A stretch of DNA of 64,000 bases, from positions 1,618,501 to 1,682,500 of the forward strand of contig NZ_CP040517.1 of the NCBI RefSeq assembly GCF_005849285.1, read 5' to 3'. This DNA is from Luteithermobacter gelatinilyticus. GTDB lineage: Bacteria; Pseudomonadota; Alphaproteobacteria; Sphingomonadales; Emcibacteraceae. The translations under genes were made by a program, and so were the position numbers. Each line of letters begins with the position of its first letter. Within the stretch, counting starts at the first letter, position 1. Of this stretch, positions 1 through 64,000 are shown one piece after another. The notes under the pieces are model-generated. The model was not told the origin of the DNA. It searched no databases and saw nothing but the letters and a program-made list of their open reading frames with translations.

Positions 1-2519
1 CCCCGGCCACGGGCCTGCCCATCGAAAGCCAGACCATCAGCCAGATGGTCGATAAAATCATGGCATTGGAAGAAGGCACCCGCCTGTATCTTCTGGCTCC
101 TATCGTACGCGGGCGTAAGGGAGAGTACCGCAAAGAGTTTGCCGATCTGCTGAAAAAAGGGTTCCAGCGGGTCAAAGTGGACGGAAATTTCTATGAACTT
201 GATGATGTGCCGGACCTGAACAAGAAGCTCAAACATGACATTGAGGTGGTGGTGGACCGGGTTGTGGTGCGCGCCGGGCTTGAGACCCGGCTGGCCGACA
301 GCCTGCAAACCGCGCTGGAACTGGCCGAAGGGCTGGCCATAGCGGAATTCGCCAGCGGTGCGCAACAGGGGGAACGGCTGTTATTTTCCGAAAAATTTGC
401 CTGCCCGGTTTCCGGGTTTACTATTGAGGAAATCGAACCCCGGCTGTTTTCCTTCAACAACCCTTTTGGGGCCTGCCCCACCTGCGACGGGCTGGGCAAG
501 AAACTTTATTTCGATCCCGATCTGGTGGTGCCGGACAAGACCAAAAGCCTGAAACAGGGCGCCCTTGTCCCCTGGTCTAAATCCAGTGCCCCTTATTACA
601 TCCAGACCCTGGAAAGCCTCGCCCGACATTACGGGTTTAAAACCGACACGCCTTGGGAAAAACTGCCACACCAGTTTCAGGACATTATCCTGTATGGCAG
701 TGGAGATGAGGTCATCGAAATGATCTACAGCGATGACCGCAAGAATTATGTGGTGGAAAAACCTTTTGAGGGGGTGATCGGCAATATTGAACGGCGCTGG
801 CGGGAAACCGACAGTAACATGATGCGCGACGAGCTGGGTAAATATCAAAGTGCCGCCACTTGTGAAACCTGTAACGGCTACCGGCTCAAACCGGAAGCGC
901 TGTGTGTCAGAATTAACGACCGGCATATCGGGCAGGTCGCAGAACTTTCAGTGCGGGACAGTTACCTGTGGTTCCGGGAATTGCCCGCAAACTTAAGCGA
1001 AAAACAGAATGAAATCGCCGCGCGCATTCTCAAGGAGATCATTGAACGACTGGGATTTCTGAACAATGTGGGGCTGGAATATCTTAATCTGTCCCGCAGT
1101 TCCGGCACCTTGTCCGGTGGTGAATCGCAGCGCATTCGTCTGGCCTCTCAAATCGGATCGGGGCTCACGGGTGTGCTGTATGTGCTGGATGAGCCGTCCA
1201 TCGGACTGCACCAGCGGGACAATGACCGGCTCTTGGAAACCCTGATGAATTTGCGGGATATGGGCAATACGGTGCTGGTGGTGGAGCATGACGAAGACGC
1301 CATTCGTGCCGCCGATCATGTGATCGACATGGGGCCTGGCGCCGGCGTGCATGGGGGGGAAGTGGTGGCCGAAGGCACGCCGCAGGACATCATGGCCAAT
1401 GCCCACAGCCTCACCGGGCAATATCTCTCCGGCCAACGCATCATTCCGGTTCCCCTTGACCGCCGGCCAGGGCATAAGGCCGGCAATCGGCGTAAGGAAA
1501 TCATTGTGCACGGGGCCACCGGCAACAACCTGAAAAATGTATCCGTGACCTTCCCGCTGGGCACACTGACCTGTGTGACCGGGGTGTCCGGCAGCGGCAA
1601 GTCCACGCTGACCATCGACACGCTGTACAAGGCTGTGGCCCGCAAGCTGAACAACAGCCGCGACCTGCCGGCGCCCCATGAGGATATCAGCGGCCTGGAA
1701 TATATCGACAAGGTGGTGGACATCGACCAGTCCCCGATTGGCCGCACACCGCGTTCCAACCCGGCCACCTATACCGGCGCCTTCACCCCGATCCGCGACT
1801 GGTTTGCAGGGTTGCCTGAATCCCAGGCCCGGGGCTACAAGCCGGGGCGCTTTTCCTTTAATGTCAAAGGCGGGCGCTGCGAAGCCTGCCAGGGCGACGG
1901 GGTGATCAAGATTGAGATGCATTTCCTGCCCGATGTGTATGTGCAATGTGATGTGTGCAAAGGCAAGCGCTATAACCGTGAGACCCTGGAAATCACCTAT
2001 AAAGGTAAATCCATTGCCGACATCTTGGAAATGACCGTAGAAGATGGCGTGGAGTTTTTCGCCGCGGTACCCGCCATCCGGGACAAGCTGAAAATGCTGG
2101 AAAAAGTGGGGCTCAGCTATATCCAGATCGGTCAGGCGGCCACCACCCTGTCGGGTGGCGAGGCGCAACGGGTGAAACTTTCCAAGGAACTCTCGAAACG
2201 GTCTACCGGACGCACCCTTTATATCCTGGACGAACCCACGACGGGGTTACATTTCGAGGATGTGCGCAAGCTGATGGAGGTGCTGCAACATCTGGTGGAC
2301 CAGGGCAATACGGTGATTATCATCGAACATAATCTGGAGGTCATCAAACTGGCCGACTGGATCATTGACCTTGGCCCCGAAGGCGGCGACGGTGGCGGCG
2401 AGATTATCGCTGAAGGCACCCCGGAAGACATTGCCTGTAATGAAAAAAGTTATACCGGACGGTATCTGAAACCACTGTTGTACAATCAGGGATCCAGGCA
2501 GCCTGCCTCTTGGGGATAA
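1..2519 (+). CDS. uvrA: UvrA, excinuclease ABC subunit A (5' end outside window)
   Basis: DNA damage recognition ATPase of the UvrABC nucleotide excision repair system. The reading frame is already open at the window edge (from base 3), so about 110 N-terminal residues, including the first Walker A motif, are missing. The visible 839 residues hold the zinc-finger pair CPVSGF / CPTCDGLG, the first ABC signature [13 protein letters not shown] with Walker [15 protein letters not shown], the second Walker [10 protein letters not shown], the second zinc finger CEACQGDG / CDVCKGKRY, and the second signature [15 protein letters not shown] with [14 protein letters not shown]. It ends normally at TAA (2517-2519). 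The family is about 940-960 residues, so the visible part is the expected size. No other gene follows within 660 bp, so it probably ends its transcription unit. Confidence 0.98.
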
Positions 2520-2693
2520 GGTGTGGAAAGCTGATCCGCCAATCCAGGCGCAAGGATAAAATTGGCCGGGAAGCTTCGCGTTACATCACCATGTGGATGA
2601 CTTTGTCGCGATCACGTCTCGCAGTGACGGCGTAGAGGGAAACGTTATCACGACCTCCCATGGCCCCATTCCGCCCAGGAGCCGTTTAAAAAA

Positions 2694-2722
2694 CCTCTCC
2701 CAAAACTGGGGAGGACGTTTTA
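2694..2722 (+). terminator. Possible rho-independent terminator after uvrA
   Basis: CCTCTCC (2694-2700) can pair with GGGGAGG (2708-2714), with one G-U wobble, and is followed by ACGTTTTATTTA. It lies about 175 nt after the uvrA stop. The U-tract is interrupted, so the call is weak. Confidence 0.3.
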
Positions 2723-2813
2723 TTTATGGACTGGATTGCCGCCTTCGCTGCAATGACGGAGAAAAGCGGCAAGAACGCAGGAGAAGCGGAGGGAAAATCC
2801 AGAAAGCTATTTT

Positions 2814-2856
2814 TAATAATAATTATCATTTACATTCTTAAAAAAGACTGTATAAC
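2814..2856 (+). promoter_or_regulatory. Fur-like box abutting a sigma-70-type promoter
   Basis: TAATAATAATTATCA (2814-2828) differs from the 7-1-7 Fur consensus TGATAATNATTATCA at one position. It directly abuts a -35-like TTTACA (2829-2834), followed after 16 nt by a -10-like TATAAC (2851-2856). This geometry is typical of an iron-repressed promoter. The predicted start is near 2863, about 320 nt before the next coding start, just where the structured stretch begins. The motif match is read directly; regulation by Fur or a relative (Mur, Irr) is inferred. Confidence 0.45.
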
Positions 2857-2862
2857 TGTCAT

Positions 2863-3050
2863 TGCTGAATCAGAAACGGGCGATGATCCCCGATATAGCC
2901 GGAATCATCGTCGTGGTGGGCGGCTCTTTTTTTGGTCTTTTTGGGGCCGCCCGCTTTCTGATTTAGCCTACATACCCTGATCAATACCCTGCTGCCTGGC
3001 ATGTCCTATCCACCCATCCAAAACCTCCCGCATGCCAGGCAGATCCCCTT
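2863..3050 (+). ncRNA. Candidate structured small RNA or long leader (unrecognised)
   Basis: If the promoter at 2829-2856 is used, the transcript would start near 2863 and fold at once: an outer stem AATCAGAAACGGGCG (2868-2882) with 2948-2963, enclosing two hairpins (2881-2910 and 2918-2952), which gives a three-way-junction-like shape. The alternatives compete at a few shared bases. It is followed by a perfect 12-bp stem CTGCCTGGCATG (2992-3003) with 3031-3042, then ATCCCCTTTTATTTG, which could be a weak terminator. I recognise no known RNA family. It could instead be the 5' leader of the mscS-like gene or a mobile repeat. hfq is present at 31.4 kb, so an Hfq-dependent RNA is conceivable. 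Confidence 0.3.
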
Positions 3051-3181
3051 TTATTTGTAACTACCTGTATTTTCTGGAAAATTGACCGCGATCGCTATTG
3101 CTTTTGAGCCGGGCTGCGCGGATAATATGCCAAAATGCTAAAGAATATCAGTCACACGCGAAATCCGTGAAAGGACCCGAG

Positions 3182-4030
3182 ATGGAAGAGCAAGCAAAAG
3201 AGTATATGGACATCGTCATGGCATTGATTGCCACGCATGGCCTGAATATTATTGGCGCCGTGCTGATCCTGATCATCGGCTGGATGCTGGCGGGATGGGG
3301 CAAGAAATACACCCGAAAGCTGCTCTCTCGAAGCGAAAAGATTGACATAACACTGGTTTCCTTTTTTGCCAGTCTGGTGCGTTACGTAATCCTTATTTTC
3401 ACGGTTCTGGCGGTTCTTGACCAGTTTGGAGTGGAAACCACCAGCCTTATTGCCATCCTCGGCGCCGCCTCCCTGGCCATTGGTCTGGCCCTGCAAGGTA
3501 CACTCAGCAACGTGGCCGCCGGTGTCATGCTGTTGATTTTTCGCCCCTTCCGGATCGGTGATTATGTAGAGGCCGGCGGCATTGCCGGAACAATCAAGGA
3601 TCTTGGCTTGTTTTTTACGGAAATGGCCACACCGGACAATGTCCAGTTGATCGTACCCAACAGCTCCATCTGGGGGGCATCCATCAAAAATTATTCCTAT
3701 CATGAAACCCGCCGGGTGGATTTGCTGATCGGCATCAGCTACGGCGACAACATGGACGAAGCCATGGCGGCCATCGGCGAAGTCATTGACGCCGAAAGCC
3801 GGGTATTGAAAGATCCTGAACCGCAACTGTTTGTGGGGGAACTGGCCGATAGCTCCGTAAATATTATTGTGCGGGTCTGGGTCAAGAATGCCGATTACTG
3901 GCCCACAAAATTTGCCCTTACCAAAAACATCAAACACAAGCTGGACGAAAAAAGCATCAGCATTCCCTTCCCGCAACGCGACCTTCATATTATCAGTATG
4001 CCGGAAAAAACCTCACTTTCTGCTGAATAA
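3182..4030 (+). CDS. MscS-family small-conductance mechanosensitive channel
   Basis: Inner-membrane channel that opens under membrane tension to release solutes during hypo-osmotic shock. The protein has 282 residues, close to E. coli MscS (286). TM1 is near residues 20-40, TM2 near 60-80, and the pore helix TM3 contains the Gly/Ala-rich run LAIGLALQGTLSNVAAGVML followed by FRPFRIGDYV, the family signature. The cytoplasmic beta and alpha/beta domains follow (VPNSSIWGASIKNYS). I chose ATG 3182 because GAAAGGA (3169-3175) lies 6 nt upstream; the frame stays open further upstream but without a ribosome site. It stands alone between two long intergenic regions. Confidence 0.93.
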   Translation: MEEQAKEYMDIVMALIATHGLNIIGAVLILIIGWMLAGWGKKYTRKLLSRSEKIDITLVSFFASLVRYVILIFTVLAVLDQFGVETTSLIAILGAASLAIGLALQGTLSNVAAGVMLLIFRPFRIGDYVEAGGIAGTIKDLGLFFTEMATPDNVQLIVPNSSIWGASIKNYSYHETRRVDLLIGISYGDNMDEAMAAIGEVIDAESRVLKDPEPQLFVGELADSSVNIIVRVWVKNADYWPTKFALTKNIKHKLDEKSISIPFPQRDLHIISMPEKTSLSAE

Positions 4031-4159
4031 AATATTCGTCGACAAAGCTATACGGTTCATCGCAAACCGCTTTTGTTTGTTCTCTCCCCTGTTACCCTGA
4101 ACTCTCAGGAATATCATTCGTATATTCGAAGAAGATAATTGAGGGTACGGAGGAGAGAG

Positions 4160-7100
4160 ATGAATTGGACAGCAAAAAGTCTCAAAAATCCAGCCGTTGT
4201 CGCGGTGATCGTGGCGATGGTTTTGCTGTTTGGTGGTTACAGCATCTCCCGTCTGCCCGTACAGTTATTCCCCAATATTGAAAACCCGCGGGTGAGCATC
4301 TTCACCCCCTGGCGTGCCGCTTCGCCTTCCGAAGTGGAATCGGAAATTACTGAACCCCTGGAAGAGGTTTTGCAGGGCATTCCTGGCCTGAAGGAAATAA
4401 ATGTCTATTCCAATCAGGGCGGCGCCTGGACCAATCTGGAATTTTCCATTACCACCAATATGGACCGGGCCCTGCTGGAAGTTATCAGCCGCCTGAATCG
4501 CCTGCCTCCCCTGCCCTTGGATGCGGACCAGCCGATACTAGGGGCCGGAGGCGATAATGCCGGAGAAACCCTGATTTATTATTTCTTGCAGGTTTTGCCG
4601 GATAATCCGCGGCCGGTAGAAGAATATATGCAGTTTGCCAGGGACCGCCTGATCCCCCTGTTTGAAGCCATTCCCGGTGTCGCGCAGGTGGATAACCAGA
4701 CCAACATGCCCGAAGAGGAAGTGCAGATCGTCTTTGATCCCTTCCGCGCTGCTCAGCTCGGCATCAAAATTCCCGACGTCGCGGCCCTCGCCGGGCAGGC
4801 CCGGGATGTCTCCGGCGGTTTTATTGAAAATGGCCGACGGCGTTATACGCTGCGCTTTAATGGCCGATATACGCCGGACTATCTGGGCGACCTGATCCTA
4901 GAATGGCGGGACGGCACCCCCATTCGTCTTGGCGATATCGCTGATATCCGCGTTGATCGTCCCAAACGCACGGATGTGGGCATTCAGAACGGTAACCCGG
5001 CCCTTTCCCTGCGTATTGTCAAGGAAAACGGCGCCAATGTGTTGGCCACCATTGAGAAGGTTAACGCCCTCGCTGATCAACTCAATGAAGGCATGCTGAA
5101 AGACAACGGCCTGATTATGCAGAAATCGTTCGATCCGTCTGTCTTTATCAAGCGTGCCATTGGCCTGCTCAGCAGCAATCTGGTGATCGGTGTGGCCTTC
5201 GCGGTGGGTATCTTGTGGTGGTTTTTGCGTCAGACCCGCGCCACCTTCATCATCGCCACCACCATACCGATCTGCCTATTGGCGACATTTATTGTCTTGC
5301 AGCTTACCGGGCGGAGCCTGAATGTGATTTCGCTGGCCGGCCTCGCCTTCGCCACGGGCATGGTGCTGGATGCGGCCATTGTGGTTATGGAGAATATCTG
5401 TCGGCTCCGGGAAAAGGGGCTGAAGGATACCGACGCCTGTCAGGTCGGCACCCAACAGGTCTGGGGCGCACTTCTGGCCTCCACCGCAACAACCGTCGCC
5501 ATCTTCCTGCCGGTCATGTTCCTGGAGGATGTGGAAGGGCAACTGTTTGCCGATCTGGCCCTGACCATCGCCATTGCGGTGAGCCTGTCGCTGGTGGTGG
5601 CCGTGACGGTGCTGCCGGTCGCCAATAAACACTTTATGAAGGGAAAACTGCCCCGCGACAAAAATGCCCATCTGTGGCGGCGCATGGCGGCTGGAATCAT
5701 GAAGCTAACCAACAGCCCCATGAAAAAGGCCGGCTGGATCAGCGGCCTGATCAGCGTCTCCGTGATCGGCTCTTACCTTCTGTTTCCCAAAATGGATTAC
5801 TTGCCGCCGGTCAAGCGTGATGCTGTGGATGTTTTCCTGCGCCTGCCGGCGGGCATGTCTTCGGATGTCCTGAAAGACGAAATCACCCAGACCCTGATCA
5901 AACGTCTGGATCCTTATATGAAAGGCGAAAAACAGCCTGCCCTGCGCAACTACTACATTCTGACCTGGAATAACGGTAATGGCGGCACCATTGGAATCCG
6001 GGCCAAGGATCAGGGCAGGGTCAAGGAACTGGAAAAAATCGTTCGTGAAGAAATTGTTGCTGGCCTTCCCGACGTTCAGGCCTTTGCCGCCCAAGGCAAC
6101 CTGTTTGGCGGCTTTGGGGGCCAGGGAAGCATCAGCATACATATCCAGTCCTCCGTAGGGACGGCATTGGCACGGGCTACTGAGAAGGTCACACAGCTTC
6201 TTCAGGAGGCCCTGCCTGCTGCCCAGATCAACCCCCAGCAGAGCCCCGAACAATCCCAGCCCGAACTGAAAATCACCCCCATAGACCGCCGTATTCTGGA
6301 AGCCGGCTGGACCCGCAACGACATGGGCCGGATTGTCCAAACGCTCGGCAGTGGGCTTTATGTAGGGGAATATTTTGATGGTGAAAAACGCCTCAACATC
6401 ATCCTCAAATCCGAAGAAAACAGAAGTCCCGAGGAACTCGCCGCCATCCCGCTGGCAACCCCGTCCGGCGGCATCATGCAGCTTGGCGAACTGGTCCGTC
6501 TGGAAGAAACCGTAGGCCCGCAGTTTATCAAACGCACCAACGGTCGGCGCACCATGACTATTGATGTGGTACCGGCACCCGGCATGGCACTTCAGGAAGC
6601 TCTGGAAATCATCCAGCAGGAAGTGGAGCCCGAAGCCCTGGAAATCCTTGGAAATGAAGGGAGTATCCTTTATGGCGGCAGCGCCAATGGCCTCAAAAAT
6701 GCCATCAAAAATCTTGGCAGCAATTTCCTGCTGGCCTTCGGTCTTTTGTTTATGTTGCTGGCCGCCCTGTTCCGTTCGCTCAAAGATGCGGCACTGGTGG
6801 TGATTTCCATTCCGCTTGCTACGGTCGGGGGCATTGCCGCCATCCGGCTTCTGAATCTGATCACGTTCCAGCCGCTTGATCTTTTGACCATGATTGGTTT
6901 TATCATTCTGCTGGGCCTGGTGGTGAACAACGCCATCTTGCTGGTGGTCCAGACCCGCAAGGCCGAAACCGAAGGATACGAACGGCATGAAGCCGTGCAA
7001 CAGGCACTGGAACTCAGACTGCGGCCCATATTCATGAGCACGCTGACCAGTATCGTTGGCATGTTGCCCCTTCTGATTTTCCCCGGTGAAGGCAGCGCCA

Positions 7101-7276
7101 TCTATCGCGGCCTGGCAGCGTCCATTGTGGGCGGCATGGCGGTGAGCACAGTCTTTACCCTGCTGTTGATGCCGAGCCTGTTGCAACTGGGCCGCAAGAC
7201 CCATCGCCCGCATCTGGTGGTTAGCAACCGCCCGACATCCCCCGAAGACAAGAAGTTGATAGGAGTAGGAGAATGA
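4160..7276 (+). CDS. RND-family efflux transporter permease subunit
   Basis: Inner-membrane proton-driven pump, 1038 residues, the usual RND size (about 1030-1050). It has the duplicated layout: TM1 near residue 15, a large periplasmic loop (about 35-330), a helix block with ISLAGLAFATGMVLDAAIVV, a second periplasmic loop (about 560-850), and a last helix block with TMIGFIILLGLVVNNAIL. The proton-relay region shows one Asp (LDAAIVV), where AcrB-type pumps have two adjacent Asp. I chose ATG 4160 because GGAGGAG (4149-4155) is ideally placed; a TTG at 4139 lies upstream of that site. The stop overlaps the next start (ATGA, 7273-7276), so it is co-translated with its adaptor. No outer-membrane channel gene is nearby. 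The substrate cannot be told. Confidence 0.95.
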   Translation: MNWTAKSLKNPAVVAVIVAMVLLFGGYSISRLPVQLFPNIENPRVSIFTPWRAASPSEVESEITEPLEEVLQGIPGLKEINVYSNQGGAWTNLEFSITTNMDRALLEVISRLNRLPPLPLDADQPILGAGGDNAGETLIYYFLQVLPDNPRPVEEYMQFARDRLIPLFEAIPGVAQVDNQTNMPEEEVQIVFDPFRAAQLGIKIPDVAALAGQARDVSGGFIENGRRRYTLRFNGRYTPDYLGDLILEWRDGTPIRLGDIADIRVDRPKRTDVGIQNGNPALSLRIVKENGANVLATIEKVNALADQLNEGMLKDNGLIMQKSFDPSVFIKRAIGLLSSNLVIGVAFAVGILWWFLRQTRATFIIATTIPICLLATFIVLQLTGRSLNVISLAGLAFATGMVLDAAIVVMENICRLREKGLKDTDACQVGTQQVWGALLASTATTVAIFLPVMFLEDVEGQLFADLALTIAIAVSLSLVVAVTVLPVANKHFMKGKLPRDKNAHLWRRMAAGIMKLTNSPMKKAGWISGLISVSVIGSYLLFPKMDYLPPVKRDAVDVFLRLPAGMSSDVLKDEITQTLIKRLDPYMKGEKQPALRNYYILTWNNGNGGTIGIRAKDQGRVKELEKIVREEIVAGLPDVQAFAAQGNLFGGFGGQGSISIHIQSSVGTALARATEKVTQLLQEALPAAQINPQQSPEQSQPELKITPIDRRILEAGWTRNDMGRIVQTLGSGLYVGEYFDGEKRLNIILKSEENRSPEELAAIPLATPSGGIMQLGELVRLEETVGPQFIKRTNGRRTMTIDVVPAPGMALQEALEIIQQEVEPEALEILGNEGSILYGGSANGLKNAIKNLGSNFLLAFGLLFMLLAALFRSLKDAALVVISIPLATVGGIAAIRLLNLITFQPLDLLTMIGFIILLGLVVNNAILLVVQTRKAETEGYERHEAVQQALELRLRPIFMSTLTSIVGMLPLLIFPGEGSAIYRGLAASIVGGMAVSTVFTLLLMPSLLQLGRKTHRPHLVVSNRPTSPEDKKLIGVGE

Positions 7277-8403
7277 CACGCGCTCTCCGCATGGACCGGA
7301 TTTCCCAGAAGAGTTTTTTAGCGCTCTCTTTGTTGACCTTTTCCCTGGCCGCGGTCCTGCTGTCGCAACAAATGGCGAAAGCGCAAAATATGCCTAAACC
7401 CAAAGTTCTGGTGGGGAAAGTGGTCAACACCCTGATGGCGCCGACCCTGAATGTTCCCGGCAGTGTTGTCAGTCTGCATGACAGCCGCCTTGCCGCAGAA
7501 ACCTCCGCCACAGCGGATTGGATCGCCGAAGTGGGCACACAGGTTAAAAAGGGTGATCCCGTGGCGCGCCTCAATCAACGTCTTCTCAAGCTAGACCTGG
7601 CCAGTAACGACGCCGACATCAAGCGCATCGAAGCCCAACTGGACTACCGCCGCAAGGAACTGGGCCGTCTGCAAAAACTGCTGAAAGGCAAAAGCATCCC
7701 GGAAAGCCGCTATGATGCGGCCTTTGCGGAATATGCGGTGCTGGAACAGGAACTGGCCCAGGCCCGGACAAGACGGGATCGTACCCGTTACCTGCTGGAC
7801 AAATCCGTGATCCGGGCCCCTGCCAATGGCTGGGTTGTAGAGCGTTTTATTTCTGTTGGCGAATATGTCTCAGCCGGGGAAGAAGTGGTGCGCTTTGTGG
7901 ACACCGAAGAAAAGGAAATCAGCGCCCAAGCCCCGCTCAACCTGTTGCCGTTTCTTCAGGAAGGCATGACTGTGCGCGTATCTGACGGGGACAATACCAT
8001 ACCCAGCCGGATCCGCACCATCATTCCTGTGGGAGACGACGTCAGCCGCATGGTCGAAATCCGCCTGGAAGTCCCGCAAAATACCCATGAGAACAAAATC
8101 CAGCAAAACAGGTCATGGGTCGTCGGGACAGCCCTCAGGGTCAACCTGCCCCGCAGCGCCCCCAAACAGGTAACCGCCATTCCCCGGGATGCCCTGATCA
8201 TTCGCGCCGGGCGAAATTATGTGGTGCGGATCAACGAGGCGGGTCAGTCGGAAAATATTCCCGTGGTGCCCGGCATCGCCGAGGGCGACCTGATTGAAGT
8301 CACCGGCCGTCTGAAATCCGGGGACCGGGTAGTGGTGCGTGGCGGGGAAACATTGCGCCCCGGTCAGGAAGTGGATATCATGACCAACGCGGCGGCCCTG
8401 TAA
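7273..8403 (+). CDS. RND efflux periplasmic adaptor (HlyD/MFP family)
   Basis: Periplasmic adaptor that links the RND permease to an outer-membrane channel. The 376 residues start with a hydrophobic export segment (about 14-37, cleavage possible after AKAQ). A half-lipoyl segment (AETSATADWIAEVGTQVKKGDPV), an alpha-hairpin of about 60 residues (ADIKRIEAQLDYRRKELGRL onward), the second lipoyl half (VIRAPANGWVVERFISVGEYV), a beta-barrel and a membrane-proximal domain follow in the canonical order. It overlaps the permease gene by 4 bp. The stop codon is the first three bases of a tandem repeat. The order permease-then-adaptor is the reverse of acrAB. Confidence 0.93.
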   Translation: MTRALRMDRISQKSFLALSLLTFSLAAVLLSQQMAKAQNMPKPKVLVGKVVNTLMAPTLNVPGSVVSLHDSRLAAETSATADWIAEVGTQVKKGDPVARLNQRLLKLDLASNDADIKRIEAQLDYRRKELGRLQKLLKGKSIPESRYDAAFAEYAVLEQELAQARTRRDRTRYLLDKSVIRAPANGWVVERFISVGEYVSAGEEVVRFVDTEEKEISAQAPLNLLPFLQEGMTVRVSDGDNTIPSRIRTIIPVGDDVSRMVEIRLEVPQNTHENKIQQNRSWVVGTALRVNLPRSAPKQVTAIPRDALIIRAGRNYVVRINEAGQSENIPVVPGIAEGDLIEVTGRLKSGDRVVVRGGETLRPGQEVDIMTNAAAL

Positions 8404-8433
8404 CCCGGAAGTAACCCGGAAGTAACCCGGAGG
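8401..8433 (+). repeat. Three tandem 11-bp repeats starting at a stop codon
   Basis: TAACCCGGAAG occurs at 8401-8411 and 8412-8422, with TAACCCGGAGG at 8423-8433. The first TAA is the stop codon of the adaptor gene. The period equals about one helical turn, so the array could be a binding site for the downstream regulator pair, or simply a replication-slippage product; nothing in the sequence decides. Confidence 0.9.
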
Positions 8434-8472
8434 CCCGACCCGCTGGATAACCATAAAAACAACATCCTGAAG

Positions 8473-9615
8473 ATGAACAGACTTGAGGACCGGCAACTAA
8501 ACCCGAGGAATGGCGTGAAACAGAAACTGGAAGGCATCATCCGCTATAAAGAACGCCTATTCTGGACATTGCAGATTCTGGGCTGGATGGCCTTTTGTGC
8601 CGTGCGCACGCTGAACGGATATGCTCATGGCAAAGCCCCTGAATATTTTTACGCCGCCCTGTTCGGTACCCTGGGCGGGTTCCTCATCACGCTGGGACTA
8701 CGCTATATCTATCAGAAACTGCGCGCCATCTCCCCACCGCCGCTGACCATGCTGTTGTCCGTAGGAACGGCAGTGGTAATCGGCTCGCTGATTTTTTCCA
8801 CTGTCGAGGTCTGGACCTATGTGCAGACCTATGCCCCGGACTGGAACCCGCGGGGGTGGGAATTCCTTAGCAATGTATTATTTGACTTTTTTGTGCTTCT
8901 GACCTGGAGCGGCCTGTATTTTATCATTAATTACCAGTTTCTGTTTCAGGAACAGCGCGCCCAGTATCTCAAAGCCATTTCCCAGGCACATCAGGCGCAA
9001 CTCAAAATGCTGCGCTATCAACTTAATCCGCACTTTCTGTTCAATACGCTTAACGCCATCTCCACCCTTGTTCTGGACAAGAAGATCAAGGATGCCAATC
9101 ATATGCTGTCCAAGCTAAGTGCCTTTTTGCGCTTCAGCCTGGTCAGCCAGCCCATGCAGAAAATGACCCTGGATGAAGAATTGTATGCTCTGTGGCTGTA
9201 TCTGGATATTGAAAAGGTGCGATTTCAGGATCGCCTGGAACTTCAATGTGATGTGGATGAGCGGGCCAAGCAGGCCCTGATCCCCAGCCTTCTGTTGCAG
9301 CCCCTGGTGGAAAACGCCATTAAATACGCCATCGCGCCCCTGGAAAAAGGCGGCACCATCACCCTGGAGGCCCGTATCCGTAATAACCGGTTGGTGATTA
9401 TTTTGAGCGACAATGGCCCCGGCCTCCATCCCGATAAAAAAGTGCCTCAAACGTCCAGCGGGGTGGGCCTCGCCAACACCAAGGAACGGCTGGAACAACT
9501 TTATCATGATGATCATGAGTTTCGAGTGGAGGACAATGAACCCACAGGGGTCAAAATTACCATTAACATTCCTTATGAAGTCAAAAAAGAAAGCCTTCCA
9601 GAGGTCGCAGAATGA
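8473..9615 (+). CDS. LytS/AlgZ-type sensor histidine kinase (His_kinase domain)
   Basis: Membrane sensor kinase of the LytS/YehU class, 380 residues. Four hydrophobic segments lie near residues 28-47, 57-77, 93-113 and 132-155. The His_kinase domain carries LNPHFLFNTLNAIS, whose His is the expected phosphorylation site, then an N-box LLLQPLVENAIKYAI and G-box DNGPGL / GVGLANTKERL. The stop overlaps the start of the response regulator (ATGA, 9612-9615). It lies 69 bp after the RND adaptor on the same strand, so regulation of, or co-expression with, the pump is plausible. The start ATG 8473 has only a weak ribosome site; later starts are possible. Confidence 0.92.
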   Translation: MNRLEDRQLNPRNGVKQKLEGIIRYKERLFWTLQILGWMAFCAVRTLNGYAHGKAPEYFYAALFGTLGGFLITLGLRYIYQKLRAISPPPLTMLLSVGTAVVIGSLIFSTVEVWTYVQTYAPDWNPRGWEFLSNVLFDFFVLLTWSGLYFIINYQFLFQEQRAQYLKAISQAHQAQLKMLRYQLNPHFLFNTLNAISTLVLDKKIKDANHMLSKLSAFLRFSLVSQPMQKMTLDEELYALWLYLDIEKVRFQDRLELQCDVDERAKQALIPSLLLQPLVENAIKYAIAPLEKGGTITLEARIRNNRLVIILSDNGPGLHPDKKVPQTSSGVGLANTKERLEQLYHDDHEFRVEDNEPTGVKITINIPYEVKKESLPEVAE

Positions 9616-10427
9616 CATTAAAAAAAATCAGAACCCTGCTTGTGGATGATGAACCGCTGGCCCTGCGTGGCCTTGAACTGAGACTGGAAGAATTTGACGA
9701 CATTGACATTATCGGCACCTGCAGCAATGGTCGCGAAGCCATCAAAAAAATCCGTACCGAAAAACCCGATCTGGTGTTTCTGGATATTCAGATGCCCGGA
9801 TTTGATGGATTCGCCGTCATCAAATCCCTGCTCCGGGAGGAACTTCCCCTAGTCTGTTTTGTGACGGCTTTCAATGACTACGCCATCAAGGCCTTTGAAT
9901 CCCATGCACTGGATTATCTCTTGAAACCGGTAGAGCAGGAGCGCTTGGCGCAAACCGTTGCGCGGGTACGTGAACATATCGCTGAACGGATGGCTGTTGA
10001 ACAGAATGCCCGACTCGTAGACCTGATCCGATCCATGGATGACCCGCCTATGGTAGAGCTGTCGGAAATCATCAATGCCACCGATTTGACGTCACAAACA
10101 CCGTACGAAACCCACCTTAATATCAAGGACCGGGGCCAGATCACGCGTCTTGAAGTCGCCAGCATTGACTGGATCGACGCCGCCGGGGATTATATGTGCA
10201 TACATGCGGACGGGAAGACCCACATCCTGCGGGAAACCATGAAAAATATGGAAAAACGTCTGGATCCAGAGATTTTCCAGCGTGTACATCGCTCAACCAT
10301 CATCAATCTGAATAAGGTTAGCGAACTGCACCCCGTCTCCGGTGGCAAATACGAGGTAGTTCTTGAAAACGGCGCCACCCTCCAGGTCAGCCGTAATTAT
10401 CGTGATGTGTTGGGCCGGTTTCTGTAA
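9612..10427 (+). CDS. LytTR-family response regulator
   Basis: DNA-binding response regulator, 271 residues, partner of the overlapping LytS-type kinase. The receiver domain (residues 5-120) has the acidic pair DDE near 12-14, the phospho-acceptor Asp58 in FLDIQMPGFDGF and the conserved Lys105 in LLKPVEQ. The C-terminal LytTR domain (about 165-271) has the typical DWIDAAGDYMCIHADGKTH, LRETMKNMEKRL and FQRVHRSTIINLNKV stretches. LytTR proteins bind pairs of direct repeats about one turn long; I did not find a convincing site before the RND permease. The small tandem repeat at 8401-8433 is the only direct-repeat array nearby. Confidence 0.95.
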   Translation: MTLKKIRTLLVDDEPLALRGLELRLEEFDDIDIIGTCSNGREAIKKIRTEKPDLVFLDIQMPGFDGFAVIKSLLREELPLVCFVTAFNDYAIKAFESHALDYLLKPVEQERLAQTVARVREHIAERMAVEQNARLVDLIRSMDDPPMVELSEIINATDLTSQTPYETHLNIKDRGQITRLEVASIDWIDAAGDYMCIHADGKTHILRETMKNMEKRLDPEIFQRVHRSTIINLNKVSELHPVSGGKYEVVLENGATLQVSRNYRDVLGRFL

Positions 10428-10594
10428 AAATCTGCCCGGCACGCTTTCCCCGATTGCCCCTCCCCCATTCTTCGGGCTGTCTCTTCCGCAATCTTCACGA
10501 AGCTGATAAGCTCTGATTTATATTGAAGAAACAATTCCTAACATAAACGATTATTAGAACAATGCTTTACCGTGATGTATTCAGCGGAAAAACA

Positions 10595-11608
10595 ATGGCT
10601 ACAGAGTTGAGATTCTATACAGCAACCCAGGAAGCCTGGGACGCTATGTATGTGGATTGTCAACGCGCACATGAGTCTATCCGTTTTGAACAATATCTTC
10701 TGAAAGACGATGAAACCGGGAGCCGGTTTCTGGAGTTGTTTTATCAAAAGGCCAGGCAGGGCGTTCGAATCAGCCTGTCGCTGGACAGTGTGGGCAGTCG
10801 GGGGCTGCGCCGCTCCCCCTTGGTTCAGAAAATCCGCGACGCCGGCGGTGAGGTTGATTTTTACAATCCCCTGGGATGGAAAAACATTTTCCAGCCGTCA
10901 CGCTGGCTGCCCCGCAACCATTGCAAAACCATGCTGATCGACGGGCGCATCGCCTATATCGGGGGGATGTGCGTTGCCCATTACATGAAAGACTGGCGGG
11001 ATCTTCAGGCCAGAATCACCGGGGAACTGGCCCAATTGATGGCGGAAAACAGCGCCCGGGATACGGCTCTGACCGGCAATCATCTCTACCAATATATTCT
11101 TAAAACGTCTGGCCGTCATCCGATCTATAACGAACTGTTGAGGGAAATTGCCCGCGCCCGGAAAAGCATTTATCTGGCCACGGCTTATTTTTTCCCGCCC
11201 CGTCGGCTGCGGCAGGCCCTTGCCGAAGCCGTCCGACGCGGGGTTGACGTTAAATTAATGCTGCCGGAAAAGACCGACGTGCCATTGGCCATGGATTTCA
11301 GCCGCTCCTATTTCCCGGAACTGGCCGAAAAAGGCATAGATATCCGAATTTATGCCCAATCCGTCCTGCATGCCAAATATGTGGTAATTGACGATCACTG
11401 GGCCACCTTGGGCAGCACCAATCTGGATTATCTCAGCCTGTTCCACAACCGGGAAAGCAATTTGATGATTTACGAACCGGAAACCATCGCCACACTGAAA
11501 CAGCTTTTTGAAAATGATCTGCAACTCTGCCGCCGGGCCAATCCCCGTTTCACACTGTTGCAAAGACTGTTTTTCCCCCTGACCCGGCGCCTGAGGAGGT
11601 TGTTTTGA
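10595..11608 (+). CDS. Phospholipase D-family protein (cardiolipin-synthase-like)
   Basis: Two HKD motifs mark the PLD superfamily: NHCKTMLIDGRIAYIGG (first) and LHAKYVVIDDHWATLGSTN (second), each with the catalytic His and Lys. The likely reaction is phosphatidyl transfer, as in cardiolipin synthase ClsB-type enzymes, but phospholipase activity cannot be excluded. There is no N-terminal membrane segment, so it resembles the short ClsB-like group; the C-terminus is basic. About 337 residues. An ATG at 10562 in frame adds 11 residues but has no ribosome site; GGA upstream of 10595 is slightly better. The next gene starts 18 bp after the stop, so the two are probably co-transcribed. Confidence 0.9.
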   Translation: MATELRFYTATQEAWDAMYVDCQRAHESIRFEQYLLKDDETGSRFLELFYQKARQGVRISLSLDSVGSRGLRRSPLVQKIRDAGGEVDFYNPLGWKNIFQPSRWLPRNHCKTMLIDGRIAYIGGMCVAHYMKDWRDLQARITGELAQLMAENSARDTALTGNHLYQYILKTSGRHPIYNELLREIARARKSIYLATAYFFPPRRLRQALAEAVRRGVDVKLMLPEKTDVPLAMDFSRSYFPELAEKGIDIRIYAQSVLHAKYVVIDDHWATLGSTNLDYLSLFHNRESNLMIYEPETIATLKQLFENDLQLCRRANPRFTLLQRLFFPLTRRLRRLF

Positions 11609-11626
11609 GCAAAAGGACATGTTGAC

Positions 11627-12388
11627 ATGAGCTATAAGATCCTGTTCAGCAATATCGGCTACGCCAAAGGCATAGACGGTAGCCTCAAGTCCCATATGCG
11701 ATATTTTCATCGCCATTTCTATGCAAATATTTCCGTCCAGAAACAGGTGCTCCATCAACTGAAAAATCTGATCGAAACGGAAATGCCCGATCTGTGCTGT
11801 TTTGTGGAAATCGACCGGGGGTCTGTTCATTCTGCCCAACTCAATCAGATCCACGAACTGATGGACGAGGAATATACTTATCACGACATTGCAGACAAAT
11901 ATGGCGAAAACAGCCTTCTGGGGCGGCTACCACTTCATGCGGGCAAAAGCAACGCCTTTTTGGCCAAAGCTCCGCTACCGTTTGAACGGCTGTATTTCGG
12001 ATATGGCCGCAAGCGCCTGATTTATAAACTTATTCTGTCCGAAGACATTCATGTATTTTTTGCCCATTTTTCCTTAAATCAGAAAATACGCCTGCGGCAA
12101 TTCGAGGAGGTCTATTATCTGGTCCGCGACCTTGACCAGGAGGTGATCCTGCTAGCCGATTTCAATATCCTGAAAGGTTTTCGCGAATTAAACCCGTTAT
12201 TGGAAACCACGGCGCTCACGGTTCTGAACAAGGAAGAGGAGCCCACCTTCACCTTTCACCGCAAGCGCCACGCTCTGGATCTGTGTCTGTGCACCCCAGG
12301 AATTGCAGAACGCGCCGATCTCAAAATCATCCCCCAGCCTTTTTCCGACCATGCCGCCCTACTGCTGAACATTCATGTTCAGACATGA
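11627..12388 (+). CDS. Endonuclease/exonuclease/phosphatase-fold protein
   Basis: The 253-residue protein shows the metal-dependent EEP fold: an N-terminal strand YKILFSNIGYAKG, a metal-site Glu in LCCFVEIDRG (about residue 60), HFSLNQKIRLRQF, the LADFNILKGF motif with the Asp/Asn pair, and a C-terminal SDHAALLLNIHV with the catalytic Asp-His. No signal peptide is visible. The neighbour is a PLD-family enzyme 18 bp upstream; EEP proteins of this kind are often paired with lipid-modifying genes, so a phosphodiesterase acting on a lipid headgroup is possible, but DNA or other phosphodiesters cannot be ruled out. Function not recognised beyond the fold. Confidence 0.85.
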   Translation: MSYKILFSNIGYAKGIDGSLKSHMRYFHRHFYANISVQKQVLHQLKNLIETEMPDLCCFVEIDRGSVHSAQLNQIHELMDEEYTYHDIADKYGENSLLGRLPLHAGKSNAFLAKAPLPFERLYFGYGRKRLIYKLILSEDIHVFFAHFSLNQKIRLRQFEEVYYLVRDLDQEVILLADFNILKGFRELNPLLETTALTVLNKEEEPTFTFHRKRHALDLCLCTPGIAERADLKIIPQPFSDHAALLLNIHVQT

Positions 12389-12398
12389 ATTCCTTTTT
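12371..12398 (+). terminator. Hairpin over the stop codon, possible terminator
   Basis: ATTCATGT (12371-12378) and ACATGAAT (12383-12390) form a perfect 8-bp stem with a 4-nt loop. The stop codon of the EEP gene is inside the stem. TCCTTTTTC follows, a short U-tract. Moderate to weak terminator. Confidence 0.45.
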
Positions 12399-12414
12399 CA
12401 GAGACTGGACTTTC

Positions 12415-12430
12415 ATCCGTCAGGACGGAT
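12415..12430. promoter_or_regulatory. 16-bp palindrome upstream of the amine-dehydrogenase-like gene
   Basis: ATCCGTC and GACGGAT flank a 2-bp centre. The gap is too short for a stable RNA loop, so the symmetry fits a dimeric repressor or activator site better. It lies 62 bp before the start at 12492. The regulator is unknown. Confidence 0.35.
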
Positions 12431-12491
12431 AGACTGCTTGGCGAGACTTTTCCCTCTCATAACAAATACATACAGATAGCATCAAATAAAC

Positions 12492-14573
12492 ATGCCAAAA
12501 CAACATATGCAGACTTCCCCCTACGACATTCTGTTTGAACCGCTCAAGATCGGTCCCAAAACCATCCGCAACCGTTTTTATCAGGTCCCGCACTGCAATG
12601 GCATGGGCCACCGCTGGCCCCAGTCCATGGCAGAAATGCGCCGGATCAAGGCCGAAGGCGGCTGGGGCGCGGTCTGTACCGAAGAATGCGAGATTCACCC
12701 CTCCAGCGATCTGTCCGGCGGTACATTGATGCGTCTGTGGGATGACAGTGACATCCCGACCCATGCTCTGATGGTGGAAAAAGTCCAGGCCCACGGGGCG
12801 TTGGCCGGCCTTCAACTGGTCCATAACGGCTCCGCCGTCAGCAATCTGTTCACTCGTATTCCCCCCTTGGCTCCATCCGCCCGGGCGGCACGTTATTACG
12901 ACCCTGTGCAGGCCCGCAGTATGGACAAGGCTGACATTCGCGCCCTGCGCCAATGGCACAAAGATGCTGTGAAGCGGGCCATGACCGCCGGTTACGATAT
13001 CGTTTATGTTTATGCCGGACATAATCTCAGCCTGCTGATGCATTTCCTTTCGCCACGTTATAACCAGCGCACCGACGAATATGGCGGGCCCATGAAAAAC
13101 CGCGTTCGCCTGCTTCGGGAAATTCTGCAAGACACCAAAGAGCTTGCCGAAGGAAAATGTGCCGTGGCGTTCCGGTTCGCTGTGGACGAACTTTTGGGCC
13201 CTGAGGGCCTCAGATGCGAGGAGGAAGGCCGGGAGGTGGTCGAACTTCTGGCGGACCTTCCCGATCTGTGGGATGTGAATGTGTCCGATTGGGCCAATGA
13301 TTCCCTACCTTCACGATTCGGCCCCGAAGGCCATCAGGAACCTTATATAAAATTTGTCAAACAAGTGACCCGGAAACCTGTAGTCGGCGTCGGGCGTTTT
13401 ACCTCGCCGGATACAATGGTATCGCAAATCAAACGTGGCGTGCTTGACCTGATCGGCGCCGCCCGGCCGTCCATCGCCGACCCATTCCTGCCCAATAAGA
13501 TCCGCGACGGCCGCAGCGATGAAATCCGTGAATGTATTGGCTGCAACATCTGCATTACCGGTGACATGCAGGCGGTGCCCTTGCGGTGCACACAGAACCC
13601 GACAATGGGCGAAGAGTGGCGCAAGGGCTGGCATCCTGAACGAATCGACCCGGCCGGAAGCAAGGATAACGTGCTAATCGTCGGCAGCGGCCCCGCCGGT
13701 CTGGAAGCCGCGCTTGCCCTGTCCAATCGGGGGTATGAAGTCGTGCTGGCGGAGCAGCGGGATATCCTTGGTGGACGCGTGGTGCGCGAGGCCAGGCTGC
13801 CGGGACTGGCCAGTTGGCGGCGGGTGGTCGACTATCGCGAATATTTGCTGCAACAAAAGGCCAATGTGCAAATTTATAAAAACAGTCCCCTGAAGGCCCG
13901 GGACATTCTGGACTTCGGCTTTAATCACGTGGTTCTGGCAACCGGGTCAAGCTGGCGTAAAGACGGCGTGGGACGGGAAATCCCCTATCCCCTGCCGCTT
14001 GGCCAAATGGATGTTCTGGGACCCGATGACCTGATGGATGAAAAATTCCTAGAACAAAAAAAGTTCACGGGCCCGGTGGTGATCTTTGATGATGACCATT
14101 ATTATATGGCCAGCGTTCTGGCCGAACGGCTGGTGCAACAAAAAGCGGAGGTTATTTTCGTCACGCCGGACTCAAAGGTGGCGGCCTGGACCGAAAACAC
14201 ACTGGAACAGAAACGCATTCAGCGCCGTCTGCTGGAGCTTGGCGTGCGCCTGATTTGCAATCGCACCGTAACAGCTGCGGATCGGGGAACCCTTACCCTT
14301 GCCTGTACCTATAGCGGACAGGAGGACGTCCTGGAAGCCGCGCATTTTCTGCCTGTAACCAGCCGCCTTCCACATGACAACCTGTATCATGAACTGCATC
14401 AGCAGGCAGACCGGTTTGCCGATCATGGCATCAAGTCGGTAACCCGCATCGGGGACTGCTATGCCCCTGCCTCCATTGCGGCGGCAGTCTATCACGGCCA
14501 TCTTTACGCCCGGCAATTGGACCATCCCGGTGACCTCTGGACGGATTTCCGACGGGAAAATCGCTGGTCCTGA
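12492..14573 (+). CDS. Iron-sulfur flavoprotein amine dehydrogenase-like (TMADH / histamine dehydrogenase family)
   Basis: 693 residues: an old-yellow-enzyme barrel (1-345), a 4Fe-4S site and a C-terminal ADP/NAD(P)-like domain (390-690). Close to trimethylamine dehydrogenase: Cys35 in NRFYQVPHCNG fits the Cys that binds FMN covalently; Tyr174 and His177 (VYVYAGH) and Asp270 match catalytic residues; Cys348, 351, 354 and 366 (CIGCNIC...C) ligate the cluster; VGSGPAGLEAA is the second Rossmann motif. In the substrate pocket the aromatic bowl is only partly kept: Trp267 is present, but the other two positions are Glu65 and Asp358, a pattern closer to histamine dehydrogenase. I infer oxidation of an amine other than trimethylamine, with electrons passed to an electron-transfer flavoprotein. 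Stands alone; its 3' end faces the cytochrome gene 12 bp away. Confidence 0.88.
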   Translation: MPKQHMQTSPYDILFEPLKIGPKTIRNRFYQVPHCNGMGHRWPQSMAEMRRIKAEGGWGAVCTEECEIHPSSDLSGGTLMRLWDDSDIPTHALMVEKVQAHGALAGLQLVHNGSAVSNLFTRIPPLAPSARAARYYDPVQARSMDKADIRALRQWHKDAVKRAMTAGYDIVYVYAGHNLSLLMHFLSPRYNQRTDEYGGPMKNRVRLLREILQDTKELAEGKCAVAFRFAVDELLGPEGLRCEEEGREVVELLADLPDLWDVNVSDWANDSLPSRFGPEGHQEPYIKFVKQVTRKPVVGVGRFTSPDTMVSQIKRGVLDLIGAARPSIADPFLPNKIRDGRSDEIRECIGCNICITGDMQAVPLRCTQNPTMGEEWRKGWHPERIDPAGSKDNVLIVGSGPAGLEAALALSNRGYEVVLAEQRDILGGRVVREARLPGLASWRRVVDYREYLLQQKANVQIYKNSPLKARDILDFGFNHVVLATGSSWRKDGVGREIPYPLPLGQMDVLGPDDLMDEKFLEQKKFTGPVVIFDDDHYYMASVLAERLVQQKAEVIFVTPDSKVAAWTENTLEQKRIQRRLLELGVRLICNRTVTAADRGTLTLACTYSGQEDVLEAAHFLPVTSRLPHDNLYHELHQQADRFADHGIKSVTRIGDCYAPASIAAAVYHGHLYARQLDHPGDLWTDFRRENRWS

Positions 14574-14590
14574 AGCTTATCCGCTTCAGG
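14569..14590. terminator. Shared hairpin between two convergent stop codons
   Basis: CCTGAAGC (14569-14576) and GCTTCAGG (14583-14590) form a perfect 8-bp stem with a 6-nt loop. The stop of the flavoprotein gene (14571-14573) and of the cytochrome gene (14586-14588, minus) are both inside it. There is no U-tract on either strand, so it may protect 3' ends or pause transcription rather than terminate alone. Confidence 0.4.
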
Positions 14591-15056
14591 CCCTTTCGGG
14601 GGTAATTTTCTTCCCCGGTTTTATTTTCTGGGGCTCTATGTCCCGGGTCTGTCTGATTTTCTGGGAGACGTGGCAAAATAACAGCAACGGTGTTGCCAGA
14701 CCCAGCCCCCAGTGAATATAGCCGGCCCACTGGCGCAAGGTTTCGTCTCCTGCATAATACAGCAAGTACCCGGTGCTGATCAGCACCCCGGCCACAGCCA
14801 CCATCAGAAAACCTGTCTTGCGGCTGCGCCCGGTTTTCCACCAGCGCTGAATATGCATGCCCCAATACCAGCCAAACAAAATAAGCGCCAACATGGCCAA
14901 AAGCCCGTGCAGCTTCATCAGCCACGGCTCAAACGGATGCGGCACCGGGCCAAACATCCCCTCCACGCGGACGAAATAATGAAAAACAAGCCACAGCGCC
15001 CCGCTTATAAACAGCAGTGCGACAACGCCGTAAACCTGTTTCCCGAACTGTTTCAC
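14586..15056 (-). CDS. Small four-helix membrane protein, probable b-type cytochrome
   Basis: 156 residues with four membrane helices (about 9-29, 48-68, 82-100, 112-131). His50 and His68 lie at the two ends of helix 2, and His115 and His129 at the two ends of helix 4: the layout of a diheme b561-like or DUF4405-type cytochrome. A basic, Pro-rich tail follows. It starts 1 bp after the stop of the upstream FMN-binding gene, so the pair is an operon. I infer that it carries electrons through the inner membrane to the exported flavoprotein. Heme binding is inferred only from the histidine pattern. Confidence 0.75.
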   Translation of the reverse strand: MKQFGKQVYGVVALLFISGALWLVFHYFVRVEGMFGPVPHPFEPWLMKLHGLLAMLALILFGWYWGMHIQRWWKTGRSRKTGFLMVAVAGVLISTGYLLYYAGDETLRQWAGYIHWGLGLATPLLLFCHVSQKIRQTRDIEPQKIKPGKKITPERA

Positions 15057-15057
15057 G

Positions 15058-15615
15058 CTAGTCTCCTGTCGCCGTCTGCCCGGTGATTTTCTGATCCAGG
15101 ACCAGCGCCAGCCGCGCCAGACGTTTCATGGTATTGGTGGAAAGCGTTGCCCCGGAAATTCCATGAATGGTTTTGTCCAGTTTCCGATCTCCTGTCAGGC
15201 TCGCCCCCTCGAACTGTTTTCGAAAAGCAGGGTAGCGTACCTCAGCGCCGTGGCTTTCCCGATATATCAATACGGAAATGTCATAAATCCGTCCCCCCTT
15301 GACGGTAACACCAGCGGTGATCGGGTAAAGCTTCCCCAGGTCATTCAAGATCCAGACGCTCATATCCTGTTTCTGCCAATACGGAATCCGTAGCGGCGCC
15401 GGATATTTAATGATCCCGCCAATAACATCCCGAAGGTCCTGATCCACCCAAAGGGTCCGGGACTCCGGTACCGGCGTTCCCAGCATCCCGGCCACATAGC
15501 TGTCGATCTTCTGGAAGACCTGCTCTTCCGCCGTCAGACCGGAAACACCGCCCAGCAGCCACAGCAGAACCACAACCGGGCAACTTTTTATGTGACGTAA
15601 GATTTTCTTCTGCAT
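15058..15615 (-). CDS. Exported FMN-binding domain protein (ApbE substrate)
   Basis: 185 residues with an N-terminal membrane or signal segment (about 11-29). The C-terminal FMN_bind domain carries SGATLST (154-160), the motif whose Ser or Thr receives covalent FMN from ApbE in NqrC, RnfG and related proteins. It is short and has one domain. The adjacent cytochrome gene follows after 1 bp, and an ApbE gene lies 1.6 kb away across a porin. Taken together this is an extracytoplasmic flavin electron carrier. It has its own upstream region: a terminator separates it from the porin gene. Possible roles include periplasmic reduction of ferric iron or another acceptor; not shown by the sequence. Confidence 0.85.
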   Translation of the reverse strand: MQKKILRHIKSCPVVVLLWLLGGVSGLTAEEQVFQKIDSYVAGMLGTPVPESRTLWVDQDLRDVIGGIIKYPAPLRIPYWQKQDMSVWILNDLGKLYPITAGVTVKGGRIYDISVLIYRESHGAEVRYPAFRKQFEGASLTGDRKLDKTIHGISGATLSTNTMKRLARLALVLDQKITGQTATGD

Positions 15616-15684
15616 AAACCGCTCTCTTTCAAATCGGTCATATCATTCAGCGGCCTTTCAGGCAATATATTTTAAGAATTAATT

Positions 15685-15720
15685 GCAAAAAAAAGGAAGA
15701 CACAATGCCGTGCCTTCCTT
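15685..15720 (-). terminator. Rho-independent terminator after the porin gene
   Basis: On the minus strand AAGGAAG (15720-15714) pairs with CTTCCTT (15699-15693), extended by GTG/CAC with one mismatch, and is followed by eight or nine U. It ends transcription from the porin gene before the FMN-binding gene. A second stem, GGACGGCC with GGCCGTCC (15764-15757 and 15739-15732), lies just upstream of it without a strong U-tract. Confidence 0.8.
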
Positions 15721-15782
15721 CCGTAAAATTGGGACGGCCACCTCCCCCTTACCGAAGGCCGTCCTGACACTCATAGACGTAA

Positions 15783-17057
15783 TTAGAATTGCAGACCGAT
15801 GCCCAGATTGATGCGGTTGTCTTCCTTAGCCTCGTTGGCAAAATCATCAATCTGATAATCCATTTTCAGCACCACATCCTCATGTGGCCAGTAATTGATA
15901 CCGATATTGGTCTGTTTATAGGCACTGTCAATCTCGTCCCCGGCTTCATTGTCCCAGACACTATAGCGGGCAAAAACGCCCACGGCGGACTGTTCACCGA
16001 TGGAGAATTTATAAGACGGCTCCACAAACCAGCCCCGTTGTTTGTCCCGGCCGAAGGCTTCGGGGGCATCTCCGCTCAGATCCCATTGGGCAAACAGCGC
16101 CCGCAGACCGAAGGATCCATTGGCTGTTACCTGGCGATTGATATCTGTATGCACCTCGATCAGTGTAGCGGAAGTATCCGTTGCGCCTTGGGTCAGATCA
16201 TCCTGATATTGCACGGACGCCGCAACCTTGACCCCCGGAAGACCGGCCCAGGTCAGCCGACCCGTAAAAGCAGAATTTTTCCAGTCGGCTTCCGCCACTT
16301 TTTGCCGGCCATTACGGATTTTAAAGGCATTTCCCCCTTCTGTTGGGGTCTCCAGGCCGGAGTGCATCATCAGATCATAGGTCACATCATGCCCCAGATT
16401 TCCGCTCAGTCTCACACCGGCTTCCCACCACGTAGTGGGAATGATATTTTTTTCCACATTGTTGCGTTCCACGCCATAGAAGGTCGGCGGTTCATGGGTT
16501 TCATTCAGGATCCCCACTGGAATAAGCTGTAACCCCACGGCGGCGCGATGGTTCTTGTTGAAATCGAATTCCACATAAGCTTGTTCCAGCTCAACCTCAC
16601 CCGGTGCATCGTCACCGGCCAGGGAGTGTTCCAGCTCCAGTTCACTGAAGAAACGGATGCTGTCTGTGAATTCATGACCCAGGAACAATACAAAGCGGTG
16701 GAAATCAATCTGATCCTTGTCTCCACCGTTATAATGCAGTTCCGCATATCCCCCAAGCGTGGTGCCCTGCTTGCCGCCAGCCTGCTCCTGCACCACCTGC
16801 TCCAGGGCTGATCCCGTTGCTTCCACCTTCTGATCGGTGATCGCCACCTGCTTTTGGGTTTCTTCAACCTTTTTCTCAGTCGCAGTTACTTTTTCCGTAG
16901 TCTGGCCTACGGCAGCTTTCAGTCTTTCAATTTCCTTTTGTTGCTGCTGGATGATTTCCCACATTTGTTCCGGGCTCGGCATATCCTGTGCCTGAACCCC
17001 GGGGACAAACAGCGCCATAGAAAGCGCAACGGCTGATACCGTGGACAGATATTTCAT
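15783..17057 (-). CDS. Outer-membrane porin with N-terminal coiled coil
   Basis: 424 residues. A signal peptide (about 1-23, cut after VQA) is followed by a coiled coil rich in Glu, Lys and Gln (about 28-90) and then a beta-barrel of amphipathic strands starting GTTLGGYAELHYNG and ending in the terminal Phe (GIGLQF) typical of outer-membrane proteins. It resembles OprP/OprO-like or DUF3138-type porins; the substrate is not clear. The start has a very strong ribosome site (CAGGAGGAAAT before ATG). The divergent promoter shared with apbE has Fur-like boxes, so iron control is likely. A strong terminator follows at 15685-15720. Confidence 0.88.
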   Translation of the reverse strand: MKYLSTVSAVALSMALFVPGVQAQDMPSPEQMWEIIQQQQKEIERLKAAVGQTTEKVTATEKKVEETQKQVAITDQKVEATGSALEQVVQEQAGGKQGTTLGGYAELHYNGGDKDQIDFHRFVLFLGHEFTDSIRFFSELELEHSLAGDDAPGEVELEQAYVEFDFNKNHRAAVGLQLIPVGILNETHEPPTFYGVERNNVEKNIIPTTWWEAGVRLSGNLGHDVTYDLMMHSGLETPTEGGNAFKIRNGRQKVAEADWKNSAFTGRLTWAGLPGVKVAASVQYQDDLTQGATDTSATLIEVHTDINRQVTANGSFGLRALFAQWDLSGDAPEAFGRDKQRGWFVEPSYKFSIGEQSAVGVFARYSVWDNEAGDEIDSAYKQTNIGINYWPHEDVVLKMDYQIDDFANEAKEDNRINLGIGLQF

Positions 17058-17114
17058 GATTTCCTCCTGATTTTCTTTGAATACGCAGCGTAACTCTTAA
17101 AGGCATAATAAAAA

Positions 17115-17166
17115 TGATAAGCATTCTTAAGAATGCCGTGAATATCAGATATGATTTGCATTATCA
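17115..17166. promoter_or_regulatory. Divergent operator region: two Fur-like boxes and a 16-bp palindrome
   Basis: Between the porin (minus) and apbE (plus) genes: TGATAAGCATTCTTA (17115-17129), the perfect palindrome GCATTCTTAAGAATGC (17121-17136), and TGATTTGCATTATCA (17152-17166). Against the 7-1-7 Fur consensus TGATAATNATTATCA the first site keeps most of the left half and the second keeps all of the right half. On the minus strand a -10-like TATTAT lies just after the first box. The position over both divergent promoters suggests joint repression. The motif matches are visible; the regulator is inferred. Confidence 0.5.
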
Positions 17167-17252
17167 ATATTAAAAAGATAGAAATGAGGAAATTACCAAC
17201 CTTCGGGATCAGCCCATTTTTCAGTGGACCCATTTTTTCAGTGAGCCGTAAG

Positions 17253-18257
17253 ATGCCTTTATCTTTATCACGACGCCGAACCCTGAAACTGGTTGCCGCT
17301 GCGGCAGGACTGGCCTCTGCCCCGATGCGAGCTTTTTCCATCCCTAACAAAACGCGCTATCACCCTGTTTCCTGGAACGGGCGCCTGATGGGCCTTGACG
17401 CCTCCATACAGCTTTTCCATCCTGACCGGGCTGAGGGGGAAAAGATTCTTCATGACACCGTAGCCCTGGTGCGCCAGCAGGAAACCCTTTTCAGCCTGTA
17501 TCAGCCCGGCTCAGCTCTCCGGTGCCTCAACAGCACCGGTTTTCTTGAAAATCCCCCCCCGGATTTCATACGGCTCCTAAGATACGCCCGACGAATAAGC
17601 ACCCTGACCCGGGGAAAATTTGATGTGACCGTCCAACCGCTTTGGGCGTTCTATCAGAACCATTTTCTTGACCCTTCCCAGACGGAACCACCCCAAAGGG
17701 CAGCAATTGACGCTGTTCTGGAACATGTGGGCTATCAGCACCTCTCCCTTGAAGGTCACCTGATACAGCTTACAAAACCCGGCATGGCCCTTACCCTCAA
17801 TGGTATTGCCCAAGGATTTGTCACCGACATGGCGGCGGCGCATCTGCGGCGTAACGGCCTTGAGCATGTTCTGGTGGATTTTGGTGAATTGCGCGCCCTT
17901 GGCCCCCAACCGTATGGTGCAGCCTGGAATATAGGGCTTGAAGATCCGCTGGCTCCCCTGTCCCTCGCAGAAGTCGTCCAGTTGCGCAAAGGTGCCTTGG
18001 CGACATCCGGCGGGTATGGCGACAGATTTGATTCGGAAGGCCGGTTTCACCACCTTCTGGACCCCACTACCGGCCTCAGCAGCCACCACTACCGCGCCAT
18101 CACGGTGCAGGCCCCGACGGCGCTGGAGGCGGATGCCCTATCCACGGCCTTTTACGTCATGTCGCCCGAAGAGATCAAAACCCTGCTGACGCAATACCGC
18201 CATCTCACGGTCAGACTGACCTTGCCTGACGGCACCCTGCTGCGGCTGGCGTCCTGA
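17253..18257 (+). CDS. apbE: ApbE family FAD:protein FMN transferase
   Basis: Transfers FMN from FAD to a Ser or Thr of exported flavoproteins; the substrate is probably the FMN-binding protein encoded at 15058-15615. The 334 residues begin with a twin-arginine-like signal (SRRRTLKLVAAAAGLASAP), so it is exported. Family motifs: NGRLMGLDASIQL, the ALTLNGIAQGFVTD stretch, LVDFGELRALG (where many ApbE have Gly-Gly, here Gly-Glu), GALATSGGYGDRF, HHLLDPTTG and EADALSTAFYVM. I chose ATG 17253 from the length of the Tat n-region; GTG 17241 and ATG 17184 are in frame. ATG 17151 overlaps the operator and is unlikely. Confidence 0.92.
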   Translation: MPLSLSRRRTLKLVAAAAGLASAPMRAFSIPNKTRYHPVSWNGRLMGLDASIQLFHPDRAEGEKILHDTVALVRQQETLFSLYQPGSALRCLNSTGFLENPPPDFIRLLRYARRISTLTRGKFDVTVQPLWAFYQNHFLDPSQTEPPQRAAIDAVLEHVGYQHLSLEGHLIQLTKPGMALTLNGIAQGFVTDMAAAHLRRNGLEHVLVDFGELRALGPQPYGAAWNIGLEDPLAPLSLAEVVQLRKGALATSGGYGDRFDSEGRFHHLLDPTTGLSSHHYRAITVQAPTALEADALSTAFYVMSPEEIKTLLTQYRHLTVRLTLPDGTLLRLAS

Positions 18258-18280
18258 AATTCCTGTCCCTGCCGGCTCCC

Positions 18281-18550
18281 TAGAGTGAATTGTGAAGAGG
18301 TTGACCCATTCTGCCGGTCAGGTCTGGTTCAGGAGCCAGGGGTTTGGCGCAGGCCATACTGGCGGTACGGCCAAGCCAAACCCCGCCGGAACTGGACCAG
18401 ATCGGCCCGGCCCTTCGGGTTGGCGGCTTGGGGCCGCTCACCTTGTCAGACGCCTGGCCCGATGCCCCGCATCGCCCGGCGCCGTCTTCCGCGTGAGGCG
18501 GGCCACAATCCGCCAACAGAATTGAGCCAACCTCTTCACAATTCACTCTA
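18281..18550. mobile_element. MITE-like element with 23-bp perfect terminal inverted repeats
   Basis: A 270-bp non-coding segment fills almost the whole 306-bp gap between apbE and the photolyase gene. Its ends, 18281-18303 and 18528-18550, are perfect 23-bp inverted repeats (outer end TAGAGTGAATTGTGAAG), with weaker similarity continuing about 15 bp inward. The outermost TA on each side could be a duplicated target, as made by IS630/mariner transposases. Inside, GGGGTTTGGC (18339-18348) pairs perfectly with 18375-18384 and the pairing extends imperfectly to about 27 bp. It has no transposase. It ends 13 bp before the photolyase stop codon. Family assignment is inferred from end structure only. 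Confidence 0.75.
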
Positions 18551-18563
18551 TCAGCAAGGGGGG

Positions 18564-19985
18564 TTATTTCATACTTTTATACGCCGCAAGCGCCCGTTCC
18601 CGGGCAGCGGCATGATCCACAATCGGTGCGGGATAGGTTTTACCCAGCACAACACCGGCCTCCATTAACACCTCTCGCGGCGCCCGCCATGGGGCGTGTA
18701 CATATTTATCCGGCAAGGCCCCAACCTCCGGCACCCAACGCCGCACATACCGCCCATCGGAATCAAATTTTTCTCCCTGCATCACGGGATTGAAAATCCG
18801 AAAATACGGGGATGCATCGGCACCGCATCCGGCCACCCATTGCCAGCCAGCCGAATTGTTGGCCAGATCCGCATCCACCAGCGTGTCCCAAAACCAGCGT
18901 GCCCCCGCCTGCCAGGGAATAAGAAGGTGTTTGGTCAAAAATGACGCCACGATCATACGCACCCGGTTATGCATAAAACCCGTATGCCACAATTCCCTCA
19001 TCCCGGCATCCACGATCGGATATCCGGTCTGCCCCTTCTGCCAGCGGCGCAAGGCCTCCTTGTCATCACGCCAGGGGAAATTTACAAATTCCGGGCGAAA
19101 GGGACGTTCCGGCAAATGAGAAAAATGGAACAGAAGATACGTGCCAAATTCCCGCCAGCCCAGTTCGCTGCGAAACTTGGTCACTGAGGTGGCGGTATCT
19201 GAAAGGTCTTCGAACAGGCGCAGTTTGCGCCAGATGTCGCGAACACTGATTTCCCCGAAATGCAAATGCGCCGAAAGACCGGAAATGGCTCCTGCGTCGG
19301 GCCTGTCGCGTTTTGTGGCATAATATGGCAGCCCTTTTTCCAGAAACGCCTCAAAACGTCGTTGGGCCCCCTGCTCCCCCGGGGTCCAGCGCCAGGCCAG
19401 CCCCCCGGACCAGTCCGGGGTCCCGGGCAACAGGCGCCAGTCTCCAAGATCATCCGACTTTGGCAGAGAATCAACTGTCCCCAGGTCCGGCACCGGGTAT
19501 GACGTGGAATCGTCAATTTGCCCGCTGGCCTGACGCCAGTACGGGGTGAAGACTTTATAAGGCGTCCCCTGTCCGGTCAGGATTTCCCACGGTTCGGTGA
19601 GCAAAGCACCATTGTGGCTGGTGACGCACAGTCCCTTGTTCAGAAAATAGTTCTTGATCGCCTTGTCCCGGACAACGCTATGGGGGTCATAGCTGCGATT
19701 CCAGGCGATGGCCGTCACACCCGTCTTTTCAACCAGATCTTGCAACACCTTAAGCGCCGGGCCCCGGCGCAGGATGAGCCGTGTCCCCTTGCGGGCAAAC
19801 TGCTGCTGCAGGGAACGCAGGCTGTGATACAGCCACCAGCGGCTGGCCCCGCCCGGACGCCACTCCCCGCACCCCTCTTCATCCAGAATAAATACGGGGA
19901 TGACAGGCCCCCGCTGTGCCGCCTCGAACAAGGCCGGATTATCATAAAGACGCAGATCCTGCCTAAACCAGACCAGAGTTTTCAT
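18564..19985 (-). CDS. phrB: Deoxyribodipyrimidine photolyase (cryptochrome/photolyase family)
   Basis: Light-driven repair of cyclobutane pyrimidine dimers. About 473 residues, the size of class I photolyases. The N-terminal antenna-binding domain starts MKTLVWFRQDLRLYDNPAL; the FAD-binding helical domain includes LSAHLHFGEIS, ELGWREFGTYLL, GYPIVDAGMRELWHTG, MHNRVRMIVASFLTK and WFWDTLVDADLANNSAGWQW, the last with residues that contact FAD. An ATG 12 bp upstream (19997) would add MEIG; I prefer 19985 because GGAAATC lies upstream and the family starts at this Met. A MITE-like element sits directly after its stop. Confidence 0.96.
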   Translation of the reverse strand: MKTLVWFRQDLRLYDNPALFEAAQRGPVIPVFILDEEGCGEWRPGGASRWWLYHSLRSLQQQFARKGTRLILRRGPALKVLQDLVEKTGVTAIAWNRSYDPHSVVRDKAIKNYFLNKGLCVTSHNGALLTEPWEILTGQGTPYKVFTPYWRQASGQIDDSTSYPVPDLGTVDSLPKSDDLGDWRLLPGTPDWSGGLAWRWTPGEQGAQRRFEAFLEKGLPYYATKRDRPDAGAISGLSAHLHFGEISVRDIWRKLRLFEDLSDTATSVTKFRSELGWREFGTYLLFHFSHLPERPFRPEFVNFPWRDDKEALRRWQKGQTGYPIVDAGMRELWHTGFMHNRVRMIVASFLTKHLLIPWQAGARWFWDTLVDADLANNSAGWQWVAGCGADASPYFRIFNPVMQGEKFDSDGRYVRRWVPEVGALPDKYVHAPWRAPREVLMEAGVVLGKTYPAPIVDHAAARERALAAYKSMK

Positions 19986-20045
19986 GCCGATTTCCATTCG
20001 GGGGCCATCTCATGACAATTCACTCTCTGTCGCGCCTAAAACTCA

Positions 20046-20081
20046 TAAAAAACCGCCTATTTCCCCACGGAAAAGGCGGTT
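20046..20081 (-). terminator. Rho-independent terminator after the DUF1476 gene
   Basis: On the minus strand AACCGCC (20081-20075) pairs with GGCGGTT (20057-20051) and is followed by a run of U (20052-20047). It lies about 36 nt after the DUF1476 stop. Confidence 0.85.
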
Positions 20082-20116
20082 CATCACTCTATCGGAATTT
20101 TACAAAACCGGGCAAA

Positions 20117-20446
20117 TCAGCTTTTGCCTTCCGCTTTCAGTTGCAGACGGGCCTCTTCAAGAAACTCATCCATCGCCTTCCGCAGGCGATGTTCGGAAAT
20201 CTCTACGCCTTTGGCCTCGAAGTCTGTCTTGATTTTACGGTAAACATCTTCATGACCGGTTTCCTCAAAATCCGCCTGCACCACTTCCTTGGCATAATTC
20301 TGGGCGTCTGCCCCGGAAAGCCCCATCTTCTCTGCGGCCCACAAACCCAGCAATTTATTGCGGCGCATGGCGACCTTGAACTCGAATTCCTCATCCTTGG
20401 CGAATTTGTTTTCAAACGCCTTTTCCCGGTCATTGAACTGGGTCAT
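20117..20446 (-). CDS. DUF1476 protein, zeta-type F1-ATPase inhibitor
   Basis: 109-residue soluble protein with the typical start MTQFNDREKAFENKFAKDEE and the conserved RRNKLLGLWAAEKMGL segment. The family is the alphaproteobacterial zeta subunit, described in Paracoccus as an inhibitor of ATP hydrolysis by the F1F0 ATP synthase; the N-terminal region is the inhibitory part. It is mostly alpha-helical and highly charged. It is transcribed away from purC and is followed by a good terminator. DUF1476 next to purC is a recurrent alphaproteobacterial arrangement. Confidence 0.93.
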   Translation of the reverse strand: MTQFNDREKAFENKFAKDEEFEFKVAMRRNKLLGLWAAEKMGLSGADAQNYAKEVVQADFEETGHEDVYRKIKTDFEAKGVEISEHRLRKAMDEFLEEARLQLKAEGKS

Positions 20447-20630
20447 ATTTACAAACTCCTGTCTTAAATCCTGTCCTCAGATTGCTGCCCGTTACCGCAC
20501 ATCTTGCTTTCAAGGCGGTCCCGGCCGGCTCAGTATTATTTGGTGCCATATGTACGTCATTCAAAAAAAGGATTCCACCTTATTTTACACCAAAAAACCA
20601 TGTTTCATTTTCGACGGCCGTTTTCTGCTT

Positions 20631-20660
20631 TTGGCGCATTGTATTTGACAATTTTATGAT
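20631..20660 (+). promoter_or_regulatory. Possible promoter of the pur operon
   Basis: TTGGCG (20631-20636) and TATGAT (20655-20660) are spaced by 18 bp, about 50 bp before the purC start. The -10 matches the consensus at five of six bases, the -35 at four. Nearby TTGACA (20645-20650) has no -10 at the right distance. Confidence 0.35.
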
Positions 20661-20708
20661 ATATGTTCGCCACGCTTGATTCTCAAATTTTCAGATTAAG
20701 GTTCCCCC

Positions 20709-21455
20709 ATGACGTCTGATGTCCCCAAGGGTGAAAAACTCTACGAAGGCAAAGCCAAAATTCTGTTCCGCGGTCCCGAACCCGGCACGCTCATTCAGTA
20801 TTTCAAGGATGATGCCACCGCTTTCAACAACCAGAAAAAAGGCACCATTGCCGGCAAAGGCATTATCAACAACCGGATCACCGACCTGATCATGACCCGG
20901 CTTGCCGGCATCGGTATCCCGACTCATTATATCAGACGGTTGTCTGATCGGGAACAACTGGTTCACGAAGTCCAGATCGTACCGCTGGAAGTCATTGTGC
21001 GCAATATCGCGGCGGGGTCCATGTCCAAAAAGTTCGGCGTGGAGGAAGGCACGCGCCTGGCCCGGCCGCTGGTGGAGTTTTCGCTGAAAAATGATGATCT
21101 GGGGGACCCGCTGCTGGCCGAGGAACACATTCTGATTCTGGGGCTGGCGACGGAAGAGGAACTGGACGAAATTTTTGAAATGTCCCTTAAGATTAATGAC
21201 TTTCTGCGCGGCATGTTTGCGGCCGTGGGCATTGATCTGGTGGATTTCAAACTGGAATACGGGCGTCTTGCCGAAGAAGACGGTTATACGCTCGTTCTTG
21301 CTGATGAATTCAGCCCAGACAACTGTCGTCTGTGGGATATGAGAACCGGTGAGAAAATGGACAAGGACCGTTTTCGCCGTGATCTGGGTGGTGAGGTGGA
21401 GGCCTATCAGGAAGTGGCCCGCCGCCTGGGGATTTCCCTGGACGCCGGCGACTGA
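20709..21455 (+). CDS. purC: SAICAR synthase
   Basis: Phosphoribosylaminoimidazole-succinocarboxamide synthase, which joins CAIR and aspartate with ATP in purine synthesis. 248 residues, typical of the bacterial short form. Visible motifs: [11 protein letters not shown] at the start, the substrate region [45 protein letters not shown] and the metal/ATP region [14 protein letters not shown]. It is the first gene of the purC-purS-purQ-purL run. Confidence 0.97.
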
Positions 21456-21500
21456 AAAGACCGACTAACATACATGACTTGAGACAGAAAGGGATACATC

Positions 21501-21740
21501 GTGAAAGCACGTGTATATGTCACCTTGAAAAACGGCGTCCTGGACCCCCAGGGCAAAGCCATCCAGCATGCCCTGACCGCCCTCGGTTTTGAGGGCGTGG
21601 ATGATGTGCGCCAAGGCAAATTTATCGAACTGGACCTCGCAGACAACGACCAAGAACAGGCCAAGGCCAGGGTCGAGGAGATGTGTCGAAAACTACTCGC
21701 CAACACGGTGATTGAAAACTACACCATCGAAATCGACTGA
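21501..21740 (+). CDS. purS: FGAM synthase subunit PurS
   Basis: Small subunit of the three-part formylglycinamidine ribonucleotide synthase (PurS, PurQ, PurL); it helps pass ammonia from PurQ to PurL. 79 residues, the normal size, with KARVYVTLKNGVLDPQGKAI at the start and a second alpha/beta unit ending LLANTVIENYTIEID. It starts with GTG at 21501; AAAGGG (21488-21493) is the ribosome site. It lies 45 bp after purC and about 95 bp before purQ. Confidence 0.96.
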   Translation: MKARVYVTLKNGVLDPQGKAIQHALTALGFEGVDDVRQGKFIELDLADNDQEQAKARVEEMCRKLLANTVIENYTIEID

Positions 21741-21835
21741 CAGAAACAAACTGACGCCCTCTCCTGAGGGCTTTATGCTTCATAAGCCCCGGTCAGGGAC
21801 GCAGGATAGATTGATTAAAATATGGGAATGCGTCG

Positions 21836-22525
21836 ATGAAAAGCGCTGTTATTGTGTTTCCCGCCTCCAATTGCGATCGCGACATGATCGTGGCACTGGA
21901 GAAAATTACGGGTCAAAAACCGCACGTTGTCTGGCATCAGAACAGGGAAATTCCCGATGTGGACCTGATCGCCCTGCCCGGCGGGTTTTCCTTTGGCGAC
22001 TATCTGCGCTGCGGGGCCATGGCGGCCCGCTCGCCGGCCATGAAGGAAGTGATCAGCAGAGCAGAACAAGGGGTCAATATTATCGGGATCTGCAACGGCT
22101 TCCAGATTCTCACCGAAACCGGGCTGCTGCCCGGCGCGCTGATGCGCAACAGAAGCCTGAAATTCATCTGCAAACACGTTCCTCTGAGAGTGGATAACAA
22201 CGATACCGTCTTCAGCAATGCCTACAAGCAGGGACAGATCATCCGGATCCCTGTAGCCCATCATGACGGCAATTATTTTGCGGATGAGGAAACGTTGAAA
22301 AAGCTGGAAGACCAGAATCGCGTTGTTTTCCGGTATGTGGACGAGACGGGCGAGGCCAGTAAAGCCGGCAACCCCAACGGGTCGCAGCATAACATAGCCG
22401 GAATCATTAACGAACGCGGCAATGTGTTGGGCATGATGCCGCATCCGGAACGCCTCATTGAAGACGCCCAAGGCGGCACCGACGGCCGCGGTTTCTTCGA
22501 AAGCATTCTGAATTCATTAAAATAG
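21836..22525 (+). CDS. purQ: FGAM synthase glutaminase subunit PurQ
   Basis: Class I glutamine amidotransferase that supplies ammonia to PurL. 229 residues. The nucleophile Cys lies in [16 protein letters not shown], and the triad His and Glu in [10 protein letters not shown] near the C-terminus. [17 protein letters not shown] is the oxyanion/ammonia-channel region of this family. It follows purS after about 95 bp and ends 10 bp before purL, so it is coupled to purL. Confidence 0.97.
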
Positions 22526-22535
22526 GACCCGGGAT

Positions 22536-24746
22536 ATGGCGTGGAACAACAATATTGAAATCACCGATGAACTGGTGGCCGAACACGGTCTGACCCAGGA
22601 GGAATACAAGCTGGTTCTGGACATTCTGGGCCGCACCCCTACTCTGACGGAACTGGGCATCTTTTCTGTGATGTGGAGCGAACACTGCTCCTACAAATCG
22701 TCAAAATTACATTTGAAAAAACTGCCCACCAAGGCCCCCTGGGTGATCCAGGGCCCGGGGGAAAATGCCGGGGTGATTGACATAGGGGATGGCCAGGCCG
22801 CCGTTTTCAAAATGGAAAGCCACAACCACCCCTCCTATATCGAACCTTATCAGGGCGCGGCCACCGGCGTGGGCGGAATCCTGCGGGATGTGTTCACCAT
22901 GGGCGCACGTCCCATCGCCAATATGAACGCCCTGCGCTTTGGCCGGCCGGAACACCCCAAAACCCGCCATCTGTTAAGTGGCGTGGTGGACGGCATTGGC
23001 GGCTATGGCAACTGTGTCGGCGTGCCCACAGTGGGCGGGGAAACCAATTTCCACCCCTCCTATGACGGTAATATCCTGGTCAACGCCATGACCGTGGGAT
23101 TAGCGGATGCGGACAAGATTTTCTATTCCGCGGCCGCTGGCGTCGGGAATCCGGTGGTTTATGTGGGCTCTAAAACCGGTCGCGACGGCATTCACGGCGC
23201 CACCATGGCGTCAGCGGAATTTACCGAGGACAGTGAAGAAAAACGCCCCACAGTGCAGGTGGGCGATCCGTTTACGGAAAAACTTCTGATTGAAGCCTGC
23301 CTTGAGCTGATGGCCACTGACGCCATCGTCGCGATTCAAGATATGGGCGCGGCGGGATTGACCTCTTCTTCCGTCGAAATGGCTTCCGGTGGCGGCGTGG
23401 GCTTTGAGTTGAACCTGGACAAGGTGCCCCAGCGCGAAGAAAACATGACCCCCTATGAAATGATGCTGTCGGAAAGCCAGGAGCGCATGCTGATGGTGCT
23501 CAAGCCCGGCCGGGAAGCCGAGGCCGAGGCCATCTTCCGCAAATGGGATCTGGATTTCGCCGTGATTGGCAGAATCACGGACACCGGTAACCTTACCCTG
23601 CTGTATAAAGGGGCAGTTGTCGCAGACATCCCGGCTGGACCGCTGGCGGACAAATCGCCGGAATATGACCGGCCGTGGATCAAACAGGATCCTGCGCCTT
23701 ACCTGCCCCCTGAAAAAATCGCCGCCCCGGATGACCTTGGTGCGGCCCTGATCAAGATGATCGGCTCGCCCAATCTGTGTAGCCGGGCCTGGATCTGGGA
23801 ACAGTATGATCATCAGGTAATGGCCGATACCATCCAGAAACCGGGCGGCGATGCCGCTGTGGTGCGGGTGCATGGCACCGATAAGGCACTGGCCATTTCC
23901 ACCGACTGCACCCCACGTTATTGTTATGCGGACCCGGTCGAAGGCGGCAAACAGGCTGTGGCCGAAACCTGGCGCAATATTACCGCTGTTGGCGGCACCC
24001 CGCTGGCCATTACCGACTGCATGAATTTCGGCAATCCCGAACGGCCGGAAATCATGGGCCAGTTTGTTGGCTGCATTGAGGGCATGAAGGAGGCCTGTAC
24101 GATGCTCAACTACCCCGTCGTCTCCGGCAATGTCTCGCTCTATAACGAAACCAACGGTACCGGCATTTACCCGACCCCAGCTATCGGCGGTGTGGGCCTG
24201 CTCAAAGACAGCCGCAAAATGGCCACCATTGCCCCCAAAGAAGAAGGCGAAATCCTGATTCTGATTGGTGAAACCAAAGGCCATCTTGGCGCATCGCTTT
24301 ATCTGGATATCATTGAAGGTCGCGAGGAAGGCGCGCCGCCGCCAGTAGATCTGGAAACAGAAAAGAAAAACGGCGATTTTGTCCGCGCCCAGATTGAAAA
24401 TGGCACCGTGGAGACCTGTCACGATCTTTCAGACGGCGGGCTATTTGTGGCACTTGCGGAAATGGCCATGGCATCCCGGATGGGCATGGATCTGACCTTA
24501 GACCCCGGGGGACTTTCCCTACATGCCTTTGGCTTTGGGGAAGACCAGAGCCGGTATGTGCTGTCCGTTGCTGAAACAAAAGCCGACGCCCTTCTGAAGG
24601 CTGCAACACAGGCCGGCGTGAAAGCGCAAAAAATTGGCGTTACCGGCGGTACGGAATTGAAAATCGGCGATGCAGCCACCATATCAGTAGCGGAGCTTCT
24701 TGACGCGCACAGCGGCTGGATGCCAAACTATATGGGGCTAGAGTAA
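22536..24746 (+). CDS. purL: FGAM synthase subunit PurL (small type)
   Basis: ATP-dependent synthetase subunit that converts FGAR to FGAM with ammonia from PurQ. 736 residues, the small PurL type that needs PurS and PurQ. Motifs: [14 protein letters not shown] (catalytic His), [29 protein letters not shown] (nucleotide and substrate region, given here as one known family block split by eye), [15 protein letters not shown], and the second-half ATP site [18 protein letters not shown]. Start ATG 22536 follows a GGACCCGGG ribosome-like region 10 bp after purQ. Confidence 0.97.
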
Positions 24747-24777
24747 GTAACTAGGGATCAAGTGGAGTAACATTCAA

Positions 24778-25008
24778 ATGAGCATGGATGCGGCAGAGAT
24801 TGAAAGACTGATCAAGGAAGGCATTCCCGACGCCAAAGTCACCATTCAGGATCTGCGCGGTGACGGCGACCATTATGCCGCCCTTGTGGTTTCAAAAGCC
24901 TTTGCCGGGAAAAGCCGCGTGCAGCAACATCAGATGGTGTACAAGGCGCTGAAAGGCAAAATGGGCGGGGATCTGCACGCCCTGGCATTGCAAACTTCGG
25001 TTGAATAA
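24778..25008 (+). CDS. bolA: BolA family protein
   Basis: 76-residue BolA-like protein. BolA proteins pair with CGFS monothiol glutaredoxins to bind or pass on 2Fe-2S clusters. The family core is visible: [21 protein letters not shown], the [12 protein letters not shown] helix with the conserved His, and a C-terminal LHALALQTS strand. The next gene encodes exactly such a glutaredoxin 47 bp downstream. Starts at ATG 24778 or 24784, which differ by two residues. Confidence 0.94.
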
Positions 25009-25055
25009 GCGCCGTCAATCAACAGACGAAAAAGATTTATCAGGAATTTAAACAC

Positions 25056-25388
25056 ATGAACAATCCGGTTTTCGCCCGAATTGAAGAAGACATCAAAAAC
25101 AACGATATCGTGCTGTATATGAAAGGCAGCCCGATGTTCCCCCAATGCGGTTTTTCCGCCGCCGTGGTTGAAGTGCTGAACTATTATAACGTGGATTATG
25201 AAGCCTTTGACGTGTTACAGGACCCTGCCCTGCGCGAAGGCATCAAACAGTTCAGCGAATGGCCAACTATCCCGCAGCTTTATGTCAAGGGAGAGTTTGT
25301 CGGCGGCTGTGACATTGTGCGCGAAATGGCCGCCAATGGAGAGCTCATCCAGCTCTTTGAACAACACGGCATCCGCCCCAAAAGCTAG
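25056..25388 (+). CDS. grxD: Monothiol glutaredoxin Grx4 family (CGFS type)
   Basis: 110 residues. The CGFS active site lies in [33 protein letters not shown] is the glutathione-binding cis-Pro and GG region. Such proteins hold a 2Fe-2S cluster bridged by glutathione and work with BolA in iron-sulfur trafficking and iron sensing. The upstream bolA gene is its expected partner. It is the last gene of the purine-bolA-grxD run. Confidence 0.96.
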
Positions 25389-25775
25389 CGTAGTTTGCGC
25401 ATTGAAGACTGCGTCATCTACCATGTTTTAGGTTTTCATTCAGGGTAACATGGATTGCATCGCGTCCCCTCGCGATGGCGAAAAACAACGTCATCGCGAT
25501 CCCCTGTCATAATCTTGAAAACGGGCGTGGCGATCCATTCTCCTGGTGCCCTGGATTGCCGCATCCTGCGGTTTTATCTAATATCACCCCCAATAATCCG
25601 TTCTGACTAATCTGTCTGGCTAATCCATCTGGCTAATCCGTTTTGACTGGCAGCTTCGTCAGGGCGAGGCTGAAAAATTTATTTGGCAACGCCGGTCAAT
25701 TAAAATACACTTTCGGGGAAGGCTCTTTTTTCATCATTCTTTATATCAGGGCCTTGAACAAAGGGGGTGGAAATT
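25389..25775. other. Intergenic region before luxR-like gene, with repeats
   Basis: 387 bp with no credible gene. It contains TCGCGATG (25470-25477) pairing with CATCGCGA (25492-25499), a GGATTGCCGC stretch near 25553 similar to the repeat-like stretch near 2731, and a degenerate tandem repeat at 25594-25647. It must also hold the promoter of the luxR-like gene; I could not single out a convincing one. Confidence 0.6.
25594..25647 (+). repeat. Four degenerate 13-14 bp tandem repeats
   Basis: Units TAATCCGTTCTGAC, TAATCTGTCTGGC, TAATCCATCTGGC and TAATCCGTTTTGAC lie head to tail. They are about 130 bp upstream of the luxR-like start and belong to the same class of short arrays seen elsewhere in the window. 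Confidence 0.85.
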
Positions 25776-26495
25776 TTGATCGGCTTTGAGGATGTGCAGG
25801 ATTTTATTTCCGACATCTCGTCCGCTAGAAATGCGGACGAAATTCAGGCCGCTTTCAGCAAAAAAACCGCCCCTCTGGGGTTTGACAAGCATACCTGTCT
25901 GAGTGTTGTGGACTGGACCAATCCGCCCCCGGAATCGCTCCTGTTGTTTGCGTTTCCGCAAAAATGGGTCGATTATTATACCGAACAGCGTTATTTCGAA
26001 CATGATGTTGTGTTGCAGCGAGTTTTTACGACCTCCAAACCCTATATCTGGTCCGATCTTTCTCTGCCCGATAAAATCAATCAGCAGATTTTTTCAGAAG
26101 CCAGTGAATTCGGCATCCTTAACGGCATGACCATCCCGATCACGGTGCCGGGACAGCCCCCCTGTACCGTGAACATCGCCGGGGAGAACCTTGATGTGCC
26201 CCCTCGGGTGTACCATATCCTGCATATCATGGCCGTTCATTATCATGATGCGGTTCTCACCCTGAAACTGAAAGACCTGAATGCCGATACGCCTGTTCCA
26301 AAACTGACCGCACGGGAACGGGAATGCCTGCACTGGGCCGCAGCAGGCAAAAGCGATCAGGATATTGGCGATATCCTTTATATCAGCGCGCGCACGTCTC
26401 ATTTTCATATTGAAAACGCCAAACGCAAACTCGGCGTCTCCACACGCCAGCAGGCCATCGCCCGCGCCGTATTAAACGGTATTATCCGCCCCTGA
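25776..26495 (+). CDS. LuxR-family quorum-sensing transcription factor
   Basis: About 239 residues. The N-terminal autoinducer-binding domain (residues 10-165) has the family Trp/Tyr/Asp set in FPQKWVDYYTEQRYFEHDVV and YIWSDL. The C-terminal LuxR helix-turn-helix runs from LTARERECLHWAAAGKSDQD to RKLGVSTRQQAIARAV. It probably binds an acyl-homoserine lactone and then a lux box; one lies between it and luxI. I chose TTG 25776 because AAGGGGG (25761-25767) is 8 nt upstream; GTG 25767 lies inside that ribosome site. Confidence 0.93.
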   Translation: MIGFEDVQDFISDISSARNADEIQAAFSKKTAPLGFDKHTCLSVVDWTNPPPESLLLFAFPQKWVDYYTEQRYFEHDVVLQRVFTTSKPYIWSDLSLPDKINQQIFSEASEFGILNGMTIPITVPGQPPCTVNIAGENLDVPPRVYHILHIMAVHYHDAVLTLKLKDLNADTPVPKLTARERECLHWAAAGKSDQDIGDILYISARTSHFHIENAKRKLGVSTRQQAIARAVLNGIIRP

Positions 26496-26559
26496 CCCGC
26501 CTAAGACGCACCTCTCAATCCTACACTACAATCATGGGTTAACCTCTACGAGGGAACAC

Positions 26560-26598
26560 ACCTGTATATTCTTCGTCAACCTGTCTGCCTAGACAGGT
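26560..26598 (+). promoter_or_regulatory. lux box upstream of luxI, with an extra half site
   Basis: ACCTGTCTGCCTAGACAGGT (26579-26598) has the same outer hexamers (ACCTGT and ACAGGT) and 20-bp length as the Vibrio fischeri lux box. The symmetry extends one base out on each side, giving 9-bp arms. A further ACCTGT half site lies at 26560-26565. The box is centred about 74 bp before the luxI start, so LuxR could contact RNA polymerase at a start near 26631; the -10 there is poor, as expected for an activator-dependent promoter. Confidence 0.85.
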
Positions 26599-26662
26599 TT
26601 CTTGTGCCCCGTCTCTCATCATCATGAACCTCATAACGTTCGGAAAGATAAGAGTTATCAGG

Positions 26663-27286
26663 ATGATCGTCTTGGTTACAAAAGAAAACCGCAGGCAATA
26701 TGCGGCCCAGCTGCGGCAGATGTATCAGCAACGATATCAAGTTTTTGTCGAAATGCTGAACTGGGATCTGCCCTTGGCCAAGGACGGCCTGGAAATGGAT
26801 CAATATGATACCAGTGACACGCTTTATCTGCTGAAACTAGATCATAACGGGGAGGTTCTGGGCTCCAAAAGAATGAACCCGACAATGCGCCCCCATCTTA
26901 TGGTTGATCTGTTCAGCCACCTGGTGGAAGGCGCTGTGCCGCGCGGCAGGAACATCTGGGAAAGCTCCCGCTCCTGTGTTCCTCCTTCACAACAGGACCA
27001 GGGGATAATCGGGGAGTTGTTCCTGGGGATGGCCGAAGCGGCCCTGATTTTTCATATCACCCGGATCACCTTTGTGGTCGGGATGAAATTTTACCCGACA
27101 GTTCTCCATGCCGGATGGGGGATCACCCCGTTAGGCATTCCCCATAAAGATGATAATGGAGAAGAACTCATTGCCGGAATGTTAATTATTAACCCCAACT
27201 CCCTGAACATGATGCGCTGGAAATACAAAGTCACCAGACCCGTTTTGGATACAACGCCGGCCTTGCCGGAAAGAAAGGTAGCTTAA
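26663..27286 (+). CDS. LuxI-family acyl-homoserine-lactone synthase
   Basis: Makes an N-acyl-homoserine lactone from S-adenosylmethionine and an acyl donor. About 207 residues, the normal size. Conserved residues are visible: Arg and Phe in YQQRYQVF, Trp in LNWDLP, Asp in EMDQYDTSDT, Arg in GSKRMNPT, and the Glu-Arg pair in WESSRSCV. I chose ATG 26663 because the family begins MIVLVTKEN-like; an upstream ATG at 26624 in frame lies close to the predicted transcription start. It is preceded by a strong lux box and followed after 2 bp by a small gene. The acyl chain cannot be predicted. Confidence 0.94.
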   Translation: MIVLVTKENRRQYAAQLRQMYQQRYQVFVEMLNWDLPLAKDGLEMDQYDTSDTLYLLKLDHNGEVLGSKRMNPTMRPHLMVDLFSHLVEGAVPRGRNIWESSRSCVPPSQQDQGIIGELFLGMAEAALIFHITRITFVVGMKFYPTVLHAGWGITPLGIPHKDDNGEELIAGMLIINPNSLNMMRWKYKVTRPVLDTTPALPERKVA

Positions 27287-27288
27287 CA

Positions 27289-27498
27289 ATGGAACAGAAA
27301 ATGACTCTTGGCATTCTTATGGGCGAACTTGGTTATGCGCTTGCCCCTCTCAAACCTCTTGACAGAAACATGCTGGTTGCCCGCCTCATCGAAGATGCAC
27401 AAAGGCTGAAATGCACCTACGAAACCGGCCCGGCATATGAAACAGATATCACGATGGAAAAAGAAACCTGGAGCCGCATCACCGACACCTGTCCCTGA
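27289..27498 (+). CDS. Small unknown protein in operon with luxI
   Basis: 69 residues, starting 2 bp after the luxI stop, so almost certainly co-translated with it. It is mostly alpha-helical by composition, with MTLGILMGELGYALAPLKPL and MLVARLIEDAQRLKCTYET, no signal peptide and no membrane helix. I recognise no family. A helper of, or antagonist to, LuxI or LuxR is one possibility, since small genes are often coupled to luxI, but no function can be claimed. Its stop codon lies in the first unit of a tandem repeat and a strong terminator follows. Confidence 0.7.
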   Translation: MEQKMTLGILMGELGYALAPLKPLDRNMLVARLIEDAQRLKCTYETGPAYETDITMEKETWSRITDTCP

Positions 27499-27538
27499 TA
27501 ATGCCCTGATAATGCCCTGATAATGCCCTGATAATGCT
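27495..27538 (+). repeat. Four tandem 11-bp repeats over a stop codon
   Basis: CTGATAATGCC occurs at 27495-27505, 27506-27516 and 27517-27527, with CTGATAATGCT at 27528-27538. The stop codon TGA of the small gene (27496-27498) is in the first unit. Each unit carries TGATAA, so stop codons are repeated. Confidence 0.9.
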
Positions 27539-27578
27539 ATGATTAATCTTTGGCCTGCAAGTGCCTCCCTACAGCACT

Positions 27579-27612
27579 GGGAAGGGGTGATATACCCCCT
27601 TCCCGTTTTTTT
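27579..27612 (+). terminator. Strong rho-independent terminator of the luxI operon
   Basis: GGGAAGGGG (27579-27587) pairs perfectly with CCCCTTCCC (27596-27604), and is followed by G and seven T (27606-27612). Confidence 0.92.
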
Positions 27613-27743
27613 CTGCCTGATCTTTTTTGCTGCCCCCTGTCCTTCTCTAAAGGGAAATGGTATTAGACCTAATCCGGGTTAATGATGCCCATTCTGCGCG
27701 ACGCCTTTCAGGTTGTCCCCCCGGGCCCATTGGAGAAACCTAT

Positions 27744-28352
27744 ATGAGAGAGATTGAAACCCCGCGCCTGATCCTGCGCCCTTTCCGCGAGGAGGATATT
27801 AACTTCCTTGATGAATTACACAGCGACATGGATGTCATGCGTTATCTGACCGGACGGGTGAGAAGCCACGAGGAAAACCGCGAATTTCTTGACACGGTAA
27901 TGAACTGGTATGCCACGGAAGGCGTTGGCCTGTATCTGGTGGAACGAAAAGCAGACAGCCGGCCCATCGGACGATGCGGTTTTAACTTTTTTTATGGTTA
28001 TGAGCAGGACGGTATAGAACATTATGCGTGGGGCCCGCTGTATGACGGACCGGAAGGGCCGGAAAAGCTGGTGAAAAGGGAAATCGGCTATACTTTTGCC
28101 AAAAAATTCTGGGGACAGGGGTATGCCTCGGAAGCGGCAACTGCGGTGCGGGATTACGGGTTTGACGCATGCGGTTTTCCGAATATATGTTCCCTGATCA
28201 TGAAGGAAAACACCGCCTCCGTTGCTGTAGCAAAAAGGATGGGGTTTCGATATGCAGGCGATCTATATGTCCATGGACAGCCGGCGGCAGAATATCGTAT
28301 GACGCGTAAGGAATGGATGGAATGTCGTAAAGAAGGACACAAAGATCAATGA
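27744..28352 (+). CDS. GNAT-family N-acetyltransferase (RimJ/RimL type)
   Basis: 202 residues starting MREIETPRLILRPFREED, the usual opening of RimJ/RimL-like acetyltransferases. The acetyl-CoA-binding motif A is in REIGYTFAKKFWGQGYASEA, followed by NICSLIMKENTASVAVAKRMGF and EYRMTRKEW. The acceptor is unknown. I chose ATG 27744 because GGAGAA lies about 7 nt upstream; the frame is open for 29 more codons without family resemblance. Its stop overlaps the mazG start (ATGA, 28349-28352). Confidence 0.9.
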   Translation: MREIETPRLILRPFREEDINFLDELHSDMDVMRYLTGRVRSHEENREFLDTVMNWYATEGVGLYLVERKADSRPIGRCGFNFFYGYEQDGIEHYAWGPLYDGPEGPEKLVKREIGYTFAKKFWGQGYASEAATAVRDYGFDACGFPNICSLIMKENTASVAVAKRMGFRYAGDLYVHGQPAAEYRMTRKEWMECRKEGHKDQ

Positions 28353-29191
28353 CCTCCCTCCTGAAACTTCTTGCCATAATGGAACGCCTCAGGGATCCGC
28401 AAAAGGGATGCGCCTGGGACCGGGAGCAAGATTTCCACAGTATTGCTCCTTACACCATAGAAGAAGCCTATGAAGTGGCCGAGGCCATCGAACAGCAGGA
28501 CATGGCGGCGCTTAAGGAAGAACTGGGTGATCTTTTGCTGCAAGTGGTTTTCCATGCCCAAATGGCACGAGAGCAGGGCGCCTTTGATTTTGAAGATGTG
28601 GCCCGGGGCATCTGCGAAAAAATGATCCGCCGTCATCCCCATGTTTTTGGTTCAGAAAATATCCGCACGGCGGAAGAACAAACCCGGGCCTGGGAAGAGC
28701 ATAAAGCCAGGGAGCGACAGGAAAAAAATGGATCCCGCCCCTCCAGCGCCCTTGACGGGATCACCCGGGGATTGCCTGCACTGACCCGCGCGGTGAAACT
28801 TCAGAAACGGGCCGCACGGGTCGGTTTCGATTGGCCGGAAACCCATCAGGTCCTGGACAAGCTGAATGAGGAAATGGCTGAGCTTTCCGCCGAGCTCGTC
28901 AAAAACAAGGCTGAACAAAACCGCGAATTAATTGCCGAGGAATTCGGGGACATGATGTTTGTTTACGCCAATCTGGCCCGACATCTGGACATTGACCCGG
29001 AAAGCGCACTCAGATCCGCCAATGCAAAATTTGAACGCCGTTTCCGCCGGATTGAGGAAATCCTGCGCGAACAGGGGAAAAAAGCTGAACACTGCACTCT
29101 GGAGGAACTGGATCGTTGCTGGGACCAGGCCAAACAGGAAGAAAAAGACACTTCTGCAAAACCGGCTCTCTCAGAAAAAGCCGGGAAATAA
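28349..29191 (+). CDS. mazG: MazG nucleoside triphosphate pyrophosphohydrolase
   Basis: Hydrolyses (d)NTPs to monophosphates and pyrophosphate; in E. coli it lowers aberrant nucleotides and affects ppGpp levels. 280 residues with two MazG domains: the first has GCAWDREQDFHSIAPYTIEE and LKEELGDLLLQVVFHAQ; the second FDWPETHQVLDKLNEEMAEL and IAEEFGDMMFVYANLAR. The EExxE and ExxD metal-binding pairs are present in both. It overlaps the GNAT gene by 4 bp and runs 21 bp into the convergent phosphatase-like gene. Confidence 0.95.
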   Translation: MTSLLKLLAIMERLRDPQKGCAWDREQDFHSIAPYTIEEAYEVAEAIEQQDMAALKEELGDLLLQVVFHAQMAREQGAFDFEDVARGICEKMIRRHPHVFGSENIRTAEEQTRAWEEHKARERQEKNGSRPSSALDGITRGLPALTRAVKLQKRAARVGFDWPETHQVLDKLNEEMAELSAELVKNKAEQNRELIAEEFGDMMFVYANLARHLDIDPESALRSANAKFERRFRRIEEILREQGKKAEHCTLEELDRCWDQAKQEEKDTSAKPALSEKAGK

Positions 29192-30004
29192 AAGCTCACG
29201 CACCTGCCCCCATTGCGCCGGTGTACAGGCCGAAATCAGCCCTTTATCCTGGTCATGAATGGTATAGGCACCGCCGGAAAGATGTTGGCTCACCCCCCCG
29301 GCCGCCTGAAAAATAAAGCTGCCCGGCAGGTGATCCCATGGCAAGGTCCGGAAATAGACCGAAAAATGTTTTTTGCCTTCAAGCAGCGCGATATAATCAT
29401 ATCCGGCACAGAAGGCCGGCCGGTTGGCGGCGAATTTTTTCAAATTTTCCCGCGCCGTGTTGCGCATTTTTTCCGGCATGCGCCGAAGATGGGCCGCCGC
29501 GATCCATTGCGCGGGATTCTGCGGGGGGGCGGGAAGGTCGACAACTTGCTCATTAAGCAGGGCGCCGCCGCCCCGTTCGGCCATCGCCATTCTCTCCAGG
29601 GCCGGTAAATAAATCCATGCCGCGGCAACTTCCCCTTTTTTCAGGGCCGCCATCATCAGGGCAAAGCGCGGGTTGCCCTGAACAAAGTTTTTGGTTCCGT
29701 CCACAGGGTCGATCAGAAATGCCAGATCAGCCTGTACAATCTGTCGCAGCAGTTCGGGATTGCGGGAGATACTTTCTTCACCGGCAATCACGGCCGACGG
29801 ATAACGGGCTCTCAGGCGTCGCGATAGGTGTTTTTCAGTTTCCAGATCCGCGGAAGTGACCAGATCCCCCGAAGACTCCCCGGGGGATTTGTCCTGAATT
29901 TCATGAGATTCAAGCCGGCGATAGCGGGTTAAAATCTCCTGATGACTGATTTCTCGGATGTCCTGCGCAATTTCTTCAGGGGCGATCCTTTCCGAAACAA
30001 TCAT
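29171..30004 (-). CDS. Inositol monophosphatase-family protein
   Basis: 277 residues. The Mg-dependent phosphatase motifs are visible: AGEES (metal Glu), FLIDPVDGTKNFVQG (metal Asp, catalytic Asp) and LPWDHLPGSFIFQAAGG near the C-terminus. Substrate in this family can be inositol phosphate, 3'-phosphoadenosine phosphate (CysQ) or fructose bisphosphate; the sequence does not decide. It overlaps the upstream hflX gene by 4 bp and the convergent mazG by 21 bp. Confidence 0.9.
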   Translation of the reverse strand: MIVSERIAPEEIAQDIREISHQEILTRYRRLESHEIQDKSPGESSGDLVTSADLETEKHLSRRLRARYPSAVIAGEESISRNPELLRQIVQADLAFLIDPVDGTKNFVQGNPRFALMMAALKKGEVAAAWIYLPALERMAMAERGGGALLNEQVVDLPAPPQNPAQWIAAAHLRRMPEKMRNTARENLKKFAANRPAFCAGYDYIALLEGKKHFSVYFRTLPWDHLPGSFIFQAAGGVSQHLSGGAYTIHDQDKGLISACTPAQWGQVRELLFPGFF

Positions 30005-31407
30005 CCCGCCATCCTCTCGGCAAGATGCAACCCCTTCTTTTCCAGAAATCCAACGGACTTATCATTAAGTCTCACCCGCACATTGATGTGATCCGGTCCA
30101 TCAATACGTTCCAAAACTTCCCCGTGCTGGTACAACCACGCAATCTCGGCCCCCTGATCGGGACGGAAGGCCAGGTCGTAAATTTGCTCTCCCTCAGAAA
30201 GCAGGTCGGATAAATTCTGCAACAGATCATCACATCCCTCGCCGGTTACGGCCGAAATCAGCGAAATGTTCTTCCGCCAGGCGGCGCTGTTTTCCCGGGC
30301 CTGGCGTTCTTCGGGGGGCAGCAAATCAATTTTATTCCAAAGCTCATAAATCGGCCGCTCGGGCCCCTCTTCCACTCCCAGAGATTTCAGAACCTCAATT
30401 ACATCCTGGCGTTGGTCATCTGTTTCGGGATGGGAAATATCCCGCACATGCAGAATGATATCGGCCTCCACAACTTCCTCCAGCGTCGCCCGGAACGCCG
30501 CCACCAGATGGGTAGGCAGGTCGGAAATAAATCCTACCGTGTCTGAAAGGATGATCTTCTTGCCACAGGGAAGCCGCACCTGTCGCATGGTCGGGTCCAG
30601 CGTGGCAAAAAGCAAGTCTTCGGCCATAACGTCCGCCCGGGTCAGCCGGTTAAACAAGGTGGACTTGCCTGCATTGGTATACCCCACCAGCGCCACCACA
30701 GGAAAAGGCACTTTTTTGCGTCCCTTACGGTGCAATTCCCGGGTCCGGGTAATGGTGGCGAGTTGTCGGCGGATTTTGGCGATCCTTTCGTCGATCATAC
30801 GGCGGTCAGCTTCGATCTGTTTCTCACCGGGGCCGCCCATGAACCCAAACCCGCCCCGTTGACGTTCAAGGTGGGTCCAGGACCGCACCAGGCGGCTTTT
30901 CTGATAAGAGAGGTGAGCAAGCTCCACCTGCAGAGCCCCTTCCCGCGTGTGCGCCCGTTCGCCAAAAATTTCGAGTATCAGCCCGGTGCGATCAATGACC
31001 TTGCAGCCTAGGCTTTTTTCCAGATTACGCTGCTGCCCTGGGGACAATTCACAGTCCGCCACCACCAGTTCGATGGCATTATGTTTAATATAGTCCGCCA
31101 GTTCCTCCACTTTTCCCCGCCCCAGATAGGTGGCCGGGCGGATGTTCTGAACAGGGATAGCAACGGCCTGACACACATCCAGATCCAGAGCAGCCGCCAG
31201 AGAAATGGCTTCTTCCAGTCGCGCGCGAGGCGACCTGGAAGCAACGGGTTTATTCTGTCGGATACGAAGATAGGGATGGAATATCAGAGTATGCGCCCCG
31301 GCCGTGTGAGCCGGGAGCGTCAAATCTTTACTGTTCGGATCATCCCAGACGGAACTGTAGCTTTTTTTGCGAAATGTGAGTTCGTCAGAATTAATCCTCT
31401 GGGTCAT
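30001..31407 (-). CDS. hflX: GTPase HflX
   Basis: Ribosome-associated GTPase; in E. coli HflX splits stalled ribosomes under heat stress. 468 residues. The N-terminal HflX domain (about 50-215) has PATYLGRGKVEELADYI and LSPGQQRNLEKSLG; a coiled region RQRGGFGFMGGPGEKQIEAD leads into the G domain with GYTNAGKSTLFNRLT (G1), ILSDTVGFISDLP (G3) and ELWNKIDLL (G4). It starts 11 bp after the hfq stop, the usual hfq-hflX pair, and overlaps the next gene by 4 bp. The N-terminal 50 residues are longer than in E. coli. Confidence 0.95.
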   Translation of the reverse strand: MTQRINSDELTFRKKSYSSVWDDPNSKDLTLPAHTAGAHTLIFHPYLRIRQNKPVASRSPRARLEEAISLAAALDLDVCQAVAIPVQNIRPATYLGRGKVEELADYIKHNAIELVVADCELSPGQQRNLEKSLGCKVIDRTGLILEIFGERAHTREGALQVELAHLSYQKSRLVRSWTHLERQRGGFGFMGGPGEKQIEADRRMIDERIAKIRRQLATITRTRELHRKGRKKVPFPVVALVGYTNAGKSTLFNRLTRADVMAEDLLFATLDPTMRQVRLPCGKKIILSDTVGFISDLPTHLVAAFRATLEEVVEADIILHVRDISHPETDDQRQDVIEVLKSLGVEEGPERPIYELWNKIDLLPPEERQARENSAAWRKNISLISAVTGEGCDDLLQNLSDLLSEGEQIYDLAFRPDQGAEIAWLYQHGEVLERIDGPDHINVRVRLNDKSVGFLEKKGLHLAERMAG

Positions 31408-31418
31408 TTAAATACGTC

Positions 31419-31667
31419 TTACCCATTTCCTTCCGATTCATCGGGATCAAACAGCTGGATCGGGCCACCCGGCATAATGGTAGAAATAGCGTGTTTGTAA
31501 ACCAGCTGCACATTTGCATCCCGGCGTAAAAGAATACAGAAGTTATCAAACCAGGTGATGATTCCCTGCAGTTTCACACCATTGACCAGGAAAACCGTAA
31601 TAGGGGTTTTGTTTTTTCTTATGTGGTTCAGAAAAGCATCTTGTAAGTTATGGTTTTTGTCTGACAT
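31419..31667 (-). CDS. hfq: RNA chaperone Hfq
   Basis: 82 residues. Sm1 motif: [29 protein letters not shown], here split as the N-terminal helix plus first strands; Sm2 motif: [15 protein letters not shown], the KHA variant of the family KH motif. A short acidic tail ([10 protein letters not shown]) follows. It forms a hexamer that pairs small RNAs with mRNAs. hflX follows after 11 bp; a 148-bp gap separates it from trkH upstream. Confidence 0.97.
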
Positions 31668-31815
31668 TTATTTATTTCCATTTATTGTTTTTGGTTCAAG
31701 CTTGGTTTCAAAACTTTGAACAGATAAGCGGTCAGGCATAACCCCCTGACCTGGCGGTGATGATAACATACCTCAAACATTCATGAAACCAGCTATCAGT
31801 TGCTCCATACGCTTT

Positions 31816-33294
31816 TTAATTTCTCCAGAATGACGGCATAAAAAGCACCATCAACGCGATCACTTCCAGCCGCCCCATAATCATGATGAGAGAGGTCAGC
31901 CACTTCCCCGCCATCGACAGGCTGTGATATCCCACAAAGTCCGGCGCAAAAATGGCCACCAGTCCTCCGGCACTATATAAATTTGCCAGCGAAATTCCCA
32001 GACCGGACTGCAACCCCTGCCCCATCATCGCATATCCAAGTGTAGCAAGGGCGATTGCAGATATCACCACGAACAATAGTGTCCAAACAGCATATAAGAC
32101 CGGTTCCTGGACATTCAAGTCACGCATGCGCACCGGAACGATGCTGTGCGGATGGATCAGACGGCTCAATTCACGGTTGGCGTGTTTGAGCAAAAGATGC
32201 ACCCGCAATATTTTGAACCCGCCGGCTGTGGAGCCTGTTGTTCCGCCAATAAACAACAAGGCGCTACACAAAATTACAACCGAAAGCGGCATGAGGCCCG
32301 CCATATCCGGGGCAAAGCCAGTGGTTGTGGAGACCGAAGCCACCGTAAAGGCCGCCAGACCCACAAGCCGCCACAGGCCGGTCTCCCTAAGCTCCGGGGA
32401 CATCATAAAAGAAAACAGCAGCAGCAGAAAGCCTACCGCCATGAAATAAAGAAAATAGCGGATTTCCAGGGATTCTTTATAATATCGAACCTTGTGCCCG
32501 CCCATAAGGAAGGCCCAGTGATACGTAAAATTCATGGCCGCCAAAAGCATGAACGGAATCAAAATAAATTCTGTCCAGCCTGAAAACGGGTTATCACCTG
32601 TGCCACTATGGGTCGTAAACCCGCCGCTTGATAAAGTGGCCATGGCGGTGGTCAACGAGTCAAACAGACCTATTCCGGAAAACAGCAGCAATATTGTGCA
32701 TATCAGGGTAAGGATCATATACACCTTGCTTAAGGGCACTACGGCATACAGCAAACGCGACCGCAGGCTTCTCCAGCCCCGGTTTCGTACTTCACGGCGT
32801 GGCAGCGCACTGTTAAACAGTTCAAGCCCGCCAATTTTTGCCGGCGGCAGAATTGCCACGGCAAGCGTAAAAACGAGTATCCCCCCTTCCCATTGCAGCA
32901 GCGCCCGCCAGAACAGCAAGGCACGAGGGACGAGATCCAGATTCACAAGCACCGTTGATCCCGTTGTGGTCAGGGCGGAGGCAGCCTCGAAATACGCATC
33001 CGTCAGTTTTGTCAGCAGGCCTGAGGTCATAAACGGCATACTGGCAAATAACGGCAGGCCGGTCCATATGACAATGAGCAGCAGCAGCAGTTCGGCATTG
33101 CTGGCTTCCACATCCAGATCCTTAAAGGAAAAGAAAAGCGCCCCCCCGATAAAAATCGTCACCAGCGCACTGATCATGAACGGCATGATCAGCTCATATT
33201 CCTCATAATAGGCCGCAACACCTATGGGCACAATTTCACTAAACCCCAGGAGGATCAGAATGTACCCGACAATATTTCCGATCCGTGCAAACAT
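31816..33294 (-). CDS. trkH: Trk system potassium uptake protein TrkH
   Basis: Inner-membrane K+ channel-like subunit, 492 residues. Four selectivity-filter loops can be seen: SALTTTGSTVL, ATLSSGGFTTH, ASVSTTTGFAPD and ANLYSAGGLVAIF, each between predicted helices. It works with the gating subunit TrkA, whose stop codon lies 2 bp before the trkH start, so they form one operon. The order trkA-trkH within the ntr cluster differs from species that carry trkA alone here. Confidence 0.96.
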   Translation of the reverse strand: MFARIGNIVGYILILLGFSEIVPIGVAAYYEEYELIMPFMISALVTIFIGGALFFSFKDLDVEASNAELLLLLIVIWTGLPLFASMPFMTSGLLTKLTDAYFEAASALTTTGSTVLVNLDLVPRALLFWRALLQWEGGILVFTLAVAILPPAKIGGLELFNSALPRREVRNRGWRSLRSRLLYAVVPLSKVYMILTLICTILLLFSGIGLFDSLTTAMATLSSGGFTTHSGTGDNPFSGWTEFILIPFMLLAAMNFTYHWAFLMGGHKVRYYKESLEIRYFLYFMAVGFLLLLFSFMMSPELRETGLWRLVGLAAFTVASVSTTTGFAPDMAGLMPLSVVILCSALLFIGGTTGSTAGGFKILRVHLLLKHANRELSRLIHPHSIVPVRMRDLNVQEPVLYAVWTLLFVVISAIALATLGYAMMGQGLQSGLGISLANLYSAGGLVAIFAPDFVGYHSLSMAGKWLTSLIMIMGRLEVIALMVLFMPSFWRN

Positions 33295-33296
33295 GC

Positions 33297-34673
33297 TCAG
33301 AAATATTCCAGCTTGACGGAGAAAAGTTCCTCGACCTTGCGGATCATGTCCGCTCGGGTAAACATCACGACCGTATCACCGGGTCTGATAACGGTGCCCC
33401 CCCGGGGCACAACGACCTGATCATCCTGTACAATGGCGCCGACCACAATGCCCGCCGGCAAACGAATGTCCCGCAACGGCTTACCCACCAATGGCGAAGT
33501 ATCCAGGGCCACGGCTTCAATCACCTCCGCCCGGCCACCGGCCAGACTGTGCAGGGATCTGATCCGGCCCTTGCGCATATGTTGAAGAATGCCCGATACG
33601 GTCGTCTGGCGCGGTTCCACATAGGCATCAATCCCCACAGAAGCTGTCAACGGCCCAAATTCCTGATTGTTAATCAAAGTGATCGCCCAGCTACAGCCTT
33701 GTTGCTTGGCCAGGGTGGAAGCCAGAATATTCACTTTGTCATCATTGGTAACCGCAATGATGGTTTCTGTTCCGGCAACATTGGCTTCCCGCTGAATTTC
33801 CAGATCCAGAGCATCTCCATGAAGCACGACCGCTTTGGGAAGACGTTCGGCCACAAAAGTGGCCCGTTCCTGATCAAGCTCAATAATCTTGATCTGAATT
33901 TTGGGATTTTCCGCTAACAACTGTTCAGCGATAAACAGCCCCACATTCCCGCCGCCGACAATAATGATACGCCGGGCCTCTTCTTCCTCATGGCCGAAAA
34001 CATTAAGCGCCCGTCGGACATGATTTTTTTCGGCCACGAAATAAATATTATCCCCGGCCAGAAGCTGGTCATCACCACCTGGGACAATCACCTTGTCGGC
34101 CCGCAAAATACCGGCCACCAGAATGTTGAGATCCGGGAACAGTTCCGTCAGTTGCCTGAGCGGCGTATCAAGTACCGGGCAGTCTTCGTCCAGACGCACA
34201 CCAACCACCTGAACCCGGTCCCCCACAAAGGGGATCATGTCAAAGGCGCCCGGCACCTTGAGACGGCGTATGGCGGCCCGCGCCACTTCGATTTCCGGAG
34301 AAATAATCACATCAATGGGCAGGTGTTCACGGCTGAAAAGCTCTCGCCAGGTGGGTTGCAAATAATTCTGGGCCCGGACCCGGGCGATTTTTGTTGGAAC
34401 ATCAAACAGGGAATGCGCCACCTGACAGGCCACCATGTTCACCTCGTCAAACAACGTGACCGCGATAATCATATCCGCATCCCGCGCCCCGGCCTGCTCC
34501 AGAAGATCGGGATGGGAGGCATATCCGACGATGGCATGCACATCAAGGGAATTGCGGATTTTGCTGATCAGCTCCGGAGACCGGTCTATAACCGTAACGT
34601 CGTTATTTTCATTGGCCAGGTGCCGCGCAATGTTAAAGCCGACCTGTCCGGCACCGCATATTATGACTTTCAT
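33297..34673 (-). CDS. trkA: Trk system potassium transporter TrkA
   Basis: Cytoplasmic gating subunit, 458 residues with two RCK units. Each unit has an NAD-binding Rossmann domain (MKVIICGAGQVGFNIARHL at the N-terminus and IIIVGGGNVGLFIAEQLL near residue 230) and a TrkA-C ligand domain. It is followed after 2 bp by trkH. The link with NtrYX upstream is conserved in alphaproteobacteria. The 58-bp gap to ntrX suggests co-transcription. Confidence 0.96.
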   Translation of the reverse strand: MKVIICGAGQVGFNIARHLANENNDVTVIDRSPELISKIRNSLDVHAIVGYASHPDLLEQAGARDADMIIAVTLFDEVNMVACQVAHSLFDVPTKIARVRAQNYLQPTWRELFSREHLPIDVIISPEIEVARAAIRRLKVPGAFDMIPFVGDRVQVVGVRLDEDCPVLDTPLRQLTELFPDLNILVAGILRADKVIVPGGDDQLLAGDNIYFVAEKNHVRRALNVFGHEEEEARRIIIVGGGNVGLFIAEQLLAENPKIQIKIIELDQERATFVAERLPKAVVLHGDALDLEIQREANVAGTETIIAVTNDDKVNILASTLAKQQGCSWAITLINNQEFGPLTASVGIDAYVEPRQTTVSGILQHMRKGRIRSLHSLAGGRAEVIEAVALDTSPLVGKPLRDIRLPAGIVVGAIVQDDQVVVPRGGTVIRPGDTVVMFTRADMIRKVEELFSVKLEYF

Positions 34674-34731
34674 ATCCCTCCACCTTTATTCATGACCCGT
34701 GCCATTCCACCCGGCCGCCGGATCAACCAAA

Positions 34732-36102
34732 TTATTTGCGGTCCTGCCCGGTGATGCCCAGGCTTTTTAGTTTTCGATGCAAAGCCGAACGTTCCATACC
34801 AACAAATTCGGCCGTTTTCGAGATGTTTCCGTCAAATCGGCTGATTTGAACTTTCAGATATTCCGTTTCAAACTTCTCACGGGCATCCCGGAGTGACAAG
34901 GACATGATTTCGTTATGTCGATGAGGGCTGAGAATTTCCATATCAGCAATAATTTCCGCCGGCAACATGTCCACCGTAATAGGCTCATTGTCGGAAGACA
35001 GAATCAGAAGACGTTCAATGATGTTGCGCAGCTGACGCACATTTCCTGGCCAATCATGGGCCTGCAACGCGGCCATGGCTTCCGGCGTGATCTGTCGGGG
35101 CTGGCGGCCCGTGGCCGCGGAAAGTTGCCCCATAATCTGATGCACCAAGGCCGGAATATCGTCGCGACGCTGTGTCAGGGGCGGCACCATAACCGGCACC
35201 ACATTCAGACGGTGATACAGGTCTTCGCGAAATCTTTGTTGTTCAATCTCTTCCCGCAGATTGCGGCTGGTGGCACTGACCACGCGCACATTAACATGCA
35301 CGCGGGTCGTCCCTCCTACCCTCTCGAAACTCTGATCCGTCAGCACACGAAGGATCTTGGCCTGGGTGGTTTGCGGCATGTCCGCCACTTCATCAATAAA
35401 CAACGTCCCGCCATGGGCTTCTTCAAAAACACCGGTTTTCTTGACAACGCCGTTTTCTTCAGTGCCAAACAGTTCATGCTCCATGGTATCCGGCGACATG
35501 CTGGCGGCATTGACCACCACAAATTTGCCATTGGCGCGTTTGGAATGTTTATGGATCAGGCGGGCGACCACCTCTTTGCCGGAGCCCGGCGGACCGGAAA
35601 TCAGCACCCGGCTCCCGCTCGGCGCCACTTTTTCAATGGTGTTGCGCACTACATTGATAGCGGAAGAATTACCCGTCAGCTCCAGGTCAAAGCCATATCT
35701 TTCCTTGAGCTCGGTGTTTTCCCGTCTCAATCGCTCCATTTCCGTGGCTCGCTCGACAAGGATCAGGAGCTTGTCAGTCTCAAAGGGCTTGCTGATAAAG
35801 TCATAGGCCCCGCGTTTTATGGCTGAAACCGCAGTTTCAATGTTACCGTGCCCGCTGATAATGATGACTGGCATGTCTTTATGGCGTTGTTTGACAACCT
35901 CCAATAACTCCAGCCCGTCAAGACGACTTCCCTGAAGCCAGATATCAAGAATCAGCAACGACGGCCGCCGGGCCTCGATTTCCGCCAGCGCCGTGTCGCT
36001 GTCACCCGCAACCCGGGTCTCATAACCTTCATCTTCCAGAATGCCGGCGATCAATTCACGAATGTCAGCTTCGTCGTCAACGATCAGGATATCAAGCGCC
36101 AT
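34732..36102 (-). CDS. ntrX: Nitrogen/envelope response regulator NtrX
   Basis: 456 residues: receiver domain with Asp53 in LLILDIWLQGSRLDG, AAA+ domain with Walker A GPPGSGKEVVAR and Walker B GGTLFIDEVADMP, and a C-terminal Fis-type helix-turn-helix (GNISKTAEFVGMERSALHRKL). The sigma-54 contact loop GAFTGA, present in NtrC of this window, is absent; the equivalent part reads GTEENGVVKKTG. I infer that it does not work as a classical sigma-54 activator. It overlaps its sensor gene ntrY by 11 bp. Confidence 0.95.
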   Translation of the reverse strand: MALDILIVDDEADIRELIAGILEDEGYETRVAGDSDTALAEIEARRPSLLILDIWLQGSRLDGLELLEVVKQRHKDMPVIIISGHGNIETAVSAIKRGAYDFISKPFETDKLLILVERATEMERLRRENTELKERYGFDLELTGNSSAINVVRNTIEKVAPSGSRVLISGPPGSGKEVVARLIHKHSKRANGKFVVVNAASMSPDTMEHELFGTEENGVVKKTGVFEEAHGGTLFIDEVADMPQTTQAKILRVLTDQSFERVGGTTRVHVNVRVVSATSRNLREEIEQQRFREDLYHRLNVVPVMVPPLTQRRDDIPALVHQIMGQLSAATGRQPRQITPEAMAALQAHDWPGNVRQLRNIIERLLILSSDNEPITVDMLPAEIIADMEILSPHRHNEIMSLSLRDAREKFETEYLKVQISRFDGNISKTAEFVGMERSALHRKLKSLGITGQDRK

Positions 36103-38377
36103 GTACGATCCTCATTTTTTTCGGTTGGGAGGCGATGTCTGCCGCTTCCGTTTCGGAAGCAAAGATCAGTGTTGCCGTGGCCCCGCCTTCCTTGTTATTC
36201 ACTAGAATCAGATCCCCCCCATGATCCTTCATGATCTTTTTCACAATGGCGAGCCCCAGGCCGGTACCTTTTATCCTTGTGGTAACATAAGGCTCCGTAA
36301 GACGATCGATCAGTTCTTCTGGCAACCCCTTGCCATTGTCCATAACACTTACTCTGGTTTCTCCTTCCTCCCCATCGGGAATAAAAATTCTTATCTGTCC
36401 TTTGATGGCACTGTTTTCTTCCCGCAACACCTCAATGGCTTCAGCGGCGTTTTTGATCAGATTGGTCAACGCCTGGCCGATCAGTCGGGCATCGCAATTA
36501 ATCTTCAGATCCTCCTCGGGCAAATCCACCACGAATTCAATATCATGGTGGGCGACCTCCATCAAAAACACCGCTTGGGAAATAATCTGCCGGAGATCTT
36601 CGGTCTTCAGAACCGGGGCCGGCATGCGGGCGAAGGAGGAAAATTCGTCCACCATACGCCGCAGGTCCCCCACCTGACGGATAATGGTTTCCGTGCACTG
36701 GGTAAAAATCGCCGGATCAGAGGTAATCTGCCGACCATATTTGCGTTTCAGACGTTCCGCCGCCAGTTGAATGGGGGTTAACGGGTTTTTGATTTCATGC
36801 GCAATGCGTCGGGCCACATCTGCCCAGGCTGCGGTTCTCTGGGCGGCAACCTGATCCGTAATATCATCAAAGCTCATCACGAACCCCTCCACCTTCTTGT
36901 CCTTCATTTCCGCCGTGATGCGTACCAGAAGATTAAGTTTGATATCGTCGCGGTTTATGGTGATCTGGTCCTGTACGGATTTGCTCTTGGTTGTCCGAAT
37001 TTTTTCGAACAGTTCTGCCGCTTCCGGCATAACATCACGAAGGCGCCGATCCTTGAGATTGCGCGGTTCGGTATTCAAAAGCCGGGCGGCGGAGCGGTTG
37101 GGCAGCGTAATAGTGCCATCCGGATCCAGCCCCATAATTCCCGCCGTCACACCGGACAGAACCGTTTCCGTAAACCGGCGGCGTTCATCAAGCTGCATAT
37201 TGGCCTTTAGCAGGGCCCGCTGTTGCTGTTGTAACTGCCGGGTCATATTGTTGAACGCCTTGGTCAGCCCGCCCAAGTCGTCATATGTATTCTCGATTGG
37301 CGCCCGTGCCGACAGATCTCCTCTGCCGACTCTGGCTGAAGTGTCAATCAGATTACCAATCGGTTCCATCAGCTTATTGGCCAGTCCCAGGCCCATCCAC
37401 ACGGCTGCAAACAGGATCAGCAGCGCCACAACGATAAAGGTCAGGTTGAACCATAACCGATATTGAGAAAGATCCTGCAACACCCGCATATAGTCATCCC
37501 GGGCAGAAAGTGTCTGATGCACCAGTGTCAGAGCGCGGGTATCAATAAACCGGCTGATATACAGAAACTGATCCAGATAACCGTCCAGCTTTACAAGCGC
37601 CCGGATCATGCTGTCATCTTCCTTGCCGGCCAGAAACACCACTTTTCCCTCTGCCGCGGATTCCAAAGCCCTGAGGGGGAAAGGGTCGCTCATCAGGGAA
37701 ATAGTGGAGCGGGCCCGGGCGGTCACCTGCCCGGTGCGGTCAAAGACAATCACTTCCGACAGGGACAGGATCTGCGCCATACCGGTGAGCGCCTGTTCCA
37801 GAAGCTCCGGATTGGAAGACAGGGTAAAAGCCTGGGTATTCAGGTCCTTGGCCATGCCCAGAATGTCTGCTTTGATCACCTTTTTATGTTCGTCAATATA
37901 GGCTTCGGCCACCCGCTGGGAATTATCAAGAACCGTCTGCACCTTATCGCTGAACCATGACTGTAGCCCGAACTCAAAAAACAACGCCGAAAAAATCGCC
38001 ACAATGATGGTGGGGGTGATCGCCACAATGCTGAACAGGGTAATGATCCGGCTGTGCAGTCGCGCGCCGGCAGCACCGGCTTTCTGGGCTGCAAAAAGCC
38101 GGACCATCTGCCGAGAGACCAAAGCCCCCAGCACGAGCAGCAACACCAGATTGAACAACAGCAGTCCATAAAGCGTCGTCGGCGTCGGCGCAAATGGCCC
38201 CATATTGGAAAAACTGGCATAGGTGATAATGCCCGACAAAAAAGCCCCCAGGGCCAGGGCATAGGCGATTTTGTTGGTCAGCTTGATTCGTTTGGCCCAT
38301 AAGGCAAAACGGAAAAAAGGCCGCGCATTTCTGGTCCTGCTTGCCTCGCTCATCATATTTCGTGCGGCTTTATCCAT
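36092..38377 (-). CDS. ntrY: Sensor histidine kinase NtrY
   Basis: Membrane sensor partner of NtrX, 761 residues. Two N-terminal helices (about 34-55 and 68-90), one at about 113-137, an extracytoplasmic region, another helix near 310-332, HAMP (330-385), PAS (400-510), then the kinase: RRIAHEIKNPLTPIQLAAER with His near 527, N-box TNLIKNAAEAIE, and the G boxes DNGKGLPEE and GTGLGLAIVKKI. It responds in other alphaproteobacteria to nitrogen, oxygen or envelope state; the signal here is unknown. It overlaps ntrX by 11 bp. Confidence 0.95.
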   Translation of the reverse strand: MDKAARNMMSEASRTRNARPFFRFALWAKRIKLTNKIAYALALGAFLSGIITYASFSNMGPFAPTPTTLYGLLLFNLVLLLVLGALVSRQMVRLFAAQKAGAAGARLHSRIITLFSIVAITPTIIVAIFSALFFEFGLQSWFSDKVQTVLDNSQRVAEAYIDEHKKVIKADILGMAKDLNTQAFTLSSNPELLEQALTGMAQILSLSEVIVFDRTGQVTARARSTISLMSDPFPLRALESAAEGKVVFLAGKEDDSMIRALVKLDGYLDQFLYISRFIDTRALTLVHQTLSARDDYMRVLQDLSQYRLWFNLTFIVVALLILFAAVWMGLGLANKLMEPIGNLIDTSARVGRGDLSARAPIENTYDDLGGLTKAFNNMTRQLQQQQRALLKANMQLDERRRFTETVLSGVTAGIMGLDPDGTITLPNRSAARLLNTEPRNLKDRRLRDVMPEAAELFEKIRTTKSKSVQDQITINRDDIKLNLLVRITAEMKDKKVEGFVMSFDDITDQVAAQRTAAWADVARRIAHEIKNPLTPIQLAAERLKRKYGRQITSDPAIFTQCTETIIRQVGDLRRMVDEFSSFARMPAPVLKTEDLRQIISQAVFLMEVAHHDIEFVVDLPEEDLKINCDARLIGQALTNLIKNAAEAIEVLREENSAIKGQIRIFIPDGEEGETRVSVMDNGKGLPEELIDRLTEPYVTTRIKGTGLGLAIVKKIMKDHGGDLILVNNKEGGATATLIFASETEAADIASQPKKMRIVHGA

Positions 38378-38435
38378 AAATTAGTTCTCTGGAACCCAGA
38401 GTATCATATTGTTGCATAATTGCAACATCCACAAC

Positions 38436-39887
38436 TTACCCACCCCGCACAACTTCAATTTCCAGTTCCTTGATCTTTTTTCTCAGGGTGTTTCGATTGA
38501 GCCCCAAAAGATCAGCCGCCTTGATCTGATTACCCCGCGTCGCCGCCAGGCTCAGCTCAATCAACGGTTTTTCCATCTCCTTCAAGACCCGTCCATAGAG
38601 ACCGGCCGGTGGCAGTTCATGCGGCGCATGCGCATCAAAATATTTTTTCAGATGCCGGAAAATCGCCTCCTGCAAGGTTTCGTCCCCGAAACTCTCGGAT
38701 GCCATATCCAGCTTGCTGTCCGGCATGGTGGTCAGTTCTGTCCGGACAATTTCCAGGTTGATCACATCCTCCACATACAGCGCCGCCAAACGATGGGCCA
38801 GATTCTCCAGCTCCCGCACGTTGCCGGGCCAGTTATGCTGTTTCAGATAGTTCAGCGCATCATTGTCAATCAGTTTGGGCGGCTGATTGTTTTCCTGGGC
38901 ATAGCTGTTCAGGAAATGGCGCACCAGATCAGGAATATCTTCCTTGCGCTCCCTGAGCGGTGGAATACGCAAGGGCACCACATTCAGGCGGTAATACAGG
39001 TCTTCGCGGAACAGTCCCTGATTGATCAGCTGTTTCAGGTCCCGATGGGTGGCGGCGATAATGCGCACATCCGTTTTAATCGGTCTGTGCCCGCCAACCG
39101 TGGTATATTCTCCTTCTTGAAGTACCCTAAGTAGGCGGGTCTGGGCATCTTTGGGCATATCTCCAATTTCATCCAGAAACAGGGTGCCGCCCTGCGCCTG
39201 TTCAAAGCGACCGATATTCCGACTGTCAGCGCCGGTAAAAGCCCCTTTTTCATGACCGAACAGTTCACTTTCAATCAATTCCCGTGGAATGGCGGCCATA
39301 TTCAGTGCGACAAACGGGGCGTTACGACGTTTTCCGAAATCATGCAACGCCCGGGCAACAAGCTCCTTGCCGGTTCCCGACTCTCCCGTAATGGTCACGG
39401 TTAGGTCCGTATTCATCAGACGCGCCATGGTGCGATAAACTTCCTGCATGGCCACAGACCGGCCGATTAAAGGTAGATCGTCCGTCTCCTGCGTCTCCGG
39501 TCCCGGCGCTTCCACCTTCAGTTTCCGGGCCAGCCCCTTCTGGACCACGGCCTTGACCTCATTCAGGTCAAAAGGCTTGGGCAAATATTCATAAGCCCCC
39601 CGCTCCGTTGCCTTGACCGCCGTCAACAGGGTATTCTGGGCACTCATTACAATAATCGGCAAATCCGGGCGAATTTTCTTGATGCGCGGCAACATATCAA
39701 GCCCGTTTTCATCCGGCATCACCACATCCGTAATTACCAGATCCCCTTCCCCATTGGCGATCCAGCGCCAGAGGGTAGAGGCGTTACCGGTGACCTGCAC
39801 ATTATATCCTTCCCGTCCCAAAGCCTGGGACAGGACGGTGCGAATGGCTCGGTCGTCATCCGCGATCAATATGTTTTTTGCCGCCAT
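38436..39887 (-). CDS. ntrC: Nitrogen regulator NtrC (sigma-54 activator)
   Basis: 483 residues: receiver with Asp54 in [16 protein letters not shown]+ with Walker [19 protein letters not shown] loop in [17 protein letters not shown], Walker [14 protein letters not shown], and a Fis-like C-terminal helix-turn-helix ([20 protein letters not shown]). All parts needed to activate sigma-54 promoters under nitrogen limitation are present. The upstream gene ntrB ends 21 bp before the start. Confidence 0.97.
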
Positions 39888-39908
39888 CTTCCATACCCCT
39901 TCATGTTC

Positions 39909-41009
39909 CTAATGAACCGCAATCGGCAGCAGTACCCGAAACAGGGTTTTTCCGGGTTCCGAATCGCATTCGATAATGCCGCCATGATCCCCGACAATCT
40001 TCGCCACCAACGCCAGTCCGAGACCGGTGCCGCAGGGTTTTGTTGTCACAAAAGGATCAAAAAGGTGCAGTTTCAGATCTTCCGGAACCCCTGGCCCATT
40101 ATCAATTACGCAGATTTCCAAAGGCAGATGCAATCGTTCCCGCCCGCCAGGAGCTGTTACCCGCACCCCGTGCCGATAGGCGGTGGTCAGGGTGACTTCG
40201 CCGCCTATGGCTGGCGCGGCCTCCGCCGCATTCTTGACCAGATTGAGAAATACCTGAATGAGCTGGGCCCGGTCCCCCACAGTGGCGGGGAGAGACGGGT
40301 CATAATATTCGTGAAAACGGACATGTTTGCCAAAACCGTTTTCTGCCAGTTTTTTGACATGTTCCAGTACACTGTGAATGTTTACCTCCACGGGGTCAAT
40401 CGGCTTGCGGTCAGAGAAGACCTCCATCTGATCCACCAGCGCACAAATCCGGTCCGTTTCTTCACAAATTAACCGGGTGAGTGTTTTTTCCTCCTCCGTG
40501 GCGTCCTGTTCCAGGAGCTGGGCCGATCCCCGGATCCCGGACAGCGGGTTTTTAATTTCATGGGCCAGCACCGCGGCCATGCCGGTCACGGACCGGGCCG
40601 CCCCCCGATGGAAAAGCTGCTGGTTGATTTTCTGGGCGATACTGCGTTCCTGAAGCTGAATCAGGATCTGGTTCTCATCATCCAGCATCGGGCTTACATG
40701 AATATCCACCTTGTGTTCCGGGTTGCGGGGATTGGCCAGCAAAACATCATATTCCGAAATGACCTGGCGGGTCTGGCGACTTTGTTCAATCAGCGAGGCC
40801 AGCGGACTGTCAGAAGGCACCAAATCCGTCACCCGTTGCCGCAGCAATACCTTGGCCCCCTGATAAAACAGGGTTTCAGCGGCACTATTGACAAATATGA
40901 TCTTGTCGTTTTTGTCCACCACAAGAATGCTGTCCGGTAGGGAATCCAGAAGTGCATCCAGATTTACCCCTTTACGGCGTGATTTTTCCGTGGTGGCATG
41001 TTTTCCCAT
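39909..41009 (-). CDS. ntrB: Nitrogen sensor kinase NtrB (NRII)
   Basis: Soluble histidine kinase, 366 residues, which phosphorylates NtrC under control of PII. N-terminal PAS domain (about 15-125), then VLAHEIKNPLSGIRGSAQLL with the phospho-His near residue 150, N-box VFLNLVKNAAEAAP, and ATP lid DNGPGVPEDL and GTGLGLALVAKIV. No membrane helix, as expected. Its start overlaps the dusB stop by one base (TGATG), which implies translational coupling. Confidence 0.97.
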   Translation of the reverse strand: MGKHATTEKSRRKGVNLDALLDSLPDSILVVDKNDKIIFVNSAAETLFYQGAKVLLRQRVTDLVPSDSPLASLIEQSRQTRQVISEYDVLLANPRNPEHKVDIHVSPMLDDENQILIQLQERSIAQKINQQLFHRGAARSVTGMAAVLAHEIKNPLSGIRGSAQLLEQDATEEEKTLTRLICEETDRICALVDQMEVFSDRKPIDPVEVNIHSVLEHVKKLAENGFGKHVRFHEYYDPSLPATVGDRAQLIQVFLNLVKNAAEAAPAIGGEVTLTTAYRHGVRVTAPGGRERLHLPLEICVIDNGPGVPEDLKLHLFDPFVTTKPCGTGLGLALVAKIVGDHGGIIECDSEPGKTLFRVLLPIAVH

Positions 41010-41989
41010 CAGGCCGCCATTTCCTCAATCAGAGGATCATAAAAACGATGTATAAGCTCCCGCACCTGCCCCACATCCGCAAGGCTATTAACCAGCTGCC
41101 GGAAACTCGCAGAATCCCTTAATCCCTTGGTGTACCAGGAAATATGTTTACGGGCGATTTTCTTACCGGTGTGTTCGCCGTAATGGGCCAGGATCGCCTC
41201 ATAATGTTCCATAAGGATGTCTTTTTGTACCGATAAAGGCGGATCGGGAAGTTTTTCCCCGGTTTTCAGATAATGGATCACCTGGGAAATAAACCAGGGC
41301 CGCCCATAGGTTCCGCGCCCGATCATCACCCCGTCCGCTCCGGACTGGCGCAGCGCCTCTTTCGCGTCTTCTAGGGACGTGATGTCACCATTGGCAATCA
41401 CCGGAATTTTCACAGCCTCTTTCACCTTGCGAATGAAAGACCAATCGGCGCTCCCCCGATACATCTGGCAGCGGGTTCGGCCATGTACCGTCAACATCTG
41501 AATCCCCACGTCCTCGGCAATACGTGCCAGTTCCGGCGCGTTGCGATTCTGGTCGTCCCAACCGGTACGCATTTTCAGCGTCACAGGCACATCCACCGCC
41601 TTGACGGTTTTTTCCAGAATCTGCCGGGCCAGACTCAGATCCTTCATCAGCGCGGAACCGGCATATCCATTGACCACTTTTTTGGCCGGGCATCCCATAT
41701 TGATGTCGATGATCGGCGCCCCCCTGTCTTCATTGATGCGGGCAGCTTCGGCCACCACATCGGGCTCACAGCCGGCAAGCTGGACCGACATCATATATTC
41801 ATCGCTTTCCGGCGCCGCCATTTTCAGAGTCCGGTCATGAGCCCGGATCAGGGCTTCGCTGGCAATCATCTCAGAGGTGACCAGACCAGCGCCAAAACGT
41901 TTGACCAGACGTCGATACGGACGATCCGTCACCCCGGCCATCGGACACAGCAAAACCGGGTCCTCAATCAGTATACTTCCGATTTTCAT
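41009..41989 (-). CDS. dusB: tRNA-dihydrouridine synthase DusB (NifR3)
   Basis: FMN enzyme that reduces specific uridines of tRNA. 326 residues. [20 protein letters not shown] opens the TIM barrel; the active-site Cys lies in [30 protein letters not shown] and [19 protein letters not shown] follow, with the phosphate site [12 protein letters not shown] and [11 protein letters not shown]. It heads the dusB-ntrB-ntrC-ntrY-ntrX run, the classical nifR3 position. The 202 bp upstream separate it from the divergent ispDF and must hold both promoters. Confidence 0.97.
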
Positions 41990-42191
41990 GATTAAAATCT
42001 ATGCAACTTCACCAAACACCCCTAGGGTGACCAAAAAATAATCACTTTGAGGCGGAATATACTCGAAAAGCGACGCCGGGTCAAAGGCTGATCCATACAA
42101 GAAAATTACAGACAAGGCCCGGATGGGGTGATAGGGTCTGCCTGACTAAAACATCGTCCCATATCCGTCTGAAGATTAGAGGGTTAAGAGA

Positions 42192-43355
42192 ATGAAAATC
42201 GCTGCCGTTATCGTCGCCGCCGGGCGGGGGCACCGGCTGGGCGAAAAAATGCCCAAACAATATCTGCCACTTGCCGGCAAGACGATCCTGCGCAGAACCG
42301 CAGAAGTTTTTGCCGCACATGATGCCATCAGCCTGATTCAGGTGGTGATCCATCCGGATGATCTGTCGCTGTATCAACAGAGCATAACGGGCCTTGATCT
42401 GCCGCCTCCGGTTTTTGGCGGAACAAGCCGTCAGGAATCTGTACGTTATGGCCTTCAGGCACTAAAGGAACACCGACCGGACCTGGTTTTGATCCATGAT
42501 GCCGCCCGGCCTTTTCTGTCCCATGAGCTGGTTAACCGGGTCATTGCTGCCGCCCGGGATCATGGCGCTGCCCTGCCGGCGCTGGCGGTGACGGATACGC
42601 TGAAGCGGGCCCGCGACAAGACCGTTGAGGCCACAATAGACCGTAACCACCTCTGGCGCGCCCAAACACCGCAGGCGTTTCGTTTTGATCTCATTTTAGA
42701 CTCCCATGACAAACTGGTCACGCATAACCTGACCGATGATGCGGCCCTGGTGGAGAGCATGGGGCATCCGGTGCATATAGTGACCGGGGAAGAGCGAAAT
42801 TTCAAAATCACCACAGCAGAGGATCTTGCCAAAGCGGAACGGATGATGCGCAGCAACCTTACCGATGTCAGAACGGGGTACGGCTTTGACGTGCACGCCT
42901 TCGAGTCCAAAGGAGAGGCCGTTATTCTGGGCGGTATCTCCATCCCGTTTGACAAAAAACTGAAAGGTCATTCGGATGCGGATGTGGCCCTGCATGCGCT
43001 GACCGATGCCATACTCGGCGCCATTGCTGCGGGGGATATTGGTGATCATTTCCCCCCCGGAGAGGATCGCTGGAAAGGCGCCCCCTCGAAGATTTTTCTC
43101 AAAGAGGCCATGCGGCTTGTAAGCGAAAAAGGCGGGATCATCGCCCATCTGGACCTGACGCTGATTTGCGAAGCGCCAAAAATCGGTCCACATCGGGAGG
43201 CCATGCGTCAATCCATCGCCTCGATCTGCGGTCTCGACCTGTCTCGCATCAGCATCAAGGCGACCACCACCGAAAAACTCGGCTTTACCGGTCGCGCGGA
43301 AGGCATCGCCGCCCAGGCCGTTGCCACGGTTCGACTGCCGGAAGAGTGCCCATGA
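42192..43355 (+). CDS. ispDF: Bifunctional IspD/IspF isoprenoid enzyme
   Basis: Two steps of the MEP pathway in one 387-residue chain. The IspD part (1-225) has AAVIVAAGRGHRLGEKMPKQ (CTP site) and LIHDAARPF; the IspF part (228-387) has GYGFDVHAF (metal Asp and His), LKGHSDADVALHALTDAILG and TTTEKLGFTGRAEGIAAQAV. The fusion is common in alphaproteobacteria. The stop overlaps the pgpA start (ATGA, 43352-43355). Start ATG 42192 is preceded by AGGGTTAAGAGA. Confidence 0.97.
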   Translation: MKIAAVIVAAGRGHRLGEKMPKQYLPLAGKTILRRTAEVFAAHDAISLIQVVIHPDDLSLYQQSITGLDLPPPVFGGTSRQESVRYGLQALKEHRPDLVLIHDAARPFLSHELVNRVIAAARDHGAALPALAVTDTLKRARDKTVEATIDRNHLWRAQTPQAFRFDLILDSHDKLVTHNLTDDAALVESMGHPVHIVTGEERNFKITTAEDLAKAERMMRSNLTDVRTGYGFDVHAFESKGEAVILGGISIPFDKKLKGHSDADVALHALTDAILGAIAAGDIGDHFPPGEDRWKGAPSKIFLKEAMRLVSEKGGIIAHLDLTLICEAPKIGPHREAMRQSIASICGLDLSRISIKATTTEKLGFTGRAEGIAAQAVATVRLPEECP

Positions 43356-43840
43356 ACACTTCCCTGAAAAATTGGCCCAATTCTCCGCTGCACCCGGCCT
43401 TTATGCTTTCCACATGGTTTTTCAGCGGTCTGTTGCCCAAGGCACCGGGCACCTGGGGCAGCCTCGCCGCCCTGCCCTTCGCCTGGTTGTTATGGACTTA
43501 CGGTGGATATTGGGCGATGGCTCTTGGTATCGCCGGTGTTTTCCTGCTCGGTCTTTGGGCGACAGGTAAATATATGCAGCTCAGCGGCACACAGGATCCG
43601 GAAGAAGTGGTCATTGACGAGGTCGCAGGGGTCTGGATTACCTGTCTCGCCTTACCCCTTTCGCCCGAAATCAAGGATTACGTTCTGGCCTTTATCCTGT
43701 TTCGGCTGTTTGATATTCTGAAACCCTGGCCCATCCGGATCTTTGACCGGCGGCATTCGGCCTTTGGGGTGATGATGGATGACGTGGTTGCCGGCATTAT
43801 GGCCGCCGCCATATTATGGGGAGTCACACAATATGTTTGA
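43352..43840 (+). CDS. pgpA: Phosphatidylglycerophosphatase A
   Basis: Membrane phosphatase that makes phosphatidylglycerol from its phosphate. 162 residues. Family signatures are LLPKAPGTWGSLAAL, VVIDEVAGVWITC with the metal-binding acidic residues, FILFRLFDILKPWPI, and AFGVMMDDVVAGIMAA. Hydrophobic helices lie near 44-70, 95-115 and 140-160. I chose ATG 43352, which overlaps the ispDF stop; the frame is open upstream but only as a shadow of ispDF. It overlaps the next gene by 8 bp. Confidence 0.95.
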   Translation: MNTSLKNWPNSPLHPAFMLSTWFFSGLLPKAPGTWGSLAALPFAWLLWTYGGYWAMALGIAGVFLLGLWATGKYMQLSGTQDPEEVVIDEVAGVWITCLALPLSPEIKDYVLAFILFRLFDILKPWPIRIFDRRHSAFGVMMDDVVAGIMAAAILWGVTQYV

Positions 43841-44324
43841 TGAAGAATTGCTCGATCTGGCCCGCAACGTTCTGACCCGGGCGCGAGAGCGGAATATTCA
43901 TCTGGCCACGGCGGAATCCTGCACCGGCGGCCTAGTCATGGGGTGCCTGACGGAAATTGCCGGATCTTCAGACGTCGTTGATCGGGGGTTTATCACCTAT
44001 ACCAATCGGGCCAAGGCCGAAATACTTGGGGTTTCCATTGACACCCTTAGCCGGTATGGTGCGGTAAGCGAGGTCTGCGCGCGGGAAATGGCCGAGGGCG
44101 CCGTGCGCAAATCCGCCTCGACCATTGCCGTGGCAGTGACTGGCATCGCCGGACCCGGCGGCGGTACGACAGATAAACCCGTGGGGCTTGTGCATATGGC
44201 GGCCCACCGGCGGGGCGGCATCACCCGGCACGAAGAACACCGTTTCGGCGATATCGGGCGGGAGCAAGTGCGCCGTGAAACCATTGCTGCCGCCCTGAAA
44301 CTTGTTTTGAGTATTATGACCTGA
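43833..44324 (+). CDS. CinA C-terminal domain protein (nicotinamide-nucleotide amidase, PncC-like)
   Basis: 163 residues, only the C-terminal amidase domain of CinA. TAESCTGGLVMGCLTEIAGSS carries the active-site Ser and surrounding motif; FITYTNRAKAEILGVS and VAVTGIAGPGGGTTDKPVG follow. The reaction is deamidation of nicotinamide mononucleotide in NAD recycling. It overlaps pgpA by 8 bp, so ispDF-pgpA-cinA is one operon. No clear terminator follows before the next gene. Confidence 0.94.
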   Translation: MFDEELLDLARNVLTRARERNIHLATAESCTGGLVMGCLTEIAGSSDVVDRGFITYTNRAKAEILGVSIDTLSRYGAVSEVCAREMAEGAVRKSASTIAVAVTGIAGPGGGTTDKPVGLVHMAAHRRGGITRHEEHRFGDIGREQVRRETIAAALKLVLSIMT

Positions 44325-44420
44325 GTTGTTCACTGGAAAGTGTCAAATAATTTTACACCTTCCCCTTTCTTGTGACGAAACTTCTTGGGAAAAAGGCGAG
44401 TTTCTGCGGTTTTTCCGGAA

Positions 44421-44436
44421 TGGCATGGCTTTTGCT
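44421..44436 (+). promoter_or_regulatory. Sigma-54 promoter of the PEP-CTERM gene
   Basis: TGGCATGGCTTTTGCT has the -24 GG (44422-44423) and -12 GC (44434-44435) separated by exactly 10 bp, and matches the consensus TGGCACG-N4-TTGCW closely. Predicted start near 44447, about 43 nt before the coding start. Confidence 0.8.
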
Positions 44437-44489
44437 TAGAGAACCGCGAAGTTCGAAACATCTGTAATAAATATATAGTAGGGTTTAAA

Positions 44490-45116
44490 ATGAAAGTCCT
44501 TTCCTTAAAATCACTGCGCCGTCTGGTCATGCTTTCTCTAATCGGTTTTGCCAATTTATGGGTCGTCCAGTCCGCGTCGGCTCTGGTTCTGGATATCGGT
44601 ACGCCGGGCAGCGGCGGCTGCTGCAGTTTCGGCACCCGCGGCTACTGGTTCGTCGCACCCACCGATTTCACCCTGACAAAACTGAGCCTGCCCAACGAGA
44701 CCGTGACCGACAGCACCATTGAAGTGCTGAAGTTCAATGTCACCCCGCCCGAGTTTTCTGCAACAACCAATGATTTCACCTCTCTGGGCTATTGGGAAGA
44801 TGTCGCCTCTGTGGCCACCTCCCTGTCTTTTTCCGCCGGGGATATTGTGGGCATTCTGGGCTGGGCCGACGGGAAAACAACTTACCGCGACAGTTCAGGG
44901 GATTACAATACAACACTGGGGGGTGAAGCCTTGGCCCTGTCACGTCTCGGCTTCCAGGATCTGGGGCAGGCCTATGATGTTTGGGCCGAAAGCAATGGGT
45001 CTATCGGTATGATTTTCATGGAATATGAACTCACACAGGTTCCCGAGCCTGCACCGCTGGCGCTTGTGGGGCTGGGACTTTTGGGCCTGGGTCTGGTTAG
45101 AAAACGCCGGAACTGA
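44490..45116 (+). CDS. PEP-CTERM sorting-domain exported protein
   Basis: 208 residues. A signal peptide (about 1-31, SLIGFANLWVVQSASA) is followed by a Ser/Thr/Gly-rich secreted region with no recognised enzyme motif and a pair of Cys in GGCCSFG. The C-terminus has the full sorting signal: VPEP (about residue 184), a hydrophobic helix PLALVGLGLLGLGLV and a basic end RKRRN. Such proteins are cut and sorted by exosortase (EpsH/XrtA) and are linked to exopolysaccharide and biofilm matrix; no exosortase is in this window. I chose ATG 44490, with AGTAGGG 6-7 nt upstream. Preceded by a sigma-54 promoter, followed by a terminator. Confidence 0.92.
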   Translation: MKVLSLKSLRRLVMLSLIGFANLWVVQSASALVLDIGTPGSGGCCSFGTRGYWFVAPTDFTLTKLSLPNETVTDSTIEVLKFNVTPPEFSATTNDFTSLGYWEDVASVATSLSFSAGDIVGILGWADGKTTYRDSSGDYNTTLGGEALALSRLGFQDLGQAYDVWAESNGSIGMIFMEYELTQVPEPAPLALVGLGLLGLGLVRKRRN

Positions 45117-45146
45117 TTGAAAATTCCCGAACAGATATCCTCAAAG

Positions 45147-45180
45147 GGCCTCCTGATTTTTCAGGGGGCCTTTTATTATT
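45147..45180 (+). terminator. Rho-independent terminator after the PEP-CTERM gene
   Basis: GGCCTCCTGA (45147-45156) pairs with TCAGGGGGCC (45161-45170) across a TTTT loop (one G-U wobble), followed by TTTTATTATT. Confidence 0.9.
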
Positions 45181-45197
45181 CAGGAAGCTTTTTATTA

Positions 45198-45647
45198 TTA
45201 AGAACAGGCTCGGGTCCCTTCGCCATACAGTTCATTGGCGCGGGTTTCAAAGGCGTTGATCATTTTATGTACAGCCTCTGTAAACAGGCCGCCGACCATT
45301 TTTTCAAACAGCTTGTTCTTAAATTCAAAATCCACCAGAAATGTGACTTCGCTACCGCCATCGTCGGTCGGCTTGAATTCCCAGCTGTTTACCAGATATT
45401 TCAGGGGGCCCTTGACATATTCGACCTCAATCCGGTTTTCCTTGAGCTGAACATGAGACGTAAAACGCTCACGGAACATCTTAAAGCCAATGATGAGATC
45501 CGCATAAAAGCTGCCCGGTTTGCGGTTATAAATGCGCGTACCCTGACACCAGGGCAGAAAATTCTGGTATTCGCCCACATTGGCAACCAGCTCATACATC
45601 TGGTCCACCCGATACGGTAATTTGCGCTGATCGGTGAATTTGGGCAT
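45198..45647 (-). CDS. COQ10/RatA-like START-domain protein
   Basis: 149-residue SRPBCC/START-fold protein starting MPKFTDQRKLPYRVDQMYEL, with VGEYQNFLPWCQGTRIY and a C-terminal long helix LFEKMVGGLFTEAVHKMINAF. In bacteria and mitochondria this family (COQ10) helps ubiquinone function; the E. coli relative RatA was described as a toxin that blocks ribosome joining. In alphaproteobacteria it sits after lipA, as here (16 bp). I favour the quinone role. Confidence 0.9.
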   Translation of the reverse strand: MPKFTDQRKLPYRVDQMYELVANVGEYQNFLPWCQGTRIYNRKPGSFYADLIIGFKMFRERFTSHVQLKENRIEVEYVKGPLKYLVNSWEFKPTDDGGSEVTFLVDFEFKNKLFEKMVGGLFTEAVHKMINAFETRANELYGEGTRACS

Positions 45648-45663
45648 GGGATATATGGCCGGT

Positions 45664-46674
45664 TTAAGAGGATTGATTGGGGTTCAGGCGCACCATTTCC
45701 TCAATATCAACCGGCGCATCAGTGGACTCGAGGGATCCCGTCCCCTCGCGGGCGAGTTTTTCCGCGCGGGCCGCTTTCAGTTTTTCAAAATCCTCGCCCG
45801 CATGGTGCGAAGACCGCGTGAGCGGAGAAGAGGAAACCATGAGGAACCCCTTGGCCCGGGCCATTTTGGCGTAAGCTGCAAACTGATCCGGTGTAATGAA
45901 TTCTTCAACCGCAGCATGGCGCGGGGTGGGCTGAAGATATTGACCAATGGTGATAAAGTCGATCCCCGCCGAACGCATATCGTCCATCACCTGATGCACT
46001 TCCTGCCGGCTTTCACCAAGCCCCACCATAATGCCCGATTTGGTAAAAATGGTGGGATCCGCCTGTTTCACCTTGTCCAGCAGGCGCAGGGAATGATAGT
46101 AGCGTGCCCCCGGACGGATCCGCGGGTACAATCTGGGCACGGTTTCCAGATTGTGGTTAAACACGTCCGGTTTGGCCTCGATAACTTTTTCCAAAGCCCC
46201 CGGTTTGTTGCGGAAATCAGGCGTGAGGATTTCGATGGTGGTCTCGGGAGCTTCTTCCCTGAGCCGCCGGATTACCTTGACAAACTGATCCGCCCCCCCG
46301 TCCGGCAGATCATCCCGATCTACGGAAGTGATAACAATATGGTTGAGCCCCATCTTCCCGGCCGCAATAGCCACATTGTCCGGCTCAAACGGATCCACCG
46401 GATTCCCCTTGCCGGTTTTGATATTACAGAACGCGCAGGCCCGGGTGCACGTATCCCCCAGGATCATCACAGTGGCGTGTTTTTTCTGCCAGCATTCACC
46501 GATATTGGGGCAGGCCGCCTCTTCACAAACCGTGTGGAGACTGAGATCCCGCATCATTTTGCGGGTCTCGTGATACCCCTTGGAGACCGGCGCTTTCACC
46601 CGGATCCAGTCCGGTTTGCGCAGACGGTTTGCATTATCCCTCAAGGTTGTGACTTTTTTGCGTTCTGTACTCAC
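45664..46674 (-). CDS. lipA: Lipoyl synthase
   Basis: Radical-SAM enzyme that inserts sulfur into octanoyl groups of lipoyl domains, serving the pyruvate dehydrogenase genes beside it. 336 residues. Both 4Fe-4S sites are visible: the auxiliary cluster [12 protein letters not shown] and the radical-SAM site [29 protein letters not shown] and a C-terminal Ser-rich region with [15 protein letters not shown] follow; the Arg-Ser-Ser element is the auxiliary-cluster Ser ligand. It lies about 50 bp after lpdA; the gap holds a tandem repeat. Confidence 0.97.
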
Positions 46675-46695
46675 AGTCCTGCTTTCTTCAAGAAT

Positions 46696-46731
46696 TTAAG
46701 TCCGCCCTAAAAATTAAGTCCGCCCTAAAAA
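46696..46731 (-). repeat. Two tandem 18-bp repeats over the lpdA stop codon
   Basis: On the minus strand TTTTTAGGGCGGACTTAA occurs twice (46731-46714 and 46713-46696). The first copy contains the last lpdA bases and its TAG stop. A duplication here leaves the protein unchanged. Confidence 0.92.
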
Positions 46732-48146
46732 TGGAGAGCTTTGCCATAGGCGTCAAGTACTGATTCATGCATCATTTCAGAAAGTGTTGGATGCGGGAAG
46801 ACAGTATGCATCAGTTCGCTTTCCGTGGTTTCCAGGGTTCGCGCCACGGCATATCCCTGAATAAGTTCGGTCACTTCCGCCCCTACCATATGCGCGCCCA
46901 GCAATTCCCCGGTTTTTTCATCAAAGACGGTTTTAATCATGCCTTCGGCTTCCCCAAGGGCAATAGCCTTGCCATTGCCGATGAAAGGAAAGCGTCCCAC
47001 TTTGACCGTATAGCCCTTTTCCTTGGCGGCCTTTTCCGTAAGCCCCACGCTTGCCACCTGCGGCCGGCAATAGGTGCACCCCGGAATATTGGACTTATCC
47101 AGGGGGTGCAGGTCCCTAATTTCCTTATGTCCCTCATCGCGTGCAATTTTTTCCACGGCGATAACCCCTTCATGACTGGCCTTGTGGGCAAGCCAGGGTG
47201 CCCCGGTGAGATCGCCAATGGCATAAATTCCCTTGATCCCGGTATATCCCCATTCATCGGTCACCACATGACCTTTTTCGACCTTGATGCCATTTTCTTC
47301 CAGCCCCATATTTTCAACATTGCCGGTGATCCCGATCGCCAGAATCACCCGGTCCACTTCCAGGGTCTGTGGCCTGCCTTTTTTGTCTTCGATGGTACAG
47401 ACCACGGACTTTTTCTTTTTATCCAGCTTGGTCACCGAAGCGCTGGTGATCAGTTTCATGCCCTGATCCTTGAAAGACTTGGCGGCAAAGGCAGAAATTT
47501 CCTCATCTTCCACTGGCAGAATACGGTCCAGCATTTCCACCACCGTGACATCCGCCCCCAGTTCATTATAGAAACTGGCGAATTCAATACCAATGGCCCC
47601 CGAGCCGATCACCAGAAGGGACTTCGGCATTTCTTTCGGGGTCATGGCGTGTTTATAGGTCCAGACCAGTTCCCCGTCTGCCTTTAGATGCGGCAATTCC
47701 CGCGCCCGGGCCCCGGTGGCAAGAATGATGTGCCTGGCCTCCACATCAGCCACGGCCTTCCCGTCTTTTTCCACCTTCAGCTTGCCGGGCTTTTCCAGCC
47801 GGGCAAAACCGTCAATTACCGCAATTTTATTCTTTTTCATCAAGTGCTTGACGCCGGAATTGAGCTGGCCGGCAATTTTGCGGCTGCGTTTGACCACCTG
47901 CGATAGGTCAAAATCGACATTTTCCGCACTCAAGCCGAAGTCCGCAGCGTGTTTCATAGTGTGAAAAACTTCAGCTGACCTCAACAACGCTTTGGTCGGA
48001 ATGCAACCCCAGTTAAGACAGATCCCGCCCAAATGTTCCCGTTCGATAACGGCAGTTTGATATCCCAGTTGCGCGGCCCGGATGGCCGCCACATATCCGC
48101 CGGGACCGCCGCCCACCACCACAATATCAAATTTTTGCTGAGACAC
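46725..48146 (-). CDS. lpdA: Dihydrolipoyl dehydrogenase (E3)
   Basis: FAD enzyme that reoxidises lipoyl groups of pyruvate dehydrogenase. 473 residues. FAD site VVVGGGPGGYVAAIRAAQLG, redox disulfide GGICLNWGCIPTKALL, NAD site LLVIGSGAIGIEFASFYNELG, second FAD contact GIYAIGDLTG, and the C-terminal interface HPTLSEMMHES with the catalytic His-Glu. It follows pdhC by 12 bp. Confidence 0.97.
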   Translation of the reverse strand: MSQQKFDIVVVGGGPGGYVAAIRAAQLGYQTAVIEREHLGGICLNWGCIPTKALLRSAEVFHTMKHAADFGLSAENVDFDLSQVVKRSRKIAGQLNSGVKHLMKKNKIAVIDGFARLEKPGKLKVEKDGKAVADVEARHIILATGARARELPHLKADGELVWTYKHAMTPKEMPKSLLVIGSGAIGIEFASFYNELGADVTVVEMLDRILPVEDEEISAFAAKSFKDQGMKLITSASVTKLDKKKKSVVCTIEDKKGRPQTLEVDRVILAIGITGNVENMGLEENGIKVEKGHVVTDEWGYTGIKGIYAIGDLTGAPWLAHKASHEGVIAVEKIARDEGHKEIRDLHPLDKSNIPGCTYCRPQVASVGLTEKAAKEKGYTVKVGRFPFIGNGKAIALGEAEGMIKTVFDEKTGELLGAHMVGAEVTELIQGYAVARTLETTESELMHTVFPHPTLSEMMHESVLDAYGKALHF

Positions 48147-48158
48147 AGGCTCCTCCTC

Positions 48159-49448
48159 TTACAACAGCATGGCGGTCGGGGTTTCCAGATAGGTCTTCAG
48201 CGCCTGAAGGAATCTGGCCCCCACGGCCCCGTCAATGGCCCGATGATCACAGGCAAGGTTCAGCGACATGAGGGTAGCGACGCTGAGCTCGCCATTTTTC
48301 ACCACCGGGCGCTGCTCTCCCATGCCAACGGCCAGAATAGCGGCCTGCGGCGGGTTGATGACGGCCTGAAACTGCTTGATGCCGAACATGCCCAGATTGG
48401 AAACGGAAAAGGTGCCGCCCTGATACTCTTCAGGGGCAAGTTTGCCTTCCCGGGCTTTTGCCGCAAGCGCCTTGCTTTCTTCGGAAATCTGTTGGAGCCC
48501 TTTTTGATCCGCCCCCCGGATCACCGGGGTCACCAGGCCGCCGTCAATGGCCACTGCTACAGATATGTCCGCTCTCTCGAACTGGCGCATGACGTTCCCG
48601 GCAAATTGTACATTGGCCTCGGGCACTTTTCTAAGCGCCAGCGCACAGGCCCGGATGATGAAGTCATTGACCGAAATCTTATACTCATCACTCATGCTGT
48701 TAAGTTGTTTGCGGGCGGCCAAAAGATTGTCCAGTTCCACATCAATGTGCAGATAAAAATGCGGCACGGTCTGTTTGGATTCCGTAAGACGCTTGGCAAT
48801 GGTTTTACGCATGCCGGAAAGCTTGATTTCCCGATATGGCGCATCACCTTCAAGGTCCGCTCCCGCCGCTACTGCTGCTGCCGGTTTCTCAGCGGGAGTG
48901 AACGCTTCCACATCCCGTTTGACAATGCGCCCGCGCGGCCCGGAGCCCTTGATGTCCGCAAGGTCATACCCTTTTTGTTGGGCCAGCCGTCGCGCCAAGG
49001 GAGAAGCAAAAATCCGTTCTCCCTTCCCCTCACCCTTATGAGTTTTATTTTCTTCTGACGCTTTCTCCGGCTGGGACGAAACGGCTTTTACATTATCAAG
49101 GCTTTCTTGAGTAGCCCGATCTTCCTGTTTCGGGGTTTCTTCTGCAGCCGGCATTTGACCGGTCGATGCAGCGGGTGTGTAATCGTCAAGAACAGACCGA
49201 TCTTCTCCCTCTTCCAGAAGCAGCGCAATCACCTCGCCGACTTTGACATCTTCAGTGCCTTCCGCTACCAGGAGCTTGCCCACAACCCCTTCATCAATAC
49301 CCTCAAATTCCATGGTGGCTTTATCGGTTTCGATTTCGGCAAGGATGGTGCCGCTTTCCACGGCGTCCCCTTCCTTTACCGTCCATTTGGCCAATGTCCC
49401 GCTTTCCATTGTCGGGGACAGGGCCGGCATACGAATTTCAATAGGCAT
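48159..49448 (-). CDS. pdhC: Pyruvate dehydrogenase E2, dihydrolipoamide acetyltransferase
   Basis: 429 residues. Lipoyl domain at the N-terminus with the lipoylated Lys in [17 protein letters not shown]; a linker rich in Glu, Ala, Pro and Lys; the peripheral subunit-binding domain ([20 protein letters not shown] and [12 protein letters not shown]); and the catalytic domain ending with [17 protein letters not shown], which holds the active-site His. It forms the core of the complex. Located 18 bp after pdhB. Confidence 0.97.
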
Positions 49449-49466
49449 GTTTCCTCTCCCCTTTGA

Positions 49467-50912
49467 TTAATCCCTGTAACAGACAGCCTTGGCGGCCTTG
49501 ACCACGCTGTCCACGGAAACCAGCGCCAGCTTTTCCAGATTGGCGGCATAGGGCATGGGCACATCCGCATCGGTGCAGCGCATCACTGGTGCGTCCAGAT
49601 AGTCAAAAGCCTCTTCCATAAGACGGGCAGAAAGTTCCGCCGTCACCCCGCAGGTGGCCCAGCCTTCATCCACACACACAGCCCGGTTGGTTTTTTTCAC
49701 CGATTTGATGACCGTGTCGATATCCATCGGGCGGATAGTTCTGAGGTCCACGACTTCAGCACTAATGCCGTCTTCTGCCAGGCGGTCTGCGGCCTCCAAC
49801 GCCACTTTCATGCCGATGCTGTAGCTGATCAGGGTGACATCATCACCTTTCCGCGCCACTTTTGCCTTACCGATGGGCACCGTATAGTCCTCCACATCCG
49901 GCACCTCGAAACTCTGACCATATAGAATTTCATTTTCCAGAAAAATTACCGGATTGGGATTGCGGATCGCGGATTTCAGCAAGCCCTTGGCATCCGCCGC
50001 GCTATAGGGAGAGACCACGATCAGCCCTGGAACATGTGCATACCAGGCGGCATAGTTTTGCGAATGCTGGGCCGCGACGCGTGCCGCCGCACCGTTGGGA
50101 CCACGAAATACAATGGGACAGCGTATTTGCCCTCCGGACATATAGTTTGTCTTGCCCGCGGAATTGACAATCTGGTCAATGGCCTGCATGGCAAAATTGA
50201 ACGTCATGAATTCCACAATTGGCCTGAGCCCCGCCATTGCCGCGCCCACGCCAAGACCGGCAAAACCATGTTCGGTGATCGGCGTATCAATCACCCGCCG
50301 GGCCCCGAATTCATCCAGCAACCCTTGAGTCACCTTATAGGCCCCCTGATATTCGGCGACCTCTTCCCCCATCACAAAAACCCGCTCATCGGCGCGCATT
50401 TCCTCGGCCATGGCGTCCCGAAGCGCTTCGCGCACCGTCATGGTGGTAAAGGTGGTGCCTTCGGGCAATTCCTCTTCTTCAGGGACTGGCGGAGCTGGCG
50501 CCGTCAATACAGATGCCTCAGCGTTCTTTTCTTTTGCCTCTTTCCCGGAAGAGCCTGCCGCCTGTTGCTCTTTTTGCGTTGAGCTCTCCGGCATTGAACT
50601 TTCTGGCATTGAACTTTCTGGCATTGAAGAAGAGGTCCCATTGATTTCTTCCAGGGCGGACCGATCTTCCCCGTCTTCCAAAAGCACGGCAATCAGGGTG
50701 CCGACCTTGATGTCTTCACTGCCTTCATCAACCAGAATTTTCCCGACGATCCCTTCTTCATCGGTTTCCAGTTCCATGGTGGCCTTGTCGGTTTCGATTT
50801 CCGCCAGCACATCACCGGCGGAGACCCTGTCTCCTTCCTTAACGTTCCATTTGGCAATGGTGCCGGATTCCATTGTGGGCGACATGGCGGGGAGTAAAAT
50901 CTCTACGGTCAT
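49467..50912 (-). CDS. pdhB: Pyruvate dehydrogenase E1 beta with N-terminal lipoyl domain
   Basis: 481 residues, about 140 longer than plain E1-beta. The extra N-terminus is a lipoyl domain with Lys in [17 protein letters not shown], joined by a linker with repeats of Ser-Ser-Met-Pro-Glu and an Ala/Pro/Glu-rich stretch. The transketolase-like part begins [20 protein letters not shown], has [17 protein letters not shown]-like text (here [18 protein letters not shown]) and a C-terminal ferredoxin-like domain [17 protein letters not shown]. This architecture is known from alphaproteobacteria. Two lipoyl domains are thus encoded in adjacent genes. Confidence 0.97.
50590..50628 (-). repeat. 15-bp in-frame tandem repeats in the pdhB linker
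   Basis: GGCATTGAACTTTCT (plus-strand reading) occurs at 50590-50604 and 50605-50619, with a partial third copy from 50620. It encodes repeated Ser-Ser-Met-Pro-Glu units in a flexible linker, where length changes should be tolerated. Confidence 0.9.
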
Positions 50913-50937
50913 CTCTGACGTCCTTTAATTTTGATTT

Positions 50938-51981
50938 TTATTCAGCAACCAAAACGTCCGTGTAAAGCTCGGAAGGATCCGGCTCGGGACTTTCCTGAGC
51001 AAAGGTGGCGGCTTCAGCGACAATCGCCTTGATTTCCTTGTCCACCTCTTTCAGCTCCTCCTCTGTCATGTGCTTGCCATCCAGCAGACGCTGTTTGACC
51101 TGATCAATCGGATCATGTTCGGCACGCATTTTCTGTACTTCCTCTTTGGAACGGTATTTGGCCGGATCAGACATGGAATGTCCCCGATACCGATAAGTCT
51201 TCATTTCCAGGAGAATAGGCCCCTTGCCACTGCGGGCCCATGCCACGGCCCGGTCTGCGGCTTCTTTCACAGCCAGTACATTCATGCCGTCTACCGCTTC
51301 GCCCGGGATGTTGAAGCTTTCTCCCCGGCGATACAACTCCACCTGTGATGAAGAGCGCTTGACCGAAGTGCCCATGGCATACTGGTTGTTTTCGATCACA
51401 AAAACTACCGGCAAATGCCAGAGTTCAGCCATATTGAAGGTTTCATAAACCTGCCCCTGATTGACAGCGCCGTCACCAAAATACACGACCGACACATGGT
51501 CCGTGTCGCGGTATTTATGGGCAAAGGCAAGGCCTGCCCCAATCGGAACCTGGGCCCCGACAATGCCGTGTCCCCCGTAAAACCCGTGTTCCACACTGAA
51601 CATATGCATGGAACCGCCTTTCCCCTTGGAAATACCGTCCCGACGCCCGGTCAGTTCCGCCAGGATCACCTTGGGATCAATACCGCAGGCCAACATATGC
51701 GCATGATCGCGATAACTGGTGATCACCGTATCGCCTTCTTTCAGCGCAGCCTGCATGCCGGTCACAACCGCTTCCTGCCCAATATAAAGATGGCAGAAGC
51801 CGCCAATCAGGCCCATGCCGTACATTTGGCCGGCCTTTTCCTCGAACCGGCGCATCAGAAGCATGTCTCGATAATAATTTTTCAGTTCTTCTGGGCTGGC
51901 CTTATATTCTTTGGGTTTCACCGTCTTTCGGCGGGCGGCCGGCTTACGGGAGGAAGTGGAAGATGTTGTTCTTTTTGCCAT
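50938..51981 (-). CDS. pdhA: Pyruvate dehydrogenase E1 alpha
   Basis: Thiamine-diphosphate E1 subunit, about 347 residues. After a basic Ser/Lys-rich start (MAKRTTSSTSSRKPAARRK), family blocks appear: MLLMRRFEEKAGQMYGMGLIGGF, YIGQEAVVTGM, GKGGSMHMFS, GHGIVGAQVPIGAGLAFA, and the ThDP/Mg site VVYFGDGAVNQGQVYETFNMA. The regulatory Ser-loop YRYRGHSMSDPAKYRSKEE is present. I prefer ATG 51981, which has AAAGGA upstream though very close; GTG 52005 is in frame without a ribosome site. First gene of the pdhABC-lpdA-lipA operon. Confidence 0.96.
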   Translation of the reverse strand: MAKRTTSSTSSRKPAARRKTVKPKEYKASPEELKNYYRDMLLMRRFEEKAGQMYGMGLIGGFCHLYIGQEAVVTGMQAALKEGDTVITSYRDHAHMLACGIDPKVILAELTGRRDGISKGKGGSMHMFSVEHGFYGGHGIVGAQVPIGAGLAFAHKYRDTDHVSVVYFGDGAVNQGQVYETFNMAELWHLPVVFVIENNQYAMGTSVKRSSSQVELYRRGESFNIPGEAVDGMNVLAVKEAADRAVAWARSGKGPILLEMKTYRYRGHSMSDPAKYRSKEEVQKMRAEHDPIDQVKQRLLDGKHMTEEELKEVDKEIKAIVAEAATFAQESPEPDPSELYTDVLVAE

Positions 51982-52079
51982 GATCCTTTGCCTAATAATT
52001 TCCACACACTGTTTATGCAGGTCCCTCTGCGAACTCAGATACTCTATAATTGTTAAAAGTAATTGAAAAACAACAGAAA

Positions 52080-52112
52080 AATAGAATTAACTTTATAATG
52101 GTTAATTCTATT
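52080..52112 (-). promoter_or_regulatory. 12-bp inverted repeat upstream of the pdh operon
   Basis: AATAGAATTAAC (52080-52091) and GTTAATTCTATT (52101-52112) are perfect inverted repeats with a 9-bp AT-rich spacer, about 100 bp before pdhA. The two centres are about two helical turns apart, so a dimeric regulator could bind on one face. On the minus strand a weak promoter TTGTTT-N18-TTATAG follows downstream. It is too AT-rich for a good terminator and has no U-tract. Confidence 0.5.
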
Positions 52113-52210
52113 GCAATTGCGAACATGCCCGCATCAAAATCTAAGCGATTGTAAACTATGGAGGAAATTTTCACCCAAAATGAAATCGGAAATAAAATTA
52201 CAAATCAGGT

Positions 52211-52531
52211 TTAATTTGAGGAATTTTCCAAAATGATGATCTCGTCGGTGTGGCTATAGCCCAGATAGCGCCGCGAAAGTTCCTCCAGATAATCCGGATC
52301 CACATGCTCCGGGCGCAGCAGGCGAACATGCGCCTCGAGCCTTTCACGTTGTTTGTGAATGGCGTTATATTGTTGTTCCAAAAGCTGAATATCCTGCTTG
52401 AGCTGAAAATGCGCCTTAAGCCCGTTATTGCCGTTCAGGGCATGAAAACCAAAATACACAAGCACCAGGAAACTGACCAGCGGGATGGCCATTTTGCGAA
52501 AGCGAAAGGATATGTCTTGCATCTTTTTCAT
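52211..52531 (-). CDS. ftsB: Cell-division protein FtsB/DivIC family
   Basis: 106 residues: a short basic cytoplasmic start, one membrane helix (MAIPLVSFLVLVYFGFHAL), and a periplasmic coiled coil (LKQDIQLLEQQYNAIHKQRE) ending with the family PEHVDPDYLEELSRRYLGYS region. It joins FtsL and FtsQ at the division septum. It sits between eno and pdhA, the usual place in alphaproteobacteria. A terminator upstream isolates it from eno. Confidence 0.93.
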   Translation of the reverse strand: MKKMQDISFRFRKMAIPLVSFLVLVYFGFHALNGNNGLKAHFQLKQDIQLLEQQYNAIHKQRERLEAHVRLLRPEHVDPDYLEELSRRYLGYSHTDEIIILENSSN

Positions 52532-52586
52532 ACCCTTAGCGAATCACAAGTGATTCGCCCGGTCAAGATATTTTTTGCAGGTTAGC

Positions 52587-52613
52587 AAAAAGGCCGTCCA
52601 GGACGGCCTTTTT
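52587..52613. terminator. Bidirectional-looking terminator between eno and ftsB
   Basis: AAAAAGGCCGTCC (52587-52599) and GGACGGCCTTTTT-like sequence (52601-52613) form a 13-bp near-perfect palindrome with A and T runs on both sides. On the minus strand it terminates eno transcription. Confidence 0.93.
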
Positions 52614-52656
52614 ACGTCACAAAGAGATCTGTAAAGAAGTCTGGCTGACTTATGGT

Positions 52657-55606
<2,950 letters not shown>

Positions 55607-55774
55607 TTAATAATCCCGAACAGTCTGAATTATTTATAACAACAAAAGACCTGCGACACAGGAAGTTGGCACAGGCCCTGCTTTGTTTAGCGCAGTATTT
55701 ATCGCGTTTTATTTACAGACATATGCCCGTCGGCATCATACCGTTGCCACACGGAAGATATGTCTTTTGTCGTT

Positions 55775-56095
55775 TTAATCTGTTACCGGCACTTCAGGCA
55801 GTTTGGGCAGTTCCGTTTCCGGCTGTTCGGCCTCTACGGCCGGCGGCTGATCCAGAACGGAGCCATCGTCTCCATCCTCCTTGGCCAGGATCGCCAACAC
55901 AAGGCTGGTGATAAAAAACGCTCCTGCCAGAACGGCCGTTGTTCGGGTCAACAGATTAGCCGCTGAACGGCTTGAAATCAACCCGGTTGGTCCGCCGCCA
56001 ATTCCCAAAGCCCCACCTTCGGATTGCTGCAACAAAATCGTGACAACCAAGGCTATGGCCAATATCAGATGGATCACAAGAATAACTTCTTGCAT
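55775..56095 (-). CDS. secG: Protein translocase subunit SecG
   Basis: 106 residues with two membrane helices (EVILVIHLILAIALVVTILL and AVLAGAFFITSLVLAIL) joined by the conserved QQSEGGALGIGGG loop. The C-terminal tail is acidic and Pro-rich, longer than in E. coli. It assists SecYE in protein export. It lies between tpiA and pyrG on the same strand, as in many alphaproteobacteria. About 170 bp follow before pyrG; I see no clear terminator there. Confidence 0.95.
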   Translation of the reverse strand: MQEVILVIHLILAIALVVTILLQQSEGGALGIGGGPTGLISSRSAANLLTRTTAVLAGAFFITSLVLAILAKEDGDDGSVLDQPPAVEAEQPETELPKLPEVPVTD

Positions 56096-56199
56096 TGTCT
56101 AAACTCTTTTTTGTTTGAATACCTGTTCTCTTAATACCCCACGGCTTTTACTCCAAAGAGCCTGCCATGGCCAGATTTTTTTCCATTCTTTTGTATCCC

Positions 56200-56952
56200 T
56201 CAACCATAAGCCTGGAGAATGCCATAAAAACTCTCTGCTTTAAGGCTTGCTCCGCCGACCAACGCACCATTGACATTCTCAACGGCCATCAGTTCCGCAG
56301 CATTATCTGGCTTGACAGAGCCTCCATAAAGAATGCGTACTTCATCTCCGCTTTCTCCAAAACGTTCTTTAAGCACGCTCCGTATAGCGGCATGAACCTC
56401 GGCCACATCCGCTGCTGTAGGGGTTTTCCCCGTGCCAATGGCCCAGACCGGCTCATAGGCGATGATGGTGTTGATCGCTTCCGCTTCCTCGGGCAAAGAC
56501 GCCACCACCTGCTCCGTGACCACCGCAAGGGTCTGCCCATTGTCTCGTTCCGCTTCGGTTTCCCCCACACAGATGATGGCTACAAGTCCTTCGCGCTGAG
56601 CAGCAGAAGCCTTGGCCCTGACCATATCATTGTCTTCCCCGTGGTCGCTGCGCCGCTCGGAATGGCCAACAATTACATGACTGCACCCCAGGTCCTTCAA
56701 CATTTCGGCGGAAATATCACCAGTATGCGCCCCGGCGCGGGCCGTATGACAGTCCTGTCCGCCAATCGCGATGGAACTACCCTTAGTGGCTTCAATAGCA
56801 TGTGCAAGCAGGGTTGCCGGCGGACAGACCAGCACATCGCAATGAACGTTTTTTTCACTGATCAGCTTTTGCAGATCCTCAATTTCCTGAACGCTGGCCT
56901 TCAGGCCGTTCATTTTCCAGTTGCCCGCAACAAGCGCTTTGGGAGCCGCCAT
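56200..56952 (-). CDS. tpiA: Triosephosphate isomerase
   Basis: Interconverts glyceraldehyde 3-phosphate and dihydroxyacetone phosphate. 250 residues. Active-site Lys in AGNWKMNG, His in [12 protein letters not shown], Glu in [17 protein letters not shown] (loop 6 follows), and phosphate site [15 protein letters not shown] and [14 protein letters not shown]. It is the first gene of the tpiA-secG-pyrG-eno direction and faces the ppiD-like gene across a 448-bp intergenic region. Confidence 0.98.
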
Positions 56953-57400
56953 TGATAAAACCCTTCTTTCTTTACAAAAGATCTAAACCAAAGATGTTCA
57001 AAATTTATTGTTCCCTAGCAGAATTGGTTCGGGATTTCCACTGCCATCACTATTTTTATCCCTCAGAAAGGCGAAAAAGCGGCAAGTGCGTGGTGTTTGG
57101 TATTGCGGACCGACAGGGAGGTCATTATCATGCCGGAAAATTCCCTTCCTCCGGAACATCAGACCGGAATTTTGGGCCAGAATTTTAGGCCAGAATTTTG
57201 GGCCAGAATTTTGGGCCGGATTTTTGGGCCGGAATTTAGGAGCAGAAGCTTTGAGGCGGACCATTGAGCAGAAAGTTTCGACTCCAAATTAAAGGTAAGG
57301 GACAAAATTTCAGGGACACGCATTTATTCCTGTAGAAACGAGAAATAATAAACCACACTCATAAACAACCATCACAGGCAACAAAACAGGTTCTGTATTC
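56953..57400. other. Divergent intergenic region between tpiA and the SurA/PpiD-like gene
   Basis: 448 bp without a credible gene. It must contain two divergent promoters; the first 100 bp next to tpiA are AT-rich. The central part holds a 13-bp tandem array (57168-57240). The last 100 bp before 57401 have no strong ribosome site for the next gene. Confidence 0.6.
57168..57240 (+). repeat. 13-bp tandem repeat array, about 5.6 copies
   Basis: Units: AATTTTGGGCCAG (57168-57180), AATTTTAGGCCAG (57181), AATTTTGGGCCAG (57194), AATTTTGGGCCGG (57207), ATTTTTGGGCCGG (57220-57232), then a partial AATTTAGG. Units differ by one or two bases. There are no spacers, so this is not a CRISPR array. Confidence 0.95.
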
Positions 57401-59314
57401 ATGTTACAATTTCTTCGCAGCGGTCTTTCTTCTTTCTTGACCATGGTTCTTCTGGGACTTCTTGTCGCCAGCTTTGCCCTTTGGGGTATTGGCCGGGACA
57501 TTTTTGCTACCAGCAGCAATATTGTCGCCGAAGTCGGAGACCAGAAAATCAGTGCGCAGGATTTCGCCCGTGAATTTCAGGTGGCCTATCAGCAGCAGCA
57601 ACAACGTCTGGGCGGCGAATTAACCCGTTCCATGGCCATCTCTCTGGGGCTAGGCCAGCAAACCCTGATGAATCAGGTCAACCGCACGGCCTTTATCGAA
57701 GCCGCCCGGCAGATGGGCCTGCGCATCACCGATGAACAACTCCGGGAATTCATATACGATCTGGACGTGTTCAAGAATGATTTTGGCCAGTTTCAGAAAT
57801 ATTATTTTGAACTGGCCGCCCGCAATCAGGGGCTGGACCCCAAGGAACTCGAAGAACTACTCCGCGAAGATCTGTTACGCCAGGAATTTCTAACCACCCT
57901 TGTCGGCCCGCTGACCCTGCCACGCCCCATGTTGGAAAGCATTTACAAATTTGAACGTGAAACCAGAACCGCTGAGATGCTAATTGTTTCTGCCTCCACG
58001 ATAACAGACATTGAGTCCCCAACGGAAGAACAGCTCAAGGCGTATTATGATGAGCACTCCTACCAATATATGGCGCCGGAATATCGCAAACTGGCTTACA
58101 TCTCCATAAAGCCTGAACAATATATGGATGACATCGCTGTACCGGAGGATGAACTTAAAGAGGAATACAACCTCCGCCAAGGGGAATATAGCGAAGCCGA
58201 AACCAGGGACATTAGACAAATCGTTCTCGACAGTCAGGAAGCCGCCGCTGCAGCGTATCAGGACCTTAAGGCCGGCAAGTCCTTCGTGGATGTTCTTTCC
58301 ACACACAGCGATCTGAGCGAAGCGGATTCTCGGATCGGGGAACAGAGTCGCACGGATCTTGAAGAAACCTATGGCCCGGAGGTGGCTGAGGCCGTCTTTG
58401 CGCTCGACGAGGGAGGTTTTACCTCACCCCAGGAAACCGCCTTTGGCTGGTATATTTTCGAAGTTCGGAAAATTCAGGAAGGCAGCGCCAAGGCCTTTGA
58501 AGAGGTGCGGGCTGAACTGGAAAAAGAGCTGAAACGTCAACATGCTCTCGACAAGGTGTATGAAGTCACCAATAAAGTCGAAGATGAACTGGCTGGTGGC
58601 GTCCCACTGACGGAAATTGCTGAAACCCTGAATCTGACGTTGGTGAACATCGGGCCAACCGATAGTAATGGTTTCGCTCCCACTGGGCAGCCCGTCCAAA
58701 ACCTGCCTGGTTTTGATGGTTTTCTTGCCCGTGCCTTCGAACAGGACCCCGGCACCGAACCGGTGCTGGAAGAAAGCAGCGGGGATGTTTTTTATGTGCT
58801 AAACGTCACTGACGTGCAGCCTTCTCAACTGCGCCCCTTTGAGGAGGTTCGCGGGGCTGTAGAGGAGGCTTGGATTCGGGAAGACCGCAATCGCAAGGCC
58901 GAAGAGCTGGCCAGCCGGCTCAAGGCGGATGTGGAAAGCGGCAAGAAACTGAAGGATCTGGCAGCAGCTTATGACTCCGCGACCTATCAGCAGGTGACTA
59001 TTGCCCGGAATGACCAAAGCGGCACGCTGTCTACTGATCTTCATCAGGCCATTTTCACCACCGCCCCGGGGGCCCTGGAACTGAAACCCGCGGCCAGTAA
59101 TGACGGGTATGTGCTGTTTCAGGTCACCGCCCGCGACTTCCCCGATGATATTCCTGAAAATCTTGATCAACTGGCGGAAAACATTATTGGCATTTATCAG
59201 TCTGAAGTTCTTTCTGCCTACCGGAATTATCTGACCGAAGCCCTACCGGTGAAAATCAACGAACGAACGGCCAAAGCCGTTCTGGACCAGATGAGCGCTT
59301 CGGAAGAGCAATAA
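57401..59314 (+). CDS. SurA N-domain / parvulin-type peptidylprolyl isomerase (PpiD-like)
   Basis: 637 residues, anchored by one N-terminal membrane helix (FLTMVLLGLLVASFALWGIG). A SurA-type chaperone segment (VAEVGDQKISAQDFAREFQ onward) precedes a parvulin domain (about residues 260-370: ETRDIRQIVLDSQEAAAAAY and EAVFALDEGGFTSPQETAFG), then a long C-terminal chaperone region. It resembles PpiD, which helps folding of exported proteins at the SecYEG exit; secG is nearby. Start ATG 57401, ribosome site weak. In alphaproteobacteria it often precedes trpE, as here. Confidence 0.9.
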   Translation: MLQFLRSGLSSFLTMVLLGLLVASFALWGIGRDIFATSSNIVAEVGDQKISAQDFAREFQVAYQQQQQRLGGELTRSMAISLGLGQQTLMNQVNRTAFIEAARQMGLRITDEQLREFIYDLDVFKNDFGQFQKYYFELAARNQGLDPKELEELLREDLLRQEFLTTLVGPLTLPRPMLESIYKFERETRTAEMLIVSASTITDIESPTEEQLKAYYDEHSYQYMAPEYRKLAYISIKPEQYMDDIAVPEDELKEEYNLRQGEYSEAETRDIRQIVLDSQEAAAAAYQDLKAGKSFVDVLSTHSDLSEADSRIGEQSRTDLEETYGPEVAEAVFALDEGGFTSPQETAFGWYIFEVRKIQEGSAKAFEEVRAELEKELKRQHALDKVYEVTNKVEDELAGGVPLTEIAETLNLTLVNIGPTDSNGFAPTGQPVQNLPGFDGFLARAFEQDPGTEPVLEESSGDVFYVLNVTDVQPSQLRPFEEVRGAVEEAWIREDRNRKAEELASRLKADVESGKKLKDLAAAYDSATYQQVTIARNDQSGTLSTDLHQAIFTTAPGALELKPAASNDGYVLFQVTARDFPDDIPENLDQLAENIIGIYQSEVLSAYRNYLTEALPVKINERTAKAVLDQMSASEEQ

Positions 59315-59340
59315 CGTCTCGGCCTGGCCGGAAAATTAGT

Positions 59341-59368
59341 AGAAGAAAACTAGCAGAAGAAAACTAGC
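59341..59368 (+). repeat. Two tandem 14-bp repeats before trpE
   Basis: AGAAGAAAACTAGC occurs at 59341-59354 and 59355-59368; the preceding AAAATTAGT looks like a decayed third copy. It lies between the stop of the PpiD-like gene and trpE. Confidence 0.9.
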
Positions 59369-59395
59369 CGAACAGGAAGCATAAAGGACCCAGGC

Positions 59396-60925
59396 ATGTC
59401 TGTCTCTCCGGATTTTGAACAGTTCAAGCAGGCTTATGAAACTGGCAGAGCACAGCTTGTCTGGTCCACTTTGGTGGCGGATCTGGAAACACCGGTTTCT
59501 GCCTTTATCAAGCTGGCCGCCGATGATCCCTACAGCAGTCTGCTGGAGTCCGTGGAAGGCGGTGCGATTCGGGGACGTTATACCTTTATCGGCCTGAAGC
59601 CGGATATCATCTGGCGCTGTTTTGGCAACAGGGCGGAAATTAACCGTCGGGCCCTCACCCAAGCCCAGGATGAAAGTACTTACGAAAGCCTGCCTGGTGA
59701 TGCGCTGGACAGCCTGCGCCGCCTGTTTGCGGAGTCCCGCATTGACCTGCCCCAGGGCATGCCGCCATCTGCCGCTGGCCTGATCGGGTATATGGGCTAT
59801 GACATGGTGCGGCTAATGGAAAATCTGCCTGAACCCAATGAAGATGCCCTTGGCCTGCCCGATAGCATTTTTGTACGTCCCACCATCATGGTGGTTTTTG
59901 ATAATGTGACCGACGAGCTCAGCATTGTCACACCGGTCCGGCCTGACAACCGTCTGGACGCCCAAACCGCTTACCGGCGGGCAGTAGAACGATTGGCAGA
60001 CATCGAAGCGGCCCTGGAAAAACCCGTGCCGCTCAGGGGCCGGCAGATCCAGTTCCCGGGCCAGCCCCTGCCCCAGGCGGTCTCCAATACCGGAAAAGAA
60101 CGCTATAAGGACATGGTGGCCCGGGCTAAGGAGTACATCCGGGCCGGGGACATTTTTCAGGTGGTGTTGTCGCAGCGGTTTTCCACCCCTTTTGATTTAC
60201 CGCCCTTTGCGTTGTACCGGGCCTTGCGGCGCACCAATCCGTCTCCTTTTCTGTATTTCCTGAAATTTGGAGATTTTTCTGTGATCGGCTCCAGCCCGGA
60301 AATCCTTGTCCGGTTGCGCGACGGCGAGGTCACGGTGCGCCCCATTGCCGGCACCCGGCCGCGCGGCAAAACCCCGCGGGAAGACCAAGCACTGGCCGAG
60401 GACCTGTTGTCGGACCCCAAGGAGCTGGCTGAACATTTGATGCTGCTGGATCTGGGCCGCAATGATGTGGGCCGGGTATCCAAGGTGGGCACAGTCGATG
60501 TCACCCAGAAAATGATCATCGAATATTATTCCCACGTGATGCATATCGTTTCCGACGTGCGCGGCGAAATCGCCCCGGAATATGATGCGCTGAAAGCACT
60601 CGCCGCCGGTTTTCCCGCCGGTACGGTTAGCGGTGCGCCCAAGGTGCGGGCCATGGAGATCATCGACGAACTGGAAGTTGAAAAACGCGGCATCTATGCC
60701 GGCGGCGTGGGCTATTTTTCCGCCGATGGCAGCATGGACACCTGTATTGTACTGCGCACTGCCATTGTCAAGGACGGCATGATGCATGTTCAGGCCGGCG
60801 CCGGCATCGTCGCTGACAGCGACCCCGATAGCGAATATGCGGAATGTGAGGCCAAGGCCCGTGCCCTGTTCCGCGCTGCCGAAGTGGCCTTAAGCTTCGC
60901 CGGAGAGGCAAAAAAGGGGCAGTAA
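59396..60925 (+). CDS. trpE: Anthranilate synthase component I
   Basis: Makes anthranilate from chorismate with ammonia from TrpG. 509 residues. The Trp-feedback site is in DDPYSSLLESVEG (LLES element near residue 43). The chorismate domain has QVVLSQRFSTPF, SPFLYFLKFGDFSVIGSSPE, RPIAGTRPRGKTPREDQ, HLMLLDLGRNDVGRV, FPAGTVSGAPKVRAMEII and RGIYAGGVGYFSADGSMDTC. The short leader (81 bp) has no Trp-codon cluster, so no attenuator is seen. trpG is not downstream; the next gene is convergent. Confidence 0.97.
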   Translation: MSVSPDFEQFKQAYETGRAQLVWSTLVADLETPVSAFIKLAADDPYSSLLESVEGGAIRGRYTFIGLKPDIIWRCFGNRAEINRRALTQAQDESTYESLPGDALDSLRRLFAESRIDLPQGMPPSAAGLIGYMGYDMVRLMENLPEPNEDALGLPDSIFVRPTIMVVFDNVTDELSIVTPVRPDNRLDAQTAYRRAVERLADIEAALEKPVPLRGRQIQFPGQPLPQAVSNTGKERYKDMVARAKEYIRAGDIFQVVLSQRFSTPFDLPPFALYRALRRTNPSPFLYFLKFGDFSVIGSSPEILVRLRDGEVTVRPIAGTRPRGKTPREDQALAEDLLSDPKELAEHLMLLDLGRNDVGRVSKVGTVDVTQKMIIEYYSHVMHIVSDVRGEIAPEYDALKALAAGFPAGTVSGAPKVRAMEIIDELEVEKRGIYAGGVGYFSADGSMDTCIVLRTAIVKDGMMHVQAGAGIVADSDPDSEYAECEAKARALFRAAEVALSFAGEAKKGQ

Positions 60926-60956
60926 CCAGACTTTCCCTATCCCCAATCTGTTTCCC

Positions 60957-62117
60957 CTACTCCGCCAATATATCAGTCCTGTTATGTACCAAAAGGTTCC
61001 GGCGGGCCTTCTCGCGCACCACATAGGACAGGGGCACCAGGGCGATGCCTTTCTGCTCCAGAGTCGGCAGCCAGCGTTTCAGCGCCTCAATTGTTTCCCC
61101 ATAGGGATGACCGATACCAACTGCGATGCCGTGGCGATGGGCGTAATCCTCCAGCTTGTCCAACTGCCCCAGGATATAATCCACATCCTGACGGTTATCC
61201 AGAAACACATCCCGGCTCACATGTGGCACCCCCTTTCGTGCTGCCTGCTCCGCCAGGCGGGACCGGCTGGTGGTTCGTGAATCCAGCACCAGAAGCCCCT
61301 CTTTTTTCAGCCGCCCGACCACGGCCGCCACGGCCGCCTCATCTTCGGTAAAAGCGCTGCCCATATGGTTATTGATTCCCACATATCCCTCAAACTGCGA
61401 CAGGTTATAATCCAGTCGCGAAAGAAGTTCTTCCTCACTCAACCGGCTTTCCAGGGCCTGTGGTCCGGGAGAAGCCGCCCCTTTCGGCTGCATCGGCATG
61501 TGAATCATCAGTTCGTGCCCCCTGCGCCGGGCGAGCGCCGTCTGGTGGCGCAATTCCGTAGCATAAGGCAGAAATGCCAGCGTTAGGCGCGGGTCCAGAT
61601 CAATGATCTGTCGGGTGTTGTTCTTGCGGATACCCAAATCGTCAATAACAATAGCGATAACGGGTTGGCCCGTCACCAAGCCAACGGGCCGGACTGCATT
61701 CTTTTCCCAGGTCGGTTGCTCCCGAACGGAGGGATGTTCCCTGTCCTGTTCCTGCTCCGGCTGTAATGGGAAGGGAGAAGACAATGGGGAATAAGACGGC
61801 GGCAGGCTGACCACGGCTTCGACTTCCGCATGACCTTCTTCGTATGTGAACGGATAGGTCACGGGATCGGAGAAGTTTTTTTGCGCCACGACCGGCGGAT
61901 CTGTCTTCTCTGAAGATTCCCGGCTCAGGGTCAGAATAATGCCGCCAAACGCAAACCCCACAAAAAGCATATAAATGCCGATCAGAATCCTGTGGCGCTG
62001 CTGCCATAAGACTCTGGCGGAACAAAAACGCCCCCACTGACGCCACAGCTTCCGCCCCGATATCCCATTCTCCTGTTTCCGGGACGCCAGTTTCCTGATC
62101 TGAGCACTTAACGACAC
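60957..62117 (-). CDS. Divergent polysaccharide deacetylase (YibQ/DUF610 family)
   Basis: 386 residues. One membrane helix (HRILIGIYMLFVGFAFGGIIL, about 42-62) anchors a Pro/Glu/Ser-rich linker and a NodB-like barrel starting VIAIVIDDLGIRKNNT (Asp-Asp), then LAFLPYATELRHQTALARRRG, ELMIHMPMQPKG, YVGINNHMGSAFTED, and VGIGHPYGETIEAL. The Asp and His motifs fit divergent polysaccharide deacetylases. Substrate unknown, probably cell-envelope glycan. It starts with GTG 62117; AAGGAAG lies upstream. Convergent with trpE, 31 bp apart. Confidence 0.9.
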   Translation of the reverse strand: MSLSAQIRKLASRKQENGISGRKLWRQWGRFCSARVLWQQRHRILIGIYMLFVGFAFGGIILTLSRESSEKTDPPVVAQKNFSDPVTYPFTYEEGHAEVEAVVSLPPSYSPLSSPFPLQPEQEQDREHPSVREQPTWEKNAVRPVGLVTGQPVIAIVIDDLGIRKNNTRQIIDLDPRLTLAFLPYATELRHQTALARRRGHELMIHMPMQPKGAASPGPQALESRLSEEELLSRLDYNLSQFEGYVGINNHMGSAFTEDEAAVAAVVGRLKKEGLLVLDSRTTSRSRLAEQAARKGVPHVSRDVFLDNRQDVDYILGQLDKLEDYAHRHGIAVGIGHPYGETIEALKRWLPTLEQKGIALVPLSYVVREKARRNLLVHNRTDILAE

Positions 62118-62299
62118 ACTGCTTCCTTTTGTTTTATTTTATTTCTTTGTATTTTATTTTTACGCGGCAGGGCAATTATGCCGTCCCGACCGGTCAATTA
62201 CAAATATCTTGTTGTTGTGCTTTATGGAAATCCTTTATAGAGTAGCCGGTAAATCACAATGAGCATTCCATAGCAAAAAGACGAGACTGACCCCGAAAC

Positions 62300-64000
62300 A
62301 TGAGCGACCTGTTTGAGACTGCCACTGTCACCGCCGAATATTCAGCAAAGGATATTGAGGTACTGGAGGGGCTGGAGCCCGTCCGTATGCGTCCCGGCAT
62401 GTATATTGGGGGAACGGATGAACGGGCGCTTCATCATCTGGTGGCCGAGGTTCTGGACAATTCCATGGACGAGGCCGTGGCCGGACATGCCAGTCGTATC
62501 GAAGTAGAGCTGCATGAGAATGGCGCCGTTTCCATCACCGATAACGGCCGCGGCATCCCCATTGACCCCCATCCCAAATATAAGGATCGCTCGGCATTGG
62601 AGGTTATTCTGACCACCCTGCATTCCGGCGGAAAATTCAACAGCAAGGCATATGAGACCTCCGGCGGTCTTCACGGGGTGGGGATTTCGGTGGTCAACGC
62701 CTTGTCGGAAAAAATGTCGGTGGAGGTCGCGCGCGACAAACAAGTCTGGCGCCAGGATTATTCCCGCGGCCATGCCGTGAGCGGGCTGGAGAATATTGGC
62801 GCGACCAGCAACCGGCGTGGCACCAAAGTGACTTTTCTGCCCGATCCGGAAATTTTCGGGGAAAATGCCCAGCTCAAGCCCGCGCGCCTGTACCAAATGG
62901 CCAAATCCAAGGCTTATCTGTTCCGTGGCGTAGAAATCCGCTGGCAGTGTGCACCGGTTCTGCTGAAAGATGGCGACGAAACCCCGCAGAAAGATACACT
63001 CCATTTTCCCGGCGGGCTGAATGATTATCTAACCACCGCATTGGAAAAAAGAAGTAAGGTCACGGCGGAAAATTTTCATGGCAAGGCGCCCCTGCCCGAC
63101 GGGATGGGACAGGTGGAATGGGCCATTGCATGGCCGGAATATGGCGACGGCAATATCCGCTCCTACTGTAACACCGTGCCCACGCCCCAGGGCGGCACCC
63201 ATGAAGCCGGGATTCGTGCCGCACTGCTTAAAGGGATCAAAGCCTATGGGGAACTTGTCGGGAATAAAAAAGCTGCGGCCATTACGGGAGAAGACATTTT
63301 CACCAGCTCCTGCGCGCTGATTTCCGTGTTTATCAAAAATCCACAATTTCAGGGACAAACCAAGGACAAGCTCACCAACCCCGAAGCCTCGCGGCTGGTG
63401 GAGCTGGCGGTGCGGGACCATTTCGACCACTGGCTGAGTGGCGCTCCCGACATGGCCAATGATCTTCTGGCCTGGACCCTGGAACGGGTTGAAGAACGCC
63501 TGCGCCGCAAACAGGAAAAAGACGTCAAACGTCAGACCGCTACCAGCCGGCGCAAGCTGCGTCTGCCCGGCAAATTGGCCGATTGCAGCCAGGACGCGGC
63601 AAAGGGCACCGAAATCTATATTGTGGAGGGCGACTCCGCCGGCGGGTCCGCGAAACAAGCCCGGGACCGCCGGACTCAGGCCATCTTACCGATTCGCGGA
63701 AAAATTCTTAATGTGGCCAGCGCCACCCGGGACAAAATCAGGGCCAACCAGGAAATCGGCGATATCAACCAGGCCTTGGGATGCGGATCGGGGGATAAAT
63801 ACCGGGAAGAGGATCTGCGTTATGAAAAGGTTATCATCATGACAGACGCTGATGTGGATGGGGCCCATATCGCAACACTATTGATAACCTATTTCTATCA
63901 GGAAATGCCCGAACTGATCAAAAACGGTCATCTTTACCTGGCGCAGCCGCCGCTCTATCGTATCGCCCAAGGCGGCAAGGTGCTGTATGCTCGGGACGAT
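62300..64000 (+). CDS. parE: DNA topoisomerase IV subunit B (3' end outside window)
   Basis: ATPase subunit of topoisomerase IV, which separates daughter chromosomes. 567 codons are visible without a stop. GHKL ATPase motifs: VLDNSMDEAVAGHA (Mg and ATP), DNGRGIPID, GGLHGVGISVVNALSE. The transducer region has QTKDKLTNPEASRL, and the TOPRIM part EGDSAGGSAKQARDR, ILPIRGKILNVASA and IIMTDADVDGAHIATLL. The QALGCGSGDKYREEDLRYEK segment is characteristic of ParE rather than GyrB. Family length is about 630-690, so roughly 100 residues are missing. Start ATG 62300, with weak upstream signal; the 182-bp gap before it is AT-rich and probably holds its promoter. Confidence 0.95.
   Translation, partial: MSDLFETATVTAEYSAKDIEVLEGLEPVRMRPGMYIGGTDERALHHLVAEVLDNSMDEAVAGHASRIEVELHENGAVSITDNGRGIPIDPHPKYKDRSALEVILTTLHSGGKFNSKAYETSGGLHGVGISVVNALSEKMSVEVARDKQVWRQDYSRGHAVSGLENIGATSNRRGTKVTFLPDPEIFGENAQLKPARLYQMAKSKAYLFRGVEIRWQCAPVLLKDGDETPQKDTLHFPGGLNDYLTTALEKRSKVTAENFHGKAPLPDGMGQVEWAIAWPEYGDGNIRSYCNTVPTPQGGTHEAGIRAALLKGIKAYGELVGNKKAAAITGEDIFTSSCALISVFIKNPQFQGQTKDKLTNPEASRLVELAVRDHFDHWLSGAPDMANDLLAWTLERVEERLRRKQEKDVKRQTATSRRKLRLPGKLADCSQDAAKGTEIYIVEGDSAGGSAKQARDRRTQAILPIRGKILNVASATRDKIRANQEIGDINQALGCGSGDKYREEDLRYEKVIIMTDADVDGAHIATLLITYFYQEMPELIKNGHLYLAQPPLYRIAQGGKVLYARDD

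Follow-up and report, generated by a model that had tools for sequence, protein, structure and literature searches.

The locus raises two questions: what kind of protein is encoded by the gene that follows a -24/-12 box in the window (the whole analysed stretch of 64,000 nucleotides), and which regulator would act at that promoter. Surface proteins of the PEP-CTERM kind are believed to contribute to the cohesion of biofilms or flocs, and the PEP-CTERM/PrsR system was predicted in 2006 and has been partly tested in Aquincola and Zoogloea. In the account of Aquincola tertiaricarbonis, the pepA gene has a mapped sigma-54 start and requires rpoN1, and plasmid-borne prsK or prsK-prsR did not complement a mutant (PMC9850573). 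In Zoogloea, absence of PrsK or PrsR leads to release of the polysaccharide and loss of flocs, according to the background of PMC9012009. A sequence-only reading had placed the window gene in this system. The features found at the locus, and those of a second target discussed below, are listed in Table 1.

Table 1. Features of the PEP-CTERM gene region (window positions) and of the HPr-rel-A cassette (positions in L054).
Feature	Position	Strand	Comment
Predicted PrsR box (Haft 2006 motif 1), TGTCAAATAATTTTACA	44341..44357	+	17 nt; near-palindromic with its flanks; centre at about -98
Weak IHF-like element, doubtful, AAACTTCTTGGGA	44378..44390	+	6 of 9 specified bases; some 11 nt further upstream than is usual in other promoters
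Sigma-54 -24/-12 box, TGGCATGGCTTTTGCT	44421..44436	+	GG-N10-GC spacing; 63 nt past the PrsR box; kept in orthologues
Predicted transcription start	44447	+	Standard sigma-54 geometry, 12 nt past the -12 GC; 43-nt leader
PEP-CTERM protein gene	44490..45116 including stop (codons 44490-45113)	+	ATG start; 208 aa; own transcription unit
Putative N-terminal signal peptide	44490..44576	+	By eye; helix 6-25, model otherwise poor
PEP-CTERM sorting signal (PEP motif, hydrophobic helix, basic tail)	45036..45104	+	PF07589 at residues 183-205; modelled helix 188-207
Predicted Rho-independent terminator hairpin	45144..45173	+	13-pair stem, T-rich stretch after it; -27 kcal/mol
Cassette ORFs: TAT-like 137 aa; PqqD_rel_X; HprK_rel_A; unnamed ORF	L054: 11177-11590; 10763-11077; 9723-10673; 8633-9739	-	All on one strand

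In the profile search, the 208-aa protein scored 26.3 bits against PF07589 (cut-off 20.7) and 22.9 bits against TIGR02595 (cut-off 16), the latter a 24-position model that finds matches in 12 of 14 control genomes and exceeds the cut-off in 2. Both scores bear out the PEP-CTERM identity given to the protein before. Its C-terminus carries the tripartite signal of exosortase cargo, and an exosortase is encoded in the same genome. The single-sequence structure model is poor (mean pLDDT 41.6), with helix 6-25 standing out at pLDDT 74 and 76 in its first two blocks. No Pfam family matches the middle part, the sole further match reaching 10.1 bits against a cut-off of 28.8. It differs from PepA in that its match to the PepA family model NF033554 is confined to the C-terminal part (residues 151-208; 35.6 bits, cut-off 80). 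It is encoded in only 3 of the 60 genomes searched, its own included. The two orthologues, from two other genera of the same family (G388 and G387), show 76% and 68% identity over the queried stretch and 71% and 60% over the whole protein, the middle being conserved, and the sole named relative found is a distant one (40%) in a Verrucomicrobiota MAG. The gene is a further cargo gene of the PEP-CTERM system predicted in 2006.

The upstream ORF ends at 44324, and downstream of the gene a hairpin is followed by an ORF on the opposite strand (45198-45647); hence the gene forms a single-gene unit, as had been proposed. The terminator attributed to it was recovered by folding, in which the hairpin gave z = -3.03 and none of 200 shuffles was equally stable, although a simple terminator scan of the region lists none.

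The perfect spacing claimed for the -24/-12 elements was confirmed, the box at 44421-44436 being an exact GG-N10-GC box and the only exact match to TGGCAYN5TTGCW in the window. Genome-wide, this pattern is matched exactly at 18 places and its reversed control at 3, and the -24/-12 box alone is therefore only modest evidence. The evidence is strong for a pair of boxes, since scanning the two window strands with a relaxed two-part pattern gave a single site, 44341-44357/44421-44436, with a gap of 63 nt. The upstream member, which is the only TGTCN8TTACA in the window and had been overlooked in the earlier reading, is the predicted key element of the promoter. Both boxes are kept in the orthologues in G388 and G387, with gaps of 64 and 54 nt, and the other intergenic DNA has diverged.

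Haft et al. 2006 (PMC1569441) described a 17-nt motif 1 ending in TTTACA, followed by a spacer (mean 62.8, SD 10.6 nt) and a sigma-54 box, and proposed it as the PrsR site. As judged by that text description, the window promoter is built alike, with a 17-nt box ending in TTTACA, a gap of 63 nt, a sigma-54 box and a single-gene unit, and the genome likewise has XrtA, PrsK, PrsR and PrsT. The locus also resembles Aquincola pepA as described in PMC9850573, where a PEP-CTERM gene is combined with a -24/-12 box, an upstream enhancer and a terminator. The statement that such control is little described in this class is only partly right, as R. rubrum is already listed with the motif, PrsK, PrsR and PrsT in the 2006 paper (PMC1569441).

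The earlier proposal depended on an exosortase and rpoN being encoded in the genome and pointed to prsK and prsR as further genes to be sought. All are present in the own genome (3.15 Mb, a single contig, 99.3% complete). It has one exosortase, XrtA (309.1 bits, cut-off 208), a PrsK of 673.5 bits (cut-off 300), a PrsR of 704 bits (cut-off 502.6), two PrsT proteins above cut-off (578.7 and 670.2 bits) and a single RpoN (sigma-54). An EpsB-type glycosyltransferase, the XrtA-associated ATPase and a FemAB protein also exceed their cut-offs, and four consecutive genes (L051) encode the glycosyltransferase, PrsK, PrsR and one PrsT. Motif 1, the sigma-54 box and the PrsK, PrsR, PrsT and RpoN proteins of a PrsK-PrsR/sigma-54 regulon are therefore found together in this genome.

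The suggested scan upstream of all PEP-CTERM genes revealed this promoter at 10 of the 11 TIGR02595 hits over cut-off, the window gene among them. Each has a PrsR box, exact in nine and with one mismatch in the tenth, and then GG-N10-GC, with gaps of 63, 76, 63, 85, 51, 63, 64, 63, 63 and 85 nt. The eleventh hit (C1:1596055; L009/L057) failed the scan; visual inspection shows only a degenerate version there, in which the sigma-54 box is good and the PrsR box has one extra base. One PEP-CTERM ORF, L010 (C1:1923151), is about 50 residues long when counted from the ATG and consists of a signal peptide and a sorting tail with almost no passenger, yet has a full PrsR/sigma-54 promoter.

What the DNA shows directly is the two boxes, how they recur, how they are spaced and conserved, and that the components are encoded. 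With the components present, 10 of 11 promoters alike and the boxes kept in orthologues, the assignment to PrsK, PrsR and RpoN has good in silico support, within the limits of sequence evidence. Thus, the window gene is very probably controlled by PrsK/PrsR/RpoN and encodes exosortase cargo for the matrix.

Across the class, 28 of 387 genomes together contain 90 sites that fit a strict composite pattern, whereas its reversed control matched only twice. PrsR was above cut-off in 32 of the 387 genomes, and the composite sites are concentrated there: at least one site was present in 19 of the 32 PrsR genomes and 9 of the 355 others (P 2e-17), and two or more in 14 and 2, respectively (P 3e-15). 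The strict pattern misses divergent promoters, as 4 of the 10 PEP-CTERM promoters of the own genome (gaps 64, 76, 85 and 85) fail it, and it found no site in 13 of the 32 PrsR genomes. These 13 include all five genomes of a family of the same order (f2; G010, G125, G207, G276 and G339) with PrsR above cut-off, where divergence may have affected the box, the spacing or the sigma-54 box. Conversely, G178 and G381 have five composite sites each and gave no match in the PrsR search at E 1e-140, which may be due to an assembly gap or to another regulator. Both the PrsR genomes lacking strict sites and these two genomes count against the PrsR assignment. In G254, which keeps five sites, the PrsR match is shortened (C1:2335817-2336872; profile positions 1-352) with one in-frame TAG.

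Seven of the 90 sites (L070, L071, L079, L080, L081, L082 and L085), single ones in genomes without PrsR, were left out of the gap and IHF counts, and 83 were kept; this rule lost at least one probable true site, because L079 precedes a PEP-CTERM-like ORF.

PrsR-type promoters are also found before genes of another kind. In the own genome an HPr-rel-A cassette (TIGR04352, TIGR04353; C1 about 1864632-1867796) lies behind a PrsR box and a sigma-54 box with a gap of 62 nt, TGGCCCCTATTTTGCA. HprK_rel_A scored 247.6 bits against TIGR04352 (cut-off 200) and PqqD_rel_X 49.7 bits against TIGR04353 (cut-off 35), and the 137-aa ORF has a twin-arginine-like start. TIGR04353 was above cut-off in 15 of the 387 class genomes, 8 of them with PrsR. 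The promoter precedes the cassette in 3 of these 8 (exact in G000, the own genome, and G001, with one mismatch in G283) and in 0 of the 7 without PrsR, the sample being small; G078, whose promoter match is poor (three mismatches), was not counted. By eye, most of the loci listed have, ahead of the PqqD gene, a small ORF that likewise begins with an RR...A pattern. The literature search returned nothing on an HPr-rel-A cassette with a TAT-like protein, and its placement here raises the question of why it would be switched on together with matrix proteins.

Judged from the sites collected, the gap between PrsR box and promoter is helically phased, at about 51, 63, 74, 85 and 96 nt. In the 83 kept sites, the gaps fell at 50-53 (13 sites), 61-65 (62) and 73-75 (6), with 2 elsewhere. 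The gap windows were fixed as a prediction before the phylum-wide search, which gave 46 new sites, 35 of them within the predicted windows (17.8 expected if even); the figures for the new sites outside the class were 25 of 33 against 12.8, part of the excess being the main peak itself. A search of gaps 76-106 in 24 site-bearing genomes gave 13 sites, against 1 for the control, with gaps of 81, 83, 84, 84, 86, 86, 87, 96, 97, 104, 105, 105 and 106 nt. The last four were read as tandem upstream copies of the box. Without the main peak, 49 gaps remain; they fit a period of 10.9 bp with a mean cosine of 0.68, a value that none of 5000 uniform draws attained within periods 10-12. For the 13 far sites by themselves, P is about 0.0004 at period 11, or 0.002 without the tandem copies. 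These figures overstate the certainty because related genomes are not independent. The own-genome promoters that fail the strict pattern also agree with the phasing. At each of G381:C78, G381:C178, G283:C3 and G283:C21, one promoter is preceded by tandem PrsR boxes with a spacing of about four helical turns.

Alignment of the kept sites on the promoter revealed a spacer consensus, tAAcnnaTTGAAA, that starts 33-30 nt before TGGC. The IHF consensus is YAANNNNTTGATW, and the spacer consensus resembles its reverse complement. At least 8 of the 9 specified bases were present in 44 of the 83 sites, as compared with a mean of 5.65 and a maximum of 13 in 200 dinucleotide shuffles, and 40 of the 44 matching elements start at -33 to -30. 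In a test that had likewise been fixed in advance, 14 of the 46 new sites match at the same position (0.46 in shuffles), including 9 of 33 outside the class (0.3 in shuffles). At the window promoter IHF is not claimed, as the element is weak and about one turn too far upstream. The fixed element about 31 nt before TGGC could instead be an intrinsic bend or the site of a second regulator: tAAcnnaTTGAAA departs at one position from the IHF consensus, and 39 of the 83 spacers reach 8 of 9 nowhere. The excess over shuffles, its confinement to four start positions and its replication in new sites make this the less likely explanation, albeit one of some weight.

We lean, with some reserve, towards regarding PrsR promoters across Pseudomonadota as a phase-locked three-part device, with a PrsR box, an IHF-like bend at a fixed place and a sigma-54 box, in which the PrsR box would move only by whole helical turns, and which in some Alphaproteobacteria would also drive the TAT-exported HprK-kinase/PqqD-type cassette along with exosortase cargo. 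The account of the motif in the 2006 paper reports no helical phasing, spacer element or HPr-rel-A target (PMC1569441). The helical phasing was not found in print elsewhere, nor were the class-wide composite sites, the spacer element or the HPr-rel-A target, and a search combining PEP-CTERM, exosortase and IHF returned no report on these promoters in the sources it covered. Follow-up is worthwhile for the phasing, for the spacer element and for the HPr-rel-A target.

For the window gene itself, it is very unlikely that the -24/-12 box is decorative and that transcription comes from a sigma-70-type promoter. Two sigma-70-like matches occur in the region, one of them on the strand of the gene (44484-44511), but that one overlaps the start codon, the two are hardly above shuffles (mean 0.7, sd 1.0), and the two-part sigma-54 layout is conserved in orthologues and paralogues. 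A sigma-70 promoter was rejected, the matches being weak only. Hardly credible is the suggested tie to nitrogen state through activation by NtrC or NtrX, whose genes share the window (TIGR01818 614.7 bits; NF051870 736.9 bits), since proximity of a regulator gene is no evidence, neither protein reaches the PrsR cut-off, the box upstream is shared with PEP-CTERM genes and tracks PrsR genomes, and NtrC regulon membership was rejected for want of an NtrC-type upstream site between 43592 and 44653 with up to three mismatches to the consensus.

Under control by PrsK, PrsR and RpoN, an envelope signal would lead PrsK to phosphorylate PrsR, which would then bind the 17-nt box. Bending of the DNA in between, for which IHF may be responsible in most such promoters, would let PrsR meet the RpoN-polymerase at the sigma-54 box and open the promoter. 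The exported protein would be held by its C-terminal helix until XrtA cuts or transfers it, and the processed protein would join the exopolysaccharide matrix. Binding, activation, processing and the matrix role are proposed here by analogy with work on other bacteria.

The promoter code, with 90 sites against 2 control matches in 387 genomes, is now sharp enough for PrsR regulons to be listed from sequence. By regular expression, a PEP-CTERM-like ORF lies within 450 nt of 46 of the 83 kept sites, and 5 further sites (L061, L087, L100, L104 and L114) have one by eye; at several of the remaining sites, contig ends cut off the target region. At L115 (G319) and L123 (G254), PrsR-type promoters precede very long ORFs with a common start (...GRVLFARALEPRFMLDGAAA...), which are not PEP-CTERM proteins in the part examined.
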